In this document: positions 1 to 63,513 of the stretch, one piece after another
How positions within the stretch are numbered: the first letter of the stretch is position 1
Layout of the letters: each line of letters opens with the position of its first letter
Source of the DNA: a virus
Strand: one strand, 5' to 3'
Virus record (IMG/VR): IMGVR_UViG_3300021964_006691
Coordinates: 1-63,513 of that record
Length of the DNA stretch: 63,513 nt
Notes under the pieces: generated by a model
Databases searched by the model: none
What the model was told of the DNA's origin: nothing
The model's input: only the letters and a program-made list of their open reading frames with translations
Position numbers and translations under genes: made by a program

Positions 1-1
1 G

Positions 2-2611
2 GGATATTTAGATAGTAATTTGGATCATTTTAATGACAAAGTAAACCAATCCAAAGTTTATGTTATACCTTCCAGTCACTGGAGTGATGCCGTAGATGCC
101 ACAAACGGTTTAGAACTTATAGATACATTTGAAAAAAATAAAAACTATTATCACACCTGGCGTAAAAAGGGTTATAAAAATATAGTAAATAGGTTCACTA
201 GGATATATGGTTATAGTTTGGAAAATTTACTTGACCCAGATAAGTTCATTCAAGGCGATGGTGATGTATATCAAAAATTACAAGGACTTGGTATTGAAAT
301 CACTCACAAAGGCGACAGCAGAAAAGGAGCACCTGGACAAGAAGATTTATTCCCAGATGAAGAAACACAAAATCCCAAAAGCGGAGAGCCATTAAACAGA
401 AGTAGTGGCATAAGTTGGGAAAATATGGATGACGAGGCAGAGCAAAAACGTTTTGATGCATTTGATTGGGACTATTATCCAGCAAAAATGAAAGATGTGG
501 TTGCAAAAGAAATGGCCAATAAAGAAAGTAGTGCAGGTAGTTTTAAAGTAGCATTAGATAATATTCTTAAAAAAGTACTTGACGGTGATGTAGGTATAGA
601 CAAAGACGATTTAGGTAAACCCATAGACAAGTTAGCCATAGCGGGTGGCCATGAGCCAGACAGTGGTGGCTCCTCAAATGGCATAGCAAATGAAACAAAC
701 TGGGGCAACTTGGCAGACTACTTAGGTATAGAACGTGGCGTAAATGACCAGGGTGTAGAGTTATTGAGAGTTGTAGTTAATCGAATTGACGGTAACCACA
801 ACTGGAAACCAAAAGAAACCGACGAGAATGGCAACAATGTAATTGGATTGCCTAGATGGGCCGCCGCAGTAAGAGAAGCAGAAAAATATATCAGAGACAA
901 CTACAATGTTAGTGGTGGCAACTATTTTAGAAAAGATGCAGACGGTAATGATGGCGATGATGTAAGTGGTGTATATAGTACACCTGACCAACAAGTGAAC
1001 ACAGATTACGATAAAGCCAGATCAGATTGGCCAGGCTTTGATAGAATGATGCAAAATGGTATGCACAATTACTTAGCACGTGGCGAAGTAAATCACTTAG
1101 TAGGATTTTTAAACAATCCAGATAATGATAATGTTTTCAAATCAAAGGTTTTACAAACTATCAAAGGCACAATATACCCTTTTAATAGTTTCCAAGATGC
1201 ACTAGCGGCCACACGTAGAAGTAATGAAAGTGTGTTTACCAAGTTTGATAAATTACCGTTAGAAGAACAGTTGCGTATAGTATCAAAATCCACAGTACTG
1301 GAAAAATTAAGTAAAAAAAGTGAAGGCCCGGCCAGTGACGCCTTGCCAGACAATAGTATACCTCACTTACTTAACAAATTATTATCACAGCCAATGCCGG
1401 CAGGCGACTTAAAGAAACAAATGGATGCCTATTGGGCCATGCCAGTACCACAAATGCTATCAGATTTCAGAGCTGTTAGAGGCACAGGTGGAGATAAATC
1501 AGATTTAAGGAATGTACTTAAAAGATATATTAACTCTCAGTTAGATCCTAGTATAAGGAAACAAGTAAAGTTAGTTGAAAACAAAGATGACGTGATTGAT
1601 AAAATACGAGACTTACCGGATGAAGACGAGCAGACAAGTAAAATAGTTTCTTATATTGAGCAATTATTAGATGATATGGGTGTTGGAGGCAGACTAGCAA
1701 GTTTAACTGCAAAATTAGATGATATAGATGACGCAGAGGTTAAAAGAGCAAATATAAAACTTGCAAAAATGATTGCTAGTATAGATATGACTCCTTTAGA
1801 AAGAGCACAACTTTTTGCTAGTTGGAAAAAAGATAAAATTATTGATATTAATAAAATGCTGTCTGGTGGCTCATATCATTTCTCAGAAATATTTAAAGGG
1901 TATAGTAAAGAAAATTACATGACAGAATTTGTAGATGATTTATCTGATATAGATTCTTATGGAGTAGGCGCTGGAGAATTTTTACTGTCAGTTTTAAGTA
2001 GAAAAATTAGAGGGATAGGCTCTACAGGAGGTTCAGGAGATTTAATTGTTGATGGCAGAAGTGTTGAAGTAAAAACAAAGACTAAAGAGAATGCTCGTTT
2101 TTATGATGACAATGTAAAGCCAGATCAATCATGGGCTGGTAGAACTGAAGGATTTAAAAAGGATTTTGCAGATATAGAAGAAGTAGCAAATATGCCTAGT
2201 TCAGGAATGAATCAAAGCCAGTTAGTGAGTATGCTCCAGAATCCAAAATTACAACAAGATCCTGCTAGAATGAAAAAGGTGCTTAGATCACTTGCTGGAA
2301 TTATACAAGCAATTATGCCTAATATAAACTCAAAACAGGTTAATTTAATAGTCAAAACAGCACAAAGTAATGATGCTAATGCATTTAAGCAAACTTATGG
2401 AGCATATAATATTTTAAATTATCTTAATGTTAAACGTAATAAAGGTGATTTAGAAGGAATATTATTTATGAACAAGCAGACTAAAATGTTATCATATGTA
2501 AAAGACTTAGATGATATTAAAAATAATTTTGTGTTAGTTGTTAATACAATTTATCCAATTAGTAGTATAATAAGGAATCCGTTCCCACAAATAGGATTGA
2601 AAACAAAATGA
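2..2611 (+). CDS. Large phage protein with PD-(D/E)XK-like motif, 5' end missing
   Basis: The frame is open from base 2, so the true start lies left of the window; a TTG at 20 is only the first possible start inside it. At least 863 residues are present. Counting from base 20, residues about 655-690 hold GAGEFLL, GDLIV and VEVKTKT, with D674, E683 and K685 placed like the E...D...ExK catalytic residues of the PD-(D/E)XK nuclease fold. The rest is hydrophilic, helical and not recognised. It overlaps the next gene by ATGA and heads a run of virion-type genes, so a packaged nuclease or nuclease-fold structural protein is inferred. The fold is inferred from motif only. Confidence 0.7.
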   Translation, partial: GYLDSNLDHFNDKVNQSKVYVIPSSHWSDAVDATNGLELIDTFEKNKNYYHTWRKKGYKNIVNRFTRIYGYSLENLLDPDKFIQGDGDVYQKLQGLGIEITHKGDSRKGAPGQEDLFPDEETQNPKSGEPLNRSSGISWENMDDEAEQKRFDAFDWDYYPAKMKDVVAKEMANKESSAGSFKVALDNILKKVLDGDVGIDKDDLGKPIDKLAIAGGHEPDSGGSSNGIANETNWGNLADYLGIERGVNDQGVELLRVVVNRIDGNHNWKPKETDENGNNVIGLPRWAAAVREAEKYIRDNYNVSGGNYFRKDADGNDGDDVSGVYSTPDQQVNTDYDKARSDWPGFDRMMQNGMHNYLARGEVNHLVGFLNNPDNDNVFKSKVLQTIKGTIYPFNSFQDALAATRRSNESVFTKFDKLPLEEQLRIVSKSTVLEKLSKKSEGPASDALPDNSIPHLLNKLLSQPMPAGDLKKQMDAYWAMPVPQMLSDFRAVRGTGGDKSDLRNVLKRYINSQLDPSIRKQVKLVENKDDVIDKIRDLPDEDEQTSKIVSYIEQLLDDMGVGGRLASLTAKLDDIDDAEVKRANIKLAKMIASIDMTPLERAQLFASWKKDKIIDINKMLSGGSYHFSEIFKGYSKENYMTEFVDDLSDIDSYGVGAGEFLLSVLSRKIRGIGSTGGSGDLIVDGRSVEVKTKTKENARFYDDNVKPDQSWAGRTEGFKKDFADIEEVANMPSSGMNQSQLVSMLQNPKLQQDPARMKKVLRSLAGIIQAIMPNINSKQVNLIVKTAQSNDANAFKQTYGAYNILNYLNVKRNKGDLEGILFMNKQTKMLSYVKDLDDIKNNFVLVVNTIYPISSIIRNPFPQIGLKTK

Positions 2612-3216
2612 AACTAAGAAATATCTTTGAAAACCAACCAAGTCTACCAGGTATACAAAATGCTAAAATACAAATGACTTATCTACCCAAAGATAAATGG
2701 GATTGGACTGATTATGCAAAAGATGTATATAATCAAGGTGGTTTAAATGCATTATTTGATTTTCTTGCTAAAAAGTTTAAGCAATCCGCAGAAGAAATTA
2801 AACAAGATTATGATGGTGACAGAGCACAATTTACTTCAGAAATAGAAGCAGTAGAAGAATACCTTGACATTATGAGTAAAATACCATTAAATGCTGAAGC
2901 CGGAGGCGGTGGTGGCGGTGGTGCCGGAGGCGGTGGTGGCGGTGGTGCCGGAGGCGGTGCTGGAGCCGGAGCAGGTGGCGGTGCAAGTGCTGGTACAGGA
3001 GCAAGTTCAGGTGGTGATGGTGGCGGAACAAGTTCAAGCGGAGACGGAGGGTCTGCAGACAGTGGCGACACTGGTTCCTCTGACTCTGCCCCTACAAGTG
3101 ATGCTCCTGTCAGTAGAGGGTATGCATTTTTAGGTAGTATGGTACCAGGCAAAAAGAAAAAGAAGAAAAAGAAGAAAAAAACAAAAGATTTTGATTTCGG
3201 TAAAGGCGTTTATTAA
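2608..3216 (+). CDS. Gly-rich, poly-Lys putative internal virion protein
   Basis: This 202-residue protein starts MKLRNIFEN, a hydrophobic leader ending in Glu like T4 capsid-targeting peptides. Residues about 10-95 look globular. Residues about 95-165 are a low-complexity Gly/Ala/Ser tract encoded partly by a perfect 24-nt tandem repeat. The tail holds ten consecutive lysines before TKDFDFGKG. A Gly linker with a polybasic tail suggests DNA contact. It overlaps the upstream gene by ATGA and ends 2 nt before the next, so it is cotranscribed. The function is not known; a packaged DNA-binding protein is inference. Confidence 0.65.
   Translation: MKLRNIFENQPSLPGIQNAKIQMTYLPKDKWDWTDYAKDVYNQGGLNALFDFLAKKFKQSAEEIKQDYDGDRAQFTSEIEAVEEYLDIMSKIPLNAEAGGGGGGGAGGGGGGGAGGGAGAGAGGGASAGTGASSGGDGGGTSSSGDGGSADSGDTGSSDSAPTSDAPVSRGYAFLGSMVPGKKKKKKKKKKTKDFDFGKGVY
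2902..2949 (+). repeat. Two perfect 24-nt tandem units coding for a Gly8-like tract
   Basis: Units 2902-2925 and 2926-2949 are identical (each begins GGAGGCGGTGGTGG and ends GGTGCC), followed by a degenerate third unit. They lie in frame in the Gly-rich gene and are a likely site of repeat-length variation. Confidence 0.9.
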
Positions 3217-3218
3217 AG

Positions 3219-5201
3219 ATGAAATTATTTGAATTACAAGACAGACCTGAGCAAGAAAAGAATTTTGACAGAAATGTTATGCCTCAGATCAGAAAAGATA
3301 ATTTACAAAACTCACCTTTTCAATTTAAAAAAGGTAAAATTCGTCTGGATAAACTAAAACCGGTACAAAGCCAACGTGTAGAAGGTATGCATGATAAAGC
3401 AAAGCAGGGCTTTGCTGATGGTAGCATTAGACCCATAGTTATAGATAAAAACAATTATATCGTAAATGGACATCACAGATATGATGTTGCAAGAGGGTTA
3501 GAGCTAAAGAAAGTCAGGGTGTTAAAAGTAGAAGCCTCAGTAGAGGATCTTATTGAGTATTTTACAGACACAGCAAGTCCTGAGCCCACATATGAACAAA
3601 TTATGAAAGCAAAAGTAGATAGTTTAATGGAAACTATTGAAGCATCACAAGACATAAGTGCATTAATGAAAGCCATAGAGGCAGACTTAAAGCAACGTGA
3701 AAAGGACTTAAAACGACTGCCTAAAAAGAGTGTGTACGAAGCACCTATAATTAGACCCCAAGGATCTTATGATCCAGATGCCAACGATGCATATAATACT
3801 GCTACAAATAGACGTCCTCCTAAATATGATTATGATCCTGAAATGGATTACAGACCAGGTAAAAGTTTAGGTAGTATTCCAACTATACAATCTGAAACTG
3901 AAGTAGTACAGATGCCTAATGGAGATTTGTATTTGTTTTATGCTAATACTAAACCTAAATCTACTACACCGGAACAAAAAAGCATATGGCAAAAGTTTGT
4001 TACCACAATACTAAAAAATCCTAAAGCAAACCAAACTGGACCTAACAAAGAAAAAAATGTACTAGGTTTCTTAAAACTAAACCCTTTTGAGGACGGATAC
4101 AGAGTTGCTGGTGTTGGTATGGACCCTGAAATACGAGGACAAGGCAAAGCAATAAAATTGTACTTGGCCTTTAGTGCCTGGAAAGGCGTCCCTATATATT
4201 CAGATTTTTCACAAACGCCTAGTGCTAAAACAATGTGGAGCAGTATAACAGCCCGATATCCCAAAAGAGTCGTTGCTTATGACCAGAAAAGTAAAAAAGA
4301 TATACCTTTAGTCAAAGCAGGAGATATGTATCAAGATCAGCCAGATGATTTTGATAAAATGACTCAGCAGAAAGCCACAAAAGTTTTAGGCGGTACTAAA
4401 CTGTTTAAGTTGTTACCAGAGGGCGAAGTTATACACAAGAACTTTGGACGTGATCAATCAATTGAAAAACAAATAAATCCAGGTGAACCACAAAAAGCCT
4501 ATGATGCCTATGATGGTGATTACCTTCCATTTTATTTCAGCAATGGTTGGAAACTAAACGTAATGGACCCAGAATACTCAAATTATGAACATGAAGTTTG
4601 GGTATTAAAAGATGAAAATGGTAAACAAATAGAAAAAGGCGAAAAACAATCTGATCTTATATCAACATTACAAAACATGACACAAATACCTATACGAGAA
4701 AACTTTCCTGTACCACCAACTAATGATAAGTTATTGCAAAAAATTAGGGACTGGAAAATAAGAGGTCACCATGGTGACGTTGCTCGAGCTCCAGGGATAC
4801 CTGCATTAGGAGTAACTCCTGGAGATAGTGAATTATTTAGTATGTGTGATAATTATTTATTGAACCCAGATAAACCTATGGCAGGTAAAATAGAAGTAAT
4901 ACAAAAACTAGATCTTGCAATGGATATGGATTCATCTACAACTCCTACAGAAAAAGATGTTTATGATTATATAAGAGGTACAGGAGTAGATATGCCATTT
5001 ATACCACCAGACATAGATGAAAACTTTGCTGACGGTAAAGTGAAAGGAAAAAGTCGTCCAGGCAGAGTAAAGAAGTCAGGTGCAAGTTGTAATGGCTCAG
5101 TGACAAGTTTACGCAAAAAAGCAAAAAACAGCAGTGGTGAGAAGTCAAAAATGTATCACTGGTGTGCCAACATGAAGGCTGGCAGAAAAAAATTTAAATA
5201 A
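3219..5201 (+). CDS. ParB-like / GNAT-like multidomain putative internal virion protein
   Basis: This 660-residue protein begins MKLFELQ, a possible capsid-targeting leader. Residues about 40-110 form a ParB/Srx-type domain (IRPIVIDKNNYIVNGHHRYDVA region, with the GHHR motif). Residues about 275-350 resemble a GNAT acetyltransferase: the acetyl-CoA loop reads PEIRGQGKA. The last 50 residues (KSRPGRVKKSGASCNGS, then MYHWCANMK) are a basic two-Cys module seen in marine T4-like phage proteins. ParB-like domains can bind or cut DNA and GNATs modify amines; which substrate applies here cannot be seen. It lies 2 nt after the Gly-rich gene in the same transcript. Confidence 0.7.
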   Translation: MKLFELQDRPEQEKNFDRNVMPQIRKDNLQNSPFQFKKGKIRLDKLKPVQSQRVEGMHDKAKQGFADGSIRPIVIDKNNYIVNGHHRYDVARGLELKKVRVLKVEASVEDLIEYFTDTASPEPTYEQIMKAKVDSLMETIEASQDISALMKAIEADLKQREKDLKRLPKKSVYEAPIIRPQGSYDPDANDAYNTATNRRPPKYDYDPEMDYRPGKSLGSIPTIQSETEVVQMPNGDLYLFYANTKPKSTTPEQKSIWQKFVTTILKNPKANQTGPNKEKNVLGFLKLNPFEDGYRVAGVGMDPEIRGQGKAIKLYLAFSAWKGVPIYSDFSQTPSAKTMWSSITARYPKRVVAYDQKSKKDIPLVKAGDMYQDQPDDFDKMTQQKATKVLGGTKLFKLLPEGEVIHKNFGRDQSIEKQINPGEPQKAYDAYDGDYLPFYFSNGWKLNVMDPEYSNYEHEVWVLKDENGKQIEKGEKQSDLISTLQNMTQIPIRENFPVPPTNDKLLQKIRDWKIRGHHGDVARAPGIPALGVTPGDSELFSMCDNYLLNPDKPMAGKIEVIQKLDLAMDMDSSTTPTEKDVYDYIRGTGVDMPFIPPDIDENFADGKVKGKSRPGRVKKSGASCNGSVTSLRKKAKNSSGEKSKMYHWCANMKAGRKKFK

Positions 5202-5204
5202 ATA
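5197..5204 (+). promoter_or_regulatory. T4-type late promoter AATAAATA, 5 nt before ATG
   Basis: The octamer AATAAATA overlaps the stop codon of the ParB/GNAT gene and ends 5 nt before the ATG at 5210. With T4 geometry (octamer at about -13 to -6) the transcript would start on the ATG. Confidence 0.6.
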
Positions 5205-5209
5205 GTAGT

Positions 5210-6391
5210 ATGTCCAAATACAGTAAAAGATTTTACACTGGTAAATCTATATCTAGTCAAGATAAAAACATTGCATTACCAGAATACTTAAATGAAGTAA
5301 AAGAAAATACCAGTTATGGTGAAAGAAGCCGCAACTCAGATTCCTCTACGAATGAACTGGAACATCCGCCAGACCAATACAAAATAGACTTGCATGATAT
5401 GAGAACAGCTCTTAATTATCATCTACAAGGGTTTACTAAGTATCTTAAACAGAACGAACTATCACCAGATAGCAAATATTCTAAATCTGTAAATTGGTTT
5501 CCTTCTGATACTGAAGATTTATTTTATACAAATATGAAAGACGAAGTCACAAGTGGACTCATGGAAAAGGCAGGTTGGTGTAGTAAAGATAAAAAACCTA
5601 AGGATGATCTTACATACAATGTAAATAAGCATGGATTCAGGTGTATTAATTTTAGAGGAAAAGATCCAAGACCTGGAATTTTAAGTTTAGGGTGTAGTTT
5701 TACATTTGGTATAGGTTTAAAAAATAGTCAAACATTTGCACAAAAAGTTGCTGATAACTTTGGTATGGAAAATTATAATCTTGGTGTCCCAGGACGCGGA
5801 CTAGATGTATTAGCAATATATCTCAGTATGTTTATAGAAAGGGAAATAGACATCAACTTGATAAAGGCTATTGTGGTGTTCCTGCCACCACCAGGAAGAG
5901 AAACGATTTTTAATTATAGTCATGGATGTTTAAAAATGACTGATGCTCATTTAGACGTTTTAGCATCTACTAATTATTATCAAGATAGTTTTTTAGATGA
6001 ACTAGAAGAGATTGATGATGACATATTACAGAAATTTGGTAAATATGATGCAATCGACAACAGAGAGAAAGTTAGAGGAATGTTAGAGGACGGGTTATAT
6101 GGACACCTGCAAAAATTTAGATCTAGTCTATATGAACACAACTATTTTACACAGGAAAATAATTTTAAAAGAGACATACTTAATGTTAACTCAATAAAAT
6201 TGTTTGCTATGACGCATAATATTCCATTAGTAATACAACAAAATAAATCACTTATTTATAAAAGGTATTTAAATACCTTTGCAAATGCTCCAGACTTTGA
6301 CCTTGCAAGAGATATGAGGCACCCTGGGACAATAACGCATCATAACATTGCACAAAGTATCATATCAAAATTAAATATTCATTTAACATAG
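5210..6391 (+). CDS. SGNH/GDSL-family hydrolase-like protein
   Basis: This 393-residue protein carries the SGNH signature. Block I is LGCSFTFG with nucleophile Ser163, block II is YNLGVPGRG, and block V is D368-M-R-H371 near the C-terminus. Members hydrolyse esters such as O-acetyl groups on polysaccharides. The first 130 residues are a separate unrecognised region starting SKYSKRFYTG. It has its own late promoter and no obvious Shine-Dalgarno sequence because the promoter ends 5 nt from the ATG. A virion enzyme deacetylating host surface glycan is plausible but inferred. Confidence 0.75.
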   Translation: MSKYSKRFYTGKSISSQDKNIALPEYLNEVKENTSYGERSRNSDSSTNELEHPPDQYKIDLHDMRTALNYHLQGFTKYLKQNELSPDSKYSKSVNWFPSDTEDLFYTNMKDEVTSGLMEKAGWCSKDKKPKDDLTYNVNKHGFRCINFRGKDPRPGILSLGCSFTFGIGLKNSQTFAQKVADNFGMENYNLGVPGRGLDVLAIYLSMFIEREIDINLIKAIVVFLPPPGRETIFNYSHGCLKMTDAHLDVLASTNYYQDSFLDELEEIDDDILQKFGKYDAIDNREKVRGMLEDGLYGHLQKFRSSLYEHNYFTQENNFKRDILNVNSIKLFAMTHNIPLVIQQNKSLIYKRYLNTFANAPDFDLARDMRHPGTITHHNIAQSIISKLNIHLT

Positions 6392-6398
6392 ATAAATA
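6391..6398 (+). promoter_or_regulatory. Late promoter GATAAATA, 5 nt before ATG
   Basis: GATAAATA directly follows the SGNH gene and ends 5 nt before the ATG at 6404, predicting a leaderless late transcript. Confidence 0.65.
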
Positions 6399-6403
6399 GT
6401 TAT

Positions 6404-6988
6404 ATGCTTATAAGAGATATAATAAATGAGACTACCAGTGCTGGTGGTATAGCCACAGTTGCTCAACCTATGGGTAAAATGATTAAGCGACCTAATCCTA
6501 GTATATATGGGAAGAAGAAAAAAACTACTGAAGATCAGGTACCTTATCTACAAAGACCTAACACAGGATATGCAAAAGCAATAGCAGATTATTTAAGATT
6601 AAATCCTGGTAAAACAGAAGAAGATTTTAAACTGCTTACACCTAAAAAACAAGAGAAGTATCTAGACAAGTATTTAGAAAGCAAAAAACAGAAAATCAGA
6701 GTCGCAGAAAGTAATCCACGCAGAGAAGCCGCAGTAAAAGTATTAGTAGATAAGATTAAGGCTAAAGGTTTAGACCAATTCAGAGAATATCAAGGTAACA
6801 TTGACCGCGATGCAATAGAATCATATATGGCTCGTAACATGCCGGATAGTTATAGAGGTCGTGATACAGGCAAAGCCATAGAAGACGCTATGGCAGAATT
6901 AGAATCATCGTTTGTTGAAGGCAAAAGCCCACACAAAAAAGGCACCAAAAAATACAAAAAACATATGGCGGCAATGCACGCCGGATAG
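6404..6988 (+). CDS. Putative capsid-targeted basic protein
   Basis: This 194-residue Lys-rich protein starts MLIRDIINET, matching the T4 gp21 cleavage pattern (hydrophobic-x-Glu) in INE. It ends with a strongly basic module, SPHKKGTKKYKKHMAAMHAG, that recurs at the C-termini of marine T4-like phage proteins. The middle is helical and unrecognised. It is read from its own late promoter. The role is unknown; packaging into the head and DNA contact are inferred from the leader and the basic tail. Confidence 0.6.
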   Translation: MLIRDIINETTSAGGIATVAQPMGKMIKRPNPSIYGKKKKTTEDQVPYLQRPNTGYAKAIADYLRLNPGKTEEDFKLLTPKKQEKYLDKYLESKKQKIRVAESNPRREAAVKVLVDKIKAKGLDQFREYQGNIDRDAIESYMARNMPDSYRGRDTGKAIEDAMAELESSFVEGKSPHKKGTKKYKKHMAAMHAG

Positions 6989-6989
6989 T

Positions 6990-7214
6990 ATGAGAGCAGT
7001 CAAAGATAAAAACAAATATTTAAACTTAATCAGTAGTACTGAAGCAAGGTTATTCAATAAAGTTGATTTATCAGGCTTCGTAAGTGTAAATACATTAGAC
7101 GAAAGAGAGCAATATATTGCAGAAGAACTTTATAAAAAAGATGTACTGCAAAAAATACAAAAAGGTGAGCAAGTTGGCTACAAAATCTACCCACAAAAGG
7201 AAAAACTACAATAA
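6990..7214 (+). CDS. Small hypothetical protein
   Basis: A 74-residue protein starting MRAVKDKNKYL; the ATG at 6990 follows the upstream stop by one base, whereas longer starts would run through the upstream gene in another frame. It is charged and helical with no motif I recognise. It belongs to the 6404 operon. Confidence 0.55.
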   Translation: MRAVKDKNKYLNLISSTEARLFNKVDLSGFVSVNTLDEREQYIAEELYKKDVLQKIQKGEQVGYKIYPQKEKLQ

Positions 7215-7587
7215 AAAGTTTTTAGCAAAAAAATTAGATGGTTTAGCAAAGAAAGTTGCTAAACGTGATGTTTTTATTGTTAAAAAAACTGATCCTGGAT
7301 ATAATATAGTAAACTATGTAACTAAAGAAGTTCTAGTTGAAAATGTGCCTTTTCTAAATGTTGCAAAAAGAGCCTGCAAAAGTTTTAATGCTTCGAAAGA
7401 AAAAGTAAACGGATCCTCAATGCAAAAAGATGTAGATATCTATTTTAAGCACTATATGGATATACAATTTTATAAAAATACAGTAAAAACAAGCCAAGAT
7501 AAAAACAGAGTATTTAATGCAGGTGTAAGAATGGCAGATAGTTTAGACTACATAAGAGAAGCAAAACTCAGACTGTCATATTTTTAA
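7165..7587 (+). CDS. Conserved phage protein of unknown function
   Basis: About 140 residues if the GTG at 7165 is the start; an ATG at 7117 in the same frame would give 156 residues but a longer overlap with the upstream gene. The body (NKKFLAKKLDGLAKKVAKRD, later FNAGVRMADSLDYIREA) is basic and helical and resembles small conserved proteins of T4-like marine phages. No catalytic motif is visible. The start is uncertain. Confidence 0.55.
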   Translation: MSKLATKSTHKRKNYNKKFLAKKLDGLAKKVAKRDVFIVKKTDPGYNIVNYVTKEVLVENVPFLNVAKRACKSFNASKEKVNGSSMQKDVDIYFKHYMDIQFYKNTVKTSQDKNRVFNAGVRMADSLDYIREAKLRLSYF

Positions 7588-7607
7588 GACAAAAAATCTA
7601 ATAAAAT

Positions 7608-7615
7608 GATAAATA
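7608..7615 (+). promoter_or_regulatory. Late promoter GATAAATA
   Basis: GATAAATA lies 33 nt before the ATG at 7649, so this is a late promoter with a short leader. Confidence 0.6.
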
Positions 7616-7648
7616 AGGAGTATATAGAATATACTTTAGGAAGAAACT

Positions 7649-8947
7649 ATGTTTATTAGAGATTTTAATCAGCAAGGTCAAACAAAGATCAACAAAATTA
7701 ACGAATTGTTAAGTAAAGAATTCGGTATGTCAATTAAGACATCTTTCCCTAAGAAAGAAAAATTAAATAACATATTAGAAATGTCAAACAAAGCAATTAT
7801 CAAACTGAAAGATTCCAGCAAGAACTTTCAGTTAGAACCAGAATATGCAAAATTTTTAGGCATTAAAGATATAATGCAAACTATGATTGCAGAAGGCATG
7901 TATGCTGAATCACCTGCAAATATCCAAATGAAAGAAAAACTGTGTGCAGAAGTACAACAGTTGATGGATAGCGGATGTACTGAATCAGAAGCAGTCACAA
8001 ATTGTATGGTTAACTTTAAAAAAGGTCCAACAGCTCACAGCGAAGAATGGGCACTTCCTATAGTAATGATGGCGGCAAAACAATATATGCAAGACAGTAA
8101 TTGTGAATCATTAGAAGAGATTGCTGTTGAAGGTCCTAATACAGATTTAAACGAATACCTACTAAGCGAACTAGCAAAAGAAGTAGGTGTTGAACTTACA
8201 GACCCTTCAAGCATAGATGCTATAGAAGAAAAACTTGGATTGTTTGCTGAAGTATCAGGTAAGAGCAGAGACTCAGTTGTTGGCTTCCTAAACGGCTTAG
8301 AAGAAGATGCATTACCACAAGGTATTAAATTCTTTGGTGCTAAAGTAAGTGAACAAAATAAATTTACTGGTGCTAGAAAAGATGCTATTCTACAAGGTAA
8401 AGACGAGTTTGAAGTAGACGGTGAGACATATAAAGTTACAGGCGATACTAAAGACGAAAAGAAAAACGAAAGTATGTTTGATGACATTATAGATGACATG
8501 TTATCAGAAGAAATTGAAGGCACAACTGTAGAAGAAGCAGAAGTTGTTATGGCTGTTAGAGCATTAGCAGACGACATTCAGGACCATGTTGAAAGACTAG
8601 GCAGAATGGTAAACGAAGATATTCCTGCTATTGCAGATCAAATGATACACGAATTTGGTGCAGATAAATCAGCACAATTTAAAGCATCAGCAGAAGAGAC
8701 TTTAAGCTCAGCATTAGAGAGTGCCAAACAGGCAAAAGAAGGTGTTAACCAACTAGTTGGTGGCATTACAGGCGAAGATATGGGACTGGCTGGAGATGAT
8801 ACTGGAAGTATAGATGACATGCCATTGGGCGGAGATAGTCCTATCGATGATATGGAAGAATTACCAGAACCTGAAATGGATGTAAACGAACCAGCGGCGG
8901 CAGGACCAGAAGAAGAGCCTCTAGGCAGAGCACCTATAGAGGTGTAA
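7649..8947 (+). CDS. Putative virion structural protein
   Basis: This 432-residue, acidic, mostly helical protein starts MFIRDFNQQGQ. Residues about 15-150 resemble conserved structural proteins of cyano/pelagi-myoviruses. The last 70 residues are a Gly/Asp/Glu/Pro-rich acidic tail. It has its own late promoter and is followed after 1 nt by another virion-type gene. No enzyme motif is visible. The structural assignment rests on resemblance, promoter class and neighbours. Confidence 0.55.
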   Translation: MFIRDFNQQGQTKINKINELLSKEFGMSIKTSFPKKEKLNNILEMSNKAIIKLKDSSKNFQLEPEYAKFLGIKDIMQTMIAEGMYAESPANIQMKEKLCAEVQQLMDSGCTESEAVTNCMVNFKKGPTAHSEEWALPIVMMAAKQYMQDSNCESLEEIAVEGPNTDLNEYLLSELAKEVGVELTDPSSIDAIEEKLGLFAEVSGKSRDSVVGFLNGLEEDALPQGIKFFGAKVSEQNKFTGARKDAILQGKDEFEVDGETYKVTGDTKDEKKNESMFDDIIDDMLSEEIEGTTVEEAEVVMAVRALADDIQDHVERLGRMVNEDIPAIADQMIHEFGADKSAQFKASAEETLSSALESAKQAKEGVNQLVGGITGEDMGLAGDDTGSIDDMPLGGDSPIDDMEELPEPEMDVNEPAAAGPEEEPLGRAPIEV

Positions 8948-8948
8948 A

Positions 8949-9293
8949 ATGCTTATTAACGAAGTAGTACTTAAAGAAAAAAACACTGATTATGAAGCAG
9001 GGCTTTTATCCAAAATTCAGGATGTCTTAACAGTTGCTATGTCTCGTGATATTAAAAAAGTATCAACAGAAAAATTCCTTAAAATACTAGATTCTAATGG
9101 TTACACAGATTTAACTATGGACCAATTAAAGTTAGCAGTCAACAAGAGTGGGTTTGCTAACAGTATAGATGACGATATTATTGTACCCAAAGATGAATTA
9201 GGTGCAGATATAGACACAGAAGTAGAGCCTACTGTAGATGTAGGAGCAATGGCAGGTGATCAAGCCATGTCAGATATAAAGGCAGAATTATAA
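8949..9293 (+). CDS. Conserved phage protein, possible virion component
   Basis: 114 residues starting MLINEVVLKEK, with INE and LKE both fitting the T4 prohead-protease pattern. The middle is helical (KFLKILDSNGYTDLTMDQLK) and the C-terminus is acidic. It sits between two structural-type genes and overlaps the next by one base (TAATG). Function unknown. Confidence 0.55.
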   Translation: MLINEVVLKEKNTDYEAGLLSKIQDVLTVAMSRDIKKVSTEKFLKILDSNGYTDLTMDQLKLAVNKSGFANSIDDDIIVPKDELGADIDTEVEPTVDVGAMAGDQAMSDIKAEL

Positions 9294-9613
9294 TGGCTAA
9301 TATTTTTGTAAATGCCACACAGGCAAGAGCTAACAGCAGGAATAACGTAGTTATTCATGGCGAAATAAAAACTATTGAATCAGAAGTTTTTTCAAATATA
9401 GATTCAGGCGTACTATACGCAAATGTAGTTTCAAATTCTACAATGACAAACAGTAATGTATATTACTATGTTTGGAATGGAACCACAACAGATCCCACAA
9501 AACTAGATCAAATTAATTATGTTAAAAAATATTTTACTGATCTAGGGTATGGTGTAAACATCACCACAAATACCAGTTCAAATAATACTATTTCCTGGAA
9601 CGTTTCCTGGTAA
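9293..9613 (+). CDS. Small beta-rich putative structural protein
   Basis: 106 residues, Asn/Ser/Thr-rich, with alternating hydrophobic residues (NVVIHGEIKTI, NVYYYVWNG) that suggest a beta-sandwich. No catalytic motif is seen. It is translationally coupled to the upstream gene (TAATG). A virion or tail role is inferred from context. Confidence 0.5.
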   Translation: MANIFVNATQARANSRNNVVIHGEIKTIESEVFSNIDSGVLYANVVSNSTMTNSNVYYYVWNGTTTDPTKLDQINYVKKYFTDLGYGVNITTNTSSNNTISWNVSW

Positions 9614-9647
9614 ATAGACATATAACGAACAACTTAAAACAATTTTA

Positions 9648-10325
9648 ATGCTAATAAACAAATTCGAATACCCCACTCTGCGAAGAGAAACCCAAGCAAA
9701 CGGAAAAAGACAATATGTTGGTGACGACAGTATTCCTGTACCTAGTGTGACCACAGTACTAAGTGAAACAGGAGATAAAACTGCTTTAATGAACTGGCGT
9801 AAACGTGTAGGAGATGCAGAAGCAAATCGTATTAGTCAGGAAGCCGCAGGTCTTGGCACCAAAGTACATAACGCAATCGAAAAATATGTACTTAACGAAG
9901 AATATGAAATAAAAGGAAACAATCATATCAGTATTATGGCTAAAAATATGCTGGAAGAAATGATTGAACAAGGACTAAGTAAAGTAGACGAGTTATGGGG
10001 TGTTGAAGTAGGATTAATTGCGTCAGGATTATATGCTGGTACCTCAGATGCTATAGGAGTATATGAAGGCCAAGATGCTATAATTGACTTTAAGACTGCT
10101 AAAAAAATTAAAAAACGCGAATGGATCGAGGACTACTTTATGCAAGGTTGTGCCTATGCATTAGCCCATAATGAAATGATGGGGACAGAAATCAGTAAAG
10201 TTGTTATACTAATGGTTGATAGAGAAGGTAAATTTGCTGAGTTCACCATTGAAGGTGAGGAATTCGAACAATATTGTGAGAAATGGTCAAATAGACTAGC
10301 AGATTATTACGCAAAGATTTCATAA
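9648..10325 (+). CDS. PD-(D/E)XK nuclease of RecB/Cas4-like type
   Basis: This 225-residue protein shows the RecB-like nuclease motif set: GLGTKVHNAIEKY near residue 70-80, D134 in GTSDAIG, D147-F-K149, and QxxxY at Q166/Y170. Cyanomyoviruses carry similar proteins annotated as exonucleases. A role in replication, recombination or DNA processing is likely. It starts MLINKFEYP. A weak late-like octamer (GGTAAATA, 9609-9616) overlaps the upstream stop. Confidence 0.8.
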   Translation: MLINKFEYPTLRRETQANGKRQYVGDDSIPVPSVTTVLSETGDKTALMNWRKRVGDAEANRISQEAAGLGTKVHNAIEKYVLNEEYEIKGNNHISIMAKNMLEEMIEQGLSKVDELWGVEVGLIASGLYAGTSDAIGVYEGQDAIIDFKTAKKIKKREWIEDYFMQGCAYALAHNEMMGTEISKVVILMVDREGKFAEFTIEGEEFEQYCEKWSNRLADYYAKIS

Positions 10326-10339
10326 ACTTTTCAGAAAAT

Positions 10340-10347
10340 GATAAATA
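10340..10347 (+). promoter_or_regulatory. Late promoter GATAAATA
   Basis: GATAAATA lies 25 nt before the ATG at 10373, with a TAGGAGAC ribosome-binding site between. Confidence 0.6.
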
Positions 10348-10372
10348 CTAGGTAATAGGAGACTTATTTAGT

Positions 10373-12508
10373 ATGGCAACAGGTAATAACACAGTAGTAG
10401 TATCAAGAATACAAAATCGTAGAGGGTTAAAACAAGACCTACCTCAACCACTCCGCTCTGGAGAAATTGGGTTAGCAACTGACAGCCGTCAAGTATTTAT
10501 TGGTGGTAGTGAATTAAACTCTACTTTCAATAAAACAGTAATATATGAAACAACTGATAATGCAAAGCAAGTTGTAGACAGTATTGCAAACAACCAAATT
10601 ATTCAGTTCACTGTACCACACAGGAGATATAACACTAGTTTAGATGGTTTAGATGGTACTGCTAAAAGTTTTACATATACAGGTAGCAGTGATGTAAGCA
10701 TCACTAATAGTAATAGAGATGTATTTAAGAATACTGTAGGTGCAGGAAATGTCGTAAGTATAGAATCAGGTGCGGCTTTTGATGCCGACGATTTAACAGT
10801 AGTAAAAAATGGTACGGTATTAGTAGGAAATACTACAGCATCAATAGGTACATTAACAACTGAAGATTATATTTTTACATCAGGCACAACACTAGGTAAT
10901 GACCATACAATTACTTTTAAAACTATACCTTTAACAAGCGACGATATTGGTATTACTTATTACAGTAATTCAGCAGTAATAAGGACTCTTGATGGTGCTA
11001 GTAGTAGCGACCAAAACATTAAACCTGGTTATGGTAATGTAAGTTTAGGTGAATTAACAAATTTTTATAACAGACAAGATATACCTACATTTTTACAAAT
11101 ACCTACAGATTTAATTGTGGTAAATGCAACTACTGGTACAGGGTATATTGGCTTACAACATAAGCATACAGCAGTAATATCGTCAAGTACTGCAGATATT
11201 ACTATTTTAGGATTATCAAACTTACTAGTAAGTAGAACAAGTGAAAAAGTATCAAATGTACCTTACACGGCTTCAGGGTCTAATGTTACAGTTGCATATG
11301 ATTATGCAGATCAAAAATATACAACAAATGCAAATAATTATAATCATGTTTACATAACAGATGGAACGGATGCCAATGTAAATGGCAATGTTCAAATTAC
11401 TAGTTCTAATAGCACTCATTTTACATTTACTGTGAGTGGCACTCCAGCAACCAGTGGAAATTTATCACATACAAGAATTATGCAGTTTGATTTATCAGGA
11501 GCGCCTAGCAGTGGTAATATTTCTACAGCATTAAATACGGTAACCGGAATTGTAAATAATACTGGAAATATTACGACAGGTTCAAATGTTACTCAGGCTT
11601 GGCATAGTTTACAATTATTACCACAATATGATCCTGCAACAGGCACGCAAGTATCCTCTACCAAAGTTTACTTTACACATAAGTCAGCTCAAAGCAGTAC
11701 ACCAGCAAACTTTACATTACATGAAGATGGAAGTACACTATCAAGACTTAATCTAACTGAAAGAGAATATACCAGAGCAAATGCTACAGTTAAAGCACAA
11801 TTAGAAGACTTTTTATATGATGCTATGATAGATTCTGCTCTTAATGTGTTTGAGTCTGTTGATACTAATCAAACATATACAGCAAATTCTACTGTAGATG
11901 CAAGTATAGGTTCATACAGTTTAAATACTAACACAGAAGGCACAGAAATTACATTTAATAGTAATGAAGAAGCCAGGAACTTTTCTACATTAGTAAACAA
12001 GTTGTATTTTGAATACAGTATTTATAATACACCTGGTGCAGGAGGATTGGGGAGTTTAACAGTAAGCTCAAAAGGTTTAACTAATGTAAAAAATAATATC
12101 CAATTACAAACAGCCGAAGGAGCCGCAAGTGGATTACCTGATGTAGCATATGACTCTACAGAAACTGCAAGTATTCCAGAAGCCGCAAATACAAATATTA
12201 AAACCTTTGATATGACAGCATACGATACTTTTGTAATAGATTATAGTATAGACTTCAGAAGTGGTTCAGATCTATATAGAAAAGTTGGTCTGTTACAGTT
12301 ATCCAGTTACGACTATGGCTCAGGCAACCCAGCAGATGTAGTTATACAGGATTACGGTACAGACAAAGCAGTTGGATCAGTAACAGGTAATGTACAATTT
12401 ACAGCAAATGTATCCAGTAGTGTACTAACACTTACAGCAATTAGTAGTGTAACTGAATCTTGCAATATGAAATATCTTGTAAGAAAATGGAATGCACCTT
12501 TAACTTAA
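10373..12508 (+). CDS. Tail-fibre-like virion protein
   Basis: 711 residues. The N-terminal segment (IQNRRG, then LRSGEIGLATDSRQVFIGG) matches the short repeat-like domain at the start of many phage fibre and tropism proteins. The remainder is Asn/Ser/Thr-rich and beta-structured, as expected of a fibre or baseplate appendage. It has a late promoter and a good ribosome-binding site. Receptor binding is inferred; no autocleavage or chaperone domain is visible. Confidence 0.65.
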   Translation: MATGNNTVVVSRIQNRRGLKQDLPQPLRSGEIGLATDSRQVFIGGSELNSTFNKTVIYETTDNAKQVVDSIANNQIIQFTVPHRRYNTSLDGLDGTAKSFTYTGSSDVSITNSNRDVFKNTVGAGNVVSIESGAAFDADDLTVVKNGTVLVGNTTASIGTLTTEDYIFTSGTTLGNDHTITFKTIPLTSDDIGITYYSNSAVIRTLDGASSSDQNIKPGYGNVSLGELTNFYNRQDIPTFLQIPTDLIVVNATTGTGYIGLQHKHTAVISSSTADITILGLSNLLVSRTSEKVSNVPYTASGSNVTVAYDYADQKYTTNANNYNHVYITDGTDANVNGNVQITSSNSTHFTFTVSGTPATSGNLSHTRIMQFDLSGAPSSGNISTALNTVTGIVNNTGNITTGSNVTQAWHSLQLLPQYDPATGTQVSSTKVYFTHKSAQSSTPANFTLHEDGSTLSRLNLTEREYTRANATVKAQLEDFLYDAMIDSALNVFESVDTNQTYTANSTVDASIGSYSLNTNTEGTEITFNSNEEARNFSTLVNKLYFEYSIYNTPGAGGLGSLTVSSKGLTNVKNNIQLQTAEGAASGLPDVAYDSTETASIPEAANTNIKTFDMTAYDTFVIDYSIDFRSGSDLYRKVGLLQLSSYDYGSGNPADVVIQDYGTDKAVGSVTGNVQFTANVSSSVLTLTAISSVTESCNMKYLVRKWNAPLT

Positions 12509-12514
12509 TGGTTA

Positions 12515-12946
12515 ATGTTTCTTAATACTAATAGCTCAGAAGATAGATTAAAAATTTGGCGAGAGGTAAGAAACACTGATGTTTCATCAGCCCAAGACCT
12601 AGTCAAAAAATTTATAGATATCAAAATACTTCCACGTTATTTAGATTACTATACCCCAAAGAGCTGGCCTAACCCTTTTGAGATATTATTTGAGGGTTAC
12701 TTATGTCAATCAGGAGTAACTATTTTACTTACTTCCACATTAATAAAAAAAGGATTCATTACTAGCAATGAACTTTCTTTTCCTGTGATAAGTAATAACA
12801 TAACAGGAGATTCAGGTATAGTACTGTTAGATGGAAATGACGTTTACAACTTTACTCCTGGAGAAATTGTTAGTTGGGAATTTGTAAAAAACAACTCCAC
12901 GATATTTCAAACACATAAATTAAATAAAGAAAAGTTTTCTTATTGA
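12515..12946 (+). CDS. Conserved hypothetical phage protein
   Basis: 143 residues starting MFLNTNSSEDRLKIWREVR. The N-terminal half is helical and Trp/Tyr-rich and the C-terminal half is beta-like. It follows the fibre-like gene by 6 nt, probably in the same late transcript. I do not recognise a family. Confidence 0.5.
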   Translation: MFLNTNSSEDRLKIWREVRNTDVSSAQDLVKKFIDIKILPRYLDYYTPKSWPNPFEILFEGYLCQSGVTILLTSTLIKKGFITSNELSFPVISNNITGDSGIVLLDGNDVYNFTPGEIVSWEFVKNNSTIFQTHKLNKEKFSY

Positions 12947-12979
12947 CTTTTATACAGTTATATAGTAGAATAATTCTGC

Positions 12980-12987
12980 GATAAATA
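12980..12987 (+). promoter_or_regulatory. Late-type octamer upstream of nrdA
   Basis: GATAAATA lies 36 nt before the nrdA ATG, followed by a TAAGGA ribosome-binding site. Finding a late-type octamer before nrdA is slightly unexpected, since T4 nrd genes are early/middle. Confidence 0.5.
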
Positions 12988-13023
12988 TAACTTTACAATA
13001 CAGAATTTTAAGGACAAACACAC

Positions 13024-15312
13024 ATGCAAGTTAAGAAAAGAGATGGTACTTTAGAAGACTTAAACATAGAAAAACTACACAAAGTGGTGATGTATGCATG
13101 TGAAGATATTTCTGGTGTAAGTGCATCAGAAGTAGAAATAAATTCTAAAATTCAATTCTTTGATAAAATAGTTACAGAAGATATACAAGAGACACTTATT
13201 AAAAGTGCCGCAGACCTTATCAGTGAAGAGTCTCCAAACTATCAGTATGTGGCAGGTAGACTGATTAACTACCATCTGCGTAAACAAGTATATGGAACAT
13301 TTGAACCTCCTTGCTTATGTGATATAATTCAGGATAATATAGACGCAGGGTTTTATGACTCTGAGTTTGTTGAGTTGTACACAAAAGAAGAAATCAATCA
13401 ATTACAAGAATATATTGACCATAACAGGGACGAAGTATTAACTTATGCGGCTATGGAACAATTCCGTGGCAAGTATCTAGTACAAAATAGAAGTACAGGT
13501 GAAATATTTGAAACACCACAAGTAGCATATATGATGATTGCGGCAACATTGTTTAGCAAGTATCCAGCAGAAACTAGAATGAGTTATGTGAAAGCATACT
13601 ATGATGCTATAAGTACTTTCAAAATTTCTTTGCCTACGCCAGTTATGGCAGGTGTGCGTACGCCACAAAGACAGTTTAGCAGTTGCGTACTAATTGAAAC
13701 TGGTGACAGTTTGGATAGTATTAATGCAACTAGTAGCAGTATTGTAAAGTATGTAAGTCAAAAAGCAGGCATAGGTATTGGTGCTGGTAGTATAAGAGCG
13801 GTAGGTTCTAAGATAAGGAGTGGAGATGCTACTCACACTGGAGTTATTCCTTTCTATAAAATGTTCCAATCTGCTGTAAAGAGTTGTAGTCAAGGTGGAG
13901 TACGTGGCGGAGCGGCTACATTATACTATCCTATTTGGCATTTAGAAGTTGAGGACTTACTAGTATTAAAGAACAACAAAGGCACAGAGGACAACAGAGT
14001 GCGTCACATGGACTATGGCGTACAGTTTAACAAACTGATGTACGAAAGACTTATTACAGGTGGTAATATTACGTTGTTTAGTCCACAAGACGTACCAGGA
14101 CTTTATGATGCTTTTTTCCAAGACCAAGACAAGTTTCAAGAGTTATATGAAAAAGCAGAACGTATGACAAGCATAAAGAAAAAATCTATTCCGGCTATAG
14201 AACTCTTTAGTTCCTTTGTGACAGAAAGAAAAGATACAGGTAGAATATATTTGATGAATGTTGATCATGCTAATACACATGGAGCATTTATAGAAGAAGT
14301 AGCACCAATTAAACAAAGTAATTTATGCTGTGAAATTGATCTACCAACTAAGCCTTTGTCAGATGTAAATGACCCAGAAGGTGAAATTAGTTTGTGTACA
14401 TTAAGTGCCGTAAATTGGGGTGTAGTAAAGGACACAACTGAAATGCAAAAGATTTGTAACCTAGCAGTAAGAGGATTAGACGAACTTTTAGATTACCAAG
14501 AGTATCCTATATTAGCGGCAGAGCTTAGTACTATGAACAGACGTCCTTTAGGCATCGGTATAATTAATTTCGCATATTGGTTAGTTAAACATGATACAAC
14601 TTACCAAGAACCTAATCTAGAGCTAGTAGACGAATGGGCAGAAGCATGGAGTTACGGACTGATTAAAGCAAGTAACGAGTTAGCACAAGAAAAAGGTGCA
14701 TGTCCTAAAACAATGGAAACAAAATACGGACACGGTATTACACCTAACCAAACATACAAAAAAGATGTTGACGAGTTAGTAAAACACAAAGAACGTATGG
14801 ATTGGAAAGGATTGCGTAAACAGTTAGCAGAAACAGGTATTAGAAACAGCACACTAATGGCACTTATGCCTGCTGAAACATCAGCACAGATTTCAAACAG
14901 CACAAATGGTATTGAGCCACCGCGTAGTTATGTTAGTATAAAACAAAGTAAGCATGGTGTATTAAAACAAGTAGTGCCAGGGTATCCTTATTACAAAAAT
15001 AAGTACGATTTACTTTGGGATCAAAAGAGCCCACAAGGATATTTAAAAATAATGGCAGTATTGCAAAAGTATATTGACCAGGGTATTAGTGTAAATACCA
15101 GTTATAATCCTGAGCATTATGAGGACGAAAAGGTTCCAATGAGTGTTTTAATACAAGATATACTGACTTTTTATAAATACGGTGGCAAACAATTATACTA
15201 TAATAACACCTATGACGGACAGGGCGAAATCGATATTCATAAAGATGACGCTCAGGGCGAACTTGCCATTACTGAAATAGACGAAGAAGATTGCGAGAGT
15301 TGTAAAATATGA
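13024..15312 (+). CDS. nrdA: Ribonucleoside-diphosphate reductase alpha subunit, class Ia
   Basis: This 762-residue protein reduces ribonucleotides to deoxyribonucleotides for phage DNA synthesis. Residues 1-90 are an ATP-cone regulatory domain (VKKRDGTLEDLN). The catalytic residues are in place: C221 (SSCVLIE), the N433-x-C435-x-E437 triad (NLCCE) and C458 (LCTLSAVNWG), with the C-terminal redox pair in CESCKI. The length is typical of the family. It overlaps nrdB by ATGA. No intron or inserted element interrupts it. Confidence 0.97.
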   Translation: MQVKKRDGTLEDLNIEKLHKVVMYACEDISGVSASEVEINSKIQFFDKIVTEDIQETLIKSAADLISEESPNYQYVAGRLINYHLRKQVYGTFEPPCLCDIIQDNIDAGFYDSEFVELYTKEEINQLQEYIDHNRDEVLTYAAMEQFRGKYLVQNRSTGEIFETPQVAYMMIAATLFSKYPAETRMSYVKAYYDAISTFKISLPTPVMAGVRTPQRQFSSCVLIETGDSLDSINATSSSIVKYVSQKAGIGIGAGSIRAVGSKIRSGDATHTGVIPFYKMFQSAVKSCSQGGVRGGAATLYYPIWHLEVEDLLVLKNNKGTEDNRVRHMDYGVQFNKLMYERLITGGNITLFSPQDVPGLYDAFFQDQDKFQELYEKAERMTSIKKKSIPAIELFSSFVTERKDTGRIYLMNVDHANTHGAFIEEVAPIKQSNLCCEIDLPTKPLSDVNDPEGEISLCTLSAVNWGVVKDTTEMQKICNLAVRGLDELLDYQEYPILAAELSTMNRRPLGIGIINFAYWLVKHDTTYQEPNLELVDEWAEAWSYGLIKASNELAQEKGACPKTMETKYGHGITPNQTYKKDVDELVKHKERMDWKGLRKQLAETGIRNSTLMALMPAETSAQISNSTNGIEPPRSYVSIKQSKHGVLKQVVPGYPYYKNKYDLLWDQKSPQGYLKIMAVLQKYIDQGISVNTSYNPEHYEDEKVPMSVLIQDILTFYKYGGKQLYYNNTYDGQGEIDIHKDDAQGELAITEIDEEDCESCKI

Positions 15313-16406
15313 CAGTACTAGATACCAAAAATAAAACACATCATACTAAGGCTAAGATGTTCTTAGATCCTGCTGGAGGCGTAGCCGTACAGAGATATGA
15401 TACATTAAAATATAAACAGTTTGATAAACTGACTGATAAACAGTTGGGTTTCTTTTGGCGACCAGAAGAAGTAGATATTACTAAAGACGCAACAGACTTT
15501 AAAAATCTTACTGACTTTGAAAAACACATTTTTACAAGTAATTTAAAACGACAAATTATATTAGATAGTGTACAAGGTCGCTCACCAAATTTGGCTTTTC
15601 TGCCTATAGTAAGTCTGCCAGAATTAGAAACCTGGATAGAAACTTGGGCATTTAGTGAAACAATTCACAGTAGAAGTTATACACATATTATCAGAAACGT
15701 ATATCCTGACCCGAGCAAGGTTTTTGATGAAATGTTAGACATAAAAGAAATTTGTGATTGTGCAGATAGTATTACTGAAAATTATGATAAACTTATCGAG
15801 TATAACTTGTTAAGACAAAAAGGATATAAAACTTATGACGAATACGAGCATAAGAAAAGGATTTGGTTAGCACTTATGAGTGTAAACATTTTAGAAGGTG
15901 TACGTTTTTATGTATCTTTTGCCTGTAGTTGGGCATTTGCTGAGCTAAAAAGAATGGAAGGTAATGCTAAAATTATAAAACTAATTGCTAGAGATGAGAA
16001 CGTTCACTTAGCAAGTACTCAGCAAATGCTAAAGTTTTTGCCACAAGACGACAAAGACTTTGCCAAGATACAAAAAGAATGTGCCGAAGAGTGTAAACAG
16101 ATGTTTATTGATGCAGTAGAGCAAGAAAAAACCTGGGCAGAGTACTTATTTAAGGATGGCAGTATTATAGGACTAAATGCCGAACTTTTAAAACAATATG
16201 TAGAGTTTATCGCCGCCAAAAGAATGAGAGCAGTAAACCTAGAAGCGATATATAATAGTGGTACTAACCCTTTACCTTGGACACAGGCATGGATTACAGG
16301 TGGATCAGTGCAAGTTGCTCCACAAGAAACAGAAATATCGTCATACGTTATAGGTGGTACTAAACAAGACGTTGACAACAAAACATTTAAAGGATTTAGT
16401 TTATAA
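15309..16406 (+). CDS. nrdB: Ribonucleoside-diphosphate reductase beta subunit, class Ia
   Basis: This 365-residue protein supplies the diiron-tyrosyl radical for NrdA. Metal ligands and radical residue are visible in blocks nearly identical to bacterial NrdB: D86 in ILDSVQGRSP, and E117, H120 and radical Tyr124 in WAFSETIHSRSYTH. A second EGVRFYVSFACSW and RDENVH block gives the remaining ligands. The start overlaps the nrdA stop (ATGA), giving a fixed subunit ratio. Confidence 0.97.
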   Translation: MTVLDTKNKTHHTKAKMFLDPAGGVAVQRYDTLKYKQFDKLTDKQLGFFWRPEEVDITKDATDFKNLTDFEKHIFTSNLKRQIILDSVQGRSPNLAFLPIVSLPELETWIETWAFSETIHSRSYTHIIRNVYPDPSKVFDEMLDIKEICDCADSITENYDKLIEYNLLRQKGYKTYDEYEHKKRIWLALMSVNILEGVRFYVSFACSWAFAELKRMEGNAKIIKLIARDENVHLASTQQMLKFLPQDDKDFAKIQKECAEECKQMFIDAVEQEKTWAEYLFKDGSIIGLNAELLKQYVEFIAAKRMRAVNLEAIYNSGTNPLPWTQAWITGGSVQVAPQETEISSYVIGGTKQDVDNKTFKGFSL

Positions 16407-16699
16407 TGTACACAGACATATTAAAAAATAGTTTAGGAAAAGTAGTATCAGTAAAAACTACAGCAGGAATAGAACTTATAGCAACACTAATAGGTTATGA
16501 TGAAAAGAATTTAACTTTAACATTAAATAAACCCAGATTAGTAGTTGTTGCTGAAGAAAACATTGCCGTAGTTCCTTATACTTTTACAAGTAAATCAGAA
16601 GAAGTATTTGTTTTAAGAGAACAATACTTGTCAGTAGATACAGCATTAGAGAATAGTTCAGCAGATTACCTACAACTACTTAAAGACAACGAATCATAG
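16406..16699 (+). CDS. Sm-like small beta-barrel protein (paralogue of 50414)
   Basis: 97 residues. Residues 8-50 follow the Sm1/Sm2 layout (GKVVSVKTTAGIELIATLIG, then LTLTLNKPRLVVV), as in Hfq/LSm folds and related phage proteins. A second protein of the same length and pattern lies at 50414. It overlaps nrdB by one base (TAATG). RNA binding is possible, but the classical Hfq KH motif is absent, so the function is open. Confidence 0.45.
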   Translation: MYTDILKNSLGKVVSVKTTAGIELIATLIGYDEKNLTLTLNKPRLVVVAEENIAVVPYTFTSKSEEVFVLREQYLSVDTALENSSADYLQLLKDNES

Positions 16700-16701
16700 T
16701 A

Positions 16702-16709
16702 GATAAATA
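16702..16709 (+). promoter_or_regulatory. Late promoter GATAAATA, 5 nt before ATG
   Basis: GATAAATA ends 5 nt before the PAAR gene ATG at 16715; a leaderless late mRNA is predicted. Confidence 0.65.
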
Positions 16710-16714
16710 ATACT

Positions 16715-16987
16715 ATGCCTAAAGTAGCAAGATTCATGGACATGGTTGGAACTGGTGTTATCCAAAACACCAAGCCTACTGGCGTCTTTGTAGAAGGCAG
16801 ACCAATAGCAACACTAGGAGATATTGTATCCACACACGGTGAAGCACCGCACATTGGTGCCAGTATAGTAGGCGCATGTTCTACAACAGTATTTGCAGGA
16901 AATATACCAGTTGCAATGGTAGGTTCTAAAGCAACATGTATGCATTCTGTAACAATGGGAAGTTTTACAGTTAATGTAGGACTGTAA
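16715..16987 (+). CDS. PAAR-domain spike-tip protein
   Basis: This 90-residue protein has the PAAR pattern throughout: short beta segments with PTGVFVEGRPIATLGD, then VSTHGEAPH, then ATCMHSVTMG. The His and Cys residues fit the Zn-binding site at the cone tip. PAAR proteins cap the VgrG/gp5-type spike (T4 gp5.4) and pierce the outer membrane. A dedicated late promoter fits a virion part. It overlaps the radical SAM gene by TAATG. Confidence 0.85.
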   Translation: MPKVARFMDMVGTGVIQNTKPTGVFVEGRPIATLGDIVSTHGEAPHIGASIVGACSTTVFAGNIPVAMVGSKATCMHSVTMGSFTVNVGL

Positions 16988-18021
16988 TGTCCAATCTAGT
17001 TTCTGTACGTGGCCCCCACGCCAGAAACAATACCAACACAATAAGAATACAATGGAACATGGGTAATTCATGTAATTACAAATGTGAATATTGCCCTCCT
17101 ATTTTACACAATGGAACCAAGCCCTGGTTAGACAAACAGCAATACATAGATGCAATCATACGCCTATCAACGCATTACAGCACCTTAGACAAACAGACAG
17201 AGTATGAGTTAATAGGAGGAGAAGTTACTGTTATACCAGGCTTTGAAGAAATAATTAAAACAATAAGCGAACACAATAGTACCAGTATTGTATACACAAA
17301 TGGTAGTAGAACAGTTAAATGGTGGAGCAAAGCGAAACAATATATGGATAGTGTTGTGCTAACTTACCACCCACAATCACAAGATTCCGAGCATTTTAAA
17401 GCAGTTATAAACGAGATAAAGGATTATGTACATATTGATGTAAACATCGCTGGAATAGGCGGAGACGTGCTCAAATTGGGCGAATTTGCAGAGGAATTGC
17501 GTGATTTATTTAAAGGCTGTAAACATAATGATTACAATATGGTAAGTATATGTGTTAAAACCATGTATAAGAAGCTCTTAGGACGTCAGAACAAGCAGGA
17601 AACATATTGGCAATACACTACAGAAGAGCAAGATGTATTACAACGCCCTGGAATAAAAGCACAAATATTGCCTGAAGTAGAGAAAGTAAACATACCAGAT
17701 GCTGAGTTTACACCAGACCCTGAGCCAGACCCAAATGCCTGGATGACAGAATTCTTGTATGATGATGGTACTGCTACTTATGTTCAAAGCCATCAAATTA
17801 TAGACAAGAGACTAAACAGTTTTCAGGGTATGAGATGTCATCTAGGATTTGAAAGTCTTAATATAGATGCCAGTGGAGATATGTATAGTAGTTGGTGTGG
17901 TGCTGTAAACTTTGGTAATATATCTGATAAAGATTGGAATTTACCACAAAGCAAAACTACCTGCCCTTATGCTTTTTGTAACAACATAAGTGATATATCT
18001 ATAACAAAGACTTTAGATTGA
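16987..18021 (+). CDS. Radical SAM protein with C-terminal Cys cluster
   Basis: 344 residues. CNYKCEYC (CX3CX2C) near residue 30 binds the SAM-cleaving 4Fe-4S cluster. IGGEVTVIPGFEEII is the GGE strand and IVYTNGS the following strand. The C-terminal MRCHLG, IDASGDMYSSWCG and TCPYAFC resemble an auxiliary (SPASM/twitch) cluster site. SPASM enzymes often modify peptides or sugars; the substrate is not evident. It converges with the minus-strand gene at 18013, overlapping 9 nt. Confidence 0.8.
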   Translation: MSNLVSVRGPHARNNTNTIRIQWNMGNSCNYKCEYCPPILHNGTKPWLDKQQYIDAIIRLSTHYSTLDKQTEYELIGGEVTVIPGFEEIIKTISEHNSTSIVYTNGSRTVKWWSKAKQYMDSVVLTYHPQSQDSEHFKAVINEIKDYVHIDVNIAGIGGDVLKLGEFAEELRDLFKGCKHNDYNMVSICVKTMYKKLLGRQNKQETYWQYTTEEQDVLQRPGIKAQILPEVEKVNIPDAEFTPDPEPDPNAWMTEFLYDDGTATYVQSHQIIDKRLNSFQGMRCHLGFESLNIDASGDMYSSWCGAVNFGNISDKDWNLPQSKTTCPYAFCNNISDISITKTLD

Positions 18022-18930
18022 TTTGATATTTTGTTTAAACGATGCACTTGTTTGTAGAAAATCAGGATTTTGAAGTATTCTTTTGTATTCCCAATCAGGA
18101 ATATATGTATTAGTTACAAAGTTTCTATCAGGTACAGAGTTATGTATAAATCCTTTATAACAAACAGAAAGCTCATTAAATTTATGTTCTGATAAGTTCT
18201 GCCTAGGCAAACTGGTTTCTAATAAACTTTTACCTTGTATAGGACGTAAAAAAGTTTTTAATAAATGATACCCTACTACAGTTTTCACTATACCAGTATC
18301 TTTGACATCTAAATCCTTTAATGAATTATAATTATAATTTGATTCATCAATGTCTAAACTGTGTACATCATGGTACCATTTTCCGTCTATTGACATAACA
18401 TGATTGATATCATGACCTACTGTAGGGCCAGGAAAGTATTCTACTTCTACATTGTATTCATTTTCCTGCACAGCAGAAATATCTGATAAATTTTCTTTAT
18501 AAACATAATAATGAATTTTATTGCAATATTTTAAATTTTTTTGTATGGATTCAAATTTTATGTCTGGTGTTACGATACTGATGGTCTTTTTAAAACCATA
18601 TAATTTGAATATACAATATGAATCACAATTTTTTAGTAAATGTATTTTGTCTGACACACCATTGGTTATACAAATAATTTGTATATTATTACCATCACAA
18701 AAATTTATGAATTCCTCTATTTTATAATATTCTAAAGGATCTCCAAAAACTGATTCCAAAATAATTTGGTTGGGATTTTCTGCCAGTAGGAAGTTCGTAA
18801 TTTTATTGAAATCTAAATGTTCTTCTGGAATAGCTCTTTTACCAAATCTATGATCTATAAAAGAGCCCTGATTATCGAAACTAATAAAAGAGTTATTTTT
18901 AGAGGTAAGATCTATAAAAACTTTTTTCAT
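18013..18930 (-). CDS. Radical-SAM-like fold protein lacking the cluster cysteines
   Basis: 305 residues. Residues about 50-95 (IILESVFGDPLEYYKIEEF, then IICITNG) match the GGE-strand and TNG-strand region of radical SAM barrels. The first 60 residues, where CX3CX2C should be, contain no cysteine. It is therefore probably a divergent relative that lost SAM cleavage, and may act as a binding partner. It lies tail to tail with the active radical SAM gene. A start ATG at 18930 follows an AGGGT ribosome-binding site. Confidence 0.55.
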   Translation of the reverse strand: MKKVFIDLTSKNNSFISFDNQGSFIDHRFGKRAIPEEHLDFNKITNFLLAENPNQIILESVFGDPLEYYKIEEFINFCDGNNIQIICITNGVSDKIHLLKNCDSYCIFKLYGFKKTISIVTPDIKFESIQKNLKYCNKIHYYVYKENLSDISAVQENEYNVEVEYFPGPTVGHDINHVMSIDGKWYHDVHSLDIDESNYNYNSLKDLDVKDTGIVKTVVGYHLLKTFLRPIQGKSLLETSLPRQNLSEHKFNELSVCYKGFIHNSVPDRNFVTNTYIPDWEYKRILQNPDFLQTSASFKQNIKSI

Positions 18931-18954
18931 ACCCTGTATTAATTAATTTTCCGT

Positions 18955-20466
18955 CTATACGCCTTGTTCTTTTAATTTTGCCGCATTAAAATTAACAACT
19001 TGGTCGTAACTAGCATCATCGTCATCATAGTAAAACTCTGATGCTCCTGATAACTCTGACTCTGAAGTAGCATATATACCCACAGTAAATTCTTCTATAG
19101 AATATGTTCCACTAACATTACCTGACATTGAGAAGTGATAAAGTCCTGGTACTGTGACTCCTGTCATATTTGCTGAAGTATCAATGTTTAAGTTTCTGTC
19201 TGTTCCAGTACCTGTAATTGTTAAAAATGGTGGTAATGGGCTAAAATCTGCTACTTCTATCTCAGTAACACCATCTTTGATTTGTAGGTCAATAGTCTGA
19301 GTCTGACCTGATGCCAGTGTAGTTATAATACCAGAAGGTAAATTTGTAAAAGTCTGATCTGTAACTTGAGGACTTACACCTATAGATTGTTTAAGTTCGG
19401 CTTCAGTTATTCCGGTATCTGTTAAAAGAGTAGCATCAAAAGATACTGAAGTACCTCTAAATTCTACCATTCCTTCTGAAATCACATATGATTTTATTTG
19501 AAAGGCGTCTGAGTTTGGATATAAGTCTGTATATTGAGCTACAAGACCACCTATCTGAGCCGCCGATACTGATGTACCACTTGCTGTAGTGTATGCTGAG
19601 TTGTCAGTAAAATTAATTACGGAAACACTATCACCTAATGCATAAATATCGTTTTCTTCACCTAGGTTACATTTACCGCCATCTAGTTCTGCAACATGTC
19701 CTCCACTGTTCATTGCACCTACTGTAAGTACACTATCAAGACCTGCTGGTGAGTAGTTATCTGTATCTGCACCTTGGTTACCTGCCGCGGCAACAATAAC
19801 CATATTATTATCTTCTAATTGTTTAAACTTGGAGTCAATCAAACTATTTTTTGATGCTGTCCAACATGCAACCACCGTCTTTGTTTGACTTGGTGTGTTT
19901 GCATTGTGGTGTACCTGAATTGCTTCTAAGGCATCTATAACATCTGCTACTGTTCCTGTATAAGGGTTAGTATTCATCATTCTGACATTATGTAGTGTGG
20001 CATCTTTAGCAGTACCAATATTAGCACCTACAATTAAACTTGCCATTACAGTTCCATGACCGTCTGCATCTGCAAAATCACTAGCAAAACCTGTGTATAA
20101 ATTATTAACAGTACGACCTGTAAACTCTGTATGAGTTGTATTTACACCTGTATCTAGCAAATATACATGTTCACCACTTCCACTACTCTGTGCATTATAA
20201 GTAACATCTGTATTACCTATTTTGTTACACATCATAGTTAAATGATCGGTATTAAATGCTGGTGTAACTACTTTTTCTGCATCTACTAATTCGCCGTATT
20301 TTTTTCCGCTAATTGCATCATATTGTGCTGTCTCGGCTGTGACTTTATAAGTCATAGCAAAACTATATGTTTTGGTTATGGTACCACCTGCGTCTGTAAT
20401 TGCCGTTTGGGCCGCAGTTGCATCAGCATGTACTGACGAATCCATTTCGATTATGTATTCTGCCAT
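18955..20466 (-). CDS. Subtilisin-like S8 serine protease
   Basis: 503 residues with the full S8 active site: D105 (LLDTG), H137 (DGHGT), N230 (AAAGNQG) and S299 (SGTSVSAA). Residues 1-70 look like an I9-type inhibitor prodomain. Residues after about 365 form beta-rich C-terminal domains. No signal peptide is seen. It is transcribed from a minus-strand late promoter, so it is likely a virion-associated protease acting on assembly partners or host surface protein. Confidence 0.85.
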   Translation of the reverse strand: MAEYIIEMDSSVHADATAAQTAITDAGGTITKTYSFAMTYKVTAETAQYDAISGKKYGELVDAEKVVTPAFNTDHLTMMCNKIGNTDVTYNAQSSGSGEHVYLLDTGVNTTHTEFTGRTVNNLYTGFASDFADADGHGTVMASLIVGANIGTAKDATLHNVRMMNTNPYTGTVADVIDALEAIQVHHNANTPSQTKTVVACWTASKNSLIDSKFKQLEDNNMVIVAAAGNQGADTDNYSPAGLDSVLTVGAMNSGGHVAELDGGKCNLGEENDIYALGDSVSVINFTDNSAYTTASGTSVSAAQIGGLVAQYTDLYPNSDAFQIKSYVISEGMVEFRGTSVSFDATLLTDTGITEAELKQSIGVSPQVTDQTFTNLPSGIITTLASGQTQTIDLQIKDGVTEIEVADFSPLPPFLTITGTGTDRNLNIDTSANMTGVTVPGLYHFSMSGNVSGTYSIEEFTVGIYATSESELSGASEFYYDDDDASYDQVVNFNAAKLKEQGV

Positions 20467-20513
20467 TTTGTAAACTCCTAATTAAAAATAATTGATAACT
20501 ATACTATATAATG

Positions 20514-20521
20514 TATTTATC
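20514..20521 (-). promoter_or_regulatory. Minus-strand late promoter GATAAATA
   Basis: TATTTATC on the plus strand reads GATAAATA on the minus strand, 47 nt upstream of the S8 protease start, with a TTAGGAG ribosome-binding site next to the gene. Confidence 0.6.
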
Positions 20522-20547
20522 ATATTTTAAGATATACAGGTCATTAA

Positions 20548-21573
20548 ATGAGTATTAAAAACGAAGTCAGATTACCAGGAATAGATATGAATCTTTCCAG
20601 TATGCCTTATGTTAAGATATATGCTGAAGAAACAGACAAAAAACTTTTAGACTGCATATCTGATATTTTAAAAGATAAACAAGACGTAAACATAGCATTA
20701 AGTGGAGGTTTAGACAGTCAGTTTATGTTATATTGCTGTTTAGAGTTAAACAAGAATATTACACTTTTTACATATAGGTCTCTTTGGGAAGATGTAGTTA
20801 TAAACTCTAGTGATGTATATAATACTGAGCAACTTGCTAAAAAGTTTAATTTAGAACATCATATCATAGATATAGACCTTAAAAAGTTTTTTGATAATCT
20901 AGAACATTTTAAGTATAGTAAAGATTTTTTTAATACGTCACCACAAATTTCTGTTCACTTTCATTTTATAAAACAGATAAAGGAGCAGTTTGGTATACAG
21001 CATTTAATTTTGGGAGGTGAAGCGCCAACGTTTACATACAGTGACTTTGAAACTAGTAACAATATTAGACTCATGGCGGTAGGTGCTTATTTGAATCATG
21101 TTGCACCTTATTACTTGTTTTGTGAAAGTATAGGTTTAGAATGTATAAAAGATATTTTTTATCATAGTAAAGAATGTGTGTATGCAGGTTTCAAAATAAA
21201 TTTAGATCTTTTAAAAAAGGAAAATATATATGGTCTTACGAATACAGGAACAAACTACCGTAGCGACAACTACAGATATAAGACGAGTTACTATAAGGAA
21301 ACTTTTCCTAATATCACCCCTCAACCATTTGCCTTCACTGGATTTGAGACACTGAAAAAAATACTAGCATCTGAAACTGGAAATTACAATCAATTTGATA
21401 TATTATACAGGTATCCTCAAGTAAAATTAGTTCCCGAATTTATTTCAAACAGACCCAAATTACAAAAAAATATGTTTTACGATAGTAAAATAATAGATCT
21501 TTTTAAAGAATTTACTAAGTATATACAACAAAACGATTGTAAAAACGTAAGTACATATACCTTCGATTTCTAA
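20548..21573 (+). CDS. PP-loop ATPase, asparagine-synthase-like
   Basis: 341 residues. The PP-loop SGGLDSQ near residue 56 binds ATP and adenylates a substrate. The following layout (TLFTYR, later LILGGEAP) resembles the C-terminal domain of asparagine synthases and related N-type ATP pyrophosphatases. No glutaminase domain is present. The substrate is unknown; amidation of a peptide or surface sugar would fit the radical SAM and glycan genes nearby, but this is inference. Confidence 0.65.
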   Translation: MSIKNEVRLPGIDMNLSSMPYVKIYAEETDKKLLDCISDILKDKQDVNIALSGGLDSQFMLYCCLELNKNITLFTYRSLWEDVVINSSDVYNTEQLAKKFNLEHHIIDIDLKKFFDNLEHFKYSKDFFNTSPQISVHFHFIKQIKEQFGIQHLILGGEAPTFTYSDFETSNNIRLMAVGAYLNHVAPYYLFCESIGLECIKDIFYHSKECVYAGFKINLDLLKKENIYGLTNTGTNYRSDNYRYKTSYYKETFPNITPQPFAFTGFETLKKILASETGNYNQFDILYRYPQVKLVPEFISNRPKLQKNMFYDSKIIDLFKEFTKYIQQNDCKNVSTYTFDF

Positions 21574-21618
21574 ATCGTTCAAAATTACCCTATAATCTAC
21601 ACTATTCAAACACCTATA

Positions 21619-21626
21619 TATAAATA
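21619..21626 (+). promoter_or_regulatory. Consensus late promoter TATAAATA before small-gene run
   Basis: An exact TATAAATA lies 52 nt before the first small ORF at 21679 and probably drives the small membrane-protein run. Confidence 0.5.
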
Positions 21627-21678
21627 CACTTTATATAATGACATAAGTTATTAATATATTAACCTCCATTACACAGAT

Positions 21679-21804
21679 ATGAAGAATTTAGTTTGTATAT
21701 GGTTAGTTTGCACCATCCAAGTAAACGACCAACTGTACGGCGCTCTAAGAAGTGTGAGGGAAATAACGACTTGGAGTATAGCAGGTGAGCCAAAAACAAA
21801 TTAG
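21679..21804 (+). CDS. Possible 41-aa small protein
   Basis: A 41-residue ORF starting MKNLVCIWLVCTIQ, a short hydrophobic N-terminus that could be a signal or membrane anchor. It lies behind a late promoter in a 500-base stretch otherwise without long genes. No homologue is recognised. Confidence 0.3.
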   Translation: MKNLVCIWLVCTIQVNDQLYGALRSVREITTWSIAGEPKTN

Positions 21805-21886
21805 AAAATTTCGTGAAAACATAGAACTATTTGCATTGATGACTATTTTTGTATCAAGCATTTTTGCTATTGCTCCGGTATCATAA
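21785..21886 (+). CDS. Possible 33-aa single-span membrane protein
   Basis: A GTG-started ORF (SQKQIRKFRENIE) whose basic head is followed by a hydrophobic helix (LFALMTIFVSSIFAIAPV). It overlaps the end of the 41-aa ORF. The charge-then-helix layout supports a real small membrane protein. Confidence 0.35.
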   Translation: MSQKQIRKFRENIELFALMTIFVSSIFAIAPVS

Positions 21887-21904
21887 CGGAAAAAATAGAA
21901 CAGA

Positions 21905-22033
21905 ATGAGAACGATAGCACTAACGATTATAGATAAATCAGGCATATTTAAAAAGGTCCACCAAAAAGCAGAAGTACTTTGTTACGCCATGCTTTGGGGA
22001 AGTTGGATTTTATGCTTGTCAGTATTATTTTAA
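21905..22033 (+). CDS. Possible 42-aa single-span membrane protein
   Basis: ORF starting MRTIALTIIDK with a basic middle and a C-terminal helix (YAMLWGSWILCLSVLF). It is third in the small-gene run. Function unknown. Confidence 0.35.
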   Translation: MRTIALTIIDKSGIFKKVHQKAEVLCYAMLWGSWILCLSVLF

Positions 22034-22037
22034 TCAT

Positions 22038-22106
22038 ATGAAAAAATTAAAAGAGATAATCTTTTTATACTGGATACTACCATGGGCACCAATACCTTAC
22101 AAGTAA
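22038..22106 (+). CDS. Possible 22-aa peptide
   Basis: A 22-codon ORF (MKKLKEIIFLYWILPWAP...) with a basic start and aromatic helix, overlapping the next gene in another frame. It may be a leader for the 22082 gene or be noise. Confidence 0.2.
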   Translation: MKKLKEIIFLYWILPWAPIPYK

Positions 22107-22270
22107 GAGAAGCAACACCTGACGAACAAGCAGAGTGGTTCGAAACAGACTACTTCATGAAAGGAGACTTTGATGTAATGAAACTGTTTGTGGTAATACC
22201 TGCAGTAATACAAATTGTTGTATTTGGTATGATGTTAGCCGTCATGTATTTAAATACATTTCTCTTTTGA
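22082..22270 (+). CDS. Small membrane protein
   Basis: 62 residues: a soluble acidic head (TPDEQAEWFETDYF) then one membrane helix (LFVVIPAVIQIVVFGMMLAV). It is the most convincing of the small-gene run. Its stop overlaps the next start (TTGA). Function unknown. Confidence 0.55.
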   Translation: MGTNTLQVREATPDEQAEWFETDYFMKGDFDVMKLFVVIPAVIQIVVFGMMLAVMYLNTFLF

Positions 22271-22425
22271 TTAACGAAGCAATAAAGGCCGTCATTGGCG
22301 TGGGTAAAAATGGCGGTCAGTTTCAACCCTCCCCCATGCGAATTATCCTATTCGCATTTTTAGTAGCAGGTATATTTTTAGGTACAGTTGCATTGTTGCT
22401 TACATTTGCTAGTATTGTAACATAG
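22267..22425 (+). CDS. Small membrane protein with TTG start
   Basis: 52 residues from a TTG that overlaps the upstream TGA: INEAIKAVIGVGKNGGQFQP then a membrane helix (IILFAFLVAGIFLGTVALLL). An ATG at 22336 would give only the helix. Coupling to the upstream gene supports the longer form. Confidence 0.45.
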   Translation: MINEAIKAVIGVGKNGGQFQPSPMRIILFAFLVAGIFLGTVALLLTFASIVT

Positions 22426-22440
22426 TTGTAACATTAGTGT

Positions 22441-22448
22441 TATAAATA
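22441..22448 (+). promoter_or_regulatory. Consensus late promoter TATAAATA before the Pit-like gene
   Basis: An exact TATAAATA starts a leader of about 106 nt ending in a TGAGGA ribosome-binding site before the ATG at 22560. The leader holds no convincing ORF. Confidence 0.55.
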
Positions 22449-22559
22449 AGTGTGTAAAGGCACCAATAGGTGTAAATTACATTTATAAAAAATTAAATGT
22501 AGAACTACTAGACACACCATTAGGTAATAAGTTTATAATGTTCTAATTGAGGAATTAGA

Positions 22560-23504
22560 ATGGATATAATGACCTTACTATGGACCTGTGTGGGATTTGG
22601 TTTCGCTTCTTATACAGTTATCGCTAACGATAGCATTCAAACATTAGGCACATGGATACAGTCAAACAAAGAAAAGTTTGATTGGAAAACATTATGGCTT
22701 GGAGCAAGTAGTGTTCTGCTATTTGCATTATGGTATGGCTGGACTGTTAATGGTGGAGACATCGCATACGGCAGACTGGACAGAATACCTTACTTGGAAC
22801 CACAATGGTACCATGCATTAGCACCAGGTGTATTACTTGTACTAACACGTTTTGGTGTACCAGTAAGTACATCGTTCTTGGTGTTAAGTGCATTTGCTAG
22901 TACGTTTGTATTAGAGAAGATGTTAATTAAATCGTTTGCTGGATATGGAGTTGCGGCAGTTAGTGCCTATGCCATATGGGCAGTCGTAACAAAGTGGATG
23001 TCTAATGTAAACTTAGGTGGTAGCGAAAGCAACTGGCGTATAGCACAATGGACAGTAACAGGTTGGTTGTGGTGGACATGGTTATCACATGACATGGCTA
23101 ACATGGCTGTATTCTTGCCACGTGAAGTAGATGCTTTAACATTAACAGGTATATCAGCATTGTTTATTGCTGGTATGGGTTGGATGTTTAAAGAGCAAGG
23201 TGGTAAAATACAAAACGTAGTTATTAGTAAAACAGATACTAATTATGTTAAAAGTGCTACACTGATTGACCTAGTGTACTTGGTTATACTTTGGTACTTT
23301 AAGCAGTATAACAATATTCCAATGTCAACAACATGGGTATTCATTGGATTGTTAAGTGGTAGAGAACTTGCCATTGCTACATTTAGTGGGGGAACGAAAA
23401 ACTTTAAAGAAGTATTCCCAATAGTAGCAGGTGACTTTGGTAAACTAATGATAGGTGTTGCGGCATCAATGGGCATTATAATAGGTATTCATACCTTAAC
23501 ATAG
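22560..23504 (+). CDS. Pit-like (PHO4-type) inorganic phosphate permease candidate
   Basis: 314 residues with about eight to ten membrane helices. The two inverted-repeat signatures of Pit transporters are recognisable: IANDSIQTLG near residue 22 with VPVSTSF near residue 100, and WLSHDMANMAVFLPR near residue 177. Pit proteins import phosphate with cations. The protein is shorter than bacterial PitA (about 400-500 residues). A phage copy would support phosphate supply for DNA synthesis in phosphate-poor sea water. The family call rests on motifs I can see, not on a search. Confidence 0.55.
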   Translation: MDIMTLLWTCVGFGFASYTVIANDSIQTLGTWIQSNKEKFDWKTLWLGASSVLLFALWYGWTVNGGDIAYGRLDRIPYLEPQWYHALAPGVLLVLTRFGVPVSTSFLVLSAFASTFVLEKMLIKSFAGYGVAAVSAYAIWAVVTKWMSNVNLGGSESNWRIAQWTVTGWLWWTWLSHDMANMAVFLPREVDALTLTGISALFIAGMGWMFKEQGGKIQNVVISKTDTNYVKSATLIDLVYLVILWYFKQYNNIPMSTTWVFIGLLSGRELAIATFSGGTKNFKEVFPIVAGDFGKLMIGVAASMGIIIGIHTLT

Positions 23505-23532
23505 TTGACAATCGTTATTAAATGTGTATAAT
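23505..23532 (+). promoter_or_regulatory. Sigma70-type promoter TTGACA-16-TATAAT
   Basis: Perfect TTGACA at 23505-23510 and perfect TATAAT at 23527-23532, 16 bp apart, directly upstream of the ferredoxin gene. Confidence 0.85.
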
Positions 23533-23555
23533 AGCATTTTAAGATAAGTAGTGGT

Positions 23556-23891
23556 ATGAGTTTTGTAGTAGGTAGTCCCTGTGTCGGGTGTAAAGATACG
23601 AAATGCGTAGAGGTTTGTCCTGTAGATTGTTTCTACGAAGGACCTGACATGCTGGTAATTGATCCTGATGAATGTATCGACTGTGCTTTATGTGAACCAG
23701 AGTGTCCTGTAGAGGCAATCTGGAGTGACGATGAATTACCTGCAGAGCAAATACCCTTTATAGAAATAAATGCAAAGATGGCTGACATATGGCCTAACAT
23801 TGCAGAAACAAAAGAACCAATGGCACACGAAAGTCCATACAGTACAGAAGAAGCAATAGCAATAGGTGAGAAACATGTCGAAGAAAGTTAA
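23556..23891 (+). CDS. fdxA: 7Fe ferredoxin (3Fe-4S/4Fe-4S)
   Basis: 111 residues matching the FdxA family. Cys9, 17, 21, 25, 40, 43, 46 and 50 are spaced as in 7Fe ferredoxins ([17 protein letters not shown] and [16 protein letters not shown]). It carries low-potential electrons. It has its own strong sigma70 promoter, implying early expression. Candidate partners in the window are the radical SAM enzymes, which need a reductant; that link is inference. Confidence 0.9.
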
Positions 23892-24024
23892 AAAGCCGTT
23901 AAGTAATACTACAAGGTCACACTTGCAGTTGTTTACTCACGATACTCCATTCGGGCATAAGGTACAAAAGGATAAAACTAAAATTATACCTCGTAAAGAG
24001 AAGTATAAGGATGAGAAAAAATAA
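23875..24024 (+). CDS. Small basic protein
   Basis: 49 residues ([20 protein letters not shown]...), Lys-rich. The start lies inside the ferredoxin gene end and the stop overlaps the next start (TAATG). No family recognised. Confidence 0.5.
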
Positions 24025-24194
24025 TGGACGGAGTATTACTGGCGGCAGGTATGATAGCAAGTTTGATTGCTATTGTACATTTATTAATCAACGAAGGTGG
24101 TGGCACAAAAGGTATTGAAGAAGAGCCTTACTATGGTCGCAAGACTGGACAAATACACACAGCCAAGAAGGAAAGGGTAGATTATATAGTCTAA
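24024..24194 (+). CDS. Small single-span membrane protein
   Basis: 56 residues: an N-terminal membrane helix (VLLAAGMIASLIAIVHLLI) then a charged tail ending KKERVDYIV. It is coupled by TAATG to the basic protein before it. Function unknown. Confidence 0.5.
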   Translation: MDGVLLAAGMIASLIAIVHLLINEGGGTKGIEEEPYYGRKTGQIHTAKKERVDYIV

Positions 24195-24196
24195 CT

Positions 24197-24204
24197 GATA
24201 AATA
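24197..24204 (+). promoter_or_regulatory. Late promoter GATAAATA
   Basis: GATAAATA lies 35 nt before the lipase gene, with AAAGGAG as ribosome-binding site. Confidence 0.6.
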
Positions 24205-24239
24205 CTACTATAATAATTTTATTATTAAAGGAGTAACAA

Positions 24240-25046
24240 ATGTCAGTAAAAGATATGTCGTATCGCGATCGCGGTTTATTGTTGAGTATGTATGCTCATC
24301 AATGTTATCAATCACCAGAAGAATTATTACAAGCAAGACCTGGAATAAAAGATTTAAGCCCTCTTAAAAAATTCTTAAATAAACCACTTCCACCTACATT
24401 TATAGATGTTGATGGAGCTCAGGCTTATGTAATGAGTGACAAAGACGATGTACTTATTGCATGTAGAGGAACAGAGCCCACACAAATAAATGATATACTA
24501 GCAGACTTAAAGATGTTTCCAGTAAAGCATCACATAGCAGGTAGAGTCCACAGAGGTTTTTATGCAGAGTATGAAAAAGTTATCCCTGGTATTAAAGAAG
24601 CACTAGCCAAACACAATAAGAAAGGCGATAAGACTATGTGGGTAACAGGACATAGTTTAGGTGGAGCAATGGCAGTATTAGTTGCGGCTGAACTACAACC
24701 AAACGGTGGATTACATACATTTGGACAACCTAGAGTAGGTACAAAAGCATTTTTACCAGCATTAAGTGGTATTAAGTATTATAGGTACAGAAATAATAAC
24801 GATGCCGTTACAGCAGTACCACCCTCTTTCCTATTATTTAGACATGGTGGTGTATTAAGATATATTAATACTTATGGTAATATTAGACCTGCAACTTGGT
24901 TCCAACGTTTTAAAGATAAATGTAGAGGATATTGGCAAGCATTGAAATCATTTAATCTTATTGACGGCTTTGCTGATCACAGTATGGGATTATATCATGA
25001 GTACCTATATAACATGGACGACAATGGCGACCAATTACCAAAATAA
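24240..25046 (+). CDS. Class 3 lipase-like alpha/beta hydrolase
   Basis: 268 residues. The nucleophile elbow is GHSLGGA with Ser139; IACRGTEP is the oxyanion-side strand; Asp in NNDAVTAVPP and His near ADHSMGLYHEYL complete a likely triad. Class 3 lipases cut acylglycerols or phospholipids. There is no signal peptide. A late promoter suggests action at virion maturation or lysis, perhaps on host membrane lipid. Confidence 0.8.
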   Translation: MSVKDMSYRDRGLLLSMYAHQCYQSPEELLQARPGIKDLSPLKKFLNKPLPPTFIDVDGAQAYVMSDKDDVLIACRGTEPTQINDILADLKMFPVKHHIAGRVHRGFYAEYEKVIPGIKEALAKHNKKGDKTMWVTGHSLGGAMAVLVAAELQPNGGLHTFGQPRVGTKAFLPALSGIKYYRYRNNNDAVTAVPPSFLLFRHGGVLRYINTYGNIRPATWFQRFKDKCRGYWQALKSFNLIDGFADHSMGLYHEYLYNMDDNGDQLPK

Positions 25047-25055
25047 GGAAACAAT

Positions 25056-25313
25056 ATGAACTGGTTAATAATTTTATCTCTAAAGGCTATACTATCAAGT
25101 ATAATTGGTAGTAGTTTTTATCAGTGGTTTAAAAATACTAAAATGGGCGTATGGTTCCAAGTAAAAATGGATAACACAATGGAGTGGGTAGCAAACAGAT
25201 ATGATATAGAAATTGCTAGTCGTGAAGAAAAGTGGCTTAAACAATATCCATTACTTGGACAACGAATTGTAGACTTAGAAAAAGAAGTAGCCAAACTAAA
25301 GAAAAATAAATAG
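25056..25313 (+). CDS. Small protein with N-terminal membrane segment and coiled coil
   Basis: 85 residues: a hydrophobic N-terminus (WLIILSLKAILSSIIGSSFY), then a Trp/Lys-rich middle and a C-terminal coiled coil (RIVDLEKEVAKLKKNK). It follows the lipase by 9 nt. A membrane-lysis accessory role is possible but not shown. Confidence 0.5.
   Translation: MNWLIILSLKAILSSIIGSSFYQWFKNTKMGVWFQVKMDNTMEWVANRYDIEIASREEKWLKQYPLLGQRIVDLEKEVAKLKKNK
25305..25312 (+). promoter_or_regulatory. Late promoter AATAAATA, 5 nt before ATG
   Basis: AATAAATA overlaps the upstream stop codon and ends 5 nt before the ATG at 25318; a leaderless mRNA is predicted. Confidence 0.55.
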
Positions 25314-25317
25314 ATGT

Positions 25318-25821
25318 ATGATACAATCCATACATGATAGATGTACTGCTATTCTCACATCTAAAAAACCACCTGTAACAAAACTTACAGAAGTTCATGA
25401 TATAATTAATGATTCATTTACGGAAAAGAATAGAGATGTCGTAAATTTACTCACTGAGTTAGCAAACCAAATAAGAATTTTAATAAGACAATCTGCATGG
25501 CAAGGATCAGAACCTATTTCATTTAAAAAAGCGGTTAATGGTTTTTTAGAATTAAACGACAATGAGTGGCAAGAATTAGAAGAGGTTATAGATCATAATA
25601 GAGATTATTCATGGAATTATCTCAATTTATTAGAGTTCAACTACAAGTATAATCGCAAACCAAATTTAGAATTTTTTCTATCACCCCAACATTATAGATT
25701 GCTTGGAATAGTTAAAGCAACTGGAGACATTCAATTATCGAAAACTCTATATAAAAAGCCTGATCAGATTCCTAAGTTCATTTTACCTACATTAAAAACT
25801 ATAAGCAAAAGTTTGATATAA
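25318..25821 (+). CDS. Hypothetical protein
   Basis: 167 residues, mostly helical, starting MIQSIHDRCTAIL. No motif I recognise. It reads from a late promoter embedded in the end of the upstream gene and has no Shine-Dalgarno sequence. Confidence 0.5.
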   Translation: MIQSIHDRCTAILTSKKPPVTKLTEVHDIINDSFTEKNRDVVNLLTELANQIRILIRQSAWQGSEPISFKKAVNGFLELNDNEWQELEEVIDHNRDYSWNYLNLLEFNYKYNRKPNLEFFLSPQHYRLLGIVKATGDIQLSKTLYKKPDQIPKFILPTLKTISKSLI

Positions 25822-25850
25822 ACATAGTTATAACACTAATCTATATATCT

Positions 25851-25858
25851 GATAAATA
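25851..25858 (+). promoter_or_regulatory. Late promoter GATAAATA
   Basis: GATAAATA lies 32 nt before the ATG at 25891; a weak TAGGGT stands in as ribosome-binding site. Confidence 0.55.
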
Positions 25859-25890
25859 TATGCATATAAAAAATTTATAGGGTAACATAG

Positions 25891-26061
25891 ATGTCGAACA
25901 AAACTCCGTATGAGATACGTTTAGATTTGGTCAGAGAAGCAAAAGAAATATTACAGGCTAAAGCAAAAAATCCTGAAGAAATGCCTACGACAGAAGAAGT
26001 GTTATTGGAGGCAGAACGGCTTAACGAGTTTGTTTCTAAAAAACCCTTTAGTGATAGATAA
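25891..26061 (+). CDS. Small conserved myovirus protein
   Basis: 56 residues (TPYEIRLDLVREAKEIL, then TTEEVLLEAERLNEFVS), a helical protein resembling a small conserved gene of cyanomyoviruses. A terminator follows 23 nt after its stop, so it is the last gene of its unit. Function unknown. Confidence 0.6.
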   Translation: MSNKTPYEIRLDLVREAKEILQAKAKNPEEMPTTEEVLLEAERLNEFVSKKPFSDR

Positions 26062-26084
26062 AAAATAAAAAATTAACAAAAAAA

Positions 26085-26108
26085 GGGCGGTCTAAGATCG
26101 CCCTTTTT
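26085..26108 (+). terminator. Rho-independent terminator
   Basis: GGGCGGTC, loop TAA, GATCGCCC, then TTTTT: an 8-bp stem with a U-tract, ending the unit before the tRNA genes. Confidence 0.85.
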
Positions 26109-26131
26109 CTTGACTTTTAAAAAAACTAATC

Positions 26132-26139
26132 AATAAATA
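26132..26139 (+). promoter_or_regulatory. Possible late promoter before tRNA-Thr
   Basis: AATAAATA ends 16 nt before tRNA-Thr. A TTGACT at 26110 has no -10 box at a normal distance, so the late octamer is the better candidate. Confidence 0.35.
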
Positions 26140-26155
26140 GTTGCTGTAATAAAAG

Positions 26156-26231
26156 GCTGGTATAGCTCAGTAGGTAGAGCAACTGATTTGTAATCAGTAG
26201 GTCGTCAGTTCGAACCCGACTACCAGCACCA
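26156..26231 (+). tRNA. tRNA-Thr(TGT), CCA encoded
   Basis: Cloverleaf with acceptor GCTGGTA/TACCAGC, anticodon stem ACTGA/TCAGT and loop TTTGTAA, giving anticodon TGT. The T-loop TTCGAAC is canonical, and CCA is encoded at 26229-26231. Confidence 0.95.
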
Positions 26232-26268
26232 TTACTTAATAAAAGTGCAATAGCACAGGAAGGACATT

Positions 26269-26457
26269 ATGCCAAAGGCAAAGACAACAAAAGCAAAGGC
26301 TCCAGCAAAAAAAAGAGCAACTAAAGTAACACCAAATCCCTGGAGTGGAGAAGTTATTGCGGCAAACATTCAAAAGAATGCAGAGCAAATTAGCAAAAAT
26401 ATTAGTGCAAATGCTGAAAGAATTAGTGCTAATATAAAAGCATACATGCATAGATAA
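26269..26457 (+). CDS. Small Lys/Ala-rich protein between tRNA genes
   Basis: 62 residues: an N-terminal Lys/Ala/Thr tract (KAKTTKAKAPAKKRATK) like histone-H1 tails, then a helix with repeated SANAERISANI-type residues. DNA or RNA contact is likely from charge alone. It sits between two tRNA genes. Confidence 0.5.
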   Translation: MPKAKTTKAKAPAKKRATKVTPNPWSGEVIAANIQKNAEQISKNISANAERISANIKAYMHR

Positions 26458-26463
26458 TAATTT

Positions 26464-26539
26464 GGGGCGGTAGCTCAGTTGGGAGAGCGCCTGGTTTGCA
26501 ACCAGGAGGTCGGAGGTTCGATCCCTCTTCGCTCCACCA
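26464..26539 (+). tRNA. tRNA-Ala(TGC), CCA encoded
   Basis: Cloverleaf with anticodon stem CCTGG/CCAGG and loop TTTGCAA, giving anticodon TGC. The acceptor GGGGCGG pairs with TCGCTCC using two G-T wobbles. CCA is encoded at 26537-26539. Confidence 0.95.
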
Positions 26540-26553
26540 TTTAAGGAAGATGG

Positions 26554-27690
26554 ATGGAATTAAACAAGTTAAATTATGAATGGGATAATCAATTAATTGA
26601 TCATGACCATGAAAAATATAATTGGCGTCAGTATTTTATAGATGCTGTACAAGAGAAATACCCACAAGTAACTGAACTTGAAAAATTACATGAGGTAATG
26701 GACCCAAATGAGATTAACGATTTTGTTTGGGACGTCCAACGCATCTGTAAGACAGAAGAGTTTGCTAGAAAGTTAGATGATTTTGTAGAAGATATTGCGA
26801 GACCTCGTCTAGGCGGATCAGACTTTATGGTTCAAGACGTAGTAGGCGTAAGGGTAGTTATACCCAACCAAGCAAAACACGGTAGAACATTAAACTTCCA
26901 TCAGGGTATATGGTTTGGGCATGGTCCAGGTATGTTTAGTATCTGGAGTCCAATTACGGAGGCATGGGATTCTAATACTATGCAGATACTCCCTTGGCAA
27001 CAAAGCAGAATGATAACACAAAAAACTTATGATGAGCATTTAAGTTATCAGGAAATACAAAAACTATGTTTAGAGCATAGTATTCCATGTACGGCATCTC
27101 CAGGCCAAAGTTGGTTATTCCAACAAGGACATCTACATGGTAATATAAACAACGAAACAGACATTACTCGTTGGAGTTTTGATACCAGAGTGTTGGTTAA
27201 AGGCGGTAATTACGGCAGGCGTAGACCCGGCGGATACTTTAGATTACATGGAGAATATAGACAGCCATTAGACAATATTGAAACTAATAAAACCTGGATT
27301 AATTATATAGATATGAATAGTAGATTCTGTGAAACTACTCCGTTCTTTGTTACCAGTATGGTTATGCAACAATTTTGTAAAGACGTTGGTATTGTACCAG
27401 CAGATTACCCATTAGAACTAAGTTTTTGTCATTGGGAGCCAATGTTAGAAGACTTTATTAAAGATCCAAATATTCATGGCATACTTTTTCCTAGTATATT
27501 AGGAATCACATACGATAAAAAGAGAAGAGATGAGCTAATTGATCTAGCATTAGCAAATAATACCGATCTTTTATTTGTTGATGAAAGGATATTGTTAAAT
27601 AACGACAAGGAAAGAAAGTATTTAGATAAAATATTTGAATACATTAATGACGAAGAAGATCCAGACTTATTACTAGGACACACAAGATAA
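26554..27690 (+). CDS. 2OG-Fe(II) oxygenase-like protein fused to a carbohydrate-cluster domain
   Basis: 378 residues. Residues about 95-215 look like a double-stranded beta-helix: H116-Q-G118, then LHGN (H195) and TRWSFDTR with R206 for 2OG. The usual HxD is HxG here, so the carboxylate iron ligand is missing, as in Fe/2OG halogenases. Residues about 248-378 (GILFPSILGITYDKKRRDEL region) resemble the sporadic carbohydrate cluster protein family (LIC12192 type). Sugar modification is inferred, since glycosyltransferases follow directly. The fold call is from motifs. Confidence 0.55.
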   Translation: MELNKLNYEWDNQLIDHDHEKYNWRQYFIDAVQEKYPQVTELEKLHEVMDPNEINDFVWDVQRICKTEEFARKLDDFVEDIARPRLGGSDFMVQDVVGVRVVIPNQAKHGRTLNFHQGIWFGHGPGMFSIWSPITEAWDSNTMQILPWQQSRMITQKTYDEHLSYQEIQKLCLEHSIPCTASPGQSWLFQQGHLHGNINNETDITRWSFDTRVLVKGGNYGRRRPGGYFRLHGEYRQPLDNIETNKTWINYIDMNSRFCETTPFFVTSMVMQQFCKDVGIVPADYPLELSFCHWEPMLEDFIKDPNIHGILFPSILGITYDKKRRDELIDLALANNTDLLFVDERILLNNDKERKYLDKIFEYINDEEDPDLLLGHTR

Positions 27691-27692
27691 AA

Positions 27693-28640
27693 ATGGCAAA
27701 GAAAAAAACAAATAAAAGAACAGAAGCAGTTGATAAAGCACAACAGCAAAATAATAATGATGTAATGTTTAACTTGTTAGACTCAAAGATAGAAATACCT
27801 TTAGGTTTACTAAGACAAAAACATATCTTTATTGCTACTCCTTGTTATGGTGGACAAATTGGTGAACCCTACTTTAGGAGTATGATGCGACTTGCTATAT
27901 TATGTAATAAGTATAATATTCAGTACACAGTAAGCACACTTGCAAATGAAAGTTTAGTTACCAGAGGCAGAAATACACTCGTAAGTTTCTTTATGGAAAA
28001 TCCACAAGCAACACATTTGTTTTTCATAGATGCTGATATTGAATTTAATCCAGAAGATATATTGAGAATGGTAGCATATGACAAACCAGTTGTGGTTGGT
28101 GCTTATCCTAAAAAAGCTCTTAACTGGACTAGTATTATTGGAGCCGCAAGAGCTAACGAAGAAGAAACAGAGGAAACTATTGAAGGTCATAGTTCAAACT
28201 ATGTTGTAAATTTTGACTTCTTAAAGGACAAAGACGGTAACCATACTCCACAGGTTCAGATTGAAGACAATTTAGTTAAACTAAAAGACGCAGGTACAGG
28301 GTTCATGTGTATCGAAAAATCAGTTATACAAAAACTTTTTGATAAACACCCTGAAATGAAGTATGTTAATGATATTAATGTAGACCAAAAGTTTGAACCA
28401 TTTATGTATGCATTATTTGACACAATGATTGACCCAGATAGCAGACGTTACTTATCAGAGGATTATACATTCTGCAGACTTTGGCAAAACATGGGAGGAA
28501 CTATTTACTTAGATCCACGTACTGCCCTTAATCATGTAGGACATTATACATTTAGAGGAAACATAAGAAAGTTATTTACAGGCGAAAACAATTACAGCAG
28601 AAAACAAGAGGTAACATCAAATGGCAAAACAACAACCTAA
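27693..28640 (+). CDS. GT-A type glycosyltransferase-like protein
   Basis: 315 residues. IFIATPCYGG begins the nucleotide-binding fold, and FFIDADIEF holds the DxD metal motif. VVGAYPKK and FMCIEKSV follow as in phage GT-A proteins. It lies 2 nt after the oxygenase fusion and overlaps the next glycosyltransferase, so the three act as one unit, probably on a surface or virion glycan. Confidence 0.7.
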   Translation: MAKKKTNKRTEAVDKAQQQNNNDVMFNLLDSKIEIPLGLLRQKHIFIATPCYGGQIGEPYFRSMMRLAILCNKYNIQYTVSTLANESLVTRGRNTLVSFFMENPQATHLFFIDADIEFNPEDILRMVAYDKPVVVGAYPKKALNWTSIIGAARANEEETEETIEGHSSNYVVNFDFLKDKDGNHTPQVQIEDNLVKLKDAGTGFMCIEKSVIQKLFDKHPEMKYVNDINVDQKFEPFMYALFDTMIDPDSRRYLSEDYTFCRLWQNMGGTIYLDPRTALNHVGHYTFRGNIRKLFTGENNYSRKQEVTSNGKTTT

Positions 28641-29502
28641 GAAGCAGGTAAGCAATACAGTTATCTCAGTATTATTGCCCACAAGAGGTAGACGTGACGT
28701 TTTAAAAACTAGTGTAATGACATTAGTAGAAAAATGTAACCAAACAGATAAGTTAGAAATACTTTTTGGTATAGATGAGGACGATGAAGGTATAGGCGAA
28801 TATATCAAAGAAGAATTAGCACCTTTTTTTAATGAACACAAAGTTGAAGCCAGAGCAAGTGTATTTAAACCATTAGGATACGAAAATTTACATATATACG
28901 TCAATACACTAGCAGGTGCGGCCACTGGAGAATGGTTATTCTTTTGGAATGATGATTGTTTGATGATATCAGAAGGCTGGGACGACGTAATAAGAAGTTA
29001 TGATGGACAGTTTAAACTGTTAGGGCCTAAAGATAACCATGAAGGACATCCTTATGCTATATTACCTATAGTGCCTAAAGACTGGTTTATACTTATGGGA
29101 CATCTAAGTCAAAACGCACAGAACGATGCTTGGTTAAGTCATATTGCATATATGTTAGATATCTTTGAAAGAGTAGACTTTGAGTTTATTCATGACAGAG
29201 CAGATATTACAGGCAATAATGATGACGAAACTTTCCAGAACAGAAAGTACATGGAAGGCAATCCCTCTGATCCAAAAGACTTTGGACATACAGATATGCA
29301 AAATGCTCGTGTAAATTCTGCACATAAAATAGCATGGTTCATGGACAAAATGGGTAATCATAATGATTTTTGGGATAAAGTGGTTGCTGGAGAACAAGAC
29401 CCATTTGAAAAAATGAAATGGGCTGACGGTGTTAAAGGTGCAGGACAACTAAATGCTGTAGATGAAGAAGAATTACCTGACGACACTATTATTTCCCTAT
29501 AA
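28621..29502 (+). CDS. Family 2-like glycosyltransferase
   Basis: 293 residues. SVLLPTRGRRDVL is the GT2 N-terminal strand; LFGIDEDDEG and FWNDDCLM supply acidic metal-binding residues. It overlaps the upstream gene by 20 nt, so the products are coupled. The donor and acceptor cannot be told from sequence. Confidence 0.7.
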   Translation: MAKQQPKKQVSNTVISVLLPTRGRRDVLKTSVMTLVEKCNQTDKLEILFGIDEDDEGIGEYIKEELAPFFNEHKVEARASVFKPLGYENLHIYVNTLAGAATGEWLFFWNDDCLMISEGWDDVIRSYDGQFKLLGPKDNHEGHPYAILPIVPKDWFILMGHLSQNAQNDAWLSHIAYMLDIFERVDFEFIHDRADITGNNDDETFQNRKYMEGNPSDPKDFGHTDMQNARVNSAHKIAWFMDKMGNHNDFWDKVVAGEQDPFEKMKWADGVKGAGQLNAVDEEELPDDTIISL

Positions 29503-29505
29503 TAC

Positions 29506-29533
29506 TTGACATAAGTACATAATTTGCTATAAT
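29506..29533 (+). promoter_or_regulatory. Sigma70-type promoter TTGACA-16-TATAAT
   Basis: TTGACA 29506-29511 and TATAAT 29528-29533 with TGC before the -10 (extended -10), upstream of the exonuclease gene. Confidence 0.85.
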
Positions 29534-29556
29534 ATACTTCAAACTGGAGTAATATT

Positions 29557-30096
29557 ATGGCCACACATGCAATGATAGATATAGAAACACTAGGCACTGA
29601 GCCTGGAAGTGTAGTATTAAGTGTGGGTGCTGTAAAGTTCAATCCTTTTAATAATATAGAGCCTAACAACGGTAAACACTGGATGTTAGATGTAGACGCT
29701 CAAACAGAAAAAGGCAGAATAGTGGATGAGAGTACACTAGCCTGGTGGGGTAAACAAGAACAAAGTATTCAGGACAGGGCATTTTCAGATGTTGGCAGAA
29801 CAGATGTTGATGTATTTATGAAAGATCTTAATGGTTGGCTTACTGGATGTGAAGCAATATGGTGCCAAGGTCCTCAGTTTGATATGGTAATTTTAGAAGA
29901 CCTATTTAAGAATTTTGACCATCATATGAATTGGTTTTACTGGCAAGTAATGGATTGCAGAACATTATTTAAAATGATGCCTGCAGATCCCAGAAAAGCA
30001 GTACAAGAAAATTTACATGATGCTCAGGCTGACGCACACTGGCAAGCAGTATGCGTTCAGCAATTTTATCGTGATTTTAATATATTACCTAGGTAA
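29557..30096 (+). CDS. DEDDh 3'-5' exonuclease, DexA-like
   Basis: 179 residues. IDIETLG is Exo I, QFDMVIL is Exo II, and HDAQADA is Exo III with His (DEDDh). STLAWWGKQ matches the conserved Trp-Trp block of T4 exonuclease A (DexA) and related exoribonuclease-like proteins. It likely degrades host DNA or RNA. It is expressed from its own sigma70 promoter, separate from the glycan genes before it. Confidence 0.85.
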   Translation: MATHAMIDIETLGTEPGSVVLSVGAVKFNPFNNIEPNNGKHWMLDVDAQTEKGRIVDESTLAWWGKQEQSIQDRAFSDVGRTDVDVFMKDLNGWLTGCEAIWCQGPQFDMVILEDLFKNFDHHMNWFYWQVMDCRTLFKMMPADPRKAVQENLHDAQADAHWQAVCVQQFYRDFNILPR

Positions 30097-30211
30097 TCAT
30101 ATTTGCGACATTTGTAATTCTGCCTGATTTCATTAAATTATGAAATTTTTTAAAGTAAACCGATGCTAAACGATGAGTTTGACCGGCTACTATTCCTAAG
30201 GACTTCGCCAT
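30089..30211 (-). CDS. 40-aa minus-strand small protein
   Basis: ORF starting MAKSLGIVAGQTHRLASVYF, basic and helical, with AGGAGAAAAAA directly upstream as ribosome-binding site and a minus-strand late promoter at 30319-30326. Its last codons overlap the exonuclease end. The ribosome-binding site and promoter make it more credible than its length suggests. The rest of the 30.1-30.4 kb gap holds only its leader and the two promoters. Confidence 0.5.
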   Translation of the reverse strand: MAKSLGIVAGQTHRLASVYFKKFHNLMKSGRITNVANMIT

Positions 30212-30318
30212 TTTTTTCTCCTATATGTGCATAACAAATTGCAAATGTTGAATAACTTTATCACTAGTGTGAACTGTTACATTAATACAACATTTATGTT
30301 ACAATCATGTTACAAAAC

Positions 30319-30326
30319 TATTTATC
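30319..30326 (-). promoter_or_regulatory. Minus-strand late promoter GATAAATA
   Basis: TATTTATC on the plus strand; it would drive the 40-aa minus-strand gene with a leader of about 100 nt. Confidence 0.5.
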
Positions 30327-30344
30327 TTTTTACCCAAAAAAGGC

Positions 30345-30372
30345 TTGACATATCTGAGTTTGGTGTTATACT
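30345..30372 (+). promoter_or_regulatory. Sigma70-type promoter TTGACA-16-TATACT
   Basis: TTGACA 30345-30350, TATACT 30367-30372, extended TGT. It drives the 30408 operon. Confidence 0.8.
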
Positions 30373-30407
30373 ATATGTATAGTTTAAATAATTAGGTAGG
30401 AGTAAAT

Positions 30408-30920
30408 ATGCAAACTTTAGTAATAAACACTCAATATAGAGAGAACTATGCGGCTCATAACGAAGGTTATGAACATGGTGTTGATGAAGCACATTGGAAA
30501 TTTAAGGGTGGTAGCACTTATTTTGTTACTGACTTAACTGAAGCCAATATCAACAGCATCGTTGCTAATGGTATTCCAACACTTTCTAAACTTATAGAAT
30601 ACAAAAACGAGGCTTTTGAAGAGTATATCATCGACTGGGAGATACGTGATCTTGGTAAAAATGGCGACGGTAAAGGACCAATTTGTGAGAGTTGGGAAAT
30701 TGCTACTCAGTTCTATTACGAGAACAAGCAGTGGAAATGTCGTACCCATCACACCCCAGGCGATGAATCCTATTGGAACCCTGCTATTATAAGCAGAGCG
30801 GAACAATGGATACCTGGTGAGGGTAGTACTAGAAATGACTACCAGTGTCAGTATAAAACTGCTAATGGTTGGTTTGATCGTAATGATCCTCAACTTAAAA
30901 CAGAAGTGGAGGCGGCGTAA
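30408..30920 (+). CDS. Conserved hypothetical phage protein
   Basis: 170 residues starting MQTLVINTQYRENYAAHNEG, rich in Trp/Tyr/His and acidic residues. It resembles a conserved unknown protein of large marine phages. Early expression is implied by its sigma70 promoter and AGGAGT ribosome-binding site. It overlaps the next gene (TAATG). Confidence 0.55.
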   Translation: MQTLVINTQYRENYAAHNEGYEHGVDEAHWKFKGGSTYFVTDLTEANINSIVANGIPTLSKLIEYKNEAFEEYIIDWEIRDLGKNGDGKGPICESWEIATQFYYENKQWKCRTHHTPGDESYWNPAIISRAEQWIPGEGSTRNDYQCQYKTANGWFDRNDPQLKTEVEAA

Positions 30921-31267
30921 TGATTAAAGATAGAAATACAACCGTACTTTCTAAAGATGTTCAACCTACAGAAAGTTTAAAAAGGTTTATTAAAAGGTGT
31001 ACTGGTGCTAAAATGACACCGGTAAAAGGGAACAACAATGCATTTTGGGTATCGGGTGACAAAAGAGGCGACTACTATGAGCAAAAATATTACAAAATAG
31101 TTTTTGGTCCAGTCACCCAAGTTTCTTACACACCAAATAGAAGTGAGAAATCAGGCTATGGTTTTGATATACAGACATCAGGCGACCTTAATGGTTGGCA
31201 GTTAATGGGCGAATATCGTAAAATGATTAAAGAAACCATGGAAAATTATAAAGAAAAGAATGCTTAA
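30920..31267 (+). CDS. Hypothetical protein
   Basis: 115 residues, basic, with no recognised motif (KRFIKRCTGAKMTPVKG; NGWQLMGEYRKMIKE). It is translationally coupled to the upstream gene. Confidence 0.5.
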   Translation: MIKDRNTTVLSKDVQPTESLKRFIKRCTGAKMTPVKGNNNAFWVSGDKRGDYYEQKYYKIVFGPVTQVSYTPNRSEKSGYGFDIQTSGDLNGWQLMGEYRKMIKETMENYKEKNA

Positions 31268-31272
31268 AAGGC

Positions 31273-31300
31273 TTGACAATATCTTAAAAAATGCTATACT
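31273..31300 (+). promoter_or_regulatory. Sigma70-type promoter TTGACA-16-TATACT
   Basis: TTGACA 31273-31278, TATACT 31295-31300, extended TGC; upstream of the 31333 gene and the DNA ligase. Confidence 0.85.
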
Positions 31301-31332
31301 ATATGTATATTAAATAAACGGGAGTAATTAAT

Positions 31333-31704
31333 ATGACAAACTTAAACACAACAAACCAAAGCAAGGACAAAATTGTATCTGTACCAGGATATCATATTGG
31401 TTCTTTTACTTGCTATAATGCAAACAATGATGATAGTGTTAATATCCAACTTACTAGTTTAGAAGAAATGTGGTATGGGCACGAAGAAAACATAGATCAT
31501 CCAGAAGGTTCAGAATACCCAGTAAGTATAAATGTTCCTCACATGAAGGTGATGAGAGAAAGAGTTTTTGATAGTGTTCTAAATAGAACTGGTATTGACA
31601 TTAGAGATTTTGACAGTATTATACATGCTTCAACATCTCCTGGCAGAGATGAGAAAGGTAACATTATCGAAAATGGTAATGAAAACATTATTAGGAACGT
31701 ATAA
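31333..31704 (+). CDS. Hypothetical protein upstream of DNA ligase
   Basis: 123 residues, acidic, with no recognised motif (YHIGSFTCYNANNDDS; RTGIDIRDFDSII). It is cotranscribed with and overlaps the ligase gene (TAATG). Confidence 0.5.
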   Translation: MTNLNTTNQSKDKIVSVPGYHIGSFTCYNANNDDSVNIQLTSLEEMWYGHEENIDHPEGSEYPVSINVPHMKVMRERVFDSVLNRTGIDIRDFDSIIHASTSPGRDEKGNIIENGNENIIRNV

Positions 31705-32981
31705 TGAATCCTTGGAAGATCATACAAAAATTGGAATCTGATAACAGCAGACTTTTTAAAGAGTCTGTTGTTGCTGATCATATTGATAACGAAGAATTTG
31801 TTATGGGTGCCAAGTATGCACTTGACCCTCTTGTAACTTTTGGTGTACAACAAGTACCCTTTAGTGAAACTGATGGCAATGGTATTAGCAGTTCATCTTT
31901 TTATGAAATTGCTGACAAGTTAATTAATAGACAATTAACAGGACATGCGGCTCGTGATGCTATACAAGAGTTATGTGATAGTGCTACTAATGAGCAATGG
32001 AACGACTGGTACAGACGAATCCTTATTAAGGACTTTAGATGTGGTACTAGTGTAAAAACATTTAATGGTGTTAAAAAAGGTATTATTCCAGTATTTGGTT
32101 GTATGTTGGCACATGACGGAGCAAAACATCCTAAAAAAATAAAAGGCGAGTGTATGGTTGAATACAAATACGATGGCGTAAGAGTTATTGCTATTGTACA
32201 AAATGGTGATGCTACTTTGTATTCACGTAATGGCAAATTACTTCCTAACTTTCCTCATATTGAAGAGGCACTAGGCAAGCCAGAGTTTGAAGGACTTGTA
32301 TTTGATGGCGAGGTAATGAGCGAAGACTTCCAAACACTTATGAAACAGGTACACAGAAAAACTGGTGCTCAAACAGAGGATGCCTACTTGGCTGTGTTTG
32401 ATATGCTTACCCTTGCAGAATTTAATGCAGGTGGTACAACTAAAAATGCTGAAGTAAGACGCGGCAGACTTATAGAATTAGACCATGCTAACTTACTTCC
32501 AGACAGCATTAGAATAGTTGATGCATATAGTGTAAACTTTGATACTGAAGAGGGTAAAGCAGAGTTTGATAAACTAAACAAAACAGCATTAGCCGAAGGT
32601 TATGAAGGCTTAATGATTAAGCCCATAAACGAAGGGTACAAGTGTAAACGTTCACATGCTTGGTTAAAGGTCAAACCTTTTATTGAAGTAACACTTAAAG
32701 TTATTGCATTAGAAGAAGGCACAGGCAAAAACGAAGGCATGTTAGGTGCTCTAGTTGTTGAAGGTGAAGACGATGGTAAGTTTTTCCATGTAAATGTGGG
32801 TAGTGGACTTACTGATGACATGCGTAAGGATGTTTGGGCGGCACAGGATAGTGTTATTGGTCAACTTGTAGAGATCAGAGCTGATGCGGCAACACAATCA
32901 CAAGATGCTGAAGATACTTGGAGCCTCAGGTTCCCAAGGTTTAAGACCTTTAGAGGTTTTGAACTAGGAGAAAAAATATAA
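31704..32981 (+). CDS. ATP-dependent DNA ligase
   Basis: 425 residues. Motif I EYKYDGVR places the adenylated lysine at K155; VFDGEVMSEDF is motif III, EGLMIKP motif IV and HAWLKVKP motif V, followed by an OB-fold region. It seals nicks in phage DNA replication and repair, like T4 gp30. Early expression follows from the upstream sigma70 promoter. It overlaps the next small gene (TAATG). Confidence 0.92.
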   Translation: MNPWKIIQKLESDNSRLFKESVVADHIDNEEFVMGAKYALDPLVTFGVQQVPFSETDGNGISSSSFYEIADKLINRQLTGHAARDAIQELCDSATNEQWNDWYRRILIKDFRCGTSVKTFNGVKKGIIPVFGCMLAHDGAKHPKKIKGECMVEYKYDGVRVIAIVQNGDATLYSRNGKLLPNFPHIEEALGKPEFEGLVFDGEVMSEDFQTLMKQVHRKTGAQTEDAYLAVFDMLTLAEFNAGGTTKNAEVRRGRLIELDHANLLPDSIRIVDAYSVNFDTEEGKAEFDKLNKTALAEGYEGLMIKPINEGYKCKRSHAWLKVKPFIEVTLKVIALEEGTGKNEGMLGALVVEGEDDGKFFHVNVGSGLTDDMRKDVWAAQDSVIGQLVEIRADAATQSQDAEDTWSLRFPRFKTFRGFELGEKI

Positions 32982-33061
32982 TGCAAACTTTAATAAATGC
33001 GGTAATTTTAGGGCAACTACTTATTATGTGGGTAGTTTGGGTTGTAAGCCAGGCAATATAA
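32981..33061 (+). CDS. 26-aa membrane peptide
   Basis: ORF MQTLINAVILGQLLIMWVVW..., a single hydrophobic helix linked to the ligase and to the next gene by TAATG overlaps on both sides. The double coupling supports translation. Confidence 0.4.
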   Translation: MQTLINAVILGQLLIMWVVWVVSQAI

Positions 33062-33423
33062 TGACTAAAAAGCAAAAGCAAAAAATTCATAATATAGTAC
33101 AGAGTACATTTAAAATTGTAGGTTGTGCATTTTTATTCCTTGGTATGACTATGGCACTAGGAGTAAATCCTCACATGGAACTTACTTCTTACTTGCTGTT
33201 ATTTGCTGGTACTCTAATGATAATAGTGCATAGTTTTAGAGATAACGATCACATGTATTTGTTAGTATCAAGTGCAGGATTTGTACTTGTTGGCGGTGCA
33301 TTCTTAGACACAGAAACAGCAATAATGATAGCAAACAACTATGGCATTGCACTAACCGAAGAACAAGGTTGGTTTGCAAAATATGGTAAAGTGTTTGTAG
33401 AAATTATTAAAGCAGTAACTTAA
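33061..33423 (+). CDS. Integral membrane protein
   Basis: 120 residues. A basic N-terminus (MTKKQKQKIH) is followed by three hydrophobic helices (IVGCAFLFLGMTMALG, LLLFAGTLMIIVHSF, LLVSSAGFVLVGGAF). I take the ATG at 33061, coupled by TAATG, over an earlier GTG. Function unknown. Confidence 0.55.
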   Translation: MTKKQKQKIHNIVQSTFKIVGCAFLFLGMTMALGVNPHMELTSYLLLFAGTLMIIVHSFRDNDHMYLLVSSAGFVLVGGAFLDTETAIMIANNYGIALTEEQGWFAKYGKVFVEIIKAVT

Positions 33424-33429
33424 TAAATA
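33422..33429 (+). promoter_or_regulatory. Late promoter AATAAATA, 5 nt before GTG
   Basis: AATAAATA overlaps the upstream stop and ends 5 nt before a GTG start at 33435. The spacing equals that of the ATG cases and supports GTG as the true start. Confidence 0.6.
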
Positions 33430-33434
33430 TATAC

Positions 33435-33758
33435 GTGGGCCAATATACAGATAAGATAAATGCTATTGCAGAAGATTTTGCTACAATAGATTTTTATGAA
33501 AAGTTATCTGCCTTAGAAGCTCGAAATGGAATGATGATAATACATTATAATCATGGTGGTAAAAAAATTACATTTAGCCGAGATTCAGAATACGAAGGAA
33601 CGTCAGGAAAAGCAGGAGATGAAATTACAATTCCTGCTATAGATAAAGATTACATCAGTCTTAAAGAAAAATATCAGTCTGAAACCTGGGGAGCCCAATT
33701 GGGCAAATGGTGGAAAAAAATTACCAATAAAGAATATAATCCTAATAAAAGGTATTGA
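33435..33758 (+). CDS. Hypothetical protein with GTG start
   Basis: 107 residues (MGQYTDKINAIAEDFATIDF...). No recognised motif. The start is fixed by the late promoter 5 nt upstream. The stop lies next to a sigma70 promoter. Confidence 0.5.
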   Translation: MGQYTDKINAIAEDFATIDFYEKLSALEARNGMMIIHYNHGGKKITFSRDSEYEGTSGKAGDEITIPAIDKDYISLKEKYQSETWGAQLGKWWKKITNKEYNPNKRY

Positions 33759-33782
33759 CAATAAAATACTTTATGTTATACT
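33755..33782 (+). promoter_or_regulatory. Sigma70-type promoter TTGACA-16-TATACT
   Basis: TTGACA 33755-33760, TATACT 33777-33782, extended TGT, 15 nt before the ATG at 33798; the leader would be about 8-9 nt. Confidence 0.8.
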
Positions 33783-33797
33783 AGTTAAAAATTAAAT

Positions 33798-34028
33798 ATG
33801 CCAAACAACAAAAACGAAGAAAGTGAACAAGTAAATGTTCAAGCAGTATGTAAACATCTTAATGTAGGTAGATTCCAGGTAGTTTTAATCGCTACACAGG
33901 TTGCCAGAATGGAAGGTATTAGACCACATGACGCATTAAAGAAAATGCTTGAAATAGAAGATATGGATGTCTATTTTAAAGAAATGAAGGAAAAACAGAT
34001 AAAGGCAGAATTTAATAAAAAGTTTTGA
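33798..34028 (+). CDS. Hypothetical helical protein
   Basis: 76 residues, helical (VQAVCKHLNVGRFQVVLIAT...). The middle could be a small helical DNA-contact domain, but no canonical motif is clear. It has a very short predicted leader without a Shine-Dalgarno sequence. Confidence 0.5.
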   Translation: MPNNKNEESEQVNVQAVCKHLNVGRFQVVLIATQVARMEGIRPHDALKKMLEIEDMDVYFKEMKEKQIKAEFNKKF

Positions 34029-34137
34029 GGAGCCCGTGTGGTATTTCGTAAACTGGGTATGGCAAAAGTGAAAAGTGTAGTCAACAACCACTCCATAGTA
34101 AAGTCCCAAAGTGTACCGCTCCTCACACCTATTTATC
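34026..34137 (-). ncRNA. Candidate minus-strand RNA with own late promoter
   Basis: GATAAATA on the minus strand at 34130-34137 would start a leftward transcript that begins near GTGAGGAGC (34118-34125) and reaches the complementary GCTCCTCA (34026-34033), followed by a T-run. No good ORF lies inside. A structured RNA is possible; direct evidence is only the inverted repeat and the promoter. Confidence 0.25.
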
Positions 34138-34162
34138 AATAGGGGGTTAATACCTCGGGTAA

Positions 34163-34233
34163 GGGACAGGTCCACGAAGCAACACCAGTCCACAATATAA
34201 TACACGATCTGAGTGTAAAGTGTGGACCATCCC
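34163..34233 (+). ncRNA. Candidate structured RNA upstream of tRNA-Glu
   Basis: GGGA-CA-GGTCCAC (34163-34175) pairs with GTGGACC-A-TCCC (34222-34233), enclosing a TACAC/GTGTA hairpin. The base content is higher in G+C than nearby. It lies 10 nt before tRNA-Glu and could be a separate RNA or part of the tRNA precursor. Confidence 0.3.
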
Positions 34234-34243
34234 TCCAGTTTTT

Positions 34244-34318
34244 GCCGCATTCGTCTAGTGGTTAGGACACCGGGTTTTCATCTCGGCAACAGGAGTTCGA
34301 TTCTCCTATGCGGTGCCA
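34244..34318 (+). tRNA. tRNA-Glu(TTC), CCA encoded
   Basis: Cloverleaf GCCGCAT/ATGCGGT with anticodon loop TTTTCAT, giving TTC, and T-loop TTCGATT. CCA is encoded at 34316-34318. Confidence 0.93.
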
Positions 34319-34326
34319 TTAATTCT

Positions 34327-34334
34327 TATAAATA
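34327..34334 (+). promoter_or_regulatory. Consensus late promoter TATAAATA, 5 nt before ATG
   Basis: Exact TATAAATA ends 5 nt before the ATG at 34340, just after tRNA-Glu. Confidence 0.7.
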
Positions 34335-34339
34335 ACTGT

Positions 34340-34618
34340 ATGAAATTTACACCAAAGTGTGCAAACGATGGTAAACTTGGTTATGTGTCTGCAGATGGAT
34401 ACTTTAGACCCTGCTGTTGGAGGCCTTTTAAAGATAAAACATTCGATAAAGATGACTTTAACTTATCAAAAGTAACTTTAGATGAAGCCGTAGAAAACAC
34501 AAATCAATGGCTAAAAGAGACGATTAAAAAAGATATAAACGATATAGATCATGTATGTAAGGTACATTGTGTATATAATTTAACATCTAAATATAGCAAC
34601 CAAGATGAGAGGTTGTAA
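34340..34618 (+). CDS. Stand-alone SPASM-like Cys protein
   Basis: 92 residues. KCANDGKLGYVSADGYFRPCCW, read as two Cys blocks (C...GYFRPCC) and a later CKVHC, resembles the auxiliary-cluster (SPASM) domain that normally ends radical SAM enzymes. The ATG at 34340 is chosen because an earlier GTG lies inside the tRNA. It is followed after 2 nt by a radical SAM core gene, so the two may form a split enzyme. Confidence 0.5.
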   Translation: MKFTPKCANDGKLGYVSADGYFRPCCWRPFKDKTFDKDDFNLSKVTLDEAVENTNQWLKETIKKDINDIDHVCKVHCVYNLTSKYSNQDERL

Positions 34619-34620
34619 AA

Positions 34621-35262
34621 GTGTCTAATGAGTACATTAAGCCTAGTAGATTACATCTAGAAATAACTAAAAGATGTACTTTAAAGTGTCCTAAATGCCC
34701 CAGAACGTCATATAAAGGCATGTATGACCCTAATACAGATTTATCTTTAGACACAATAAAGAACCTTGTAGACAAGAATAAATTTAAAACAATCTTGTGT
34801 TGCGGTAATTTTGGAGATCCCATTTATCATCCTCAGGCATTAGAAATATTTAAATATTTGTCAGATAATAGCAACGTTCTAAGTATTAATACGAATGGTA
34901 GCGGTAAAAAACTAAATTGGTGGAAAGATTACTATAATACAATAGGGAAAAAGGATATTACAGTATTTGGTGTTGATGGCTTAAAAGATACAAGTAAATT
35001 ATATAGAGTAAATCAAGATTGGGATAGTGTTTTTCAAGCAATGAAGTTAGGAGCAAAATTAGGCCATAGAGTAGCCTGGCAATGGATACCATTTAGTTTT
35101 AATGAACACCAAATACCACAAGCACGCCTATTAGCAAAAAGACATAATATACATTTTATGCTACTAAAAAGTGAACGATGGGATAAAGATGATCCAATGA
35201 AACCAAACAACAAAGATCTTTACATAGAAAATGAACCTTTTCTTGACAAAATAATAGAATAG
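34621..35262 (+). CDS. Short radical SAM core protein
   Basis: 213 residues from a GTG. CTLKCPKC (CX3CX2C) near residue 20 binds the radical SAM cluster; CGNFGDP takes the place of GGEP, and SINTNGSG follows. It has no C-terminal auxiliary-cluster domain, which the upstream gene may supply. An auxiliary role in peptide or sugar modification is possible. The substrate is unknown. Confidence 0.75.
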   Translation: MSNEYIKPSRLHLEITKRCTLKCPKCPRTSYKGMYDPNTDLSLDTIKNLVDKNKFKTILCCGNFGDPIYHPQALEIFKYLSDNSNVLSINTNGSGKKLNWWKDYYNTIGKKDITVFGVDGLKDTSKLYRVNQDWDSVFQAMKLGAKLGHRVAWQWIPFSFNEHQIPQARLLAKRHNIHFMLLKSERWDKDDPMKPNNKDLYIENEPFLDKIIE

Positions 35263-35270
35263 TGTATCAT
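35243..35270 (+). promoter_or_regulatory. Sigma70-type promoter TTGACA-16-TATCAT
   Basis: TTGACA 35243-35248, TATCAT 35265-35270, 8 nt before the ATG at 35279, so the transcript would begin on or next to the start codon. Confidence 0.7.
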
Positions 35271-35278
35271 ATACAATA

Positions 35279-35689
35279 ATGAATATCAGTATAACAGGTA
35301 GAATTGCAAAAAGAAAGCAAGTAGAAACTTTTATATTTGATAGTCTAGAACACCTTATGCCTAGACTCAGACGAGATATAGACATAGATGTTCGTATAGT
35401 AACACGATGTGATGAAAATCATTATGCATTGTGTTTAGGCGATAAGAATAGTGTGGAAATAGAACTTGCACGTGGTAGTGGTAATACAACATTTACTTTA
35501 AAAGAGATGATGGTGAACCTGGCACATGAATTAGTTCATGCCAAACAGTTTATTAAAGGAGAGTTACACCCTAGTTTAAATAGATGGAAAAAATTAGACT
35601 ATAGTAATACTGCTTACAGTAGACAACCTTGGGAAAAAGAAGCATACTTATTAGAAGATAAATTAGTTGAAAAATTTTGGAATAAATAA
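35279..35689 (+). CDS. Zincin-type metallopeptidase-like protein
   Basis: 136 residues. LAHELVHAKQF carries HExxH; PWEKEAY near the C-terminus offers the third Glu ligand, as in SprT-like and related phage zincins. It may be a peptidase acting on host or phage protein. It is probably early by its promoter and overlaps the next gene (TAATG). Confidence 0.65.
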   Translation: MNISITGRIAKRKQVETFIFDSLEHLMPRLRRDIDIDVRIVTRCDENHYALCLGDKNSVEIELARGSGNTTFTLKEMMVNLAHELVHAKQFIKGELHPSLNRWKKLDYSNTAYSRQPWEKEAYLLEDKLVEKFWNK

Positions 35690-35856
35690 TGGCAAAAGCA
35701 AGTAGAAGAAAAGTAAATAAATCACTTATTAATGGCACAGGTAAAAAATGCACATCAATAGGTAAAGGTGGTAGAGGACGCAAAGTAAAAATTGCTATGT
35801 CTACTATGAACAAAGGTAAAAAACGTTCTATGTCTATTAATAGAGGTCAAGGATAA
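35689..35856 (+). CDS. Small basic protein
   Basis: 55 residues, 15 or more Lys/Arg (MAKASRRKVNKSL; RGRKVKIAMSTMNKGKKRS). A nucleic-acid-binding role is likely from charge only. It is coupled to the zincin gene, and the late promoter of the deformylase overlaps its stop. Confidence 0.5.
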   Translation: MAKASRRKVNKSLINGTGKKCTSIGKGGRGRKVKIAMSTMNKGKKRSMSINRGQG

Positions 35857-35862
35857 TAAATA
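35855..35862 (+). promoter_or_regulatory. Late promoter AATAAATA, 5 nt before ATG
   Basis: AATAAATA overlaps the upstream stop and ends 5 nt before the deformylase ATG at 35868. Confidence 0.6.
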
Positions 35863-35867
35863 AACGT

Positions 35868-36413
35868 ATGTTAGAACCTTCAGATAAATGGCTATGTAAA
35901 TTAGTAGAACCTAAGCATCCTGCACTCCACAGACCTGCGAATATAGATCCATTTTCTGCTCCAGATGATGCCAATTGGGCTCAAAGAGAAGTAGATATGT
36001 TTGAGCTCATGCATAAAAGAATTGGCATAGGCTTGGCAAGTCCTCAAATCGGTAACAGTTACAATATGTTTGTAATGAATATGAAAGATACTGGAGATGT
36101 AGGTGTTTATAACCCTAAGATAATTGAGTTTAGTGAAGAGACTATTTTAATGGAAGAGGGTTGTTTAACATTTCCATTACTATTTGTACACATTACCAGA
36201 CCAGAAAAGGTAAAAGTTAGTTACACATTGTATGATGGAGTAACAGAAGTAGAAGGTTGGCTAGAAGGAATGGATGCCAGATGTTTTCAACATGAATACG
36301 AACATTTGCAGGGTGATCTTTTTATAGATAAAGTAAGTGAATTTAAGTTGCAGAGAGCAATGAAAAAACGAGAAAAATATCTTAAAGAAATCCAACGCAA
36401 AGTCAAGATATGA
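35868..36413 (+). CDS. def: Peptide deformylase
   Basis: 181 residues with the three deformylase motifs: GIGLASPQIG, EEGCLTFP (Cys ligand; Thr instead of the usual Ser) and QHEYEHLQG (HExxH metal ligands and catalytic Glu). It removes formyl groups from new proteins. Deformylase genes are common in marine myoviruses. It overlaps the GH6 gene by ATGA. Confidence 0.92.
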   Translation: MLEPSDKWLCKLVEPKHPALHRPANIDPFSAPDDANWAQREVDMFELMHKRIGIGLASPQIGNSYNMFVMNMKDTGDVGVYNPKIIEFSEETILMEEGCLTFPLLFVHITRPEKVKVSYTLYDGVTEVEGWLEGMDARCFQHEYEHLQGDLFIDKVSEFKLQRAMKKREKYLKEIQRKVKI

Positions 36414-37252
36414 TCAATTATCCTTTTTGGGTAAATGACTTCGATAGAGTCAAAGACCACAGACTTACCCATCCAGACGTAGCAAAAATATTTGAGCAAC
36501 CTGTTGCATTTTGGTACGGCGCCAAAAAAAATAAAAATGCTAATAAAAACTTAGATAAAAGTCTTAAACGACTATTAAAAAGAACCTTACCTGGATTACC
36601 TTATTTTGTTTTATATAACTTACCTAATAGAGATATAGGACAATACAGTAAAGGAGGCGCCGGAGATGCCACAGAGTATCTTTTATTCCTCCAAGAGTTT
36701 TGTAAAGGTATTAAAGGGCATAGTCCTATAATTATATATGAGCCTGATGCCTTACCACATACTACAATGATGACGCCCAAAGAAGCTCAGTATCGCATTA
36801 ATTTAATGAAGGCAGGTATTGATGTGCTTACAGAAGAAAGCGATGCATTAGTGTACATAGACATTGGCCATAGTAATTGGCTAAGCCCAGAACAAGCATC
36901 AGAGCTAATTTCCAGTGTATCTAACGACAAAGTAAGAGGGTTTAGTGTTAATGTAAGTAATTATAGAACTACAATAGAATCAGCCAAATGGGCAAATAAA
37001 ATATGTGAGCACAGACCTATGGATCAATATGTGATAGATACTAGTCGTAACGGCAATGGCCCACATGGTAATAACTGGTGTAATCCCCCTGGAAGAGCAG
37101 TAGGCGAACCACCTACATGCAATACAGGATTAGAAAAATGTGATGCATTTCTTTGGGTAAAGATTCCTGGAGAATCAGATGGTAAAGGCAATGGTGGACC
37201 CAGAGCTGGTAAGTTTTGGCCTGAAATGGCAACAGAATTAATTAAAAATTAA
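36410..37252 (+). CDS. Glycoside hydrolase family 6 enzyme
   Basis: 280 residues. The GH6 blocks are present in order: FVLYNLPNRDIGQYSKGG with catalytic-acid D75, IIYEPDALPH with D113, YIDIGHSNWLSP, FSVNVSNY, VIDTSRNGNGP, WCNPPGRAVG, and WVKIPGESDG with D257. GH6 enzymes invert beta-1,4-glucan bonds. It lacks a signal peptide and a carbohydrate-binding module. It is coupled to the deformylase by ATGA. A capsule or glucan target, in a virion or at lysis, is inferred. Confidence 0.88.
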   Translation: MINYPFWVNDFDRVKDHRLTHPDVAKIFEQPVAFWYGAKKNKNANKNLDKSLKRLLKRTLPGLPYFVLYNLPNRDIGQYSKGGAGDATEYLLFLQEFCKGIKGHSPIIIYEPDALPHTTMMTPKEAQYRINLMKAGIDVLTEESDALVYIDIGHSNWLSPEQASELISSVSNDKVRGFSVNVSNYRTTIESAKWANKICEHRPMDQYVIDTSRNGNGPHGNNWCNPPGRAVGEPPTCNTGLEKCDAFLWVKIPGESDGKGNGGPRAGKFWPEMATELIKN

Positions 37253-37635
37253 CTAACACCACTAGGATCTTGATCATCCATGTCTGGCATATCAGGTTTC
37301 TCAGGCATTTCTTTATTATCTCCCCTTGGTGCATTTAATTCTGCATCTAAATAGTTTCTAGCACCGTCTAAATAATTTTGTGCTTTCACTATTTTACTTT
37401 GCCACCAATGTGGGAAATCTGAATCTGGTAAATCTTTTAACATTTTGTGCATGTCTATAGAAGCCTTACCTATTAAGTATAAGTTCTTCATTAACATGCC
37501 TCTTTCGTTATCTACATGTCCAACAGCAACCTTTTCAACCTCACCTTCGCCTGTGTCTGATTTGTAATCAACTCCAGGCTCGCCATCTTCGTTTACTATT
37601 CCTGCTAATTTTTGTAATCTATCTATTTCGTTCAT
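37249..37635 (-). CDS. Hypothetical virion-type protein with LAGI motif
   Basis: 128 residues. MNEIDRLQKLAGIVNEDGE carries the L-x-KLAG[LI] motif found twice in the 38895-40733 protein. The C-terminus is acidic and Pro/Met-rich. A late promoter ends 5 nt before the ATG. It converges with the GH6 gene, overlapping 4 nt. Function unknown. Confidence 0.5.
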   Translation of the reverse strand: MNEIDRLQKLAGIVNEDGEPGVDYKSDTGEGEVEKVAVGHVDNERGMLMKNLYLIGKASIDMHKMLKDLPDSDFPHWWQSKIVKAQNYLDGARNYLDAELNAPRGDNKEMPEKPDMPDMDDQDPSGVS

Positions 37636-37636
37636 A

Positions 37637-38848
37637 CTAGTATTTATCTAATTCTGCAATTAAACCTTTTAATGGTTCTAATCTTGTTAGTAATTTTCTA
37701 TTGTGTTTTAAATGGCCTAAAGCAATTTCAGAGTTAAGTATGCTACTCAGCTCATCTATACTCATATTATTAATAACATGAAGTAAATTGAAGTCATTAT
37801 GTAAGTAATGATGGTATGATGTTACAGGTATTTTGTTATATTCAAATAAATGTTTAAATGTTTTATAGCCTAAACTTTCTAAATACTTTTCCAGTGGATA
37901 TGATATATGTAAAAAAGGTATTCCATACCAAAAGTTTTTATATGTCTTTTCTGTTAGGAAAAAATTATTTTTACCACTTTCAGAACTACTGTATAATATA
38001 GAAGGATTATCTCTAGATGCTGTTGTTTCAACAAAAATATTAAAGGCACATCTATTATATATTTCATCATCCATACACCATTCATCATTAGTCATATAGT
38101 CATCATAAATTATAGGAGTACTAAATAATTCAAAGTTAGTTTCTATGTTATACTCTTTACATGCTAGTTCTAAATGGCTATCCCATTTATTATCACTTCC
38201 TTCATTGTGCCAGGAATATATAGACTTTTTATTCATTTTATTATGTATAAAAAAAGCATGAACTATTTTTCTAAAATATCTGGCATTTTTTTGCAGTAAA
38301 CAGTAATGTAGATCAAAATTCCTATGTTTTATTTCAGGTGGCGGGATATTTTTACCTGATTGATGTATCATAAAACTTGTACTAAATCCGTCATAAGAAA
38401 AAATTTCTATTTTTTCAAATTCAGGTATATAGTTACTGCAATCTATGTCAGATATAAACTCTCCTGTGAGCCATTGTTCTCTAAAGAACTCTTGAGGATT
38501 ACATGACGTAATTAGTTTTATATTACAAGCAGGTACGCCCTTATCAATTAGTTTAATAAGGTATTCTATAAATGGTACATTTATGAAATCTTCTATGATT
38601 GTATCAAGTATTAGTATATTTTTATTATTGCTAACAGATTTCTCAACAACCTGTTCTATCATTTCTTCACTTATGTGATCGTATGTCTGATTGCCAGCAT
38701 ACGAAAATATCATACAGGGATAGTAAGCATTGTCTGTAAACTCTGCTTTTAAATTTAATTTTTCGTTATAAGTTTTTATATGGCCATATAAAGTTTTATG
38801 GATTAATACTTCAGATGGAGCAAAGAACTTGTCGTATATAGGTAGCAT
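37637..38848 (-). CDS. Glycosyltransferase-like protein
   Basis: About 403 residues from the ATG at 38848 (a TTG at 38854 adds two). The C-terminal part has FFLTEKTYKNFWYGIPFL and LGYKTF, like the acceptor/donor region of fucosyltransferase-like phage and bacterial proteins. The N-terminal half is unrecognised. A weak late-like octamer (minus strand ACTAAATA, 38856-38863) lies 7 nt upstream. Sugar transfer is inferred. Confidence 0.5.
   Translation of the reverse strand: MLPIYDKFFAPSEVLIHKTLYGHIKTYNEKLNLKAEFTDNAYYPCMIFSYAGNQTYDHISEEMIEQVVEKSVSNNKNILILDTIIEDFINVPFIEYLIKLIDKGVPACNIKLITSCNPQEFFREQWLTGEFISDIDCSNYIPEFEKIEIFSYDGFSTSFMIHQSGKNIPPPEIKHRNFDLHYCLLQKNARYFRKIVHAFFIHNKMNKKSIYSWHNEGSDNKWDSHLELACKEYNIETNFELFSTPIIYDDYMTNDEWCMDDEIYNRCAFNIFVETTASRDNPSILYSSSESGKNNFFLTEKTYKNFWYGIPFLHISYPLEKYLESLGYKTFKHLFEYNKIPVTSYHHYLHNDFNLLHVINNMSIDELSSILNSEIALGHLKHNRKLLTRLEPLKGLIAELDKY
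37641..37648 (-). promoter_or_regulatory. Minus-strand late promoter GATAAATA, 5 nt before ATG
   Basis: The minus strand reads GATAAATA, CTAGT, ATG, the same 5-nt spacing as the plus-strand cases. Confidence 0.65.
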
Positions 38849-38894
38849 ATACAACTATTTAGTTTTTAAGTATGAGATTTTTTACTATTGCGGT

Positions 38895-40733
38895 TTAACT
38901 ACAGCCACATGATGAGCAAGCCATCAGTTTATGTTTTTTATTACCACATTTAGGACATTCGCCTTCTTCTAAACCTGCTAATTTTTTAAGTTCTTCCATT
39001 GCGGCTTCTAATGCCTTATTACCAGTATCTTCAACAGATTCTTCGTAGTCTGCATCTGCAGGTTCCATACCATCTGCGGCATCCTGACTGATGTCATGTG
39101 CGGCTGGTTCAAGTACCTCTTCTCTGTACTTCTCAAAAGTTTCCTCGTAGTTATCTTTGTGGAGAAAGTCAGGAGCAATATGTTGTTGCATATCATCTAT
39201 TAATTCTTCTTCTTTTTGTCCAACATAGTCCATAAGATCTTCATCACTCATGTCACTAATAGACTGTTCAGAAGGTTGTGATTCATTAACACTTTCGTCT
39301 TTTTTATGTTTACCGATATATTTTTTGTATGCGGCTTCGTTATCGTCTATTTCTTCTTGTGAAGGTTCATTTGGGTCGTCATCAAATTGTACATACCCGG
39401 AACCATTACAATGTTTACAGTCTTCATCTTTTCCATCACAATGGTAGCAGTCCCCACCTTCTGCAATTTCTTCATCCTCTTCAACGCCATCTTCACACTT
39501 TGCCATTTCTTTGCACTTGCTACAACGACCTACATTATCTTCAATTTCGCCTTCGATAGGAGCATCACAGCAATTACTGACTTTATCTTTTCCTTCTTCA
39601 ATACCGTAGTCTGATTTAATGTCTGATAAGTCTAAACTTTCTTCAGGCATTTCTGGCTCATCGTCTATTACTGGTGAGTCATCACCTGCTTCTAAATCCA
39701 TTTCTTTAATTGCTTTCTTTACAACTTCCATTGTAAATTTTTTATCATCATCACTAAGTTTAGTAATTCCGCCTTCTTCTTTTTCTAATTGTTTAATTAT
39801 GTTATTAAGTTTTTCGCCTGCTTGTAGTCCGTTATCATTTGCAGGTGAAATTCGTTCGTTGATCTCAGCCAGTAAGTTTGCTGGGCTTCTTAAAAGTGCC
39901 TGTATAAACTCCTCTTTCTTAACTTCAGGATCATTTACATCTGAACCTTCAGGAAATCTGTTTGCTATACTGTGAAAAGAAGAACTTTTGCTAGGTGGTG
40001 TAAACTCAATATCCTTTACTTCCACATTAGTTTCAAATTCTACAGGAGCATTTTCTTGGACTTCTAATCCTGCTAATTTCATTAATATATTTAAATCTTC
40101 GCTCATTTTTTCACCTACTATTTTATCATATATGAGATTAAAAACTGTCTCGTTATATTCTTTAAATTGCTTTTCAAAAACCTGTTTAGCAGATTCTTTA
40201 TCTGGACTATTTTTTAAAGCATTTCTAAATGCACTTGCACTTTCAACTTCACCATCACTTTCTATGTTAGGCACTTCAAATAAGTAACCTCTCTTATCCA
40301 TTGTTTGTGGTGTATCACCAATACTATTTATCATTTGATAGTATTTTGGTTCAAATTCTCCAGTATCCTTATTAGCTCTAACCTTCATATCTAACCCAGT
40401 ATCAGGATCTATGTTGTTCATAGCAAATCTGGTATTCATATCCTTTTCGCCCACAGCAAAGATCACTATAGTATCACTGTGATCAAATTGATTATAAAAT
40501 GTATGTACATAAGGCTGTTGAGCCTCTAATACTCTTTCGGGGGCTATACCCTGTGCCTGAGCAATCATTTGTTTTTGTTTAAAATTAAAGGGAGACTTTT
40601 CTTCGTCAACTTTGTTAGATGTTCCTATGTAAACTTCATAGTCTTTGAAATGTGTTTTAAGGTAATCAAATACTTTCACATGATGTGATAGCATGGGCTG
40701 AAATCTACCTGGATATATAACAACCTTTTTCAT
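38895..40733 (-). CDS. Nucleotidyltransferase with Zn-ribbon tail
   Basis: 612 residues. Residues 1-190 form a cytidylyltransferase-like domain (YPGRFQPMLSHH for the HxGH site, SASAFRN for the ISSTxxR site). The rest is acidic with Cys clusters: CCDAPIEG/CSKCKEMAKC, a DnaJ-like CYHCDG/CKHCNGSGY, and a terminal CPKCGNK/CSSCGC. Two LAGL motifs (MKLAGLEVQE, KKLAGLEEGE) flank the middle. It lies in a late minus-strand block, so a virion-packaged enzyme is possible. The nucleotide substrate is unknown. Confidence 0.65.
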   Translation of the reverse strand: MKKVVIYPGRFQPMLSHHVKVFDYLKTHFKDYEVYIGTSNKVDEEKSPFNFKQKQMIAQAQGIAPERVLEAQQPYVHTFYNQFDHSDTIVIFAVGEKDMNTRFAMNNIDPDTGLDMKVRANKDTGEFEPKYYQMINSIGDTPQTMDKRGYLFEVPNIESDGEVESASAFRNALKNSPDKESAKQVFEKQFKEYNETVFNLIYDKIVGEKMSEDLNILMKLAGLEVQENAPVEFETNVEVKDIEFTPPSKSSSFHSIANRFPEGSDVNDPEVKKEEFIQALLRSPANLLAEINERISPANDNGLQAGEKLNNIIKQLEKEEGGITKLSDDDKKFTMEVVKKAIKEMDLEAGDDSPVIDDEPEMPEESLDLSDIKSDYGIEEGKDKVSNCCDAPIEGEIEDNVGRCSKCKEMAKCEDGVEEDEEIAEGGDCYHCDGKDEDCKHCNGSGYVQFDDDPNEPSQEEIDDNEAAYKKYIGKHKKDESVNESQPSEQSISDMSDEDLMDYVGQKEEELIDDMQQHIAPDFLHKDNYEETFEKYREEVLEPAAHDISQDAADGMEPADADYEESVEDTGNKALEAAMEELKKLAGLEEGECPKCGNKKHKLMACSSCGCS

Positions 40734-40740
40734 TTAGATC

Positions 40741-42666
40741 TTACCACTTACGGCAAGACCAATATCTGGCCTTTGTCTTTGGTCCTGGATTGTCGCAATT
40801 ATGTCTTGCTCTGAAACTTTTCCTGGCTTTGGGATTGCTCTTTCTGATACGCATTGTCTTACGTTTTGCTGATGTTCCACCGTGTCCAAAATTTACTTTT
40901 TTTACATTTCCTGTTTTAGGATCTTTAACATAAACTTTAAACTTCTTAACATCTCCACGCATAGGCTTATTAAGTTTAACTTTACGTCCTTGGTATTCTG
41001 CTTCAAATGTATGTTCTTGATCTTCACTGTAGCCTAATACTCCAAACTCTTCGTGGAAGTCTTTATTGTCTTCTAATGTGATTTCATCTTCTCTAATTTT
41101 ATGGACCCTACCATCGAGTTTGTCTTCTTCATCACTGGTTACACCATCAGGATGTCCCAGGTTTCTGTTATCTATATAGTCAGCATTGCAATTACAATGT
41201 GGGCAATCTGATGGACACTCACAGTCTTTTCTTTCTACATCTGCACCACAACACTTATCTGAGCAATGTGTATCTCTTTTGTTTTCTGATAGTTTAACAC
41301 CATAAATCATTTTAGCAACATCTTTAACCATGTCTGCCATTTCTGAGTTTTGGCTTTCCAGTTCAGCATATAGTTCTGCGGCTGACATTTCAGTCCAGCG
41401 ATTCTCATCACCTAATGCTTTGGCAATCATTTTTGCTACTGCTGATTCTGAAGCATCGCCTTCTGCATCTTCTGGAAGTTTAACACCTTTTAATCTAGCG
41501 GCTTGGTTTTTTCTCAAACGGATTAATTCTCTATGTGCTCTACTACTAGGATCTACCTCTTCTGGACCGCCCGGGTAAGTTCCATCAGTTCCCACAAACA
41601 TTCCCTTTTCAGGTTTAAATACATATTCTTTGCCATTAGGAAGTTTTACTATATCAGCAAGATCTAAACTTTGAAAAGGACGCCCTTCTGTTTTAATACC
41701 AGATAGATGTTTAAGTAATTCAAGTTCTATTTTCTTCTTCTCTTCTTTTTTCTCTGATTTTTTAATTTTTTTGTCGTGTTTATCAATATTATCTGTAGCG
41801 AATGTTTGATCTATTGTGCCTTCTTCAAAATTAACATCTTCTTTAGTTAATCCTGCGGCTTTCATACCTTTAGCAACTAAACTGGCTCTTTGTGCCCTGC
41901 CCATATGCGGATAATCTACAGCCATTTGTTGCATAGCCATTCTGGGATCATCCATGCCTTTAACCATATTAGCAATTTGTTTTACGATTTCTTCATCGCC
42001 TGGGTAATTTGCTTTAGCATCATCTCTGTCTGCTTTACGTTTGTCATGTTTAATAATTTCTGCCCAGTTAGGTAAGCCATCATCGTTTTGCGTCATCTCG
42101 CCGCCATCACAACCAAAGTTACCCCAGCCATAACAACTGTCTTCACCGTTCTCTTCGTCACCATCCATGCAACTGCTACCAGCACACTCAGGACATATAC
42201 CATCTACCACAGTTTCTTTCTGCCAATCATGTCTGCAGTCGTCTGTAGCATCTTTTAAATCTTTAAATGCTTCTTGTCTTTGTTCAGCATCATAGTAATC
42301 ATCTGGTGTGCCAATCATATCGTCTGACAGATCTGGCATATCCATTTCTTCTAAATCTATATGTTGTTCTTGTATGCCCTCAACTATTTCAAAATCATCA
42401 CTACTAGTGCCAGTATAACGTGATGCTGTTCCACCATGTTGAGCCTTTGCTTTGTCTATTGCACTCTTGCTATGCATAGCAGTAACTTTATATTCTTTAC
42501 CACTTGATTTATGTTTAACTGTATAATGTTGGAAGGATTCTTCAACAGATTCTGATTTCTTTTTTGCTTTGCCTTTTTTGATCTGTTTGCCTAAGCAACC
42601 TGACTCACTAGGCTCCTGAAAGCCTGATCCGATTTTAATGTTTTCGAAGAAGTTTACTAGTTTCAT
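40741..42666 (-). CDS. Large Cys/Lys-rich putative internal virion protein
   Basis: 641 residues. It starts MKLVNFFEN, like a capsid-targeting peptide. Residues 45-100 hold a small domain (HYTVKHKSSGKEYKV). Several Cys clusters follow (CPECAGSSC; CSDKCCGADV; CECPSDCPHCNC). The C-terminus is a strongly basic module (FGHGGTSAKRKTMRIRKS, RARHNCDNPG, ARYWSC) seen at the ends of many marine phage proteins. A late promoter lies 6 nt before the ATG. A packaged DNA-binding protein is inferred. Confidence 0.6.
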   Translation of the reverse strand: MKLVNFFENIKIGSGFQEPSESGCLGKQIKKGKAKKKSESVEESFQHYTVKHKSSGKEYKVTAMHSKSAIDKAKAQHGGTASRYTGTSSDDFEIVEGIQEQHIDLEEMDMPDLSDDMIGTPDDYYDAEQRQEAFKDLKDATDDCRHDWQKETVVDGICPECAGSSCMDGDEENGEDSCYGWGNFGCDGGEMTQNDDGLPNWAEIIKHDKRKADRDDAKANYPGDEEIVKQIANMVKGMDDPRMAMQQMAVDYPHMGRAQRASLVAKGMKAAGLTKEDVNFEEGTIDQTFATDNIDKHDKKIKKSEKKEEKKKIELELLKHLSGIKTEGRPFQSLDLADIVKLPNGKEYVFKPEKGMFVGTDGTYPGGPEEVDPSSRAHRELIRLRKNQAARLKGVKLPEDAEGDASESAVAKMIAKALGDENRWTEMSAAELYAELESQNSEMADMVKDVAKMIYGVKLSENKRDTHCSDKCCGADVERKDCECPSDCPHCNCNADYIDNRNLGHPDGVTSDEEDKLDGRVHKIREDEITLEDNKDFHEEFGVLGYSEDQEHTFEAEYQGRKVKLNKPMRGDVKKFKVYVKDPKTGNVKKVNFGHGGTSAKRKTMRIRKSNPKARKSFRARHNCDNPGPKTKARYWSCRKW

Positions 42667-42672
42667 GTAAAC

Positions 42673-42680
42673 TATTTATC
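42673..42680 (-). promoter_or_regulatory. Minus-strand late promoter GATAAATA, 6 nt before ATG
   Basis: The minus strand reads GATAAATA, GTTTAC, ATG at 42666. Confidence 0.6.
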
Positions 42681-42686
42681 ACTTTT

Positions 42687-42893
42687 TTAGTCTTCGCTAG
42701 GAGTTTTCCATACGATGTCTATACCGCGTCTAGCAAGTTCATTCATACATTTTTGTTTAATTTTAGGCTTTTGACCATTATTAATGTAATCGAATAACTC
42801 GTCTTTAGATATGTTTTTGATGTAAAAGTTTTGTGTTACCCTGCCTTGGCCTTTGACCATTGTTGTCTGACTGGGTTTAAATTTTGTTGGCAT
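42687..42893 (-). CDS. Small conserved myovirus protein
   Basis: 68 residues (MPTKFKPSQTTMVKGQGRVT, then ISKDELFDYINNG), resembling a small conserved protein of cyanomyoviruses. It has a strong AGGAGT ribosome-binding site and a late promoter 25 nt upstream. Function unknown. Confidence 0.6.
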   Translation of the reverse strand: MPTKFKPSQTTMVKGQGRVTQNFYIKNISKDELFDYINNGQKPKIKQKCMNELARRGIDIVWKTPSED

Positions 42894-42918
42894 GACTACT
42901 CCTAATTTATTAAAACAG

Positions 42919-42926
42919 TATTTATC
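42919..42926 (-). promoter_or_regulatory. Minus-strand late promoter GATAAATA
   Basis: TATTTATC on the plus strand, 25 nt upstream of the 42893 start, with a normal Shine-Dalgarno leader. Confidence 0.6.
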
Positions 42927-42950
42927 TAATTAGGAGTAATCAATAATATG

Positions 42951-43133
42951 TTAGCCTTCTTTTTTAACTAGTGTGTAGATTCCGTAACCTAATCCTACCC
43001 AAGCGGCTAATTTTACTATGCCACCAAATAGTATTATGCTACCTGATATTGCAATTAGAGCAATTCCATCTAGACTTGTTCTCTCACCTACTCTGTCTGT
43101 GATCCAATCTTTTGCTAATGTTATATATTTCAT
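42951..43133 (-). CDS. Small membrane protein
   Basis: 60 residues with two hydrophobic helices (GIALIAISGSIILFGGIVKL, WVGLGYGIYTLV). Size and topology resemble the 50054 protein. A holin-like role is possible but unproven. An AGGATT site precedes the ATG. Confidence 0.5.
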   Translation of the reverse strand: MKYITLAKDWITDRVGERTSLDGIALIAISGSIILFGGIVKLAAWVGLGYGIYTLVKKEG

Positions 43134-43141
43134 AATTAATC

Positions 43142-43720
43142 CTATTTCTTTTTCTTTCTTACTGTATTACTTACATTCTTTGCCTTACCCTTTCTGTTTT
43201 TATTGGGGTCGTTACGTCTTTTCTTTGATACTGCTTTACCAATTGCGGCTTTACCGCCTTTGGCTCTTAAACTTGCGGCTCTGCTTTTGCTTAAACATTT
43301 AGGTTTACCTTCGCCTTTCTTACTGTCTCCGCACTTGCCAATACGTTCGCCTTTGGTGTTGTATCTGTCCCAACCGCCACCACCGGCTCCACCTTTCTTC
43401 CCTTTGCCAAACCAGGCTCTTAAATTTTCGTCTATGCCCTCATTAGTTATTCCAAATTCTGGCATAGCAATAAACGTATTGTTCATCATAACTTTGATGT
43501 TTTCTGCTTTAAAATTATATGGAGGACCCATAAGTTCTGAAATCTTTTTACTTAATTCGTTTTTGTCTTTTATGTTATCGTCTACCCAACTTTCTGGTTT
43601 TGCGGCGCCTACTGGAGTAAATGCATGAAGTTCAAACTTATCGTTACTTGGGGGAGATGGGGGAGATGGAAAGTTACCCTGAATGACTTCGCCTTCACTA
43701 ATTATTTCACGGATAAACAT
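43142..43720 (-). CDS. Putative capsid-targeted basic protein
   Basis: 192 residues from the ATG at 43720. MFIREIISEGE is a strong capsid-targeting-like leader (ISE/G). The C-terminal half is a basic module (GKCGDSKKGEGKPKCLSKS, then RAASLRAKGGKA and KKRRNDPNKN) typical of marine phage virion proteins. A longer start would run into the upstream gene, whose stop is one base away. Confidence 0.6.
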   Translation of the reverse strand: MFIREIISEGEVIQGNFPSPPSPPSNDKFELHAFTPVGAAKPESWVDDNIKDKNELSKKISELMGPPYNFKAENIKVMMNNTFIAMPEFGITNEGIDENLRAWFGKGKKGGAGGGGWDRYNTKGERIGKCGDSKKGEGKPKCLSKSRAASLRAKGGKAAIGKAVSKKRRNDPNKNRKGKAKNVSNTVRKKKK

Positions 43721-43721
43721 G

Positions 43722-44054
43722 TTATTTCTTTTTAGATTTTTTCTTCTTGGAACTGTTGCCCCAATTCTTAGCACCTACTTTACGGCACTTGACTAAGGCA
43801 CCACTGGCGTATGCACTGGGCCATACTTTGTATCTGGATTTTACTTTGTGATAACAAGCATCTTGTTTTTCTGCTAACTGATCAAATTCTTCTTCTGTAA
43901 TTAAATCACTTGCTGATTTATTTTTGTTATTCTTACTACCAACTAACATACCTGTATAAGGGTGTGGTTGTTCTCTGCCTGTTACTGGCTTACTGAGTTT
44001 AGGTTTAGGATCAGAGGCTCTGACTACTTTAGTAGCGACTTCCGAAATTTTCAT
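43722..44054 (-). CDS. Small basic protein with DUF5872-like module
   Basis: 110 residues. MKISEVATKV has ISE at the leader. The C-terminus (DACYHKVKSRYKVWPSAYAS, GALVKCRKVG) is a conserved two-Cys basic module found in phages, algal viruses and some bacteria; I think it is DUF5872 but cannot check. It ends with a poly-Lys tail. The start overlaps the upstream stop. Confidence 0.6.
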   Translation of the reverse strand: MKISEVATKVVRASDPKPKLSKPVTGREQPHPYTGMLVGSKNNKNKSASDLITEEEFDQLAEKQDACYHKVKSRYKVWPSAYASGALVKCRKVGAKNWGNSSKKKKSKKK

Positions 44055-44590
44055 TATTCAATTGAGCCTGTGTAAAATACCTTTACTGTGGCTGTACCGG
44101 CACTGGCTCCGCCCTGAGTTACTATTGCACTAATGGCTGTTGAAGCCGCATATACATGATCATTTTCAAATATGTGCTGTCCACCTGCAGGTTCGAATCC
44201 ACTAAACAGTCTGTCAGTGTCATCAGCATCACCTACAACTATTTCTGTTGTTGCATTTGCACCAGTCCAGTTACCTGTACCTTTTTCAACAACAACTTTT
44301 TGTATAGTAGTATTTGCGGCGGCTGTACCAATTGATACTGTACCACCGTCGTAAGTTACACTTGCGGAAATATAATTAAGTTTTTGACTACCACTAGCAT
44401 CTAACTGCCCTTTAGTAACAGCATGGCTACTTGCTGTTCCGTTTGCAATGGCAATATTTTCTAATGCATCTGCATTGTCTTTTAAACTAATTACTGAACT
44501 ATCACTGGCATCTATTACTGCACCTTGTTTACCAAGTTCTAAAGTAGTACTAACGCCTGCTATACCATAGTTTTTTACTGAGTCTACCAT
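44054..44590 (-). CDS. Putative virion structural protein, paralogue of next gene
   Basis: 178 residues, Gly/Ala/Ser/Thr-rich and beta-like. Its N-terminus (NYGIAGVSTTLELGKQG, later VTKGQLDA) clearly matches the neighbouring 44605-45210 protein, so the pair arose by tandem duplication. Decoration or fibre function is inferred from composition. Confidence 0.6.
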   Translation of the reverse strand: MVDSVKNYGIAGVSTTLELGKQGAVIDASDSSVISLKDNADALENIAIANGTASSHAVTKGQLDASGSQKLNYISASVTYDGGTVSIGTAAANTTIQKVVVEKGTGNWTGANATTEIVVGDADDTDRLFSGFEPAGGQHIFENDHVYAASTAISAIVTQGGASAGTATVKVFYTGSIE

Positions 44591-44604
44591 AATAGTTTCC
44601 TATA

Positions 44605-45210
44605 TTAAGAAATGTTACCTAAATCGCTATTGCTGTTTTGTGCATTATTAATTGAACCGTAATCTGTTACACTTACACTATCACTTGCTAATACAACACT
44701 AACTGTGGCTGTTCCGGCACTTGCGGCACCGTTAGTTACTTCTGCTGTTAATACTGATTCTGCTGAGTACTCATATTGGTATTGTGAATGATATTGTCCT
44801 ACTTTAGTTACATCAACATCTCCGCTTCTGATAAACCTTGAACCGTTTGATGTATCACCAACTTCAACATAGTCACCTGCTCCACCACTTGTCCAAGCAC
44901 TAGGAACATCAACTGTTACTGATATTATTCTACTACCTGCCGCAACAGTGGCAATATTACTTGCACCTGATGTATTGTAGTCAACATCTAGAGTTACATG
45001 CTGAACTAAATCAGACGTTGTTGCATCTAACTGAGCTTTAGTAACAGCCTGTGTTGATGTTGTTGCGTTTGCAATAGCAATTTTTTGTAATTCGTCACCT
45101 GATGTATAAAACCCTATAGCATCTGCATTACCTGTGATGTAGGAACCCTGTTTACCAAGTTCAACATTAGTACTAACACCTGCTAAGTTATATTTTTTAA
45201 CTGTGGCCAT
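44605..45210 (-). CDS. Putative virion structural protein, paralogue of previous gene
   Basis: 201 residues. KYNLAGVSTNVELGKQG and VTKAQLDAT match the downstream paralogue; the C-terminus (GTATVSVVLASDSVSV) is beta-like and longer. It has a GGAG ribosome-binding site and a late promoter 34 nt upstream, which makes it the first gene of the minus-strand late block. Confidence 0.6.
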   Translation of the reverse strand: MATVKKYNLAGVSTNVELGKQGSYITGNADAIGFYTSGDELQKIAIANATTSTQAVTKAQLDATTSDLVQHVTLDVDYNTSGASNIATVAAGSRIISVTVDVPSAWTSGGAGDYVEVGDTSNGSRFIRSGDVDVTKVGQYHSQYQYEYSAESVLTAEVTNGAASAGTATVSVVLASDSVSVTDYGSINNAQNSNSDLGNIS

Positions 45211-45244
45211 TTAAATCTCCGCGTATATTTAAAATCTATAATTG

Positions 45245-45252
45245 TATTTATC
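45245..45252 (-). promoter_or_regulatory. Minus-strand late promoter GATAAATA
   Basis: TATTTATC on the plus strand; it opens the minus-strand late block and is back to back with the sigma70 promoter of the UV endonuclease. Confidence 0.65.
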
Positions 45253-45257
45253 TTATC

Positions 45258-45285
45258 TTGACATATTACTGGTTTGTGTTATACT
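45258..45285 (+). promoter_or_regulatory. Sigma70-type promoter TTGACA-16-TATACT
   Basis: TTGACA 45258-45263, TATACT 45280-45285, extended TGT. Only 6 nt separate it from the ATG at 45292, so a leaderless early mRNA is predicted. Confidence 0.8.
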
Positions 45286-45291
45286 TATCCT

Positions 45292-46359
45292 ATGTTTGAT
45301 GACTCTATAAAACGTATTGGTTTTTGTTGTAAGTATCTGGAAGAAGACCAGACACAAAAACCTAAAATACTAAAAGAAAAACAGCAGATGTATACTGAAA
45401 AGTCTACTACAAGACTGTGGTGTAACAATAATCCTGACAAAGCAGAACAGAAGTTATTGGATTGTGTTGAACACAATATGCAAAGTGCATACAATCTTGT
45501 GGAGTATGTGAGTACACTACCTGAAAATATGCGTATGGTAAGACTAGGCAGTAACCAAATACCCATGGCAACTGAACCTACATGGAGATATGTCTTTGAG
45601 GATAAAACAGTAATTAAAGAACTTGAGAAAGGATTTAGCAAAGTAGGAGAACTTGCCAGAGAAAAAGATGTCCGTTTAAGTTTCCATCCTGGACAGTTTT
45701 GTGTACTTGCTAGTGACAAACCTGAGGTTGTAGAACGAAGTATTGATGAGTTTGAGTATCATGCTAACATGGTACGTTGGATGGGTTTTGGTAAAGAGTT
45801 TATGGACTTTAAAACTAATGTCCATATTTCGGGTAGACAAGGATATCAAGGTATCATAAATATACTAGATAAATTGAGCCCAGAAGCTCGTAACACAATC
45901 GCTATTGAAAATGACGAAATGTGTTGGGGATTAGATGAGTCCCTACAATTAGAAAAATATGTTGCACTGGTGTTAGATATACACCATCACTGGATTAGAG
46001 ATGAAGAATATATACAAGCGAATGATGACCGCGTTAAAAGGGTTATTGATAGTTGGCGTGGTGTCAGGCCTACTTTACATTATAGTTATAGCAGGGATGA
46101 ATGGTTACCTGAACCATCCGTGCTTGGTGCAAACCACCAACATGGAGACATGCATGATATCAACAACCTACTCGATTTAGGTTGCAAAAAACAAAAACTA
46201 AGAGCCCACTCTGATTTTTATCCTAATGAACAAGTAAACGAATGGGCATTGACCTTTTGGCAAAACTTTGACATACAATGTGAGGCCAAAGCCAAAAACT
46301 TGGCAAGTAAACAGTTATACGAAACAGCATTGGAATTAAATCTATGTCAGAGCATATAG
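45292..46359 (+). CDS. uvdE: UV DNA damage endonuclease (UVDE family)
   Basis: 355 residues from the ATG at 45292 (an upstream TTG lies inside the promoter). It matches the UVDE TIM-barrel family: RIGFCCKYL, VRLGSNQIP, LSFHPGQFCVLAS, AIENDE and VLDIHHHW hold His/Glu/Asp metal ligands. These enzymes nick 5' of UV photoproducts. It would replace the T4 DenV glycosylase role in sunlit water. Early expression is implied by the sigma70 promoter. Confidence 0.88.
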   Translation: MFDDSIKRIGFCCKYLEEDQTQKPKILKEKQQMYTEKSTTRLWCNNNPDKAEQKLLDCVEHNMQSAYNLVEYVSTLPENMRMVRLGSNQIPMATEPTWRYVFEDKTVIKELEKGFSKVGELAREKDVRLSFHPGQFCVLASDKPEVVERSIDEFEYHANMVRWMGFGKEFMDFKTNVHISGRQGYQGIINILDKLSPEARNTIAIENDEMCWGLDESLQLEKYVALVLDIHHHWIRDEEYIQANDDRVKRVIDSWRGVRPTLHYSYSRDEWLPEPSVLGANHQHGDMHDINNLLDLGCKKQKLRAHSDFYPNEQVNEWALTFWQNFDIQCEAKAKNLASKQLYETALELNLCQSI

Positions 46360-46961
46360 AAGGCCAATATAGAAAATCCTTACTGCCAGAAGCAAAATTT
46401 AAAGGTAAAAAGGTCTGCGTACTCACTAATTATAGAACAGGTAGTACTTTTTTTATAAGAGAAACTTTCTTAGAAAACAGACTTATGCCCATGGAAAATT
46501 GGGAACATTTTAATACTAATAAACAATTTGATTTTTTAGTAAATGAACTGCACGAAAGATCGGCATTTGTCTTCAAATTAATGCCAGATCAAATAAACTT
46601 AGACAAGGAAAAATATCACACAGTATTAAGTGAATGTGATGAAATAGTTTATCTTTTTAGACGAGACTTTAAAGCCCAAGCAAGAGGCTGGATAGCCTGG
46701 AATCTATCTGGTGATCATGAGCATCATTATGGTGAGATTAAAAAGTATGATATAAATGTTACACAAGAAATTGCTGACTACTATAGTAAGGAACTTATAG
46801 ATAATTACAAGTTTATGAACTACTCATTTAAAAGGTATCCTGGTAGTGTTTACTGTTTGGAGGACTTCCCTATACAAGTTCCTTATAGCAGAATTTATAA
46901 TTGGCAAACAAATATAAAAATTCCTGAGTTTAATACTCATAAAGAAGTGTTCAGATCTTGA
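46344..46961 (+). CDS. Sulfotransferase-like protein
   Basis: 205 residues. VLTNYRTGSTFF is the PAPS 5'-phosphosulfate loop and EIVYLFRRDFKAQARGW the 3'-phosphate region of the sulfotransferase fold. It is shorter than typical members (250-300). The start overlaps the UV endonuclease end by 16 nt. Sulfation of surface glycan fits the epimerase and methyltransferase that follow, but is inferred. Confidence 0.65.
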   Translation: MSEHIEGQYRKSLLPEAKFKGKKVCVLTNYRTGSTFFIRETFLENRLMPMENWEHFNTNKQFDFLVNELHERSAFVFKLMPDQINLDKEKYHTVLSECDEIVYLFRRDFKAQARGWIAWNLSGDHEHHYGEIKKYDINVTQEIADYYSKELIDNYKFMNYSFKRYPGSVYCLEDFPIQVPYSRIYNWQTNIKIPEFNTHKEVFRS

Positions 46962-46981
46962 ACATTTACAAAAAATATTCT

Positions 46982-46989
46982 GGTAAATA
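46982..46989 (+). promoter_or_regulatory. Late-like promoter GGTAAATA, 5 nt before ATG
   Basis: One base off the GATAAATA form; it ends 5 nt before the ATG at 46995. The spacing supports it despite the mismatch. Confidence 0.45.
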
Positions 46990-46994
46990 GCACT

Positions 46995-47921
46995 ATGAAG
47001 GTTTTAATTATTGGTGGCTGTGGCTATGTAGGCTCAGCAATTGGTAAGCATCTCGCAGACAAACATGAGATTACCAATATAGATTTAGAATGGTTTGGTA
47101 ATCATTCCTATGCTCATACAATTAATATGGACTACAATGACTTAACACCTAAATTTTTAGATAAATTTAATGTTGTAGTACTCACAGCAGGTCACAGTAG
47201 TGTAAAAATGTGTGATACAGACTTGCAAAGCAGTTTTAATAACAATGTAAGGAACTTTGTAAACCTCACTAATAAACTGACAACACAAAAATTTATATAT
47301 GCCAGTAGTGCCAGTGTGTATGGTAATACATCTGATACTGAAATATCAGAGGACAATGTAAACTTCAGTCCTATAAATTATTATGATATGACTAAGTTAC
47401 ATATAGATCACATCATGCATTTAAGTCCTTTAGACTATTATGGATTACGATTTGGTACAGTAAATGGTCCAGCACCCAGTATTAGAACAGATGTAATGAT
47501 CAATGCTATGGTGAATACTGCTATGCAAAAAGGTGAGATACATGTATTTAATGCTGATACTCGCAGAAGTATATTAGGAATAAACGATTTATGCAGAGCA
47601 GTGGATACAATTATAGACGATAATATAATGTCCAACAGAGGTATATACAATACAGCAAGTTTTACAAATACAGCAGGAGAGATTGCAGAAGCAGTAGGCA
47701 AACATGCAAACGTTCCTGTTATAGATAAAGATCCTCCTAGTGTTATCTTTAATGAGAAGTTACAAAATAAAACATACGACTTTGGTATTAGTACTACAAA
47801 GTTTGAAAACACATTTAACTTTAAATTTACAGACACATTAGACAGTATCACACAGGAGATGGTAGATCAATATGCAAAATGCAATAGAGACCACAGAGCA
47901 GAACTCGTACACTACACTTGA
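46995..47921 (+). CDS. NAD-dependent sugar epimerase/dehydratase (extended SDR)
   Basis: 308 residues. GGCGYVGSAIG is the Rossmann loop. YASSASVYG and Y-x3-K in YYDMTK are the catalytic Ser/Tyr/Lys. RRSILGINDLCRA is typical of NDP-sugar epimerases. It makes or changes an NDP-sugar for phage-directed glycan synthesis. It overlaps the methyltransferase by 50 nt. Confidence 0.85.
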   Translation: MKVLIIGGCGYVGSAIGKHLADKHEITNIDLEWFGNHSYAHTINMDYNDLTPKFLDKFNVVVLTAGHSSVKMCDTDLQSSFNNNVRNFVNLTNKLTTQKFIYASSASVYGNTSDTEISEDNVNFSPINYYDMTKLHIDHIMHLSPLDYYGLRFGTVNGPAPSIRTDVMINAMVNTAMQKGEIHVFNADTRRSILGINDLCRAVDTIIDDNIMSNRGIYNTASFTNTAGEIAEAVGKHANVPVIDKDPPSVIFNEKLQNKTYDFGISTTKFENTFNFKFTDTLDSITQEMVDQYAKCNRDHRAELVHYT

Positions 47922-49092
47922 TAAATGTGTAGCATGTGGCGGTTCTAACTTAGAACAATTTTTAGACTTGGCCGAACAGCCACTTGCTAACAACTATCAT
48001 GACGGCACAGGCGGTGGTGAGTCGTTTAAGTTAGGATTAAACTTATGTACTGATTGCTATCATACTCAACTGCCTGTTAGTGTAGACCCTACAGCAATGT
48101 TTGATCATTACTTATATGTAACAGGCACAAGTCAAACACTCAGAGACTACTGTGATTGGTTTGCACAATTTGTTACAGACAGAGAGCAACTAAAATATGG
48201 AAATGTTTTAGACATAGCATGTAATGACGGCACCCAACTAGATAGTTTTAGAAAACTGGGTTGGAAAACATATGGTGTTGATCCTGCTAAAAATTTATTT
48301 GAGATAGCATTAGAGAAAGGACACATGGTGCGTAATGCATATTGGCCTATAAGTTATCCGCAAATGGATGTGATAACAGCACAGAATGTTTGTGCCCATA
48401 CTCCTAATCCATTAGAGTTTTTAGAGGGTGTAAAAAGGGCACTAACTACAAATGGTACAGCATACATACAAACAAGCCAAAGCCAAATGTATCAACGTAA
48501 TGAGTTTGATACCACATACCATGAGCATATAAGTTTCTTTAGTGCAAACAGTATGAAGACACTAGCCGAACGAGCAGGCTTAGTATTAACTGATATACAC
48601 ATTACTCCTATACACGGAGACAGTTATGTGTTTGTACTAAAACATCAAGGTGCTGATGTACAGAGTTCAGTTACAGAAACAATTAGGAAAGAAGGTAAAG
48701 AAGGCAGACACAATCCTAACTTCTATCAAATATTTGGATTAAATGCTAGAAGCATAGTTGGGAAATTAAAAGATCTAGTTACTAAATGCCAAGCAGAAGG
48801 CACACCTGTGGTAGGGTATGGTGCGGCGGCTAAAGGCATGACTGTATTAAATGCAAATGGCATACAGTTAGACTGGATTGTTGATGACAATGAACTCAAA
48901 CAAGGTTTACTTACACCGGGTACCGATATACCTATAAAAGACAGAAACAGTTTAGATATAGATGAACACATAGTTGTTATACCTTTGGCATGGAACTTCT
49001 TTGATGAGATAAGAGCTAATGTAGAAGAAGTAAGACAGGACAAATCCACACAATATGTACAATACTTTCCTAGAGTTATGTTTGTAGCATGA
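47872..49092 (+). CDS. NDP-sugar C-methyltransferase-like protein
   Basis: 406 residues in the three-part layout of TylCIII-type C-methyltransferases. The N-terminal Zn site is CVACGGSNLE with CTDCYH. The SAM domain begins VLDIACNDGTQLDSF. A C-terminal Rossmann-like domain carries VVGYGAAAKGMTVLN. It adds methyl groups to deoxysugars. It overlaps the epimerase, so the two act on one sugar. Confidence 0.85.
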   Translation: MQNAIETTEQNSYTTLDKCVACGGSNLEQFLDLAEQPLANNYHDGTGGGESFKLGLNLCTDCYHTQLPVSVDPTAMFDHYLYVTGTSQTLRDYCDWFAQFVTDREQLKYGNVLDIACNDGTQLDSFRKLGWKTYGVDPAKNLFEIALEKGHMVRNAYWPISYPQMDVITAQNVCAHTPNPLEFLEGVKRALTTNGTAYIQTSQSQMYQRNEFDTTYHEHISFFSANSMKTLAERAGLVLTDIHITPIHGDSYVFVLKHQGADVQSSVTETIRKEGKEGRHNPNFYQIFGLNARSIVGKLKDLVTKCQAEGTPVVGYGAAAKGMTVLNANGIQLDWIVDDNELKQGLLTPGTDIPIKDRNSLDIDEHIVVIPLAWNFFDEIRANVEEVRQDKSTQYVQYFPRVMFVA

Positions 49093-49823
49093 AGAACTAT
49101 TTAATAAGAAGCCTATACAAGATTAAATCTCCTATGTGGTTTGAGGATCGCAGTAGTGAGGGAGACTTATATGACTGGTATATGAAAATGCACGATATAA
49201 GTTTAAGAAGTTTTAAGAAACATTTGCAGGGCGATTGGGAGTTCGTCTTTTTTAATAAGGAAGTAGAGAATATCCAGGAAGTATTTAAGGATCATTTCTT
49301 TGAGATATATGATATATGGAAACAGGGCGATACTAATATTTTATACTGTGGACCGGACAACATAATGATGAAGCCTACTAAATTTTTTGGTGAGTACGAT
49401 GAGTTTCGTATGTTTAACTACACAGACCCAAAATCAAGTATAGAACCTAATCATTATGATGTACAACACGAACATTTCTTTAACGCAGACGTCAGATATT
49501 ACCCAAGTACAATGAGCCAAGACATCTGGGACATGGGTTTAGAGATGGCAGAGAATTGGGACTTTAACAGTTGGAACACAGAGCAATTTATACTTAACAA
49601 AATGTTATGGGATCAAGAAGGCAGAACAATAGAAAACACACTAGACCCCACAGTTGCATATCAGGGCCATCAGTTGTTTATAGAAGATTGGGAACAAAGG
49701 AAAAGTTACTCAAACGACTGGAATGGATGTGATATAAAAGATGCACAAATTATACACCTACATGGAAGTAGGAATGCACCCAGAAAGTTTTCTCTAATGA
49801 AACAATTAGAGAAACTTTCCTAA
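49089..49823 (+). CDS. Glycosyltransferase-like protein
   Basis: 244 residues. YCGPDNIMMKPTKFF and IIHLHGSRNAPRKF resemble GT-A folds with the metal site altered. It overlaps the methyltransferase by ATGA and closes the glycan cassette, so it likely transfers the made sugar. No standard DxD is obvious, so the call is moderate. Confidence 0.5.
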   Translation: MKNYLIRSLYKIKSPMWFEDRSSEGDLYDWYMKMHDISLRSFKKHLQGDWEFVFFNKEVENIQEVFKDHFFEIYDIWKQGDTNILYCGPDNIMMKPTKFFGEYDEFRMFNYTDPKSSIEPNHYDVQHEHFFNADVRYYPSTMSQDIWDMGLEMAENWDFNSWNTEQFILNKMLWDQEGRTIENTLDPTVAYQGHQLFIEDWEQRKSYSNDWNGCDIKDAQIIHLHGSRNAPRKFSLMKQLEKLS

Positions 49824-50005
49824 TTAAAATGCTTGGTGGCCACCTTGCAAATATGTTGAACAGTCATTTTGCAGTTCTCCTGCTCTATTCTAGGCTTTAC
49901 TACGAGGGAGCCGATTTTTTATTACTGTTAGACTGAAATCTATTCTGCCCAACAAATATATTTAACAAAAAAGTAACAAAACAGTTAAATTAGCGGTAAA
50001 AATGC

Positions 50006-50035
50006 CAAAAAAAAGCCCTGAACTAGTCCAGGGCT
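50006..50035 (-). terminator. Rho-independent terminator for the 50054 gene
   Basis: On the minus strand AGCCCTG, loop GACTAGTT, CAGGGCT, then a run of T; it lies just after the small membrane gene. The rest of 49824-50053 holds no convincing gene. Confidence 0.85.
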
Positions 50036-50053
50036 CCCTATCTGACGTGTATG

Positions 50054-50284
50054 TTACTTCTTGTTAAAGACGTGGTATAGTATCCAAACACCTACTAATC
50101 CTAGTAAGCCTTCGTTACTCAATCCATTCAAGATAGCCATGATGTTTGTAACAACCTGGAAATCTCCTAGGAAAGGAACTGCTCCACCAAATAATACTTC
50201 AAGTACTACTCCAAGAGCAATAACACTGATACCGACTTCAGTAAGTTGTTTGGCCCATCCGCCAACACTTTTAAGAATATCCAT
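50054..50284 (-). CDS. Small two-helix membrane protein, holin candidate
   Basis: 76 residues, two hydrophobic helices (EVGISVIALGVVLEVLFGG; GLLGLVGVWILYHVF) with charged ends. It has a GGAGG ribosome-binding site and a strong terminator. The layout suits a class II holin, and SleB hydrolase is encoded nearby on the other strand. The function is inferred. Confidence 0.5.
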   Translation of the reverse strand: MDILKSVGGWAKQLTEVGISVIALGVVLEVLFGGAVPFLGDFQVVTNIMAILNGLSNEGLLGLVGVWILYHVFNKK

Positions 50285-50413
50285 ATATCAACCTCCATTT
50301 GAATATCAGTAATTTGACATTCAGATATTATTTAAATCTCCAGTTTCACTAGTTAAACTATTATATAACATTTAAATACAGTTATAATACAACAAAATGG
50401 GCAGATAAAACAG

Positions 50414-50707
50414 ATGTTAATAACAAAACAAATAGAGAAAAATGACGTAATAACAATAAAATTACTCACAGGAGAGGAAATTTTAGGTAGATTTGAAGGT
50501 GAAGATGAAAATGGACTTCATGTTTCCAGAGCTAGTGTTGTGGCGGCAAATCCAGAAGGAGGACTAGGATTAGTTCCTTGGATGATGAGCTCAGCACCAG
50601 AAAAAATTAGTATAAATAAAAGCACGGTAGTAACTTACTCACCCACAGTTGAACAGATTGCAGACAAATTCACAGAAGCCACTACAAACATTCAGATAGT
50701 AAAGTAG
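50414..50707 (+). CDS. Sm-like small beta-barrel protein (paralogue of 16406)
   Basis: 97 residues. VITIKLLTGEEILGRFEG and DENGLHVSRASVV have the Sm1/Sm2 alternation, and the position of GLVPW matches VVPY in the 16406 protein. The pair indicates an Sm-like family with two members in one phage. RNA or protein binding is open. Confidence 0.45.
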   Translation: MLITKQIEKNDVITIKLLTGEEILGRFEGEDENGLHVSRASVVAANPEGGLGLVPWMMSSAPEKISINKSTVVTYSPTVEQIADKFTEATTNIQIVK

Positions 50708-50711
50708 ACAC

Positions 50712-50739
50712 TTGACACCATACAAAAATTTGCTATAAT
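50712..50739 (+). promoter_or_regulatory. Sigma70-type promoter TTGACA-16-TATAAT
   Basis: TTGACA 50712-50717, TATAAT 50734-50739, extended TGC, before the SleB-like gene. Confidence 0.85.
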
Positions 50740-50763
50740 ATAGGAGCAATAGGAGAAATCTAT

Positions 50764-51303
50764 ATGTTGGAAACTGGATATATGACTGCTAAAGCACTAA
50801 TGATGACTTTGATGTTATCAGATGGTGTAAACCTAAATGAACATACTGTTGAAGAAACATATTGTATGTCATTAAATATATATTATGAAGCTCGAGGAGA
50901 AAGTTGGAGAGGTAAGACAGCCGTTGCCCATGTAACTCTTAACAGAGTAAAACACGAAAAATATCCTAACACAGTTTGTGGTGTTGTATTACAAGCAAAA
51001 CTCTGGAAGGGAAACCCCATCAGAGATATGTGTCAATTTGCATGGTATTGTGATGGCAAAACAGACATTCCACAACTAAGATACAAAGCACAACCTAGAA
51101 AAAATAAAGCAATTAAACCCAACGTAAGAGATTGGGAGAATAGTGTTGCTACAGCAATACAAGTTATGGAAGGTTATAGCAGAGACATAACACAAGGTTC
51201 TACACACTATTTTAATCATAATATTTCAACACCCAGTTGGAGTACTATATATCCCACAAAAACTATCATAGGAAACCACACATTCCAAAAACGTAACGAC
51301 TAA
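50764..51303 (+). CDS. SleB-type cell-wall hydrolase
   Basis: 179 residues. NIYYEARGESWRGKTAVAHV (catalytic Glu) and QFAWYCDG match the Hydrolase_2/SleB family, which cuts peptidoglycan glycan strands. It is the best endolysin candidate in the window. A sigma70 promoter makes early expression possible, which is unusual for lysis. Confidence 0.85.
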   Translation: MLETGYMTAKALMMTLMLSDGVNLNEHTVEETYCMSLNIYYEARGESWRGKTAVAHVTLNRVKHEKYPNTVCGVVLQAKLWKGNPIRDMCQFAWYCDGKTDIPQLRYKAQPRKNKAIKPNVRDWENSVATAIQVMEGYSRDITQGSTHYFNHNISTPSWSTIYPTKTIIGNHTFQKRND

Positions 51304-51308
51304 GATAC

Positions 51309-51316
51309 GATAAATA
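51309..51316 (+). promoter_or_regulatory. Late promoter GATAAATA
   Basis: GATAAATA lies 36 nt before the SNase gene, with TAGGAG as ribosome-binding site. Confidence 0.6.
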
Positions 51317-51352
51317 TATACTGTTATAATACACACAATTAGGAGTAACAGT

Positions 51353-51841
51353 ATGTATGAATATAGATGTAAAGTTCTGAAAGTCGTTGATGGAGACACG
51401 GTAGATGTAGACATCGATCTAGGATTTGGAGTTTGGTTAAAAGACGAAAGAGTTCGTATAATGGGTATTGATACGCCTGAAAGCAGGACGTCAGACAAGG
51501 TAGAAAAGTTATTTGGTTTAGCGGCAAAAGAAAAACTTAAAAGTATGTTAGGCAAATCACCTACTTTAAAGACGCAGGTAAACAAAGACGGCGAAGACAT
51601 GAAAGGTAAGTTTGGTAGAATACTAGGCGACTTTGATGTTTATGATGCAGAAAAAGATGCATGGCGTCCAGCAACAGATGTACTTATTGAGACAGGAAAT
51701 GCAGTAGCATATTTTGGTGGAAGTAAAGAAGAAGTACAAGCCAAGCATATGGTAAACAGAGATAAATTATTGCGAGAAGGTTTTGTTAGTAAAGAAGACT
51801 TTGATAAAGCAACAGCAATAATGGAAACAAAGAAAAAGTAA
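51353..51841 (+). CDS. Staphylococcal-nuclease-like thermonuclease
   Basis: 162 residues. KVVDGDTVDVDIDLG, VRIMGIDTPE and FGRILGD are the SNase-fold motifs with Ca-binding Asp and catalytic Arg/Glu. It lacks a signal peptide, unlike the secreted nuclease after it, to which it is coupled by TAATG. Host DNA breakdown is a likely role. Confidence 0.85.
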   Translation: MYEYRCKVLKVVDGDTVDVDIDLGFGVWLKDERVRIMGIDTPESRTSDKVEKLFGLAAKEKLKSMLGKSPTLKTQVNKDGEDMKGKFGRILGDFDVYDAEKDAWRPATDVLIETGNAVAYFGGSKEEVQAKHMVNRDKLLREGFVSKEDFDKATAIMETKKK

Positions 51842-52716
51842 TGAACAAATTATTTTTTAGTTTATCCCTTCTACTGTTTTCTACATTTAGTTTTGGATGG
51901 TGGAACACAGGACATGCAACAGTATGTCAGATTGCAGAAAATCATTTAACACCAGAAGTAAAAGCAGAAGTAGATAGACTTTTAGACAATAAAAGTTTTG
52001 CAGAAAGTTGTAATTGGCCAGACTATGTTAGACCAAACAGATATAATACTTTTCCTTGGCATTTTGTAAACATACCTAAATCTAAATTAAAAGTTGAGGC
52101 AAGTGATTGTCCTCCAGAATCCTGTGTTCTCGAAGCAATACAAATGCATATCAGATTACTTAGAAATAAAAACTTACCTGATTCAGACAGAGCAGAAAGT
52201 TTAATGTTTTTAGGACACTTTGTAGGTGACATTCATCAACCATTGCATGTAGGTGAAAAAGAAGATAAAGGTGGCAGTGGCCATGAGGTTAATATAGATC
52301 AAGCAACGCAAGATGCTCTTAACTATCAAGGCTATAACGAATGGCTTAAATTAAATAAATTACAAGTACATCAGTTAGCATTAAGGGAACCTAAATATCC
52401 ACCACACATAAAGAAATCAAATATGCATAGTATTTGGGATGGTGCTGTACTACAACATAAACTAATCAAAGATGATATTGCATGGTATGATTATGCAGAT
52501 AATTTAGCAAAACGTAAACCCACAGTACTGTTAGGAAACCCTGTGATGTGGGCACAAGAAAGCAAAGACGTATTAGGCTTACACAGTTTTGGATACAATG
52601 TAGAGATAGAAGACATTGATGCAGAGTACTTAGAACATCATTTACCTGTATTGGAGCAACGCCTAGTTCTAGCAGGATACAGACTTGCTACAATACTGAA
52701 CCAGATTACACTATAA
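51841..52716 (+). CDS. Secreted S1/P1 nuclease
   Basis: 291 residues. Residues 1-19 form a signal peptide ([17 protein letters not shown]) and the mature chain begins WWNTGH; the N-terminal Trp and later His/Asp residues (HFVGDIHQPLH; SIWDGAV) bind three zinc ions in this family. It cuts single-stranded DNA and RNA in the periplasm or outside. It is coupled to the SNase gene. A phage-made periplasmic nuclease could block other incoming DNA or salvage nucleotides. Confidence 0.87.
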   Translation: MNKLFFSLSLLLFSTFSFGWWNTGHATVCQIAENHLTPEVKAEVDRLLDNKSFAESCNWPDYVRPNRYNTFPWHFVNIPKSKLKVEASDCPPESCVLEAIQMHIRLLRNKNLPDSDRAESLMFLGHFVGDIHQPLHVGEKEDKGGSGHEVNIDQATQDALNYQGYNEWLKLNKLQVHQLALREPKYPPHIKKSNMHSIWDGAVLQHKLIKDDIAWYDYADNLAKRKPTVLLGNPVMWAQESKDVLGLHSFGYNVEIEDIDAEYLEHHLPVLEQRLVLAGYRLATILNQITL

Positions 52717-52721
52717 AATAC

Positions 52722-52749
52722 TTGACAATGCCTAAATAGAGTGTATAAT
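52722..52749 (+). promoter_or_regulatory. Sigma70-type promoter TTGACA-16-TATAAT
   Basis: TTGACA 52722-52727, TATAAT 52744-52749; drives the QueD-like gene. Confidence 0.85.
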
Positions 52750-52774
52750 AGGATATACATATAGAGGTAATGTA

Positions 52775-53263
52775 ATGGCAAAAAGATTTTACTCAGGTAA
52801 AACATATACCCACGCAACTGGTCACAGTTGTGCATTTAGACAATGGAGAGCAGATAGTCACTGTAACTTAATACACGGCTATTCTCTACAGTTTGAATTT
52901 GAGTTTGGTTGTGAGGAATTAGATGATCGCAACTGGGCAGTAGACTTTGGCGGTCTAAAAGAACTTAAAGAATGGTTAAAATTTATGTTTGACCATACTT
53001 ACTTGTTAGCAAGTGACGACCCAGAGTTCCAAACATTTCAAGATCTAGCAGATAAAAATCTAATAGACTTGAGAGTTGTTGGTGCTGTAGGTTGTGAAAG
53101 ATTTGCTGAACAGGCCTTTGACGAAGCAGATAAAATTGTAAAAGATATCAGCAATAATAGATGCTGGGTTCAAAAGGTCACTGTAAGAGAACATGAAGCC
53201 AATAGTGCAACATGCGAACTTGCAGACACTCAGAAGATACGATTTGTAGACTCTGAGAAATAA
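52775..53263 (+). CDS. queD: 6-carboxytetrahydropterin synthase-like (QueD/PTPS family)
   Basis: 162 residues of the PTPS fold (SCAFRQWRADSHCNLIHGY; WAVDFGGLKELKEWLK; FDHTYLL; VTVREHEANSA). The zinc motif reads IHGY where QueD has HGH, so one His ligand is changed, a feature I have seen in related alphaproteobacterial phages. QueD starts the 7-deazaguanine route to queuosine. The other route genes are not in this window, so host enzymes or genes elsewhere would be needed. Confidence 0.75.
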   Translation: MAKRFYSGKTYTHATGHSCAFRQWRADSHCNLIHGYSLQFEFEFGCEELDDRNWAVDFGGLKELKEWLKFMFDHTYLLASDDPEFQTFQDLADKNLIDLRVVGAVGCERFAEQAFDEADKIVKDISNNRCWVQKVTVREHEANSATCELADTQKIRFVDSEK

Positions 53264-53357
53264 CGAAGAAAGATAGATGATGAACGAATAGTTTTGAATG
53301 GGGGCAGGAGTGATATCTACTTGCCCTTCACTTTCTTATTTTCCATACTGAAATAAC

Positions 53358-53365
53358 GATAAATA
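53358..53365 (+). promoter_or_regulatory. Late promoter GATAAATA
   Basis: GATAAATA ends 8 nt before the ATG at 53374. The 110-base gap before it also holds a weak GGGCAG/TTGCCC hairpin near 53300-53325 that may end the queD transcript. Confidence 0.55.
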
Positions 53366-53373
53366 GTGGTATA

Positions 53374-55326
53374 ATGCTATTTGGTATACTCACATTAATC
53401 ACAGCACTTGCTATTGCAGGTGTGGCCGCCTGGTTCAGTATCGCTGGACTTATGATATTCTTTGGCGGAATGCCAATGAGTGTAGCCATTATGGCTGGTA
53501 CATTAGAAGTAGGTAAACTACTTACAGCAAGTTGGCTTTACAGATACTGGAACGAAACATCAATACTACTCAAGACATATCTGACCACAGCAGTTGTAGT
53601 TCTGATGGTTATAACATCTGCAGGTATATATGGTTACCTGTCTAAGGCCGCCAGTGATGTATCTAGTGACGGTGCTGTAGCCTTTGCAGAAGTAGAACGT
53701 GTTGACGGACTTATTCTCAGAGAAGAAAATAAGATTGCCATTATAGAGGATAGGATAATAAGTGTAGGTGGTAGTGTTGATGTAAGTGAAAGTATTGAAC
53801 AACAGGAAACTATCAGAGATGGTGCATGGCAAAGAGTACAAGGTGATATAGATTATGCACAAGGACAAATAGACAGACTCAGAGACCAACTCGCAGTATT
53901 AGATAAAGCAGTAAACGATCTAAGAAACAAAGGTGTAGAAGTTGTTGTAACAGATGAGGGTGGTATATTCCAGGGAGATACCACAGAAAAGATAGACTAT
54001 GTTGCACAGGCAAACGACTTATACAACCAACAAGAACAGCAACGTGCAGATATCAAAACAGATATAGACAAGCAACAAGCAAATATAGATGCATACCGAC
54101 TACAAGCACAAGATACAATTAACGGTGCTAATGCAGAAATAAACAGACTTAGGAACACTAGTTCCAATCAGCAAGATGCAAACATTGAAAAGATAAATGC
54201 TTTTAACACTGATATAGACGCAATTTACGACAATATCGCAGTACTTAAAGACAGTAAATTTGAAGCAGAAAGCAAAGTAAGAGATTTAGAAAGAGAAATA
54301 GGCCCAATCAAATATGTAGCAGAGCTTCTTTATGGTAGTTCAGACCAATCTGTTATGGACAAAGCAGTAAGAATATTCATACTGTTATTTGTTTTTGTAT
54401 TTGACCCTTTAGCAATTATGTTATTGATTGCGGCTAACCAGACATTACTTAGGTACGGTATTAATTTAGAAAGCACAGGACCAAAAGAACCGCCAAGAGA
54501 CCCAGAAGGTGATCCAGGAAGTTTTTGGGATAGTGACTTTGAAGAACAAAGCAGAGAAATATATGGCGACAATATGCCAGACCTTCCTAGTGCGGCAGAA
54601 GATGCCGCAAAGGCAATGGCCGAATCGGCTTCCGAAAAAAAAAGAACGGAAAAATTAAAAAAGGCCTTGTCGTTATTGGAAACAAAATACAAAAAAACAT
54701 TAAAAGCTCTTGACGATAAGCCTAAAGAAGTTATAATAGAAAAAGAAGTCGAGAAGATAGTAGAAGTTCCGGTTGAAGTAATTAAAGAAGTGGTAGTTGA
54801 AAGGGAGGTGCCAGTTGAAAAGATCGTTGAGGTTGAAGTCGCAAAAGAGGTTGAGGTCATCAAGGAGGTTGAACGAATTGTCGAAAAGGAAGTTCCAGGA
54901 CCAGAAAGAATTGTCGAAGTCCCAGGACCAGAAAGAATTGTCGAAGTCCCAGGACCAGAAAGAGTCGTCAGAGTTGAGTCCTCAGAAGGAGTAAAAAGGT
55001 TAAATAAAGAAATAGAAACATTACAAAACGAATTGCAAATATTAAGATCTAAAAAACCTGAGACTATAGAAAAAATAGTTGAAGTCGAAAAAGAAGTTCC
55101 AGTCGAAGTCGAAAGGCCAGCATCAGGTGATTTAAAAGACGCCGCACGGTTAATGGCAACTAGTGAATTAAATAAAGAAGATTTATCTGAAGCACAGATA
55201 TTAGAATTGTTACAAAAGTCTTCTGAAGAAGAAGTAAAACGTAAACTGGGCTTTTGGGCAGTATCATTACCTAAAACAGATGTAGTTAAAGAGCCCACTA
55301 ATAAAAAATACATAGGTAAAAAATGA
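53374..55326 (+). CDS. Large coiled-coil membrane protein, DUF4407-like
   Basis: 650 residues. Three or so helices lie in residues 1-95, a coiled coil in about 100-325, one helix in about 330-355 ([20 protein letters not shown]), and a long charged tail. The layout resembles DUF4407. The tail has repeated VEKEV/VEVPVE units and three VPGPERIVE units encoded by a 27-nt tandem repeat. It ends ATGA with clpX, so the two are coupled. A membrane platform is inferred. Confidence 0.6.
54895..54975 (+). repeat. Three 27-nt tandem units coding for VPGPERIVE-type repeats
   Basis: Units 54895-54921 and 54922-54948 are identical; unit 54949-54975 differs in its second half. They are in frame in the coiled-coil membrane protein. 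Confidence 0.9.
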
Positions 55327-56615
55327 GCGAAGATAAATCATTAACCTGTAATTTTTGTGGTAAAAAACGTGAAGAGGTAGAAAAACTAATCGCTGGACCT
55401 GGTGTTTATATATGTGATGAGTGTGTTCAACTAAGTTATGGTATTGTATCCCAAGAAGACGATCATGATTTTGGTAACTTAGATTTTGATAATCTCCCAA
55501 GACCGTCTGAAATAAAAAAATTCTTAGATCAGTATATTATGGGCCAAGACTCAGCAAAAGAAATATTGTCTGTAAATGCCTATAATCATTATAAACGCAT
55601 AACTAATATCATACAAGATGTAGAACTAGATAAGTCAAATGTGTTATTACTAGGACCTACAGGCACAGGTAAAACACTACTTGCAAAAACATTGGCCAAG
55701 AAACTTCAGGTGCCTTTTGCAATAGCAGATGCAACTACACTAACTGAAGCAGGTTATGTGGGAGAAGATGTAGAAAGTGTACTAGAACGTTTGCTAATAT
55801 TATCTGATTTTGATATAGAGTTAGCCCAAAGAGGTGTTGTTTTTATAGATGAGTTAGATAAAAAAGCTCGTAAGTCAGAAAACAATACAGCAACAAGAGA
55901 TGTGTCAGGTGAGGGTGTGCAACAAGCATTACTAAGACTCATAGAAGGCACAAATTGTAAGATTAAAATGAACGCAAAAGCAAAGTATGGTGATGATTTT
56001 ATCGAGTTTGACACATCAAATGTATTGTTTATATTAGGTGGAGCATTTGTAGGCATAGAAGAAATTATAGAAAAACGATTAAAGAGTAAAAGTAAAATAG
56101 GTTTTAACAGTAAGATACTAAGTGATACAGACAAAAATCAATTACTCACAAAGATTAATGCACAAGACATTGTTACATACGGTTTAATACCTGAGCTGGT
56201 AGGTAGGTTACCACTAATAGCAACTATGGATAATCTATCTAAAGATCAATTAGTAAATATATTGACAGAAGTTAAAAATAGTATTATAATACAGGTTAAG
56301 TCTTTATTAAAACTAGACAATTTAGAGATTAAATTTTCTAAAAACTATTATGAACAGGTATCTGTGTTAGCAGTAGAGTCTAAAATGGGTGCCAGAGCAT
56401 TAAAAAGTTTAGTAGAGAACAGTTTAATAAACATTATGTTTAGGATAGAGGATTTCAATAAAACAGGTGTACAAGCCATTAGATTTGATAACTATCCAGA
56501 CAGAGGAAATAAACCAATATTAGTATTTAACGATAGAGAAGAAGTAGATACTAATTATAAATTATACAGAGGAATAGATGAGTTGGAAAAACAACGATCA
56601 CAAAAAGAACTTTAA
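55323..56615 (+). CDS. clpX: ClpX, ATPase subunit of ClpXP
   Basis: 430 residues, full ClpX layout. The N-terminal Zn site is C9, C12, C31 and C34. Walker A is GPTGTGKT (111-118), pore loop GYVG, Walker B VFIDELDK (173-180), and sensor-2 GARAL. The IGF tripeptide that docks ClpP is kept (residues 259-261). No ClpP is encoded here, so it could capture host ClpP and redirect proteolysis. It overlaps the membrane protein by ATGA and bS21 by 38 nt. Confidence 0.93.
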
Positions 56616-56991
56616 TAGTAAACGTAAGCCTTTCGCTAAAAAAGACGAGCATTATTTAGATAAGTTTAAAGGCAGAGCTATTGAAGTTAGAAACGATGAC
56701 GTAAATGGTGCAATGAGACGTCTTAAAAAAGTTTTAGAAAAGATGGACTTCCAAAAAGAATTATCTAAAAGAGAATTTTTTGAGAAACCTAGTGCTAAAC
56801 GCAAACGTATGAAGGACCAAGCAATCAAAAGAGAGAAAAAAGCAAAAGAGACAATGATAATGAGAGGTGAATGGTTACCTCCAGAGCCTACTGGTCAAAG
56901 TCATTTAAAAGGCAAAAGGCAAAAACGCAAAGCCTGGAATCAAGTAGAACGAGTAAAAGTATTAAGAAAAAGAGGTAGAGGCTCAGACTAA
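56578..56991 (+). CDS. rpsU: Ribosomal protein bS21 homologue
   Basis: 137 residues. Residues about 33-90 ([17 protein letters not shown], then [13 protein letters not shown]) match bS21. The N- and C-terminal extensions are longer than bacterial bS21 (about 70) and very basic. bS21 sits near the mRNA exit of the 30S subunit and helps initiation. Phage copies are known in pelagiphages. Its start lies inside clpX. Confidence 0.9.
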
Positions 56992-56992
56992 T

Positions 56993-57772
56993 ATGAAAAT
57001 TTCTGTAGTAAGTGGAGGTTTTGATCCACTACATTCAGGTCATATAAATTTATTAGAGCAGGCGGCTACATTTGGAGACAAATTAGTAGTGCTGGTAAAT
57101 AGCGATGACTGGCTAACTAGAAAGAAAGGCAGACCCTTTATGCCTTTTGAAGAAAGATCAACTATTATTCAACGTATGGACATGGTAGACAATGTGTATG
57201 CTGTTGATGATGCTGATGGAAGTGTAACTAATGGACTTATACAAGTTCGCGATGCATTCGGACACGATCATGATTATGTATTCTGTAACGGAGGTGATAG
57301 AGGAAAAGATAACATACCCGAAATGGCAGTAGATGGTTACACTTTTGAATTTAGTGTTGGTGGAGATAACAAAGCCAACAGTAGCAGTTGGATATTGAAA
57401 GAATGGCAGTATCCAACAGAACGCAGAGTATGGGGCGAGTTTAGTGATTTGTTTCAGGACTCAGCAGTCAGAGTTAAAGAGCTAGTAATTGAGCCTGGTA
57501 AAGGTATTAGTTATCAACGTCACTTTAAAAGAGATGAAATATGGTTTGTAAGTAAAGGACAATGTGTTGTAAAACATGGTAGAGATACAGACAAACCGGA
57601 AGAATACGATACAATTAATTTAAGAACAGATGAGTCTATACATATTAAAGTTAAAGATTGGCACCAGATTATAAATGTTAAGTCAGAACCTTGCCATATT
57701 ATAGAAATACAATATGGTAAAGAAACTAACGAAGAAGATATAGAACGTTTAGAGTACTACGACGGAGAATAA
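56993..57772 (+). CDS. Cytidylyltransferase fused to a mannose-6-phosphate isomerase-type cupin
   Basis: 259 residues. Residues 1-140 form a nucleotidyltransferase (VSGGFDPLHSGHINLLEQA with HxGH, later NANSSSWILK region) like RfaE/TagD proteins. Residues about 145-250 form a cupin (PGKGISYQRHFKRDEIWFV; DWHQIINV) like the sugar-phosphate isomerase C-terminus. Both point to NDP-sugar or heptose chemistry. The fusion is unusual. It follows bS21 by one base. Confidence 0.8.
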   Translation: MKISVVSGGFDPLHSGHINLLEQAATFGDKLVVLVNSDDWLTRKKGRPFMPFEERSTIIQRMDMVDNVYAVDDADGSVTNGLIQVRDAFGHDHDYVFCNGGDRGKDNIPEMAVDGYTFEFSVGGDNKANSSSWILKEWQYPTERRVWGEFSDLFQDSAVRVKELVIEPGKGISYQRHFKRDEIWFVSKGQCVVKHGRDTDKPEEYDTINLRTDESIHIKVKDWHQIINVKSEPCHIIEIQYGKETNEEDIERLEYYDGE

Positions 57773-58216
57773 ATGGAGATGCGACAACTTAATGAGCAAC
57801 GTGTTTGTGAAATACTAAATGATATAGTTGAGTTAGAAATGGCTGGAGTTGTTAGATATGCTCACAGTTCACTAATGGTTACAGGACCTAACAGAATACC
57901 TATTGTAGCATTCCTGCAAGAACAAGCAACTGAAAGTTTAGACCACGCCTTAATAGCAGGTGAATACATCACAGGCTTTAACGGACATCCTAGTCAGCAG
58001 ATTGCTAACATTGAAGAAAACCACGATCATAGTGTTGAACAAATTCTACAAGAAAGTTTAGCACACGAAATGGCGGCAGTTGAAAAGTATAAAGAACTAC
58101 TTGACGAAGTTGCTGATGCAAGTATAATGTTGGAAGAATATGCCAGAGGGCAGATTGGTATGGAAGAACAACATGCCTTAGAGATAAGGAAGATGCTAAT
58201 GGATTATGGATCATAA
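57773..58216 (+). CDS. Bacterioferritin/ferritin-like diiron protein
   Basis: 147 residues in a four-helix pattern: an ELEMAGVVRYAHS helix with Glu, then ATESLDHALIAGEYI (ExxH), ESLAHEMAAVEKYKEL, and GQIGMEEQHALEIRK (ExxH). These are the diiron ligands of ferritin-like proteins. It could store iron or protect DNA from Fenton chemistry. It is coupled to the fusion gene before it and the glycosyltransferase after it. Confidence 0.8.
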   Translation: MEMRQLNEQRVCEILNDIVELEMAGVVRYAHSSLMVTGPNRIPIVAFLQEQATESLDHALIAGEYITGFNGHPSQQIANIEENHDHSVEQILQESLAHEMAAVEKYKELLDEVADASIMLEEYARGQIGMEEQHALEIRKMLMDYGS

Positions 58217-59129
58217 AACCAAAAAAGTTGTATTTGTACTCACATATTTAGAACAAAAAGAATGGAATAAATTTTATCCTGCGTGGATGTTTAACCAAGT
58301 CTACACAGATTATCAATTTATAATTTTAGATAATGGCAACCAGTCCATAATGAAGGAATGGTGTAACTTAACTGGCTCCTACTATTACTCTTCTGAGTAT
58401 AATATTGGAAGCAGTGGCGGTTATAACTGGATTTTTAAATCTGCAGAGCTATTAGGATTAAAACGAGCCGCATTACTACAAGCAGATGTAGAAATAATTA
58501 ATAAAGAATGTTTAGATAAGTTATTTGATGACAAATGGCAGGAAAACGACATACCTTTTTGGCCACAAGAGCCTAGAGCAAATTGGGACCAAAATCCAGA
58601 TAACGAAGGCGGAACCTATAACTTAGGCCAGTTTTTTAGTTTTAATCCTACATACCTATTAGAAAACAACCTGTTAGTAGACGAAAACTATGTTGTAACA
58701 CATTTTGATGATGCTGACTTAATGAGAAGAATGCTGGAGGCAGGCACAAAACCACATAACCTTTTACTAGACTTTCCGTCTTTAGATTGTATGCCTGACA
58801 AAGATAACTTAGCAAACTCTGTGCCAGGTTTATATAACATGCACCACTTTAGCAGTAAGCAATCTGGCTCAGACAACCACAAAGAATGGGAAGTTTTAAA
58901 TCAGCCATATCATAATAAAAAATGGTTTAAGAATTCAGACCATGCCTGGGAAACACCATTTGGTCATTGCGAGCCAGAATCTAAACCCACAATTACAGAC
59001 TATAAACGCCTTGATTACAATAAAAAAGAGCCACATAGTCATAAATGGTTACCACTTGGCTATCCACCTTATCCAGTAGAGCATGAGTTAAATAGATTTT
59101 GGGAAGAACTAACCAAAAATAGTACATAA
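58206..59129 (+). CDS. Family 2-like glycosyltransferase
   Basis: 307 residues. FVLTYLEQKEWNKFY begins the GT-A domain; YNIGSSGGYNW and LLQADVEI (DxE) are GT2-like active-site parts; FDDADLMRRM is a further conserved block. It overlaps the ferritin-like gene by 11 nt and may use the sugar made by the fusion protein upstream. Confidence 0.7.
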   Translation: MDHKTKKVVFVLTYLEQKEWNKFYPAWMFNQVYTDYQFIILDNGNQSIMKEWCNLTGSYYYSSEYNIGSSGGYNWIFKSAELLGLKRAALLQADVEIINKECLDKLFDDKWQENDIPFWPQEPRANWDQNPDNEGGTYNLGQFFSFNPTYLLENNLLVDENYVVTHFDDADLMRRMLEAGTKPHNLLLDFPSLDCMPDKDNLANSVPGLYNMHHFSSKQSGSDNHKEWEVLNQPYHNKKWFKNSDHAWETPFGHCEPESKPTITDYKRLDYNKKEPHSHKWLPLGYPPYPVEHELNRFWEELTKNST

Positions 59130-59153
59130 TGTACTATATCTAGTATAAAAGGC

Positions 59154-59181
59154 TTGACATACATACAAGATATGCTATTAT
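59154..59181 (+). promoter_or_regulatory. Sigma70-type promoter TTGACA-16-TATTAT
   Basis: TTGACA 59154-59159, TATTAT 59176-59181, extended TGC, before the 59224 gene, which has an AGGAG site. Confidence 0.8.
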
Positions 59182-59223
59182 AAGACAGTAAGAAATTAAT
59201 CTTACACATTATAGGAGTAATAA

Positions 59224-59424
59224 ATGAACTTTATAACTAACACATTAATTGGAATAGGTGCTTTTTCTGTAATCGCAGGAACAATTTTAATAGCAGAATA
59301 TATTTTATCAGGAATAGGCTTTACGTCAGAGCAAATTGGCACAGGCTTAATGATTGGCGCCTTTTTAATTATTGCACCACTATTTGGGGATCTAACCAGA
59401 TCAGTATTTAAGCTCAACAAGTAG
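59224..59424 (+). CDS. Small two-helix membrane protein
   Basis: 66 residues with two hydrophobic helices (LIGIGAFSVIAGTILIAEYI; GTGLMIGAFLIIAPLFG). It is early by its promoter. Function unknown. Confidence 0.55.
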   Translation: MNFITNTLIGIGAFSVIAGTILIAEYILSGIGFTSEQIGTGLMIGAFLIIAPLFGDLTRSVFKLNK

Positions 59425-59452
59425 TTGACAAACTAACACAACCTGTTATAAT
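59425..59452 (+). promoter_or_regulatory. Sigma70-type promoter TTGACA-16-TATAAT
   Basis: TTGACA 59425-59430 and TATAAT 59447-59452, extended TGT. The box ends 6 nt before the ATG at 59459; a leaderless early mRNA is predicted. Confidence 0.85.
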
Positions 59453-59458
59453 AGATGT

Positions 59459-59941
59459 ATGACTATGCATTTAGATAACAGGTTTTCTACGATCAATACC
59501 AAAAAGTATAAAGCCAAGATTACAAAAGGTAAACTTAAAGAGCTGGAACTTAGATGGCGTCAGCATAACAAACGTATGAAGCAGAATCATATGCATCATT
59601 TAAGGTACGACACTCTACAGGAGTATATGGATTATTGTTATGGTAAAGTCAGTATGCCTGACCCTCGTGACTACAGAACATTCAAACCATTACGTGAACA
59701 ACGTAACTGGCGAGCAGTACAAGATGATGAACACAGAGAGAAGTATCCTAGTCTTATGGAAGAACAAATGAAGGCAGGTACATTTAATAGTGAAAGTATG
59801 GGACAGGGCACTAAGAAGGAGCCTATGAAGTACACAGGCGATCTTATACAAGGCATTGCTACTATGCACAAAAGTAACGCAGTACCTGTAATGAAAGGCA
59901 CAGATCAAGCAAAAGATATAGCAAGGATGCGTAGAGGATGA
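59459..59941 (+). CDS. Conserved hypothetical phage protein
   Basis: 160 residues, basic and Met/His-rich (RWRQHNKRMKQNHMHHLRYD; YGKVSMPDPRDYRTF). It resembles a conserved unknown protein of marine T4-like phages. It starts an early operon of small genes and overlaps the next by ATGA. Confidence 0.6.
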   Translation: MTMHLDNRFSTINTKKYKAKITKGKLKELELRWRQHNKRMKQNHMHHLRYDTLQEYMDYCYGKVSMPDPRDYRTFKPLREQRNWRAVQDDEHREKYPSLMEEQMKAGTFNSESMGQGTKKEPMKYTGDLIQGIATMHKSNAVPVMKGTDQAKDIARMRRG

Positions 59942-60168
59942 AGAAAGAAGAAATAGTTACACTAATAGAAAACCTGCACCCAGAAGATAAACAAGGAAAT
60001 ATAGAAGCAATCTTTATAGGTAGGCACGGTGAGGTTATTAAAACAGACAGTATCAGATTAGATATGGATGGTGGACGATTAATAATTGTACAAGAAGGCA
60101 CAGACCAATATGTTAGTAATAAGGAAAATTGGGAACAAGAGCTAGAGTTTTGTAGGAATAGGCAGTAG
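59938..60168 (+). CDS. Small hypothetical protein
   Basis: 76 residues, acidic, alpha/beta-like (IEAIFIGRHGEVIKTDSIRL). It is coupled at both ends (ATGA, then GTG start overlapping its stop). Function unknown. Confidence 0.5.
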   Translation: MKKEEIVTLIENLHPEDKQGNIEAIFIGRHGEVIKTDSIRLDMDGGRLIIVQEGTDQYVSNKENWEQELEFCRNRQ

Positions 60169-60359
60169 TGAATCTAGATCATATTATGATACCCAAAGGC
60201 TGGAAACTGCCTGAGTGTAATCACCCAATAGAAAAATGGTGTAGTAATTGCGACAGAGATTATGTTACATATGAAAAAATTCCACACTTTAGGAAGTATA
60301 AAGAGTTTCATGTGTGGACAGATAAAGAATTTGACGAGGAAATGAGGAATGCCAAATAG
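60168..60359 (+). CDS. Small Cys/His protein with GTG start
   Basis: 63 residues. ECNHPIEKWCSNCDRD may form a Zn site. It is coupled upstream and overlaps the next gene by 11 nt. Confidence 0.5.
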   Translation: MNLDHIMIPKGWKLPECNHPIEKWCSNCDRDYVTYEKIPHFRKYKEFHVWTDKEFDEEMRNAK

Positions 60360-60651
60360 ACAAGAGTTTCATCCAGATGAGATTAAGAACAGTAATAGAA
60401 TTCAGAAGAGTGCTACCCCCAAATATGATGTAAGTTGGTATGTAAAATGGACAGCCAGCTCATTTATTTTAGCAAGTATGACTATGAGAGGAATACCTGA
60501 ACTGGCATTTTACGATATTATGCTGAGTCTATTCGGTGTGACAGGCTGGTGTATAGTAGGAATACTTTGGAAAGACAGGGCACTGATACTGTTAAACGGA
60601 GTAGGCATAGTATTATTTTTAAGAACATTACTACAGGATTATATGTTATAA
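60349..60651 (+). CDS. Small membrane protein, paralogue of next
   Basis: 100 residues. A charged N-terminus is followed by WYVKWTASSFILAS, then two more hydrophobic helices with GILWKDRALILLNG. This layout matches the next gene, so the pair is a tandem duplication. It is coupled to that gene by TAATG. Function unknown. Confidence 0.55.
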   Translation: MPNRQEFHPDEIKNSNRIQKSATPKYDVSWYVKWTASSFILASMTMRGIPELAFYDIMLSLFGVTGWCIVGILWKDRALILLNGVGIVLFLRTLLQDYML

Positions 60652-61028
60652 TGGAAAAATCATTTAAAGAACAGGTAAAAACATTAGACACTACCAGCAA
60701 GGCAGGACAACTAGCACGTGAGTTAAATGCAGAGCGTAACAGACTTAAACAGGAACTAGAAGAAGCACAGGTACAGGTTGAGGACTTAACACCGGTCACG
60801 CCTGAGGGTACTATAGACAGTTATATAAAATGGTTAGCAACTGGTTTAGCAGTTACAGGTGTCTTTTTACAGAGTGCTGAGTTTATGACAATGGGCAAAA
60901 TAGCCTATGCACTCAGCAGTATTGCCTGGGTATATGTAGGAAATTGCTGGAACGATAAAGCAATTATGATAGGTAGTGCTATAACAGGCACAGCAGTACT
61001 AATGAATTTAGCAGAGTTAATACAATGA
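60651..61028 (+). CDS. Membrane protein with coiled-coil head, paralogue of previous
   Basis: 125 residues from the ATG at 60651. The N-terminal half is coiled coil (ELNAERNRLKQELEEAQVQV). The C-terminal half (YIKWLATGLAVTGVFL; GNCWNDKAIMIGSAITG) repeats the membrane layout of the previous gene. An earlier start would run into that gene. Confidence 0.55.
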   Translation: MEKSFKEQVKTLDTTSKAGQLARELNAERNRLKQELEEAQVQVEDLTPVTPEGTIDSYIKWLATGLAVTGVFLQSAEFMTMGKIAYALSSIAWVYVGNCWNDKAIMIGSAITGTAVLMNLAELIQ

Positions 61029-61273
61029 CAGAGATACCAAAAGGGCATGGCGCATGGCACGGCGGAAAAGGTTCAGTACCTAAAGATGCCAATAATAAAA
61101 ATTATGCAGATAATTGGGATAAGATATTTGGTAAGGATAAGAAAGTAAAGGACGATTTTTCAGACAGAGCTAGACCAGATGGACTTATATGGGAGAGAGA
61201 TAAAATTAAAAACGATGGGCCACCAATGCCTAACGGATTACAAAGAGCGTGGGAACGCAAGGATAAAAAATGA
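61025..61273 (+). CDS. Small hypothetical protein
   Basis: 82 residues, Lys/Asp/Gly-rich, soluble and probably disordered (KGHGAWHGGKGSVPKD). It is coupled to its neighbours by ATGA overlaps. Confidence 0.5.
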   Translation: MTEIPKGHGAWHGGKGSVPKDANNKNYADNWDKIFGKDKKVKDDFSDRARPDGLIWERDKIKNDGPPMPNGLQRAWERKDKK

Positions 61274-61518
61274 TAACAATACCAGACTTAATTGGATTTA
61301 CAGGAGTAGCATTATTAATAATAACTTATGCTATGTTACAATTAGATAAAATAGACCCCAAAGGTTTTTGGTATAGTTTTAATAATTTAATAGTTGCTAT
61401 CCTTGTTACTGTTAGTTTAGTTTACACACCCAACTTAGCAAGTTTAGTTATAGAGTTCTTTTGGTTTATTATAAGTGTCTATGGTATTGTGATGTACTTT
61501 AAAAGACGTAATGTATAA
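61270..61518 (+). CDS. CBU_0592-like three-helix membrane protein
   Basis: 82 residues. IGFTGVALLIITYAMLQL, GFWYSFNNLIVAILVTVSLV and IEFFWFIISVYGIVMYF resemble the CBU_0592 small membrane family. Its biochemical role is unknown. Confidence 0.55.
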   Translation: MITIPDLIGFTGVALLIITYAMLQLDKIDPKGFWYSFNNLIVAILVTVSLVYTPNLASLVIEFFWFIISVYGIVMYFKRRNV

Positions 61519-61798
61519 ACACAGGATTATAGAATGCAACGTTAATGATTCTTCTGATTGGGATTGGATATATGACGAAGCAGTACAAAACACTCTAGCA
61601 AATTATTTTAATTGGGCTGAGGAACATAAATCAGAAGTACATTTTGAGAAGAGCTGGGCAGACGTATCTTACAGTTTGACTATGCAGGTAGATGCAAAGT
61701 TTGATGACAGAGATACTTATGCATTATTTAAATTAACGTTTGGTAATGAGCCTTACACTAAGTTAGACACACATAAAATGGAATTCACACATGGCTAA
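61511..61798 (+). CDS. Small hypothetical protein
   Basis: 95 residues, acidic and Trp-rich (NDSSDWDWIYDEAVQN). It overlaps both neighbours by 8 nt. No motif recognised. Confidence 0.5.
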   Translation: MYKHRIIECNVNDSSDWDWIYDEAVQNTLANYFNWAEEHKSEVHFEKSWADVSYSLTMQVDAKFDDRDTYALFKLTFGNEPYTKLDTHKMEFTHG

Positions 61799-62042
61799 AG
61801 CAAGTAAAAGACAAGCATTTAAAGAATCATTAAGCGATACAGCATTAGCATTTGCAATGAATGTGCCTATAGGATTTGGTATAATTGCATTTGCAAACTG
61901 GGTAGGCATTGTTGCTGTCACATACGAACAAAATGTACAATTGGTTATATTACAGAACATAGTTTTTACAACTGTAGCAATTATCAGAAAGACTTATGTG
62001 CGAGTATGGTTTGAAAATAGACGTATTAAAGGGTTGACATAA
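61791..62042 (+). CDS. Small membrane protein (DUF7220-like)
   Basis: 83 residues. A basic head is followed by two helices (VPIGFGIIAFANWVGIVAV; VILQNIVFTTVAIIRK) and VRVWFENRR. The pattern reminds me of DUF7220-type phage proteins, which I cannot check. The next promoter overlaps its stop. Confidence 0.5.
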   Translation: MAKASKRQAFKESLSDTALAFAMNVPIGFGIIAFANWVGIVAVTYEQNVQLVILQNIVFTTVAIIRKTYVRVWFENRRIKGLT

Positions 62043-62062
62043 ACACACATCTGTATCATAAT
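62034..62062 (+). promoter_or_regulatory. Sigma70-type promoter TTGACA-17-CATAAT
   Basis: TTGACA 62034-62039 with CATAAT 62057-62062, 6 nt before the ATG at 62069; another candidate leaderless start. Confidence 0.65.
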
Positions 62063-62068
62063 ACTATT

Positions 62069-62569
62069 ATGAAAATACAAAACTATACACAAGACGGATT
62101 TGAGAAGGTTTGCGATGTTATTATACATCCTGACAGAGAAGACCAATGGTCATATGAAAATGTAAACAGAAAATATGTTGGTGATGACCATACAAGTTGG
62201 TTATACTTTATTGTTAAAAACGATGATATAATGAAGTGTGGCGAGTCAGGAAATCCTTTATTACTACAAACTTCTAACAGTGACAAGAAGAATCCAGTAT
62301 GGAAAAAAGGTACATTCAGTAGACTAGGCAGGTATATGAATGGCGACACAACTGATGTTGTAATACGTGAAGCTCTATTTGAAGATGTAAGAACAGGTAC
62401 AGTTAGCATTTGGGCTAAAAAATGTAAGATCACAAAAGTTAAAGTAGACATTATGGGCGAAGCACATTTTGTAGAGAGAACATCACACAAAGATATGGAA
62501 ATGCTATATCTGGACCATTTTGTAACAGAATATGGTAGTTTGCCGCCATTAAATAAGGGCAGAAAGTAG
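62069..62569 (+). CDS. Hypothetical protein, possibly GIY-YIG-like
   Basis: 166 residues. SWLYFIVKNDDIMKCGES followed by SRLGRYMNG faintly recalls GIY-YIG nuclease order (first strands, then Arg and Tyr). The catalytic Glu is not clear. The call is weak; the reading frame itself is sound. Confidence 0.45.
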   Translation: MKIQNYTQDGFEKVCDVIIHPDREDQWSYENVNRKYVGDDHTSWLYFIVKNDDIMKCGESGNPLLLQTSNSDKKNPVWKKGTFSRLGRYMNGDTTDVVIREALFEDVRTGTVSIWAKKCKITKVKVDIMGEAHFVERTSHKDMEMLYLDHFVTEYGSLPPLNKGRK

Positions 62570-62575
62570 AAAAAA

Positions 62576-62583
62576 GATAAATA
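62576..62583 (+). promoter_or_regulatory. Late promoter GATAAATA before an unexplained region
   Basis: GATAAATA opens a stretch of about 490 bases with no clear gene before Hsp20. Confidence 0.5.
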
Positions 62584-62632
62584 ACTTTGCAATAAAGAAG
62601 AGCAAGGGCAAAAGGATCGTAAGTGAATGGAG

Positions 62633-62658
62633 TCTACTGCAAATCCAAATTGCATGTA
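62633..62658 (+). other. Hairpin in the unexplained pre-Hsp20 region
   Basis: TCTACTGCAA pairs with TTGCA-T-GTAGA around a 7-nt loop, one bulge. It lies 50 nt after a late promoter, in a region that also holds a TAGAGGA/TCCTCTA inverted repeat near 62949-62985. Confidence 0.45.
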
Positions 62659-62686
62659 GAGTCAATGGAGATGATACACAAGGTAA

Positions 62687-62947
62687 GTGAATCGTAAGAA
62701 ACACAAACCGAATGGTAACAAGGAAGTAGACCTACATTATGTATTAGGGGGTTGGCAACAACTCGGTAATACAGGAAGATTAAATCTTCAAAAGAGCACG
62801 GGCTATTGCTATATGGAAATAGTCTTCAAAAGTGCTCGGATTTATTCATCCAAGTTTAGAATGATGCTTAGGCATTATCTATTTGGGGTATCCAACAAAG
62901 GACTGAGAATGGCAACACTCGAAGTAACCAAGAAGTATACCAAGTAG
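62687..62947 (+). CDS. Possible 86-aa basic protein
   Basis: A GTG-started frame (NRKKHKPNGNKEVDLHYVLGG...MATLEVTKKYTK), basic, with no family recognised. The same DNA holds hairpins and near-repeats, for instance TCTTCAAAAG at 62788 and 62822 areas, so it may be a structured RNA rather than a gene. Confidence 0.3.
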   Translation: MNRKKHKPNGNKEVDLHYVLGGWQQLGNTGRLNLQKSTGYCYMEIVFKSARIYSSKFRMMLRHYLFGVSNKGLRMATLEVTKKYTK

Positions 62948-63068
62948 GATAGAGGAACAGGACACACACTAACGAATGCTCCTCTACCCCGCGATCTTTT
63001 TATTCGCCAATAGGGTTTAAAAAGAACTAGTAAAATAAATTAACTTGCTTTTTAAAGGAGATAATATC

Positions 63069-63513
63069 ATGGTAAGCAAACAATTTCGTATCACTTCTGA
63101 TACACTAAACCCACTATATAGAGCCACAGTCGGATTTGACAGACTATTCAATGAGTTCGAAACTCAAATGAATTCTGCAACAAATTCACAAGGCTATCCA
63201 CCATACAACATCAGTAAAGACGGTGATGATCTGTATTCAATTACATTGGCTATTGCAGGATTTAAAAAGTCCGAAATAGATATTGAGTTGGAAGACGGCA
63301 ACTTACTTATTACTGGTACCATTAAACCTGATGAGTCCGGATATATGGATGACATCGAGTTTTTACATAAAGGTATTGCAGAGAGAGACTTTGTAAGAAG
63401 TTTTAAACTTGCTGAGTATGTGGAGGTTAAGAGTGCAAAATTAGAAGACGGTCTTCTAAAAGTCGAACTATTCAGAAATGTTCCTGACGCACTTAAACCA
63501 CAAAAAATCAAAG
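63069..63513 (+). CDS. hsp20: Hsp20 small heat-shock protein, 3' end missing
   Basis: At least 148 residues; the window cuts the end. The alpha-crystallin domain spans about residues 40-135: YPPYNISKDGDDLYSITLAI, IDIELEDGNLLITG, FVRSFKLAEYVEV and LEDGLLKVEL. The N-terminus (NPLYRATVGFDRLFNEF) is like IbpA and cyanophage Hsp20. It holds unfolded protein, probably to help virion folding. An AAAGGAG site precedes the ATG. Confidence 0.92.
   Translation, partial: MVSKQFRITSDTLNPLYRATVGFDRLFNEFETQMNSATNSQGYPPYNISKDGDDLYSITLAIAGFKKSEIDIELEDGNLLITGTIKPDESGYMDDIEFLHKGIAERDFVRSFKLAEYVEVKSAKLEDGLLKVELFRNVPDALKPQKIK

Follow-up and report, generated by a model that had tools for sequence, protein, structure and literature searches.

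Which peptidase does a ClpX unfoldase encoded by a phage serve, and which proteins does it select? The locus described here raises both questions. The stretch of DNA analysed, hereafter the window, is the whole IMG/VR virus record IMGVR_UViG_3300021964_006691, a linear fragment of 63.5 kb (63,513 nt). Its first-pass annotation had described a phage ClpX that carries a ClpP-docking loop, with no phage ClpP in the window, and had proposed that this ClpX could compete with its host counterpart and direct host ClpP to new substrates or spare phage proteins. We re-examined this proposal by comparing the window with other viral and bacterial clpX loci.

The clpX gene and its product

The clpX gene (55323-56615, + strand) starts with ATG and encodes a zinc-finger AAA+ unfoldase of 430 amino acids in which one element, the RKH loop, has been rewritten. 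The protein matches the two NCBIfam ClpX equivalog models over nearly the full length, with 508.7 bits for NF003745 (cut-off 359) and 480.4 bits for TIGR00382 (cut-off 370.75), and contains the Pfam domains zf-C4_ClpX (PF06689, E 1.8e-17), AAA_2 and ClpB_D2-small. Its top hit in the PDB is Escherichia coli ClpX (E 1e-118). The alignment locates the zinc cysteines at C9, C12, C31 and C34, Walker A at 111-118 (GPTGTGKT), Walker B at 174-179 (FIDELD), the pore-1 loop at 144-149 (GYVGED), the box VII arginine at R295 and the sensor-2 GAR with R358. It also places the IGF tripeptide, which has a role in ClpP docking (PMC7112951), at I259-G260-F261 (codons 56097-56105, + strand), with the hydrophobic I265 at the position of E. 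coli V274. Profiles and alignment thus confirm the zinc domain, AAA+ motifs and GYVG pore loop reported by the first-pass annotation, and the ClpP-docking loop that it had recognized is likewise kept.

The structure predicted from a 56-sequence alignment (mean pLDDT 85.5) matches solved ClpX and ClpXP structures; an earlier model, for which six sequences had been aligned, reached a poor pLDDT of 50.8 and was discarded in its favour. Relative to the two nearest relatives, the dN/dS of clpX is about 0.10-0.12, a value poorly estimated because dS reaches 1.2-1.4. By sequence and fold, 55323-56615 is a genuine and intact ClpX, for which ATP-dependent unfolding and ClpP binding are predicted.

In a ClpX tree computed without the columns of the RKH loop, 36 RKH-less phage ClpX, including that of the window, form one group (SH-aLRT 96), referred to below as the clade, which sits within a wider group of phage ClpX (SH-aLRT 91).

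ClpP and ClpA-like proteins in related phages

Neither a match to clpP (PF00574) anywhere in the 63.5 kb nor a ClpA gene was found in the window. Taken at face value, this would suit a phage without ClpP, whose ClpX ring competes with host ClpX over host ClpP and so changes what is degraded. The conserved IGF loop and the hydrophobic residue at the V274 position are compatible with such a role, and so are the fragments of the two nearest relatives (L002 and L009), which have no clpP within 25.6 kb and 32 kb downstream of clpX, respectively.

To place this absence in context, 80 viral ClpX loci were fetched and most of their records, including all those of the clade except near-duplicates, were searched for ClpP. 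A clpP gene was found in nine records that carry an RKH-less clpX of the clade, six of them identified by this ClpX-based scan and three by a ClpP-first search. In all nine it shares the strand of clpX and lies 8-45 kb downstream of it. Within the ClpX-based scan, the outcome followed the length of available sequence: all four clade records with more than 34 kb downstream of clpX encode clpP, no clade record with less than 21 kb does, and clpP was never found upstream of clpX in clade records (up to 95 kb examined). ClpX-bearing phage genomes that were searched whole encode a ClpP-family protein in 8/8 cases, seven of which are canonical and one, LR756511, gives a weaker match only (E 7.5e-22). 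The ClpPs of the clade are canonical, with a mature length and the Ser-His-Asp triad, and three of four possess the C-terminal arginine equivalent to E. coli R192, which is needed for ClpX binding.

Since the linear fragment that makes up the window ends 6.9 kb past clpX on the downstream side, its lack of clpP says little about the phage and is best explained by this end. A ClpP in the exact lineage of the window is nevertheless an extrapolation, because none is present in the record nor in the L002 and L009 fragments. The premise of a phage without ClpP is therefore unsupported: the window stops short of the distance at which nine records of the same clade encode clpP, and the whole genomes point the same way. 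The first-pass annotation had itself named a clpP gene at another place in the genome as counter-evidence to its reading; such a gene does occur in clade relatives, although the window fragment has none. Phage ClpX could still make use of host ClpP, but this is no longer the default reading, and we regard a lone ClpX that hijacks the host peptidase as unlikely. More generally, a clpP gene missing beside clpX on a virome fragment should not be taken as the sign of a phage without ClpP.

Other Clp genes were encountered in these records. A ClpA-like double-AAA+ ATPase of about 730 aa is encoded in four ClpP-encoding records (L282:1464-4466 on contig G071, L283, L284 and L285), with TIGR02639 as the best model at a score below its cut-off. 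On G071 the gene directly follows a DnaJ gene, and three of the four records (G072, G082 and G085) carry an RKH-less clpX. G071 also encodes a DNA ligase (L208:4241) to which the window ligase (31704-32981) is 87% identical, with clpP a few kb beyond the ligase and no clpX found on that 77 kb contig; the ligase identity points to a putative mosaic exchange among these phages. The ClpX of 'Acinetobacter phage MD-2021a' (L294) was excluded from the comparison, as it belongs to a clpP-clpX pair arranged as in bacteria, on a contig of 220 kb that is probably host DNA.

A rewritten RKH loop shared by a phage clade

The RKH loop reads GGRKHP in 80/80 sampled bacterial ClpX, from genomes that were found via two conserved peptides outside the loop and are mostly Bacillota. 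In the window ClpX and the rest of the clade, a variable and mostly lysine-rich stretch takes its place and its sequence differs from one member to another. The counterpart in the window spans residues 210-229 (55950-56009, + strand), with A220-K221-Y222 in place of E. coli R228-K229-H230. The beta-strands that flank the loop (211-215 and 226-230) are retained in the predicted structure, residues 220-222 being of low confidence. The window ClpX hence lacks the typical GGRKHP motif, whose presence is not formally defining, since it is also altered in human ClpX and in several phages.

The change is concentrated in the loop. Across 81 bacterial ClpX, 144 alignment columns reach a conservation of 97% or more. 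The clade has lost 22 of these columns, namely 10 of the 12 inside the RKH loop versus 12 of the 132 elsewhere (Fisher p = 5e-8). Three of these latter 12 belong to the pore-2 loop, where the changes relative to E. coli ClpX are N195/S197/I198. By contrast with the lost columns, the equivalents of the ssrA-contact residues Y153, V154, T199 and V202 are retained in the window ClpX, as is that of K229 (K221). The RKH motif is also absent in other phages (SCTP-2, the PA5oct group and some huge phages), and the trait requires five changes across the whole ClpX tree; at the base of this diverse clade, the rewriting was probably a single event. No description of RKH-less phage ClpX was found in the searchable literature, subscription journals lying outside the search.

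What the loop does is known from other enzymes. Replacement of RKH by AAA in E. coli ClpX abolishes the degradation of an ssrA substrate (PMC7112951). R228 and H230 are critical in ssrA binding, and human ClpX, which has a leucine at both the H230 and T199 positions, does not degrade ssrA substrates (PMC7652416). Because the loop has been rewritten and the motor and docking parts have been spared, these data predict an altered substrate selection by RKH-less phage ClpX. The suggestion of the first-pass annotation that a phage ClpX might address new substrates gains support from this loop, which it had overlooked. Some degron contact may persist in the window ClpX, since K229 is retained as K221.

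The tmRNA genes of two relatives bear on the same point. Two phages with an RKH-less ClpX encode alpha-type two-piece tmRNAs (L176:14253-14774 in G010 and L304:1456-1980 in G011), whose tags, ANDNFAYEELALAA and ANDNDFAYGDYALAA, both end in ALAA. Alphaproteobacterial hosts are suggested for G010 and G011, the former also encoding more than 20 tRNAs. No tmRNA was found in the window, and RF00023 matches in relatives that were below the cut-off and tRNA-sized were left uncounted. As the tags of these two clade phages end in ALAA, either a residual ssrA recognition or another unfoldase for those tags has to be considered; a ClpX that ignores ssrA tags altogether would be surprising, except where ClpA takes care of such substrates.

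These tags, together with the variability of the loop among clade members and the retention of the K229 equivalent and of the other four ssrA-contact residues, could also be reconciled with a neutral drift of the loop, in which the phage enzyme simply does the job of host ClpX and receives its substrates mostly from adaptors or through other loops. Drift accords poorly with a loop that is invariant in every sampled bacterium and that has lost most of its conserved columns while the rest of the protein was held, and loop changes do alter specificity in E. coli; we find it decidedly unlikely.

The reading we favour, to which we assign a probability of about 0.6, is a ClpXP encoded by the phage itself, with clpX supplying its unfoldase and with its degron recognition retuned. 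The phage ClpX would form an AAA+ ring and dock through its IGF loops on a ClpP that is most likely phage-encoded, beyond the right end of the fragment. The GYVG pore would unfold proteins and pass them to ClpP for degradation. With the loop that grips ssrA in E. coli (R228, H230) replaced clade-wide, the substrate set would most likely be different from, or narrower than, that of host ClpX. While work in E. coli probed the substrate choice of ClpX by single-residue changes, the clade constitutes a natural set of variants in which to ask what the RKH loop does, with the motor and docking parts held fixed.

The clpX gene block and comparison with known systems

Directly upstream of clpX lies a gene labelled TMcc (53374-55326, + strand), whose stop codon overlaps the clpX start (ATGA). 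It encodes a protein of 650 aa with a hydrophobic N-terminus (1-44, 62-90), a further segment at 325-359 and a coiled coil. The N-terminal domain of TMcc is found upstream of clpX in 77 of the 80 viral ClpX loci versus 0/80 bacterial ones, and two of the three viral misses are cuts at contig ends. A coiled-coil artefact behind this pairing was ruled out, as the N-terminal 100 residues alone still give 77/80. Homologues of TMcc occur with no clpX next door in Pelagibacter phage Mosig, XacN1, RAS14, Flavobacterium phage immuto and Microcystis phage Mel-JY01, and TMcc is thus more than a ClpX accessory. No description of the TMcc-ClpX pairing was found in the searchable literature, with the same exclusion of subscription journals; its near-invariance in phages points to an undescribed partner, and TMcc may be a partner, an anchor or a client of ClpX.

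Downstream, a gene for a bS21 ribosomal protein with an N-terminal extension (56578-56991, + strand; PF01165, E 1.2e-11; phrog_21469) starts inside the 3' end of clpX, with an overlap of 38 bp. Of the 80 viral ClpX loci, 61 have bS21 on the downstream side of clpX, and the proximity of Clp proteases to phage bS21 has already been noted (PMC9723584); its presence may tie the block to the takeover of translation. The next gene encodes a cytidylyltransferase-like and cupin fusion (56993-57772, + strand), a neighbour conserved in the same clade. It is followed by a ferritin-like protein (57773-58216), which 16/39 clade loci share and which is absent from all other viral ClpX loci.

A perfect sigma-70-type promoter sequence (TTGACA-16-TATAAT; 52722-52749, + strand) occupies the gap before a 6-pyruvoyl-tetrahydropterin synthase (PTPS)/QueD-like gene (52775-53263, + strand), the first gene past it. 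Eight such perfect sites occur on the + strand of the window versus 0.22 expected, with none on the - strand, and a site at a comparable distance is present in L002. The promoter at 52722 probably heads the PTPS-TMcc-clpX-bS21 run. Sites in or near intergenic gaps of the window are those at 23505, 29506, 50712, 52722 and 59425 (+). Upstream of the block, 50764-52716 holds a run of cell wall hydrolase, SNase-like nuclease and S1/P1 nuclease genes. Farther away, a subtilase (18955-20466, - strand) with weak likeness to mycosin and PatA is flanked by radical-SAM-like ORFs (16987-18021, +; 18013-18930, -) and an amidotransferase-like ORF (20548-21573, +); the region 16987-21573 may represent a phage-borne cluster that resembles those for peptide maturation.

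The composition of the clpX block, with its membrane coiled-coil protein and bS21, might alternatively point to a ClpX for which ClpP is optional, and which would unfold or, as a chaperone, take apart phage complexes of replication, translation or the membrane, much as host ClpX does with Mu transposase. A role in replication was proposed by the authors of the Atu_ph07 and AP-J-162 studies, and in SCTP-2 the block comes after topoisomerase genes. Yet an IGF docking loop conserved across the clade would be unexpected without ClpP, and ClpP co-occurs wherever enough sequence exists, which leaves this reading quite improbable. That clpX is bacterial and reached the record as host DNA or through a mis-binned contig was rejected on tree and synteny and has next to no chance of being correct, although some ClpX matches from phage collections do lie on host-like contigs in the bacterial clpP-clpX order: the window ClpX is nested in a phage-only clade, phage RNR, ligase, endonuclease and bS21 genes flank it, the window is syntenic with other viral contigs, and its neighbourhood is absent from bacterial clpX loci (0/80).

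The favoured phage-encoded ClpXP can be tentatively extended. The clade may represent a phage-specific ClpX subfamily, in which the degron loop re-evolved for private substrates that the upstream membrane coiled-coil partner would deliver or localize, so that the phage would run its own ClpXP beside that of the host and leave ssrA-tagged traffic undrained. We hold this extension to be possible but rather doubtful.

Compared with E. coli ClpX (PDB 8e91, 6wrf and 6po1; about 45% identity), the window ClpX has the same domain order, zinc finger, AAA+ motifs, pore-1 and IGF loops. It differs by its RKH and pore-2 loops and by a C-terminal tail, REExDxxYKLYRGI, that is conserved among its near relatives. 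Human mitochondrial ClpX, from an unrelated lineage, shares a non-histidine residue at the H230 position (leucine versus tyrosine in the window), whereas the window keeps the threonine (T191) that human ClpX replaces by leucine at T199.

Among phages, Salicola phage SCTP-2 (gp194) and the Pseudomonas Wroclawvirus group (PA5oct-like, phi30-2) encode ClpX that are RKH-less like that of the window, from which they are far diverged on long branches. In SCTP-2, clpX is likewise immediately preceded by this membrane-protein gene, and a ClpS homologue lies two genes downstream; its loop, however, is much shorter, and bS21 is not annotated beside clpX. Bacillus phage G (gp258), Agrobacterium phage Atu_ph07 (gp2), Sinorhizobium phage Phosso and Prevotella phage Lak have genes for both ClpX and ClpP in their genomes (PMC6102473, PMC7824862, the latter a jumbo-phage survey), and Atu_ph07 combines ClpX, ClpA, ClpB, ClpP and ClpS in one phage (PMC6102473). 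Unlike the window ClpX, these four keep GGRKHP or GGRKNP and fall outside its clade in the tree; in phage G, moreover, clpP is directly upstream of clpX, whereas it is downstream in the clade. Both ClpX and complete Clp sets are already known from phages; what is new, within the searchable literature, is the RKH-less clade and the pairing of phage clpX with a membrane-protein gene.
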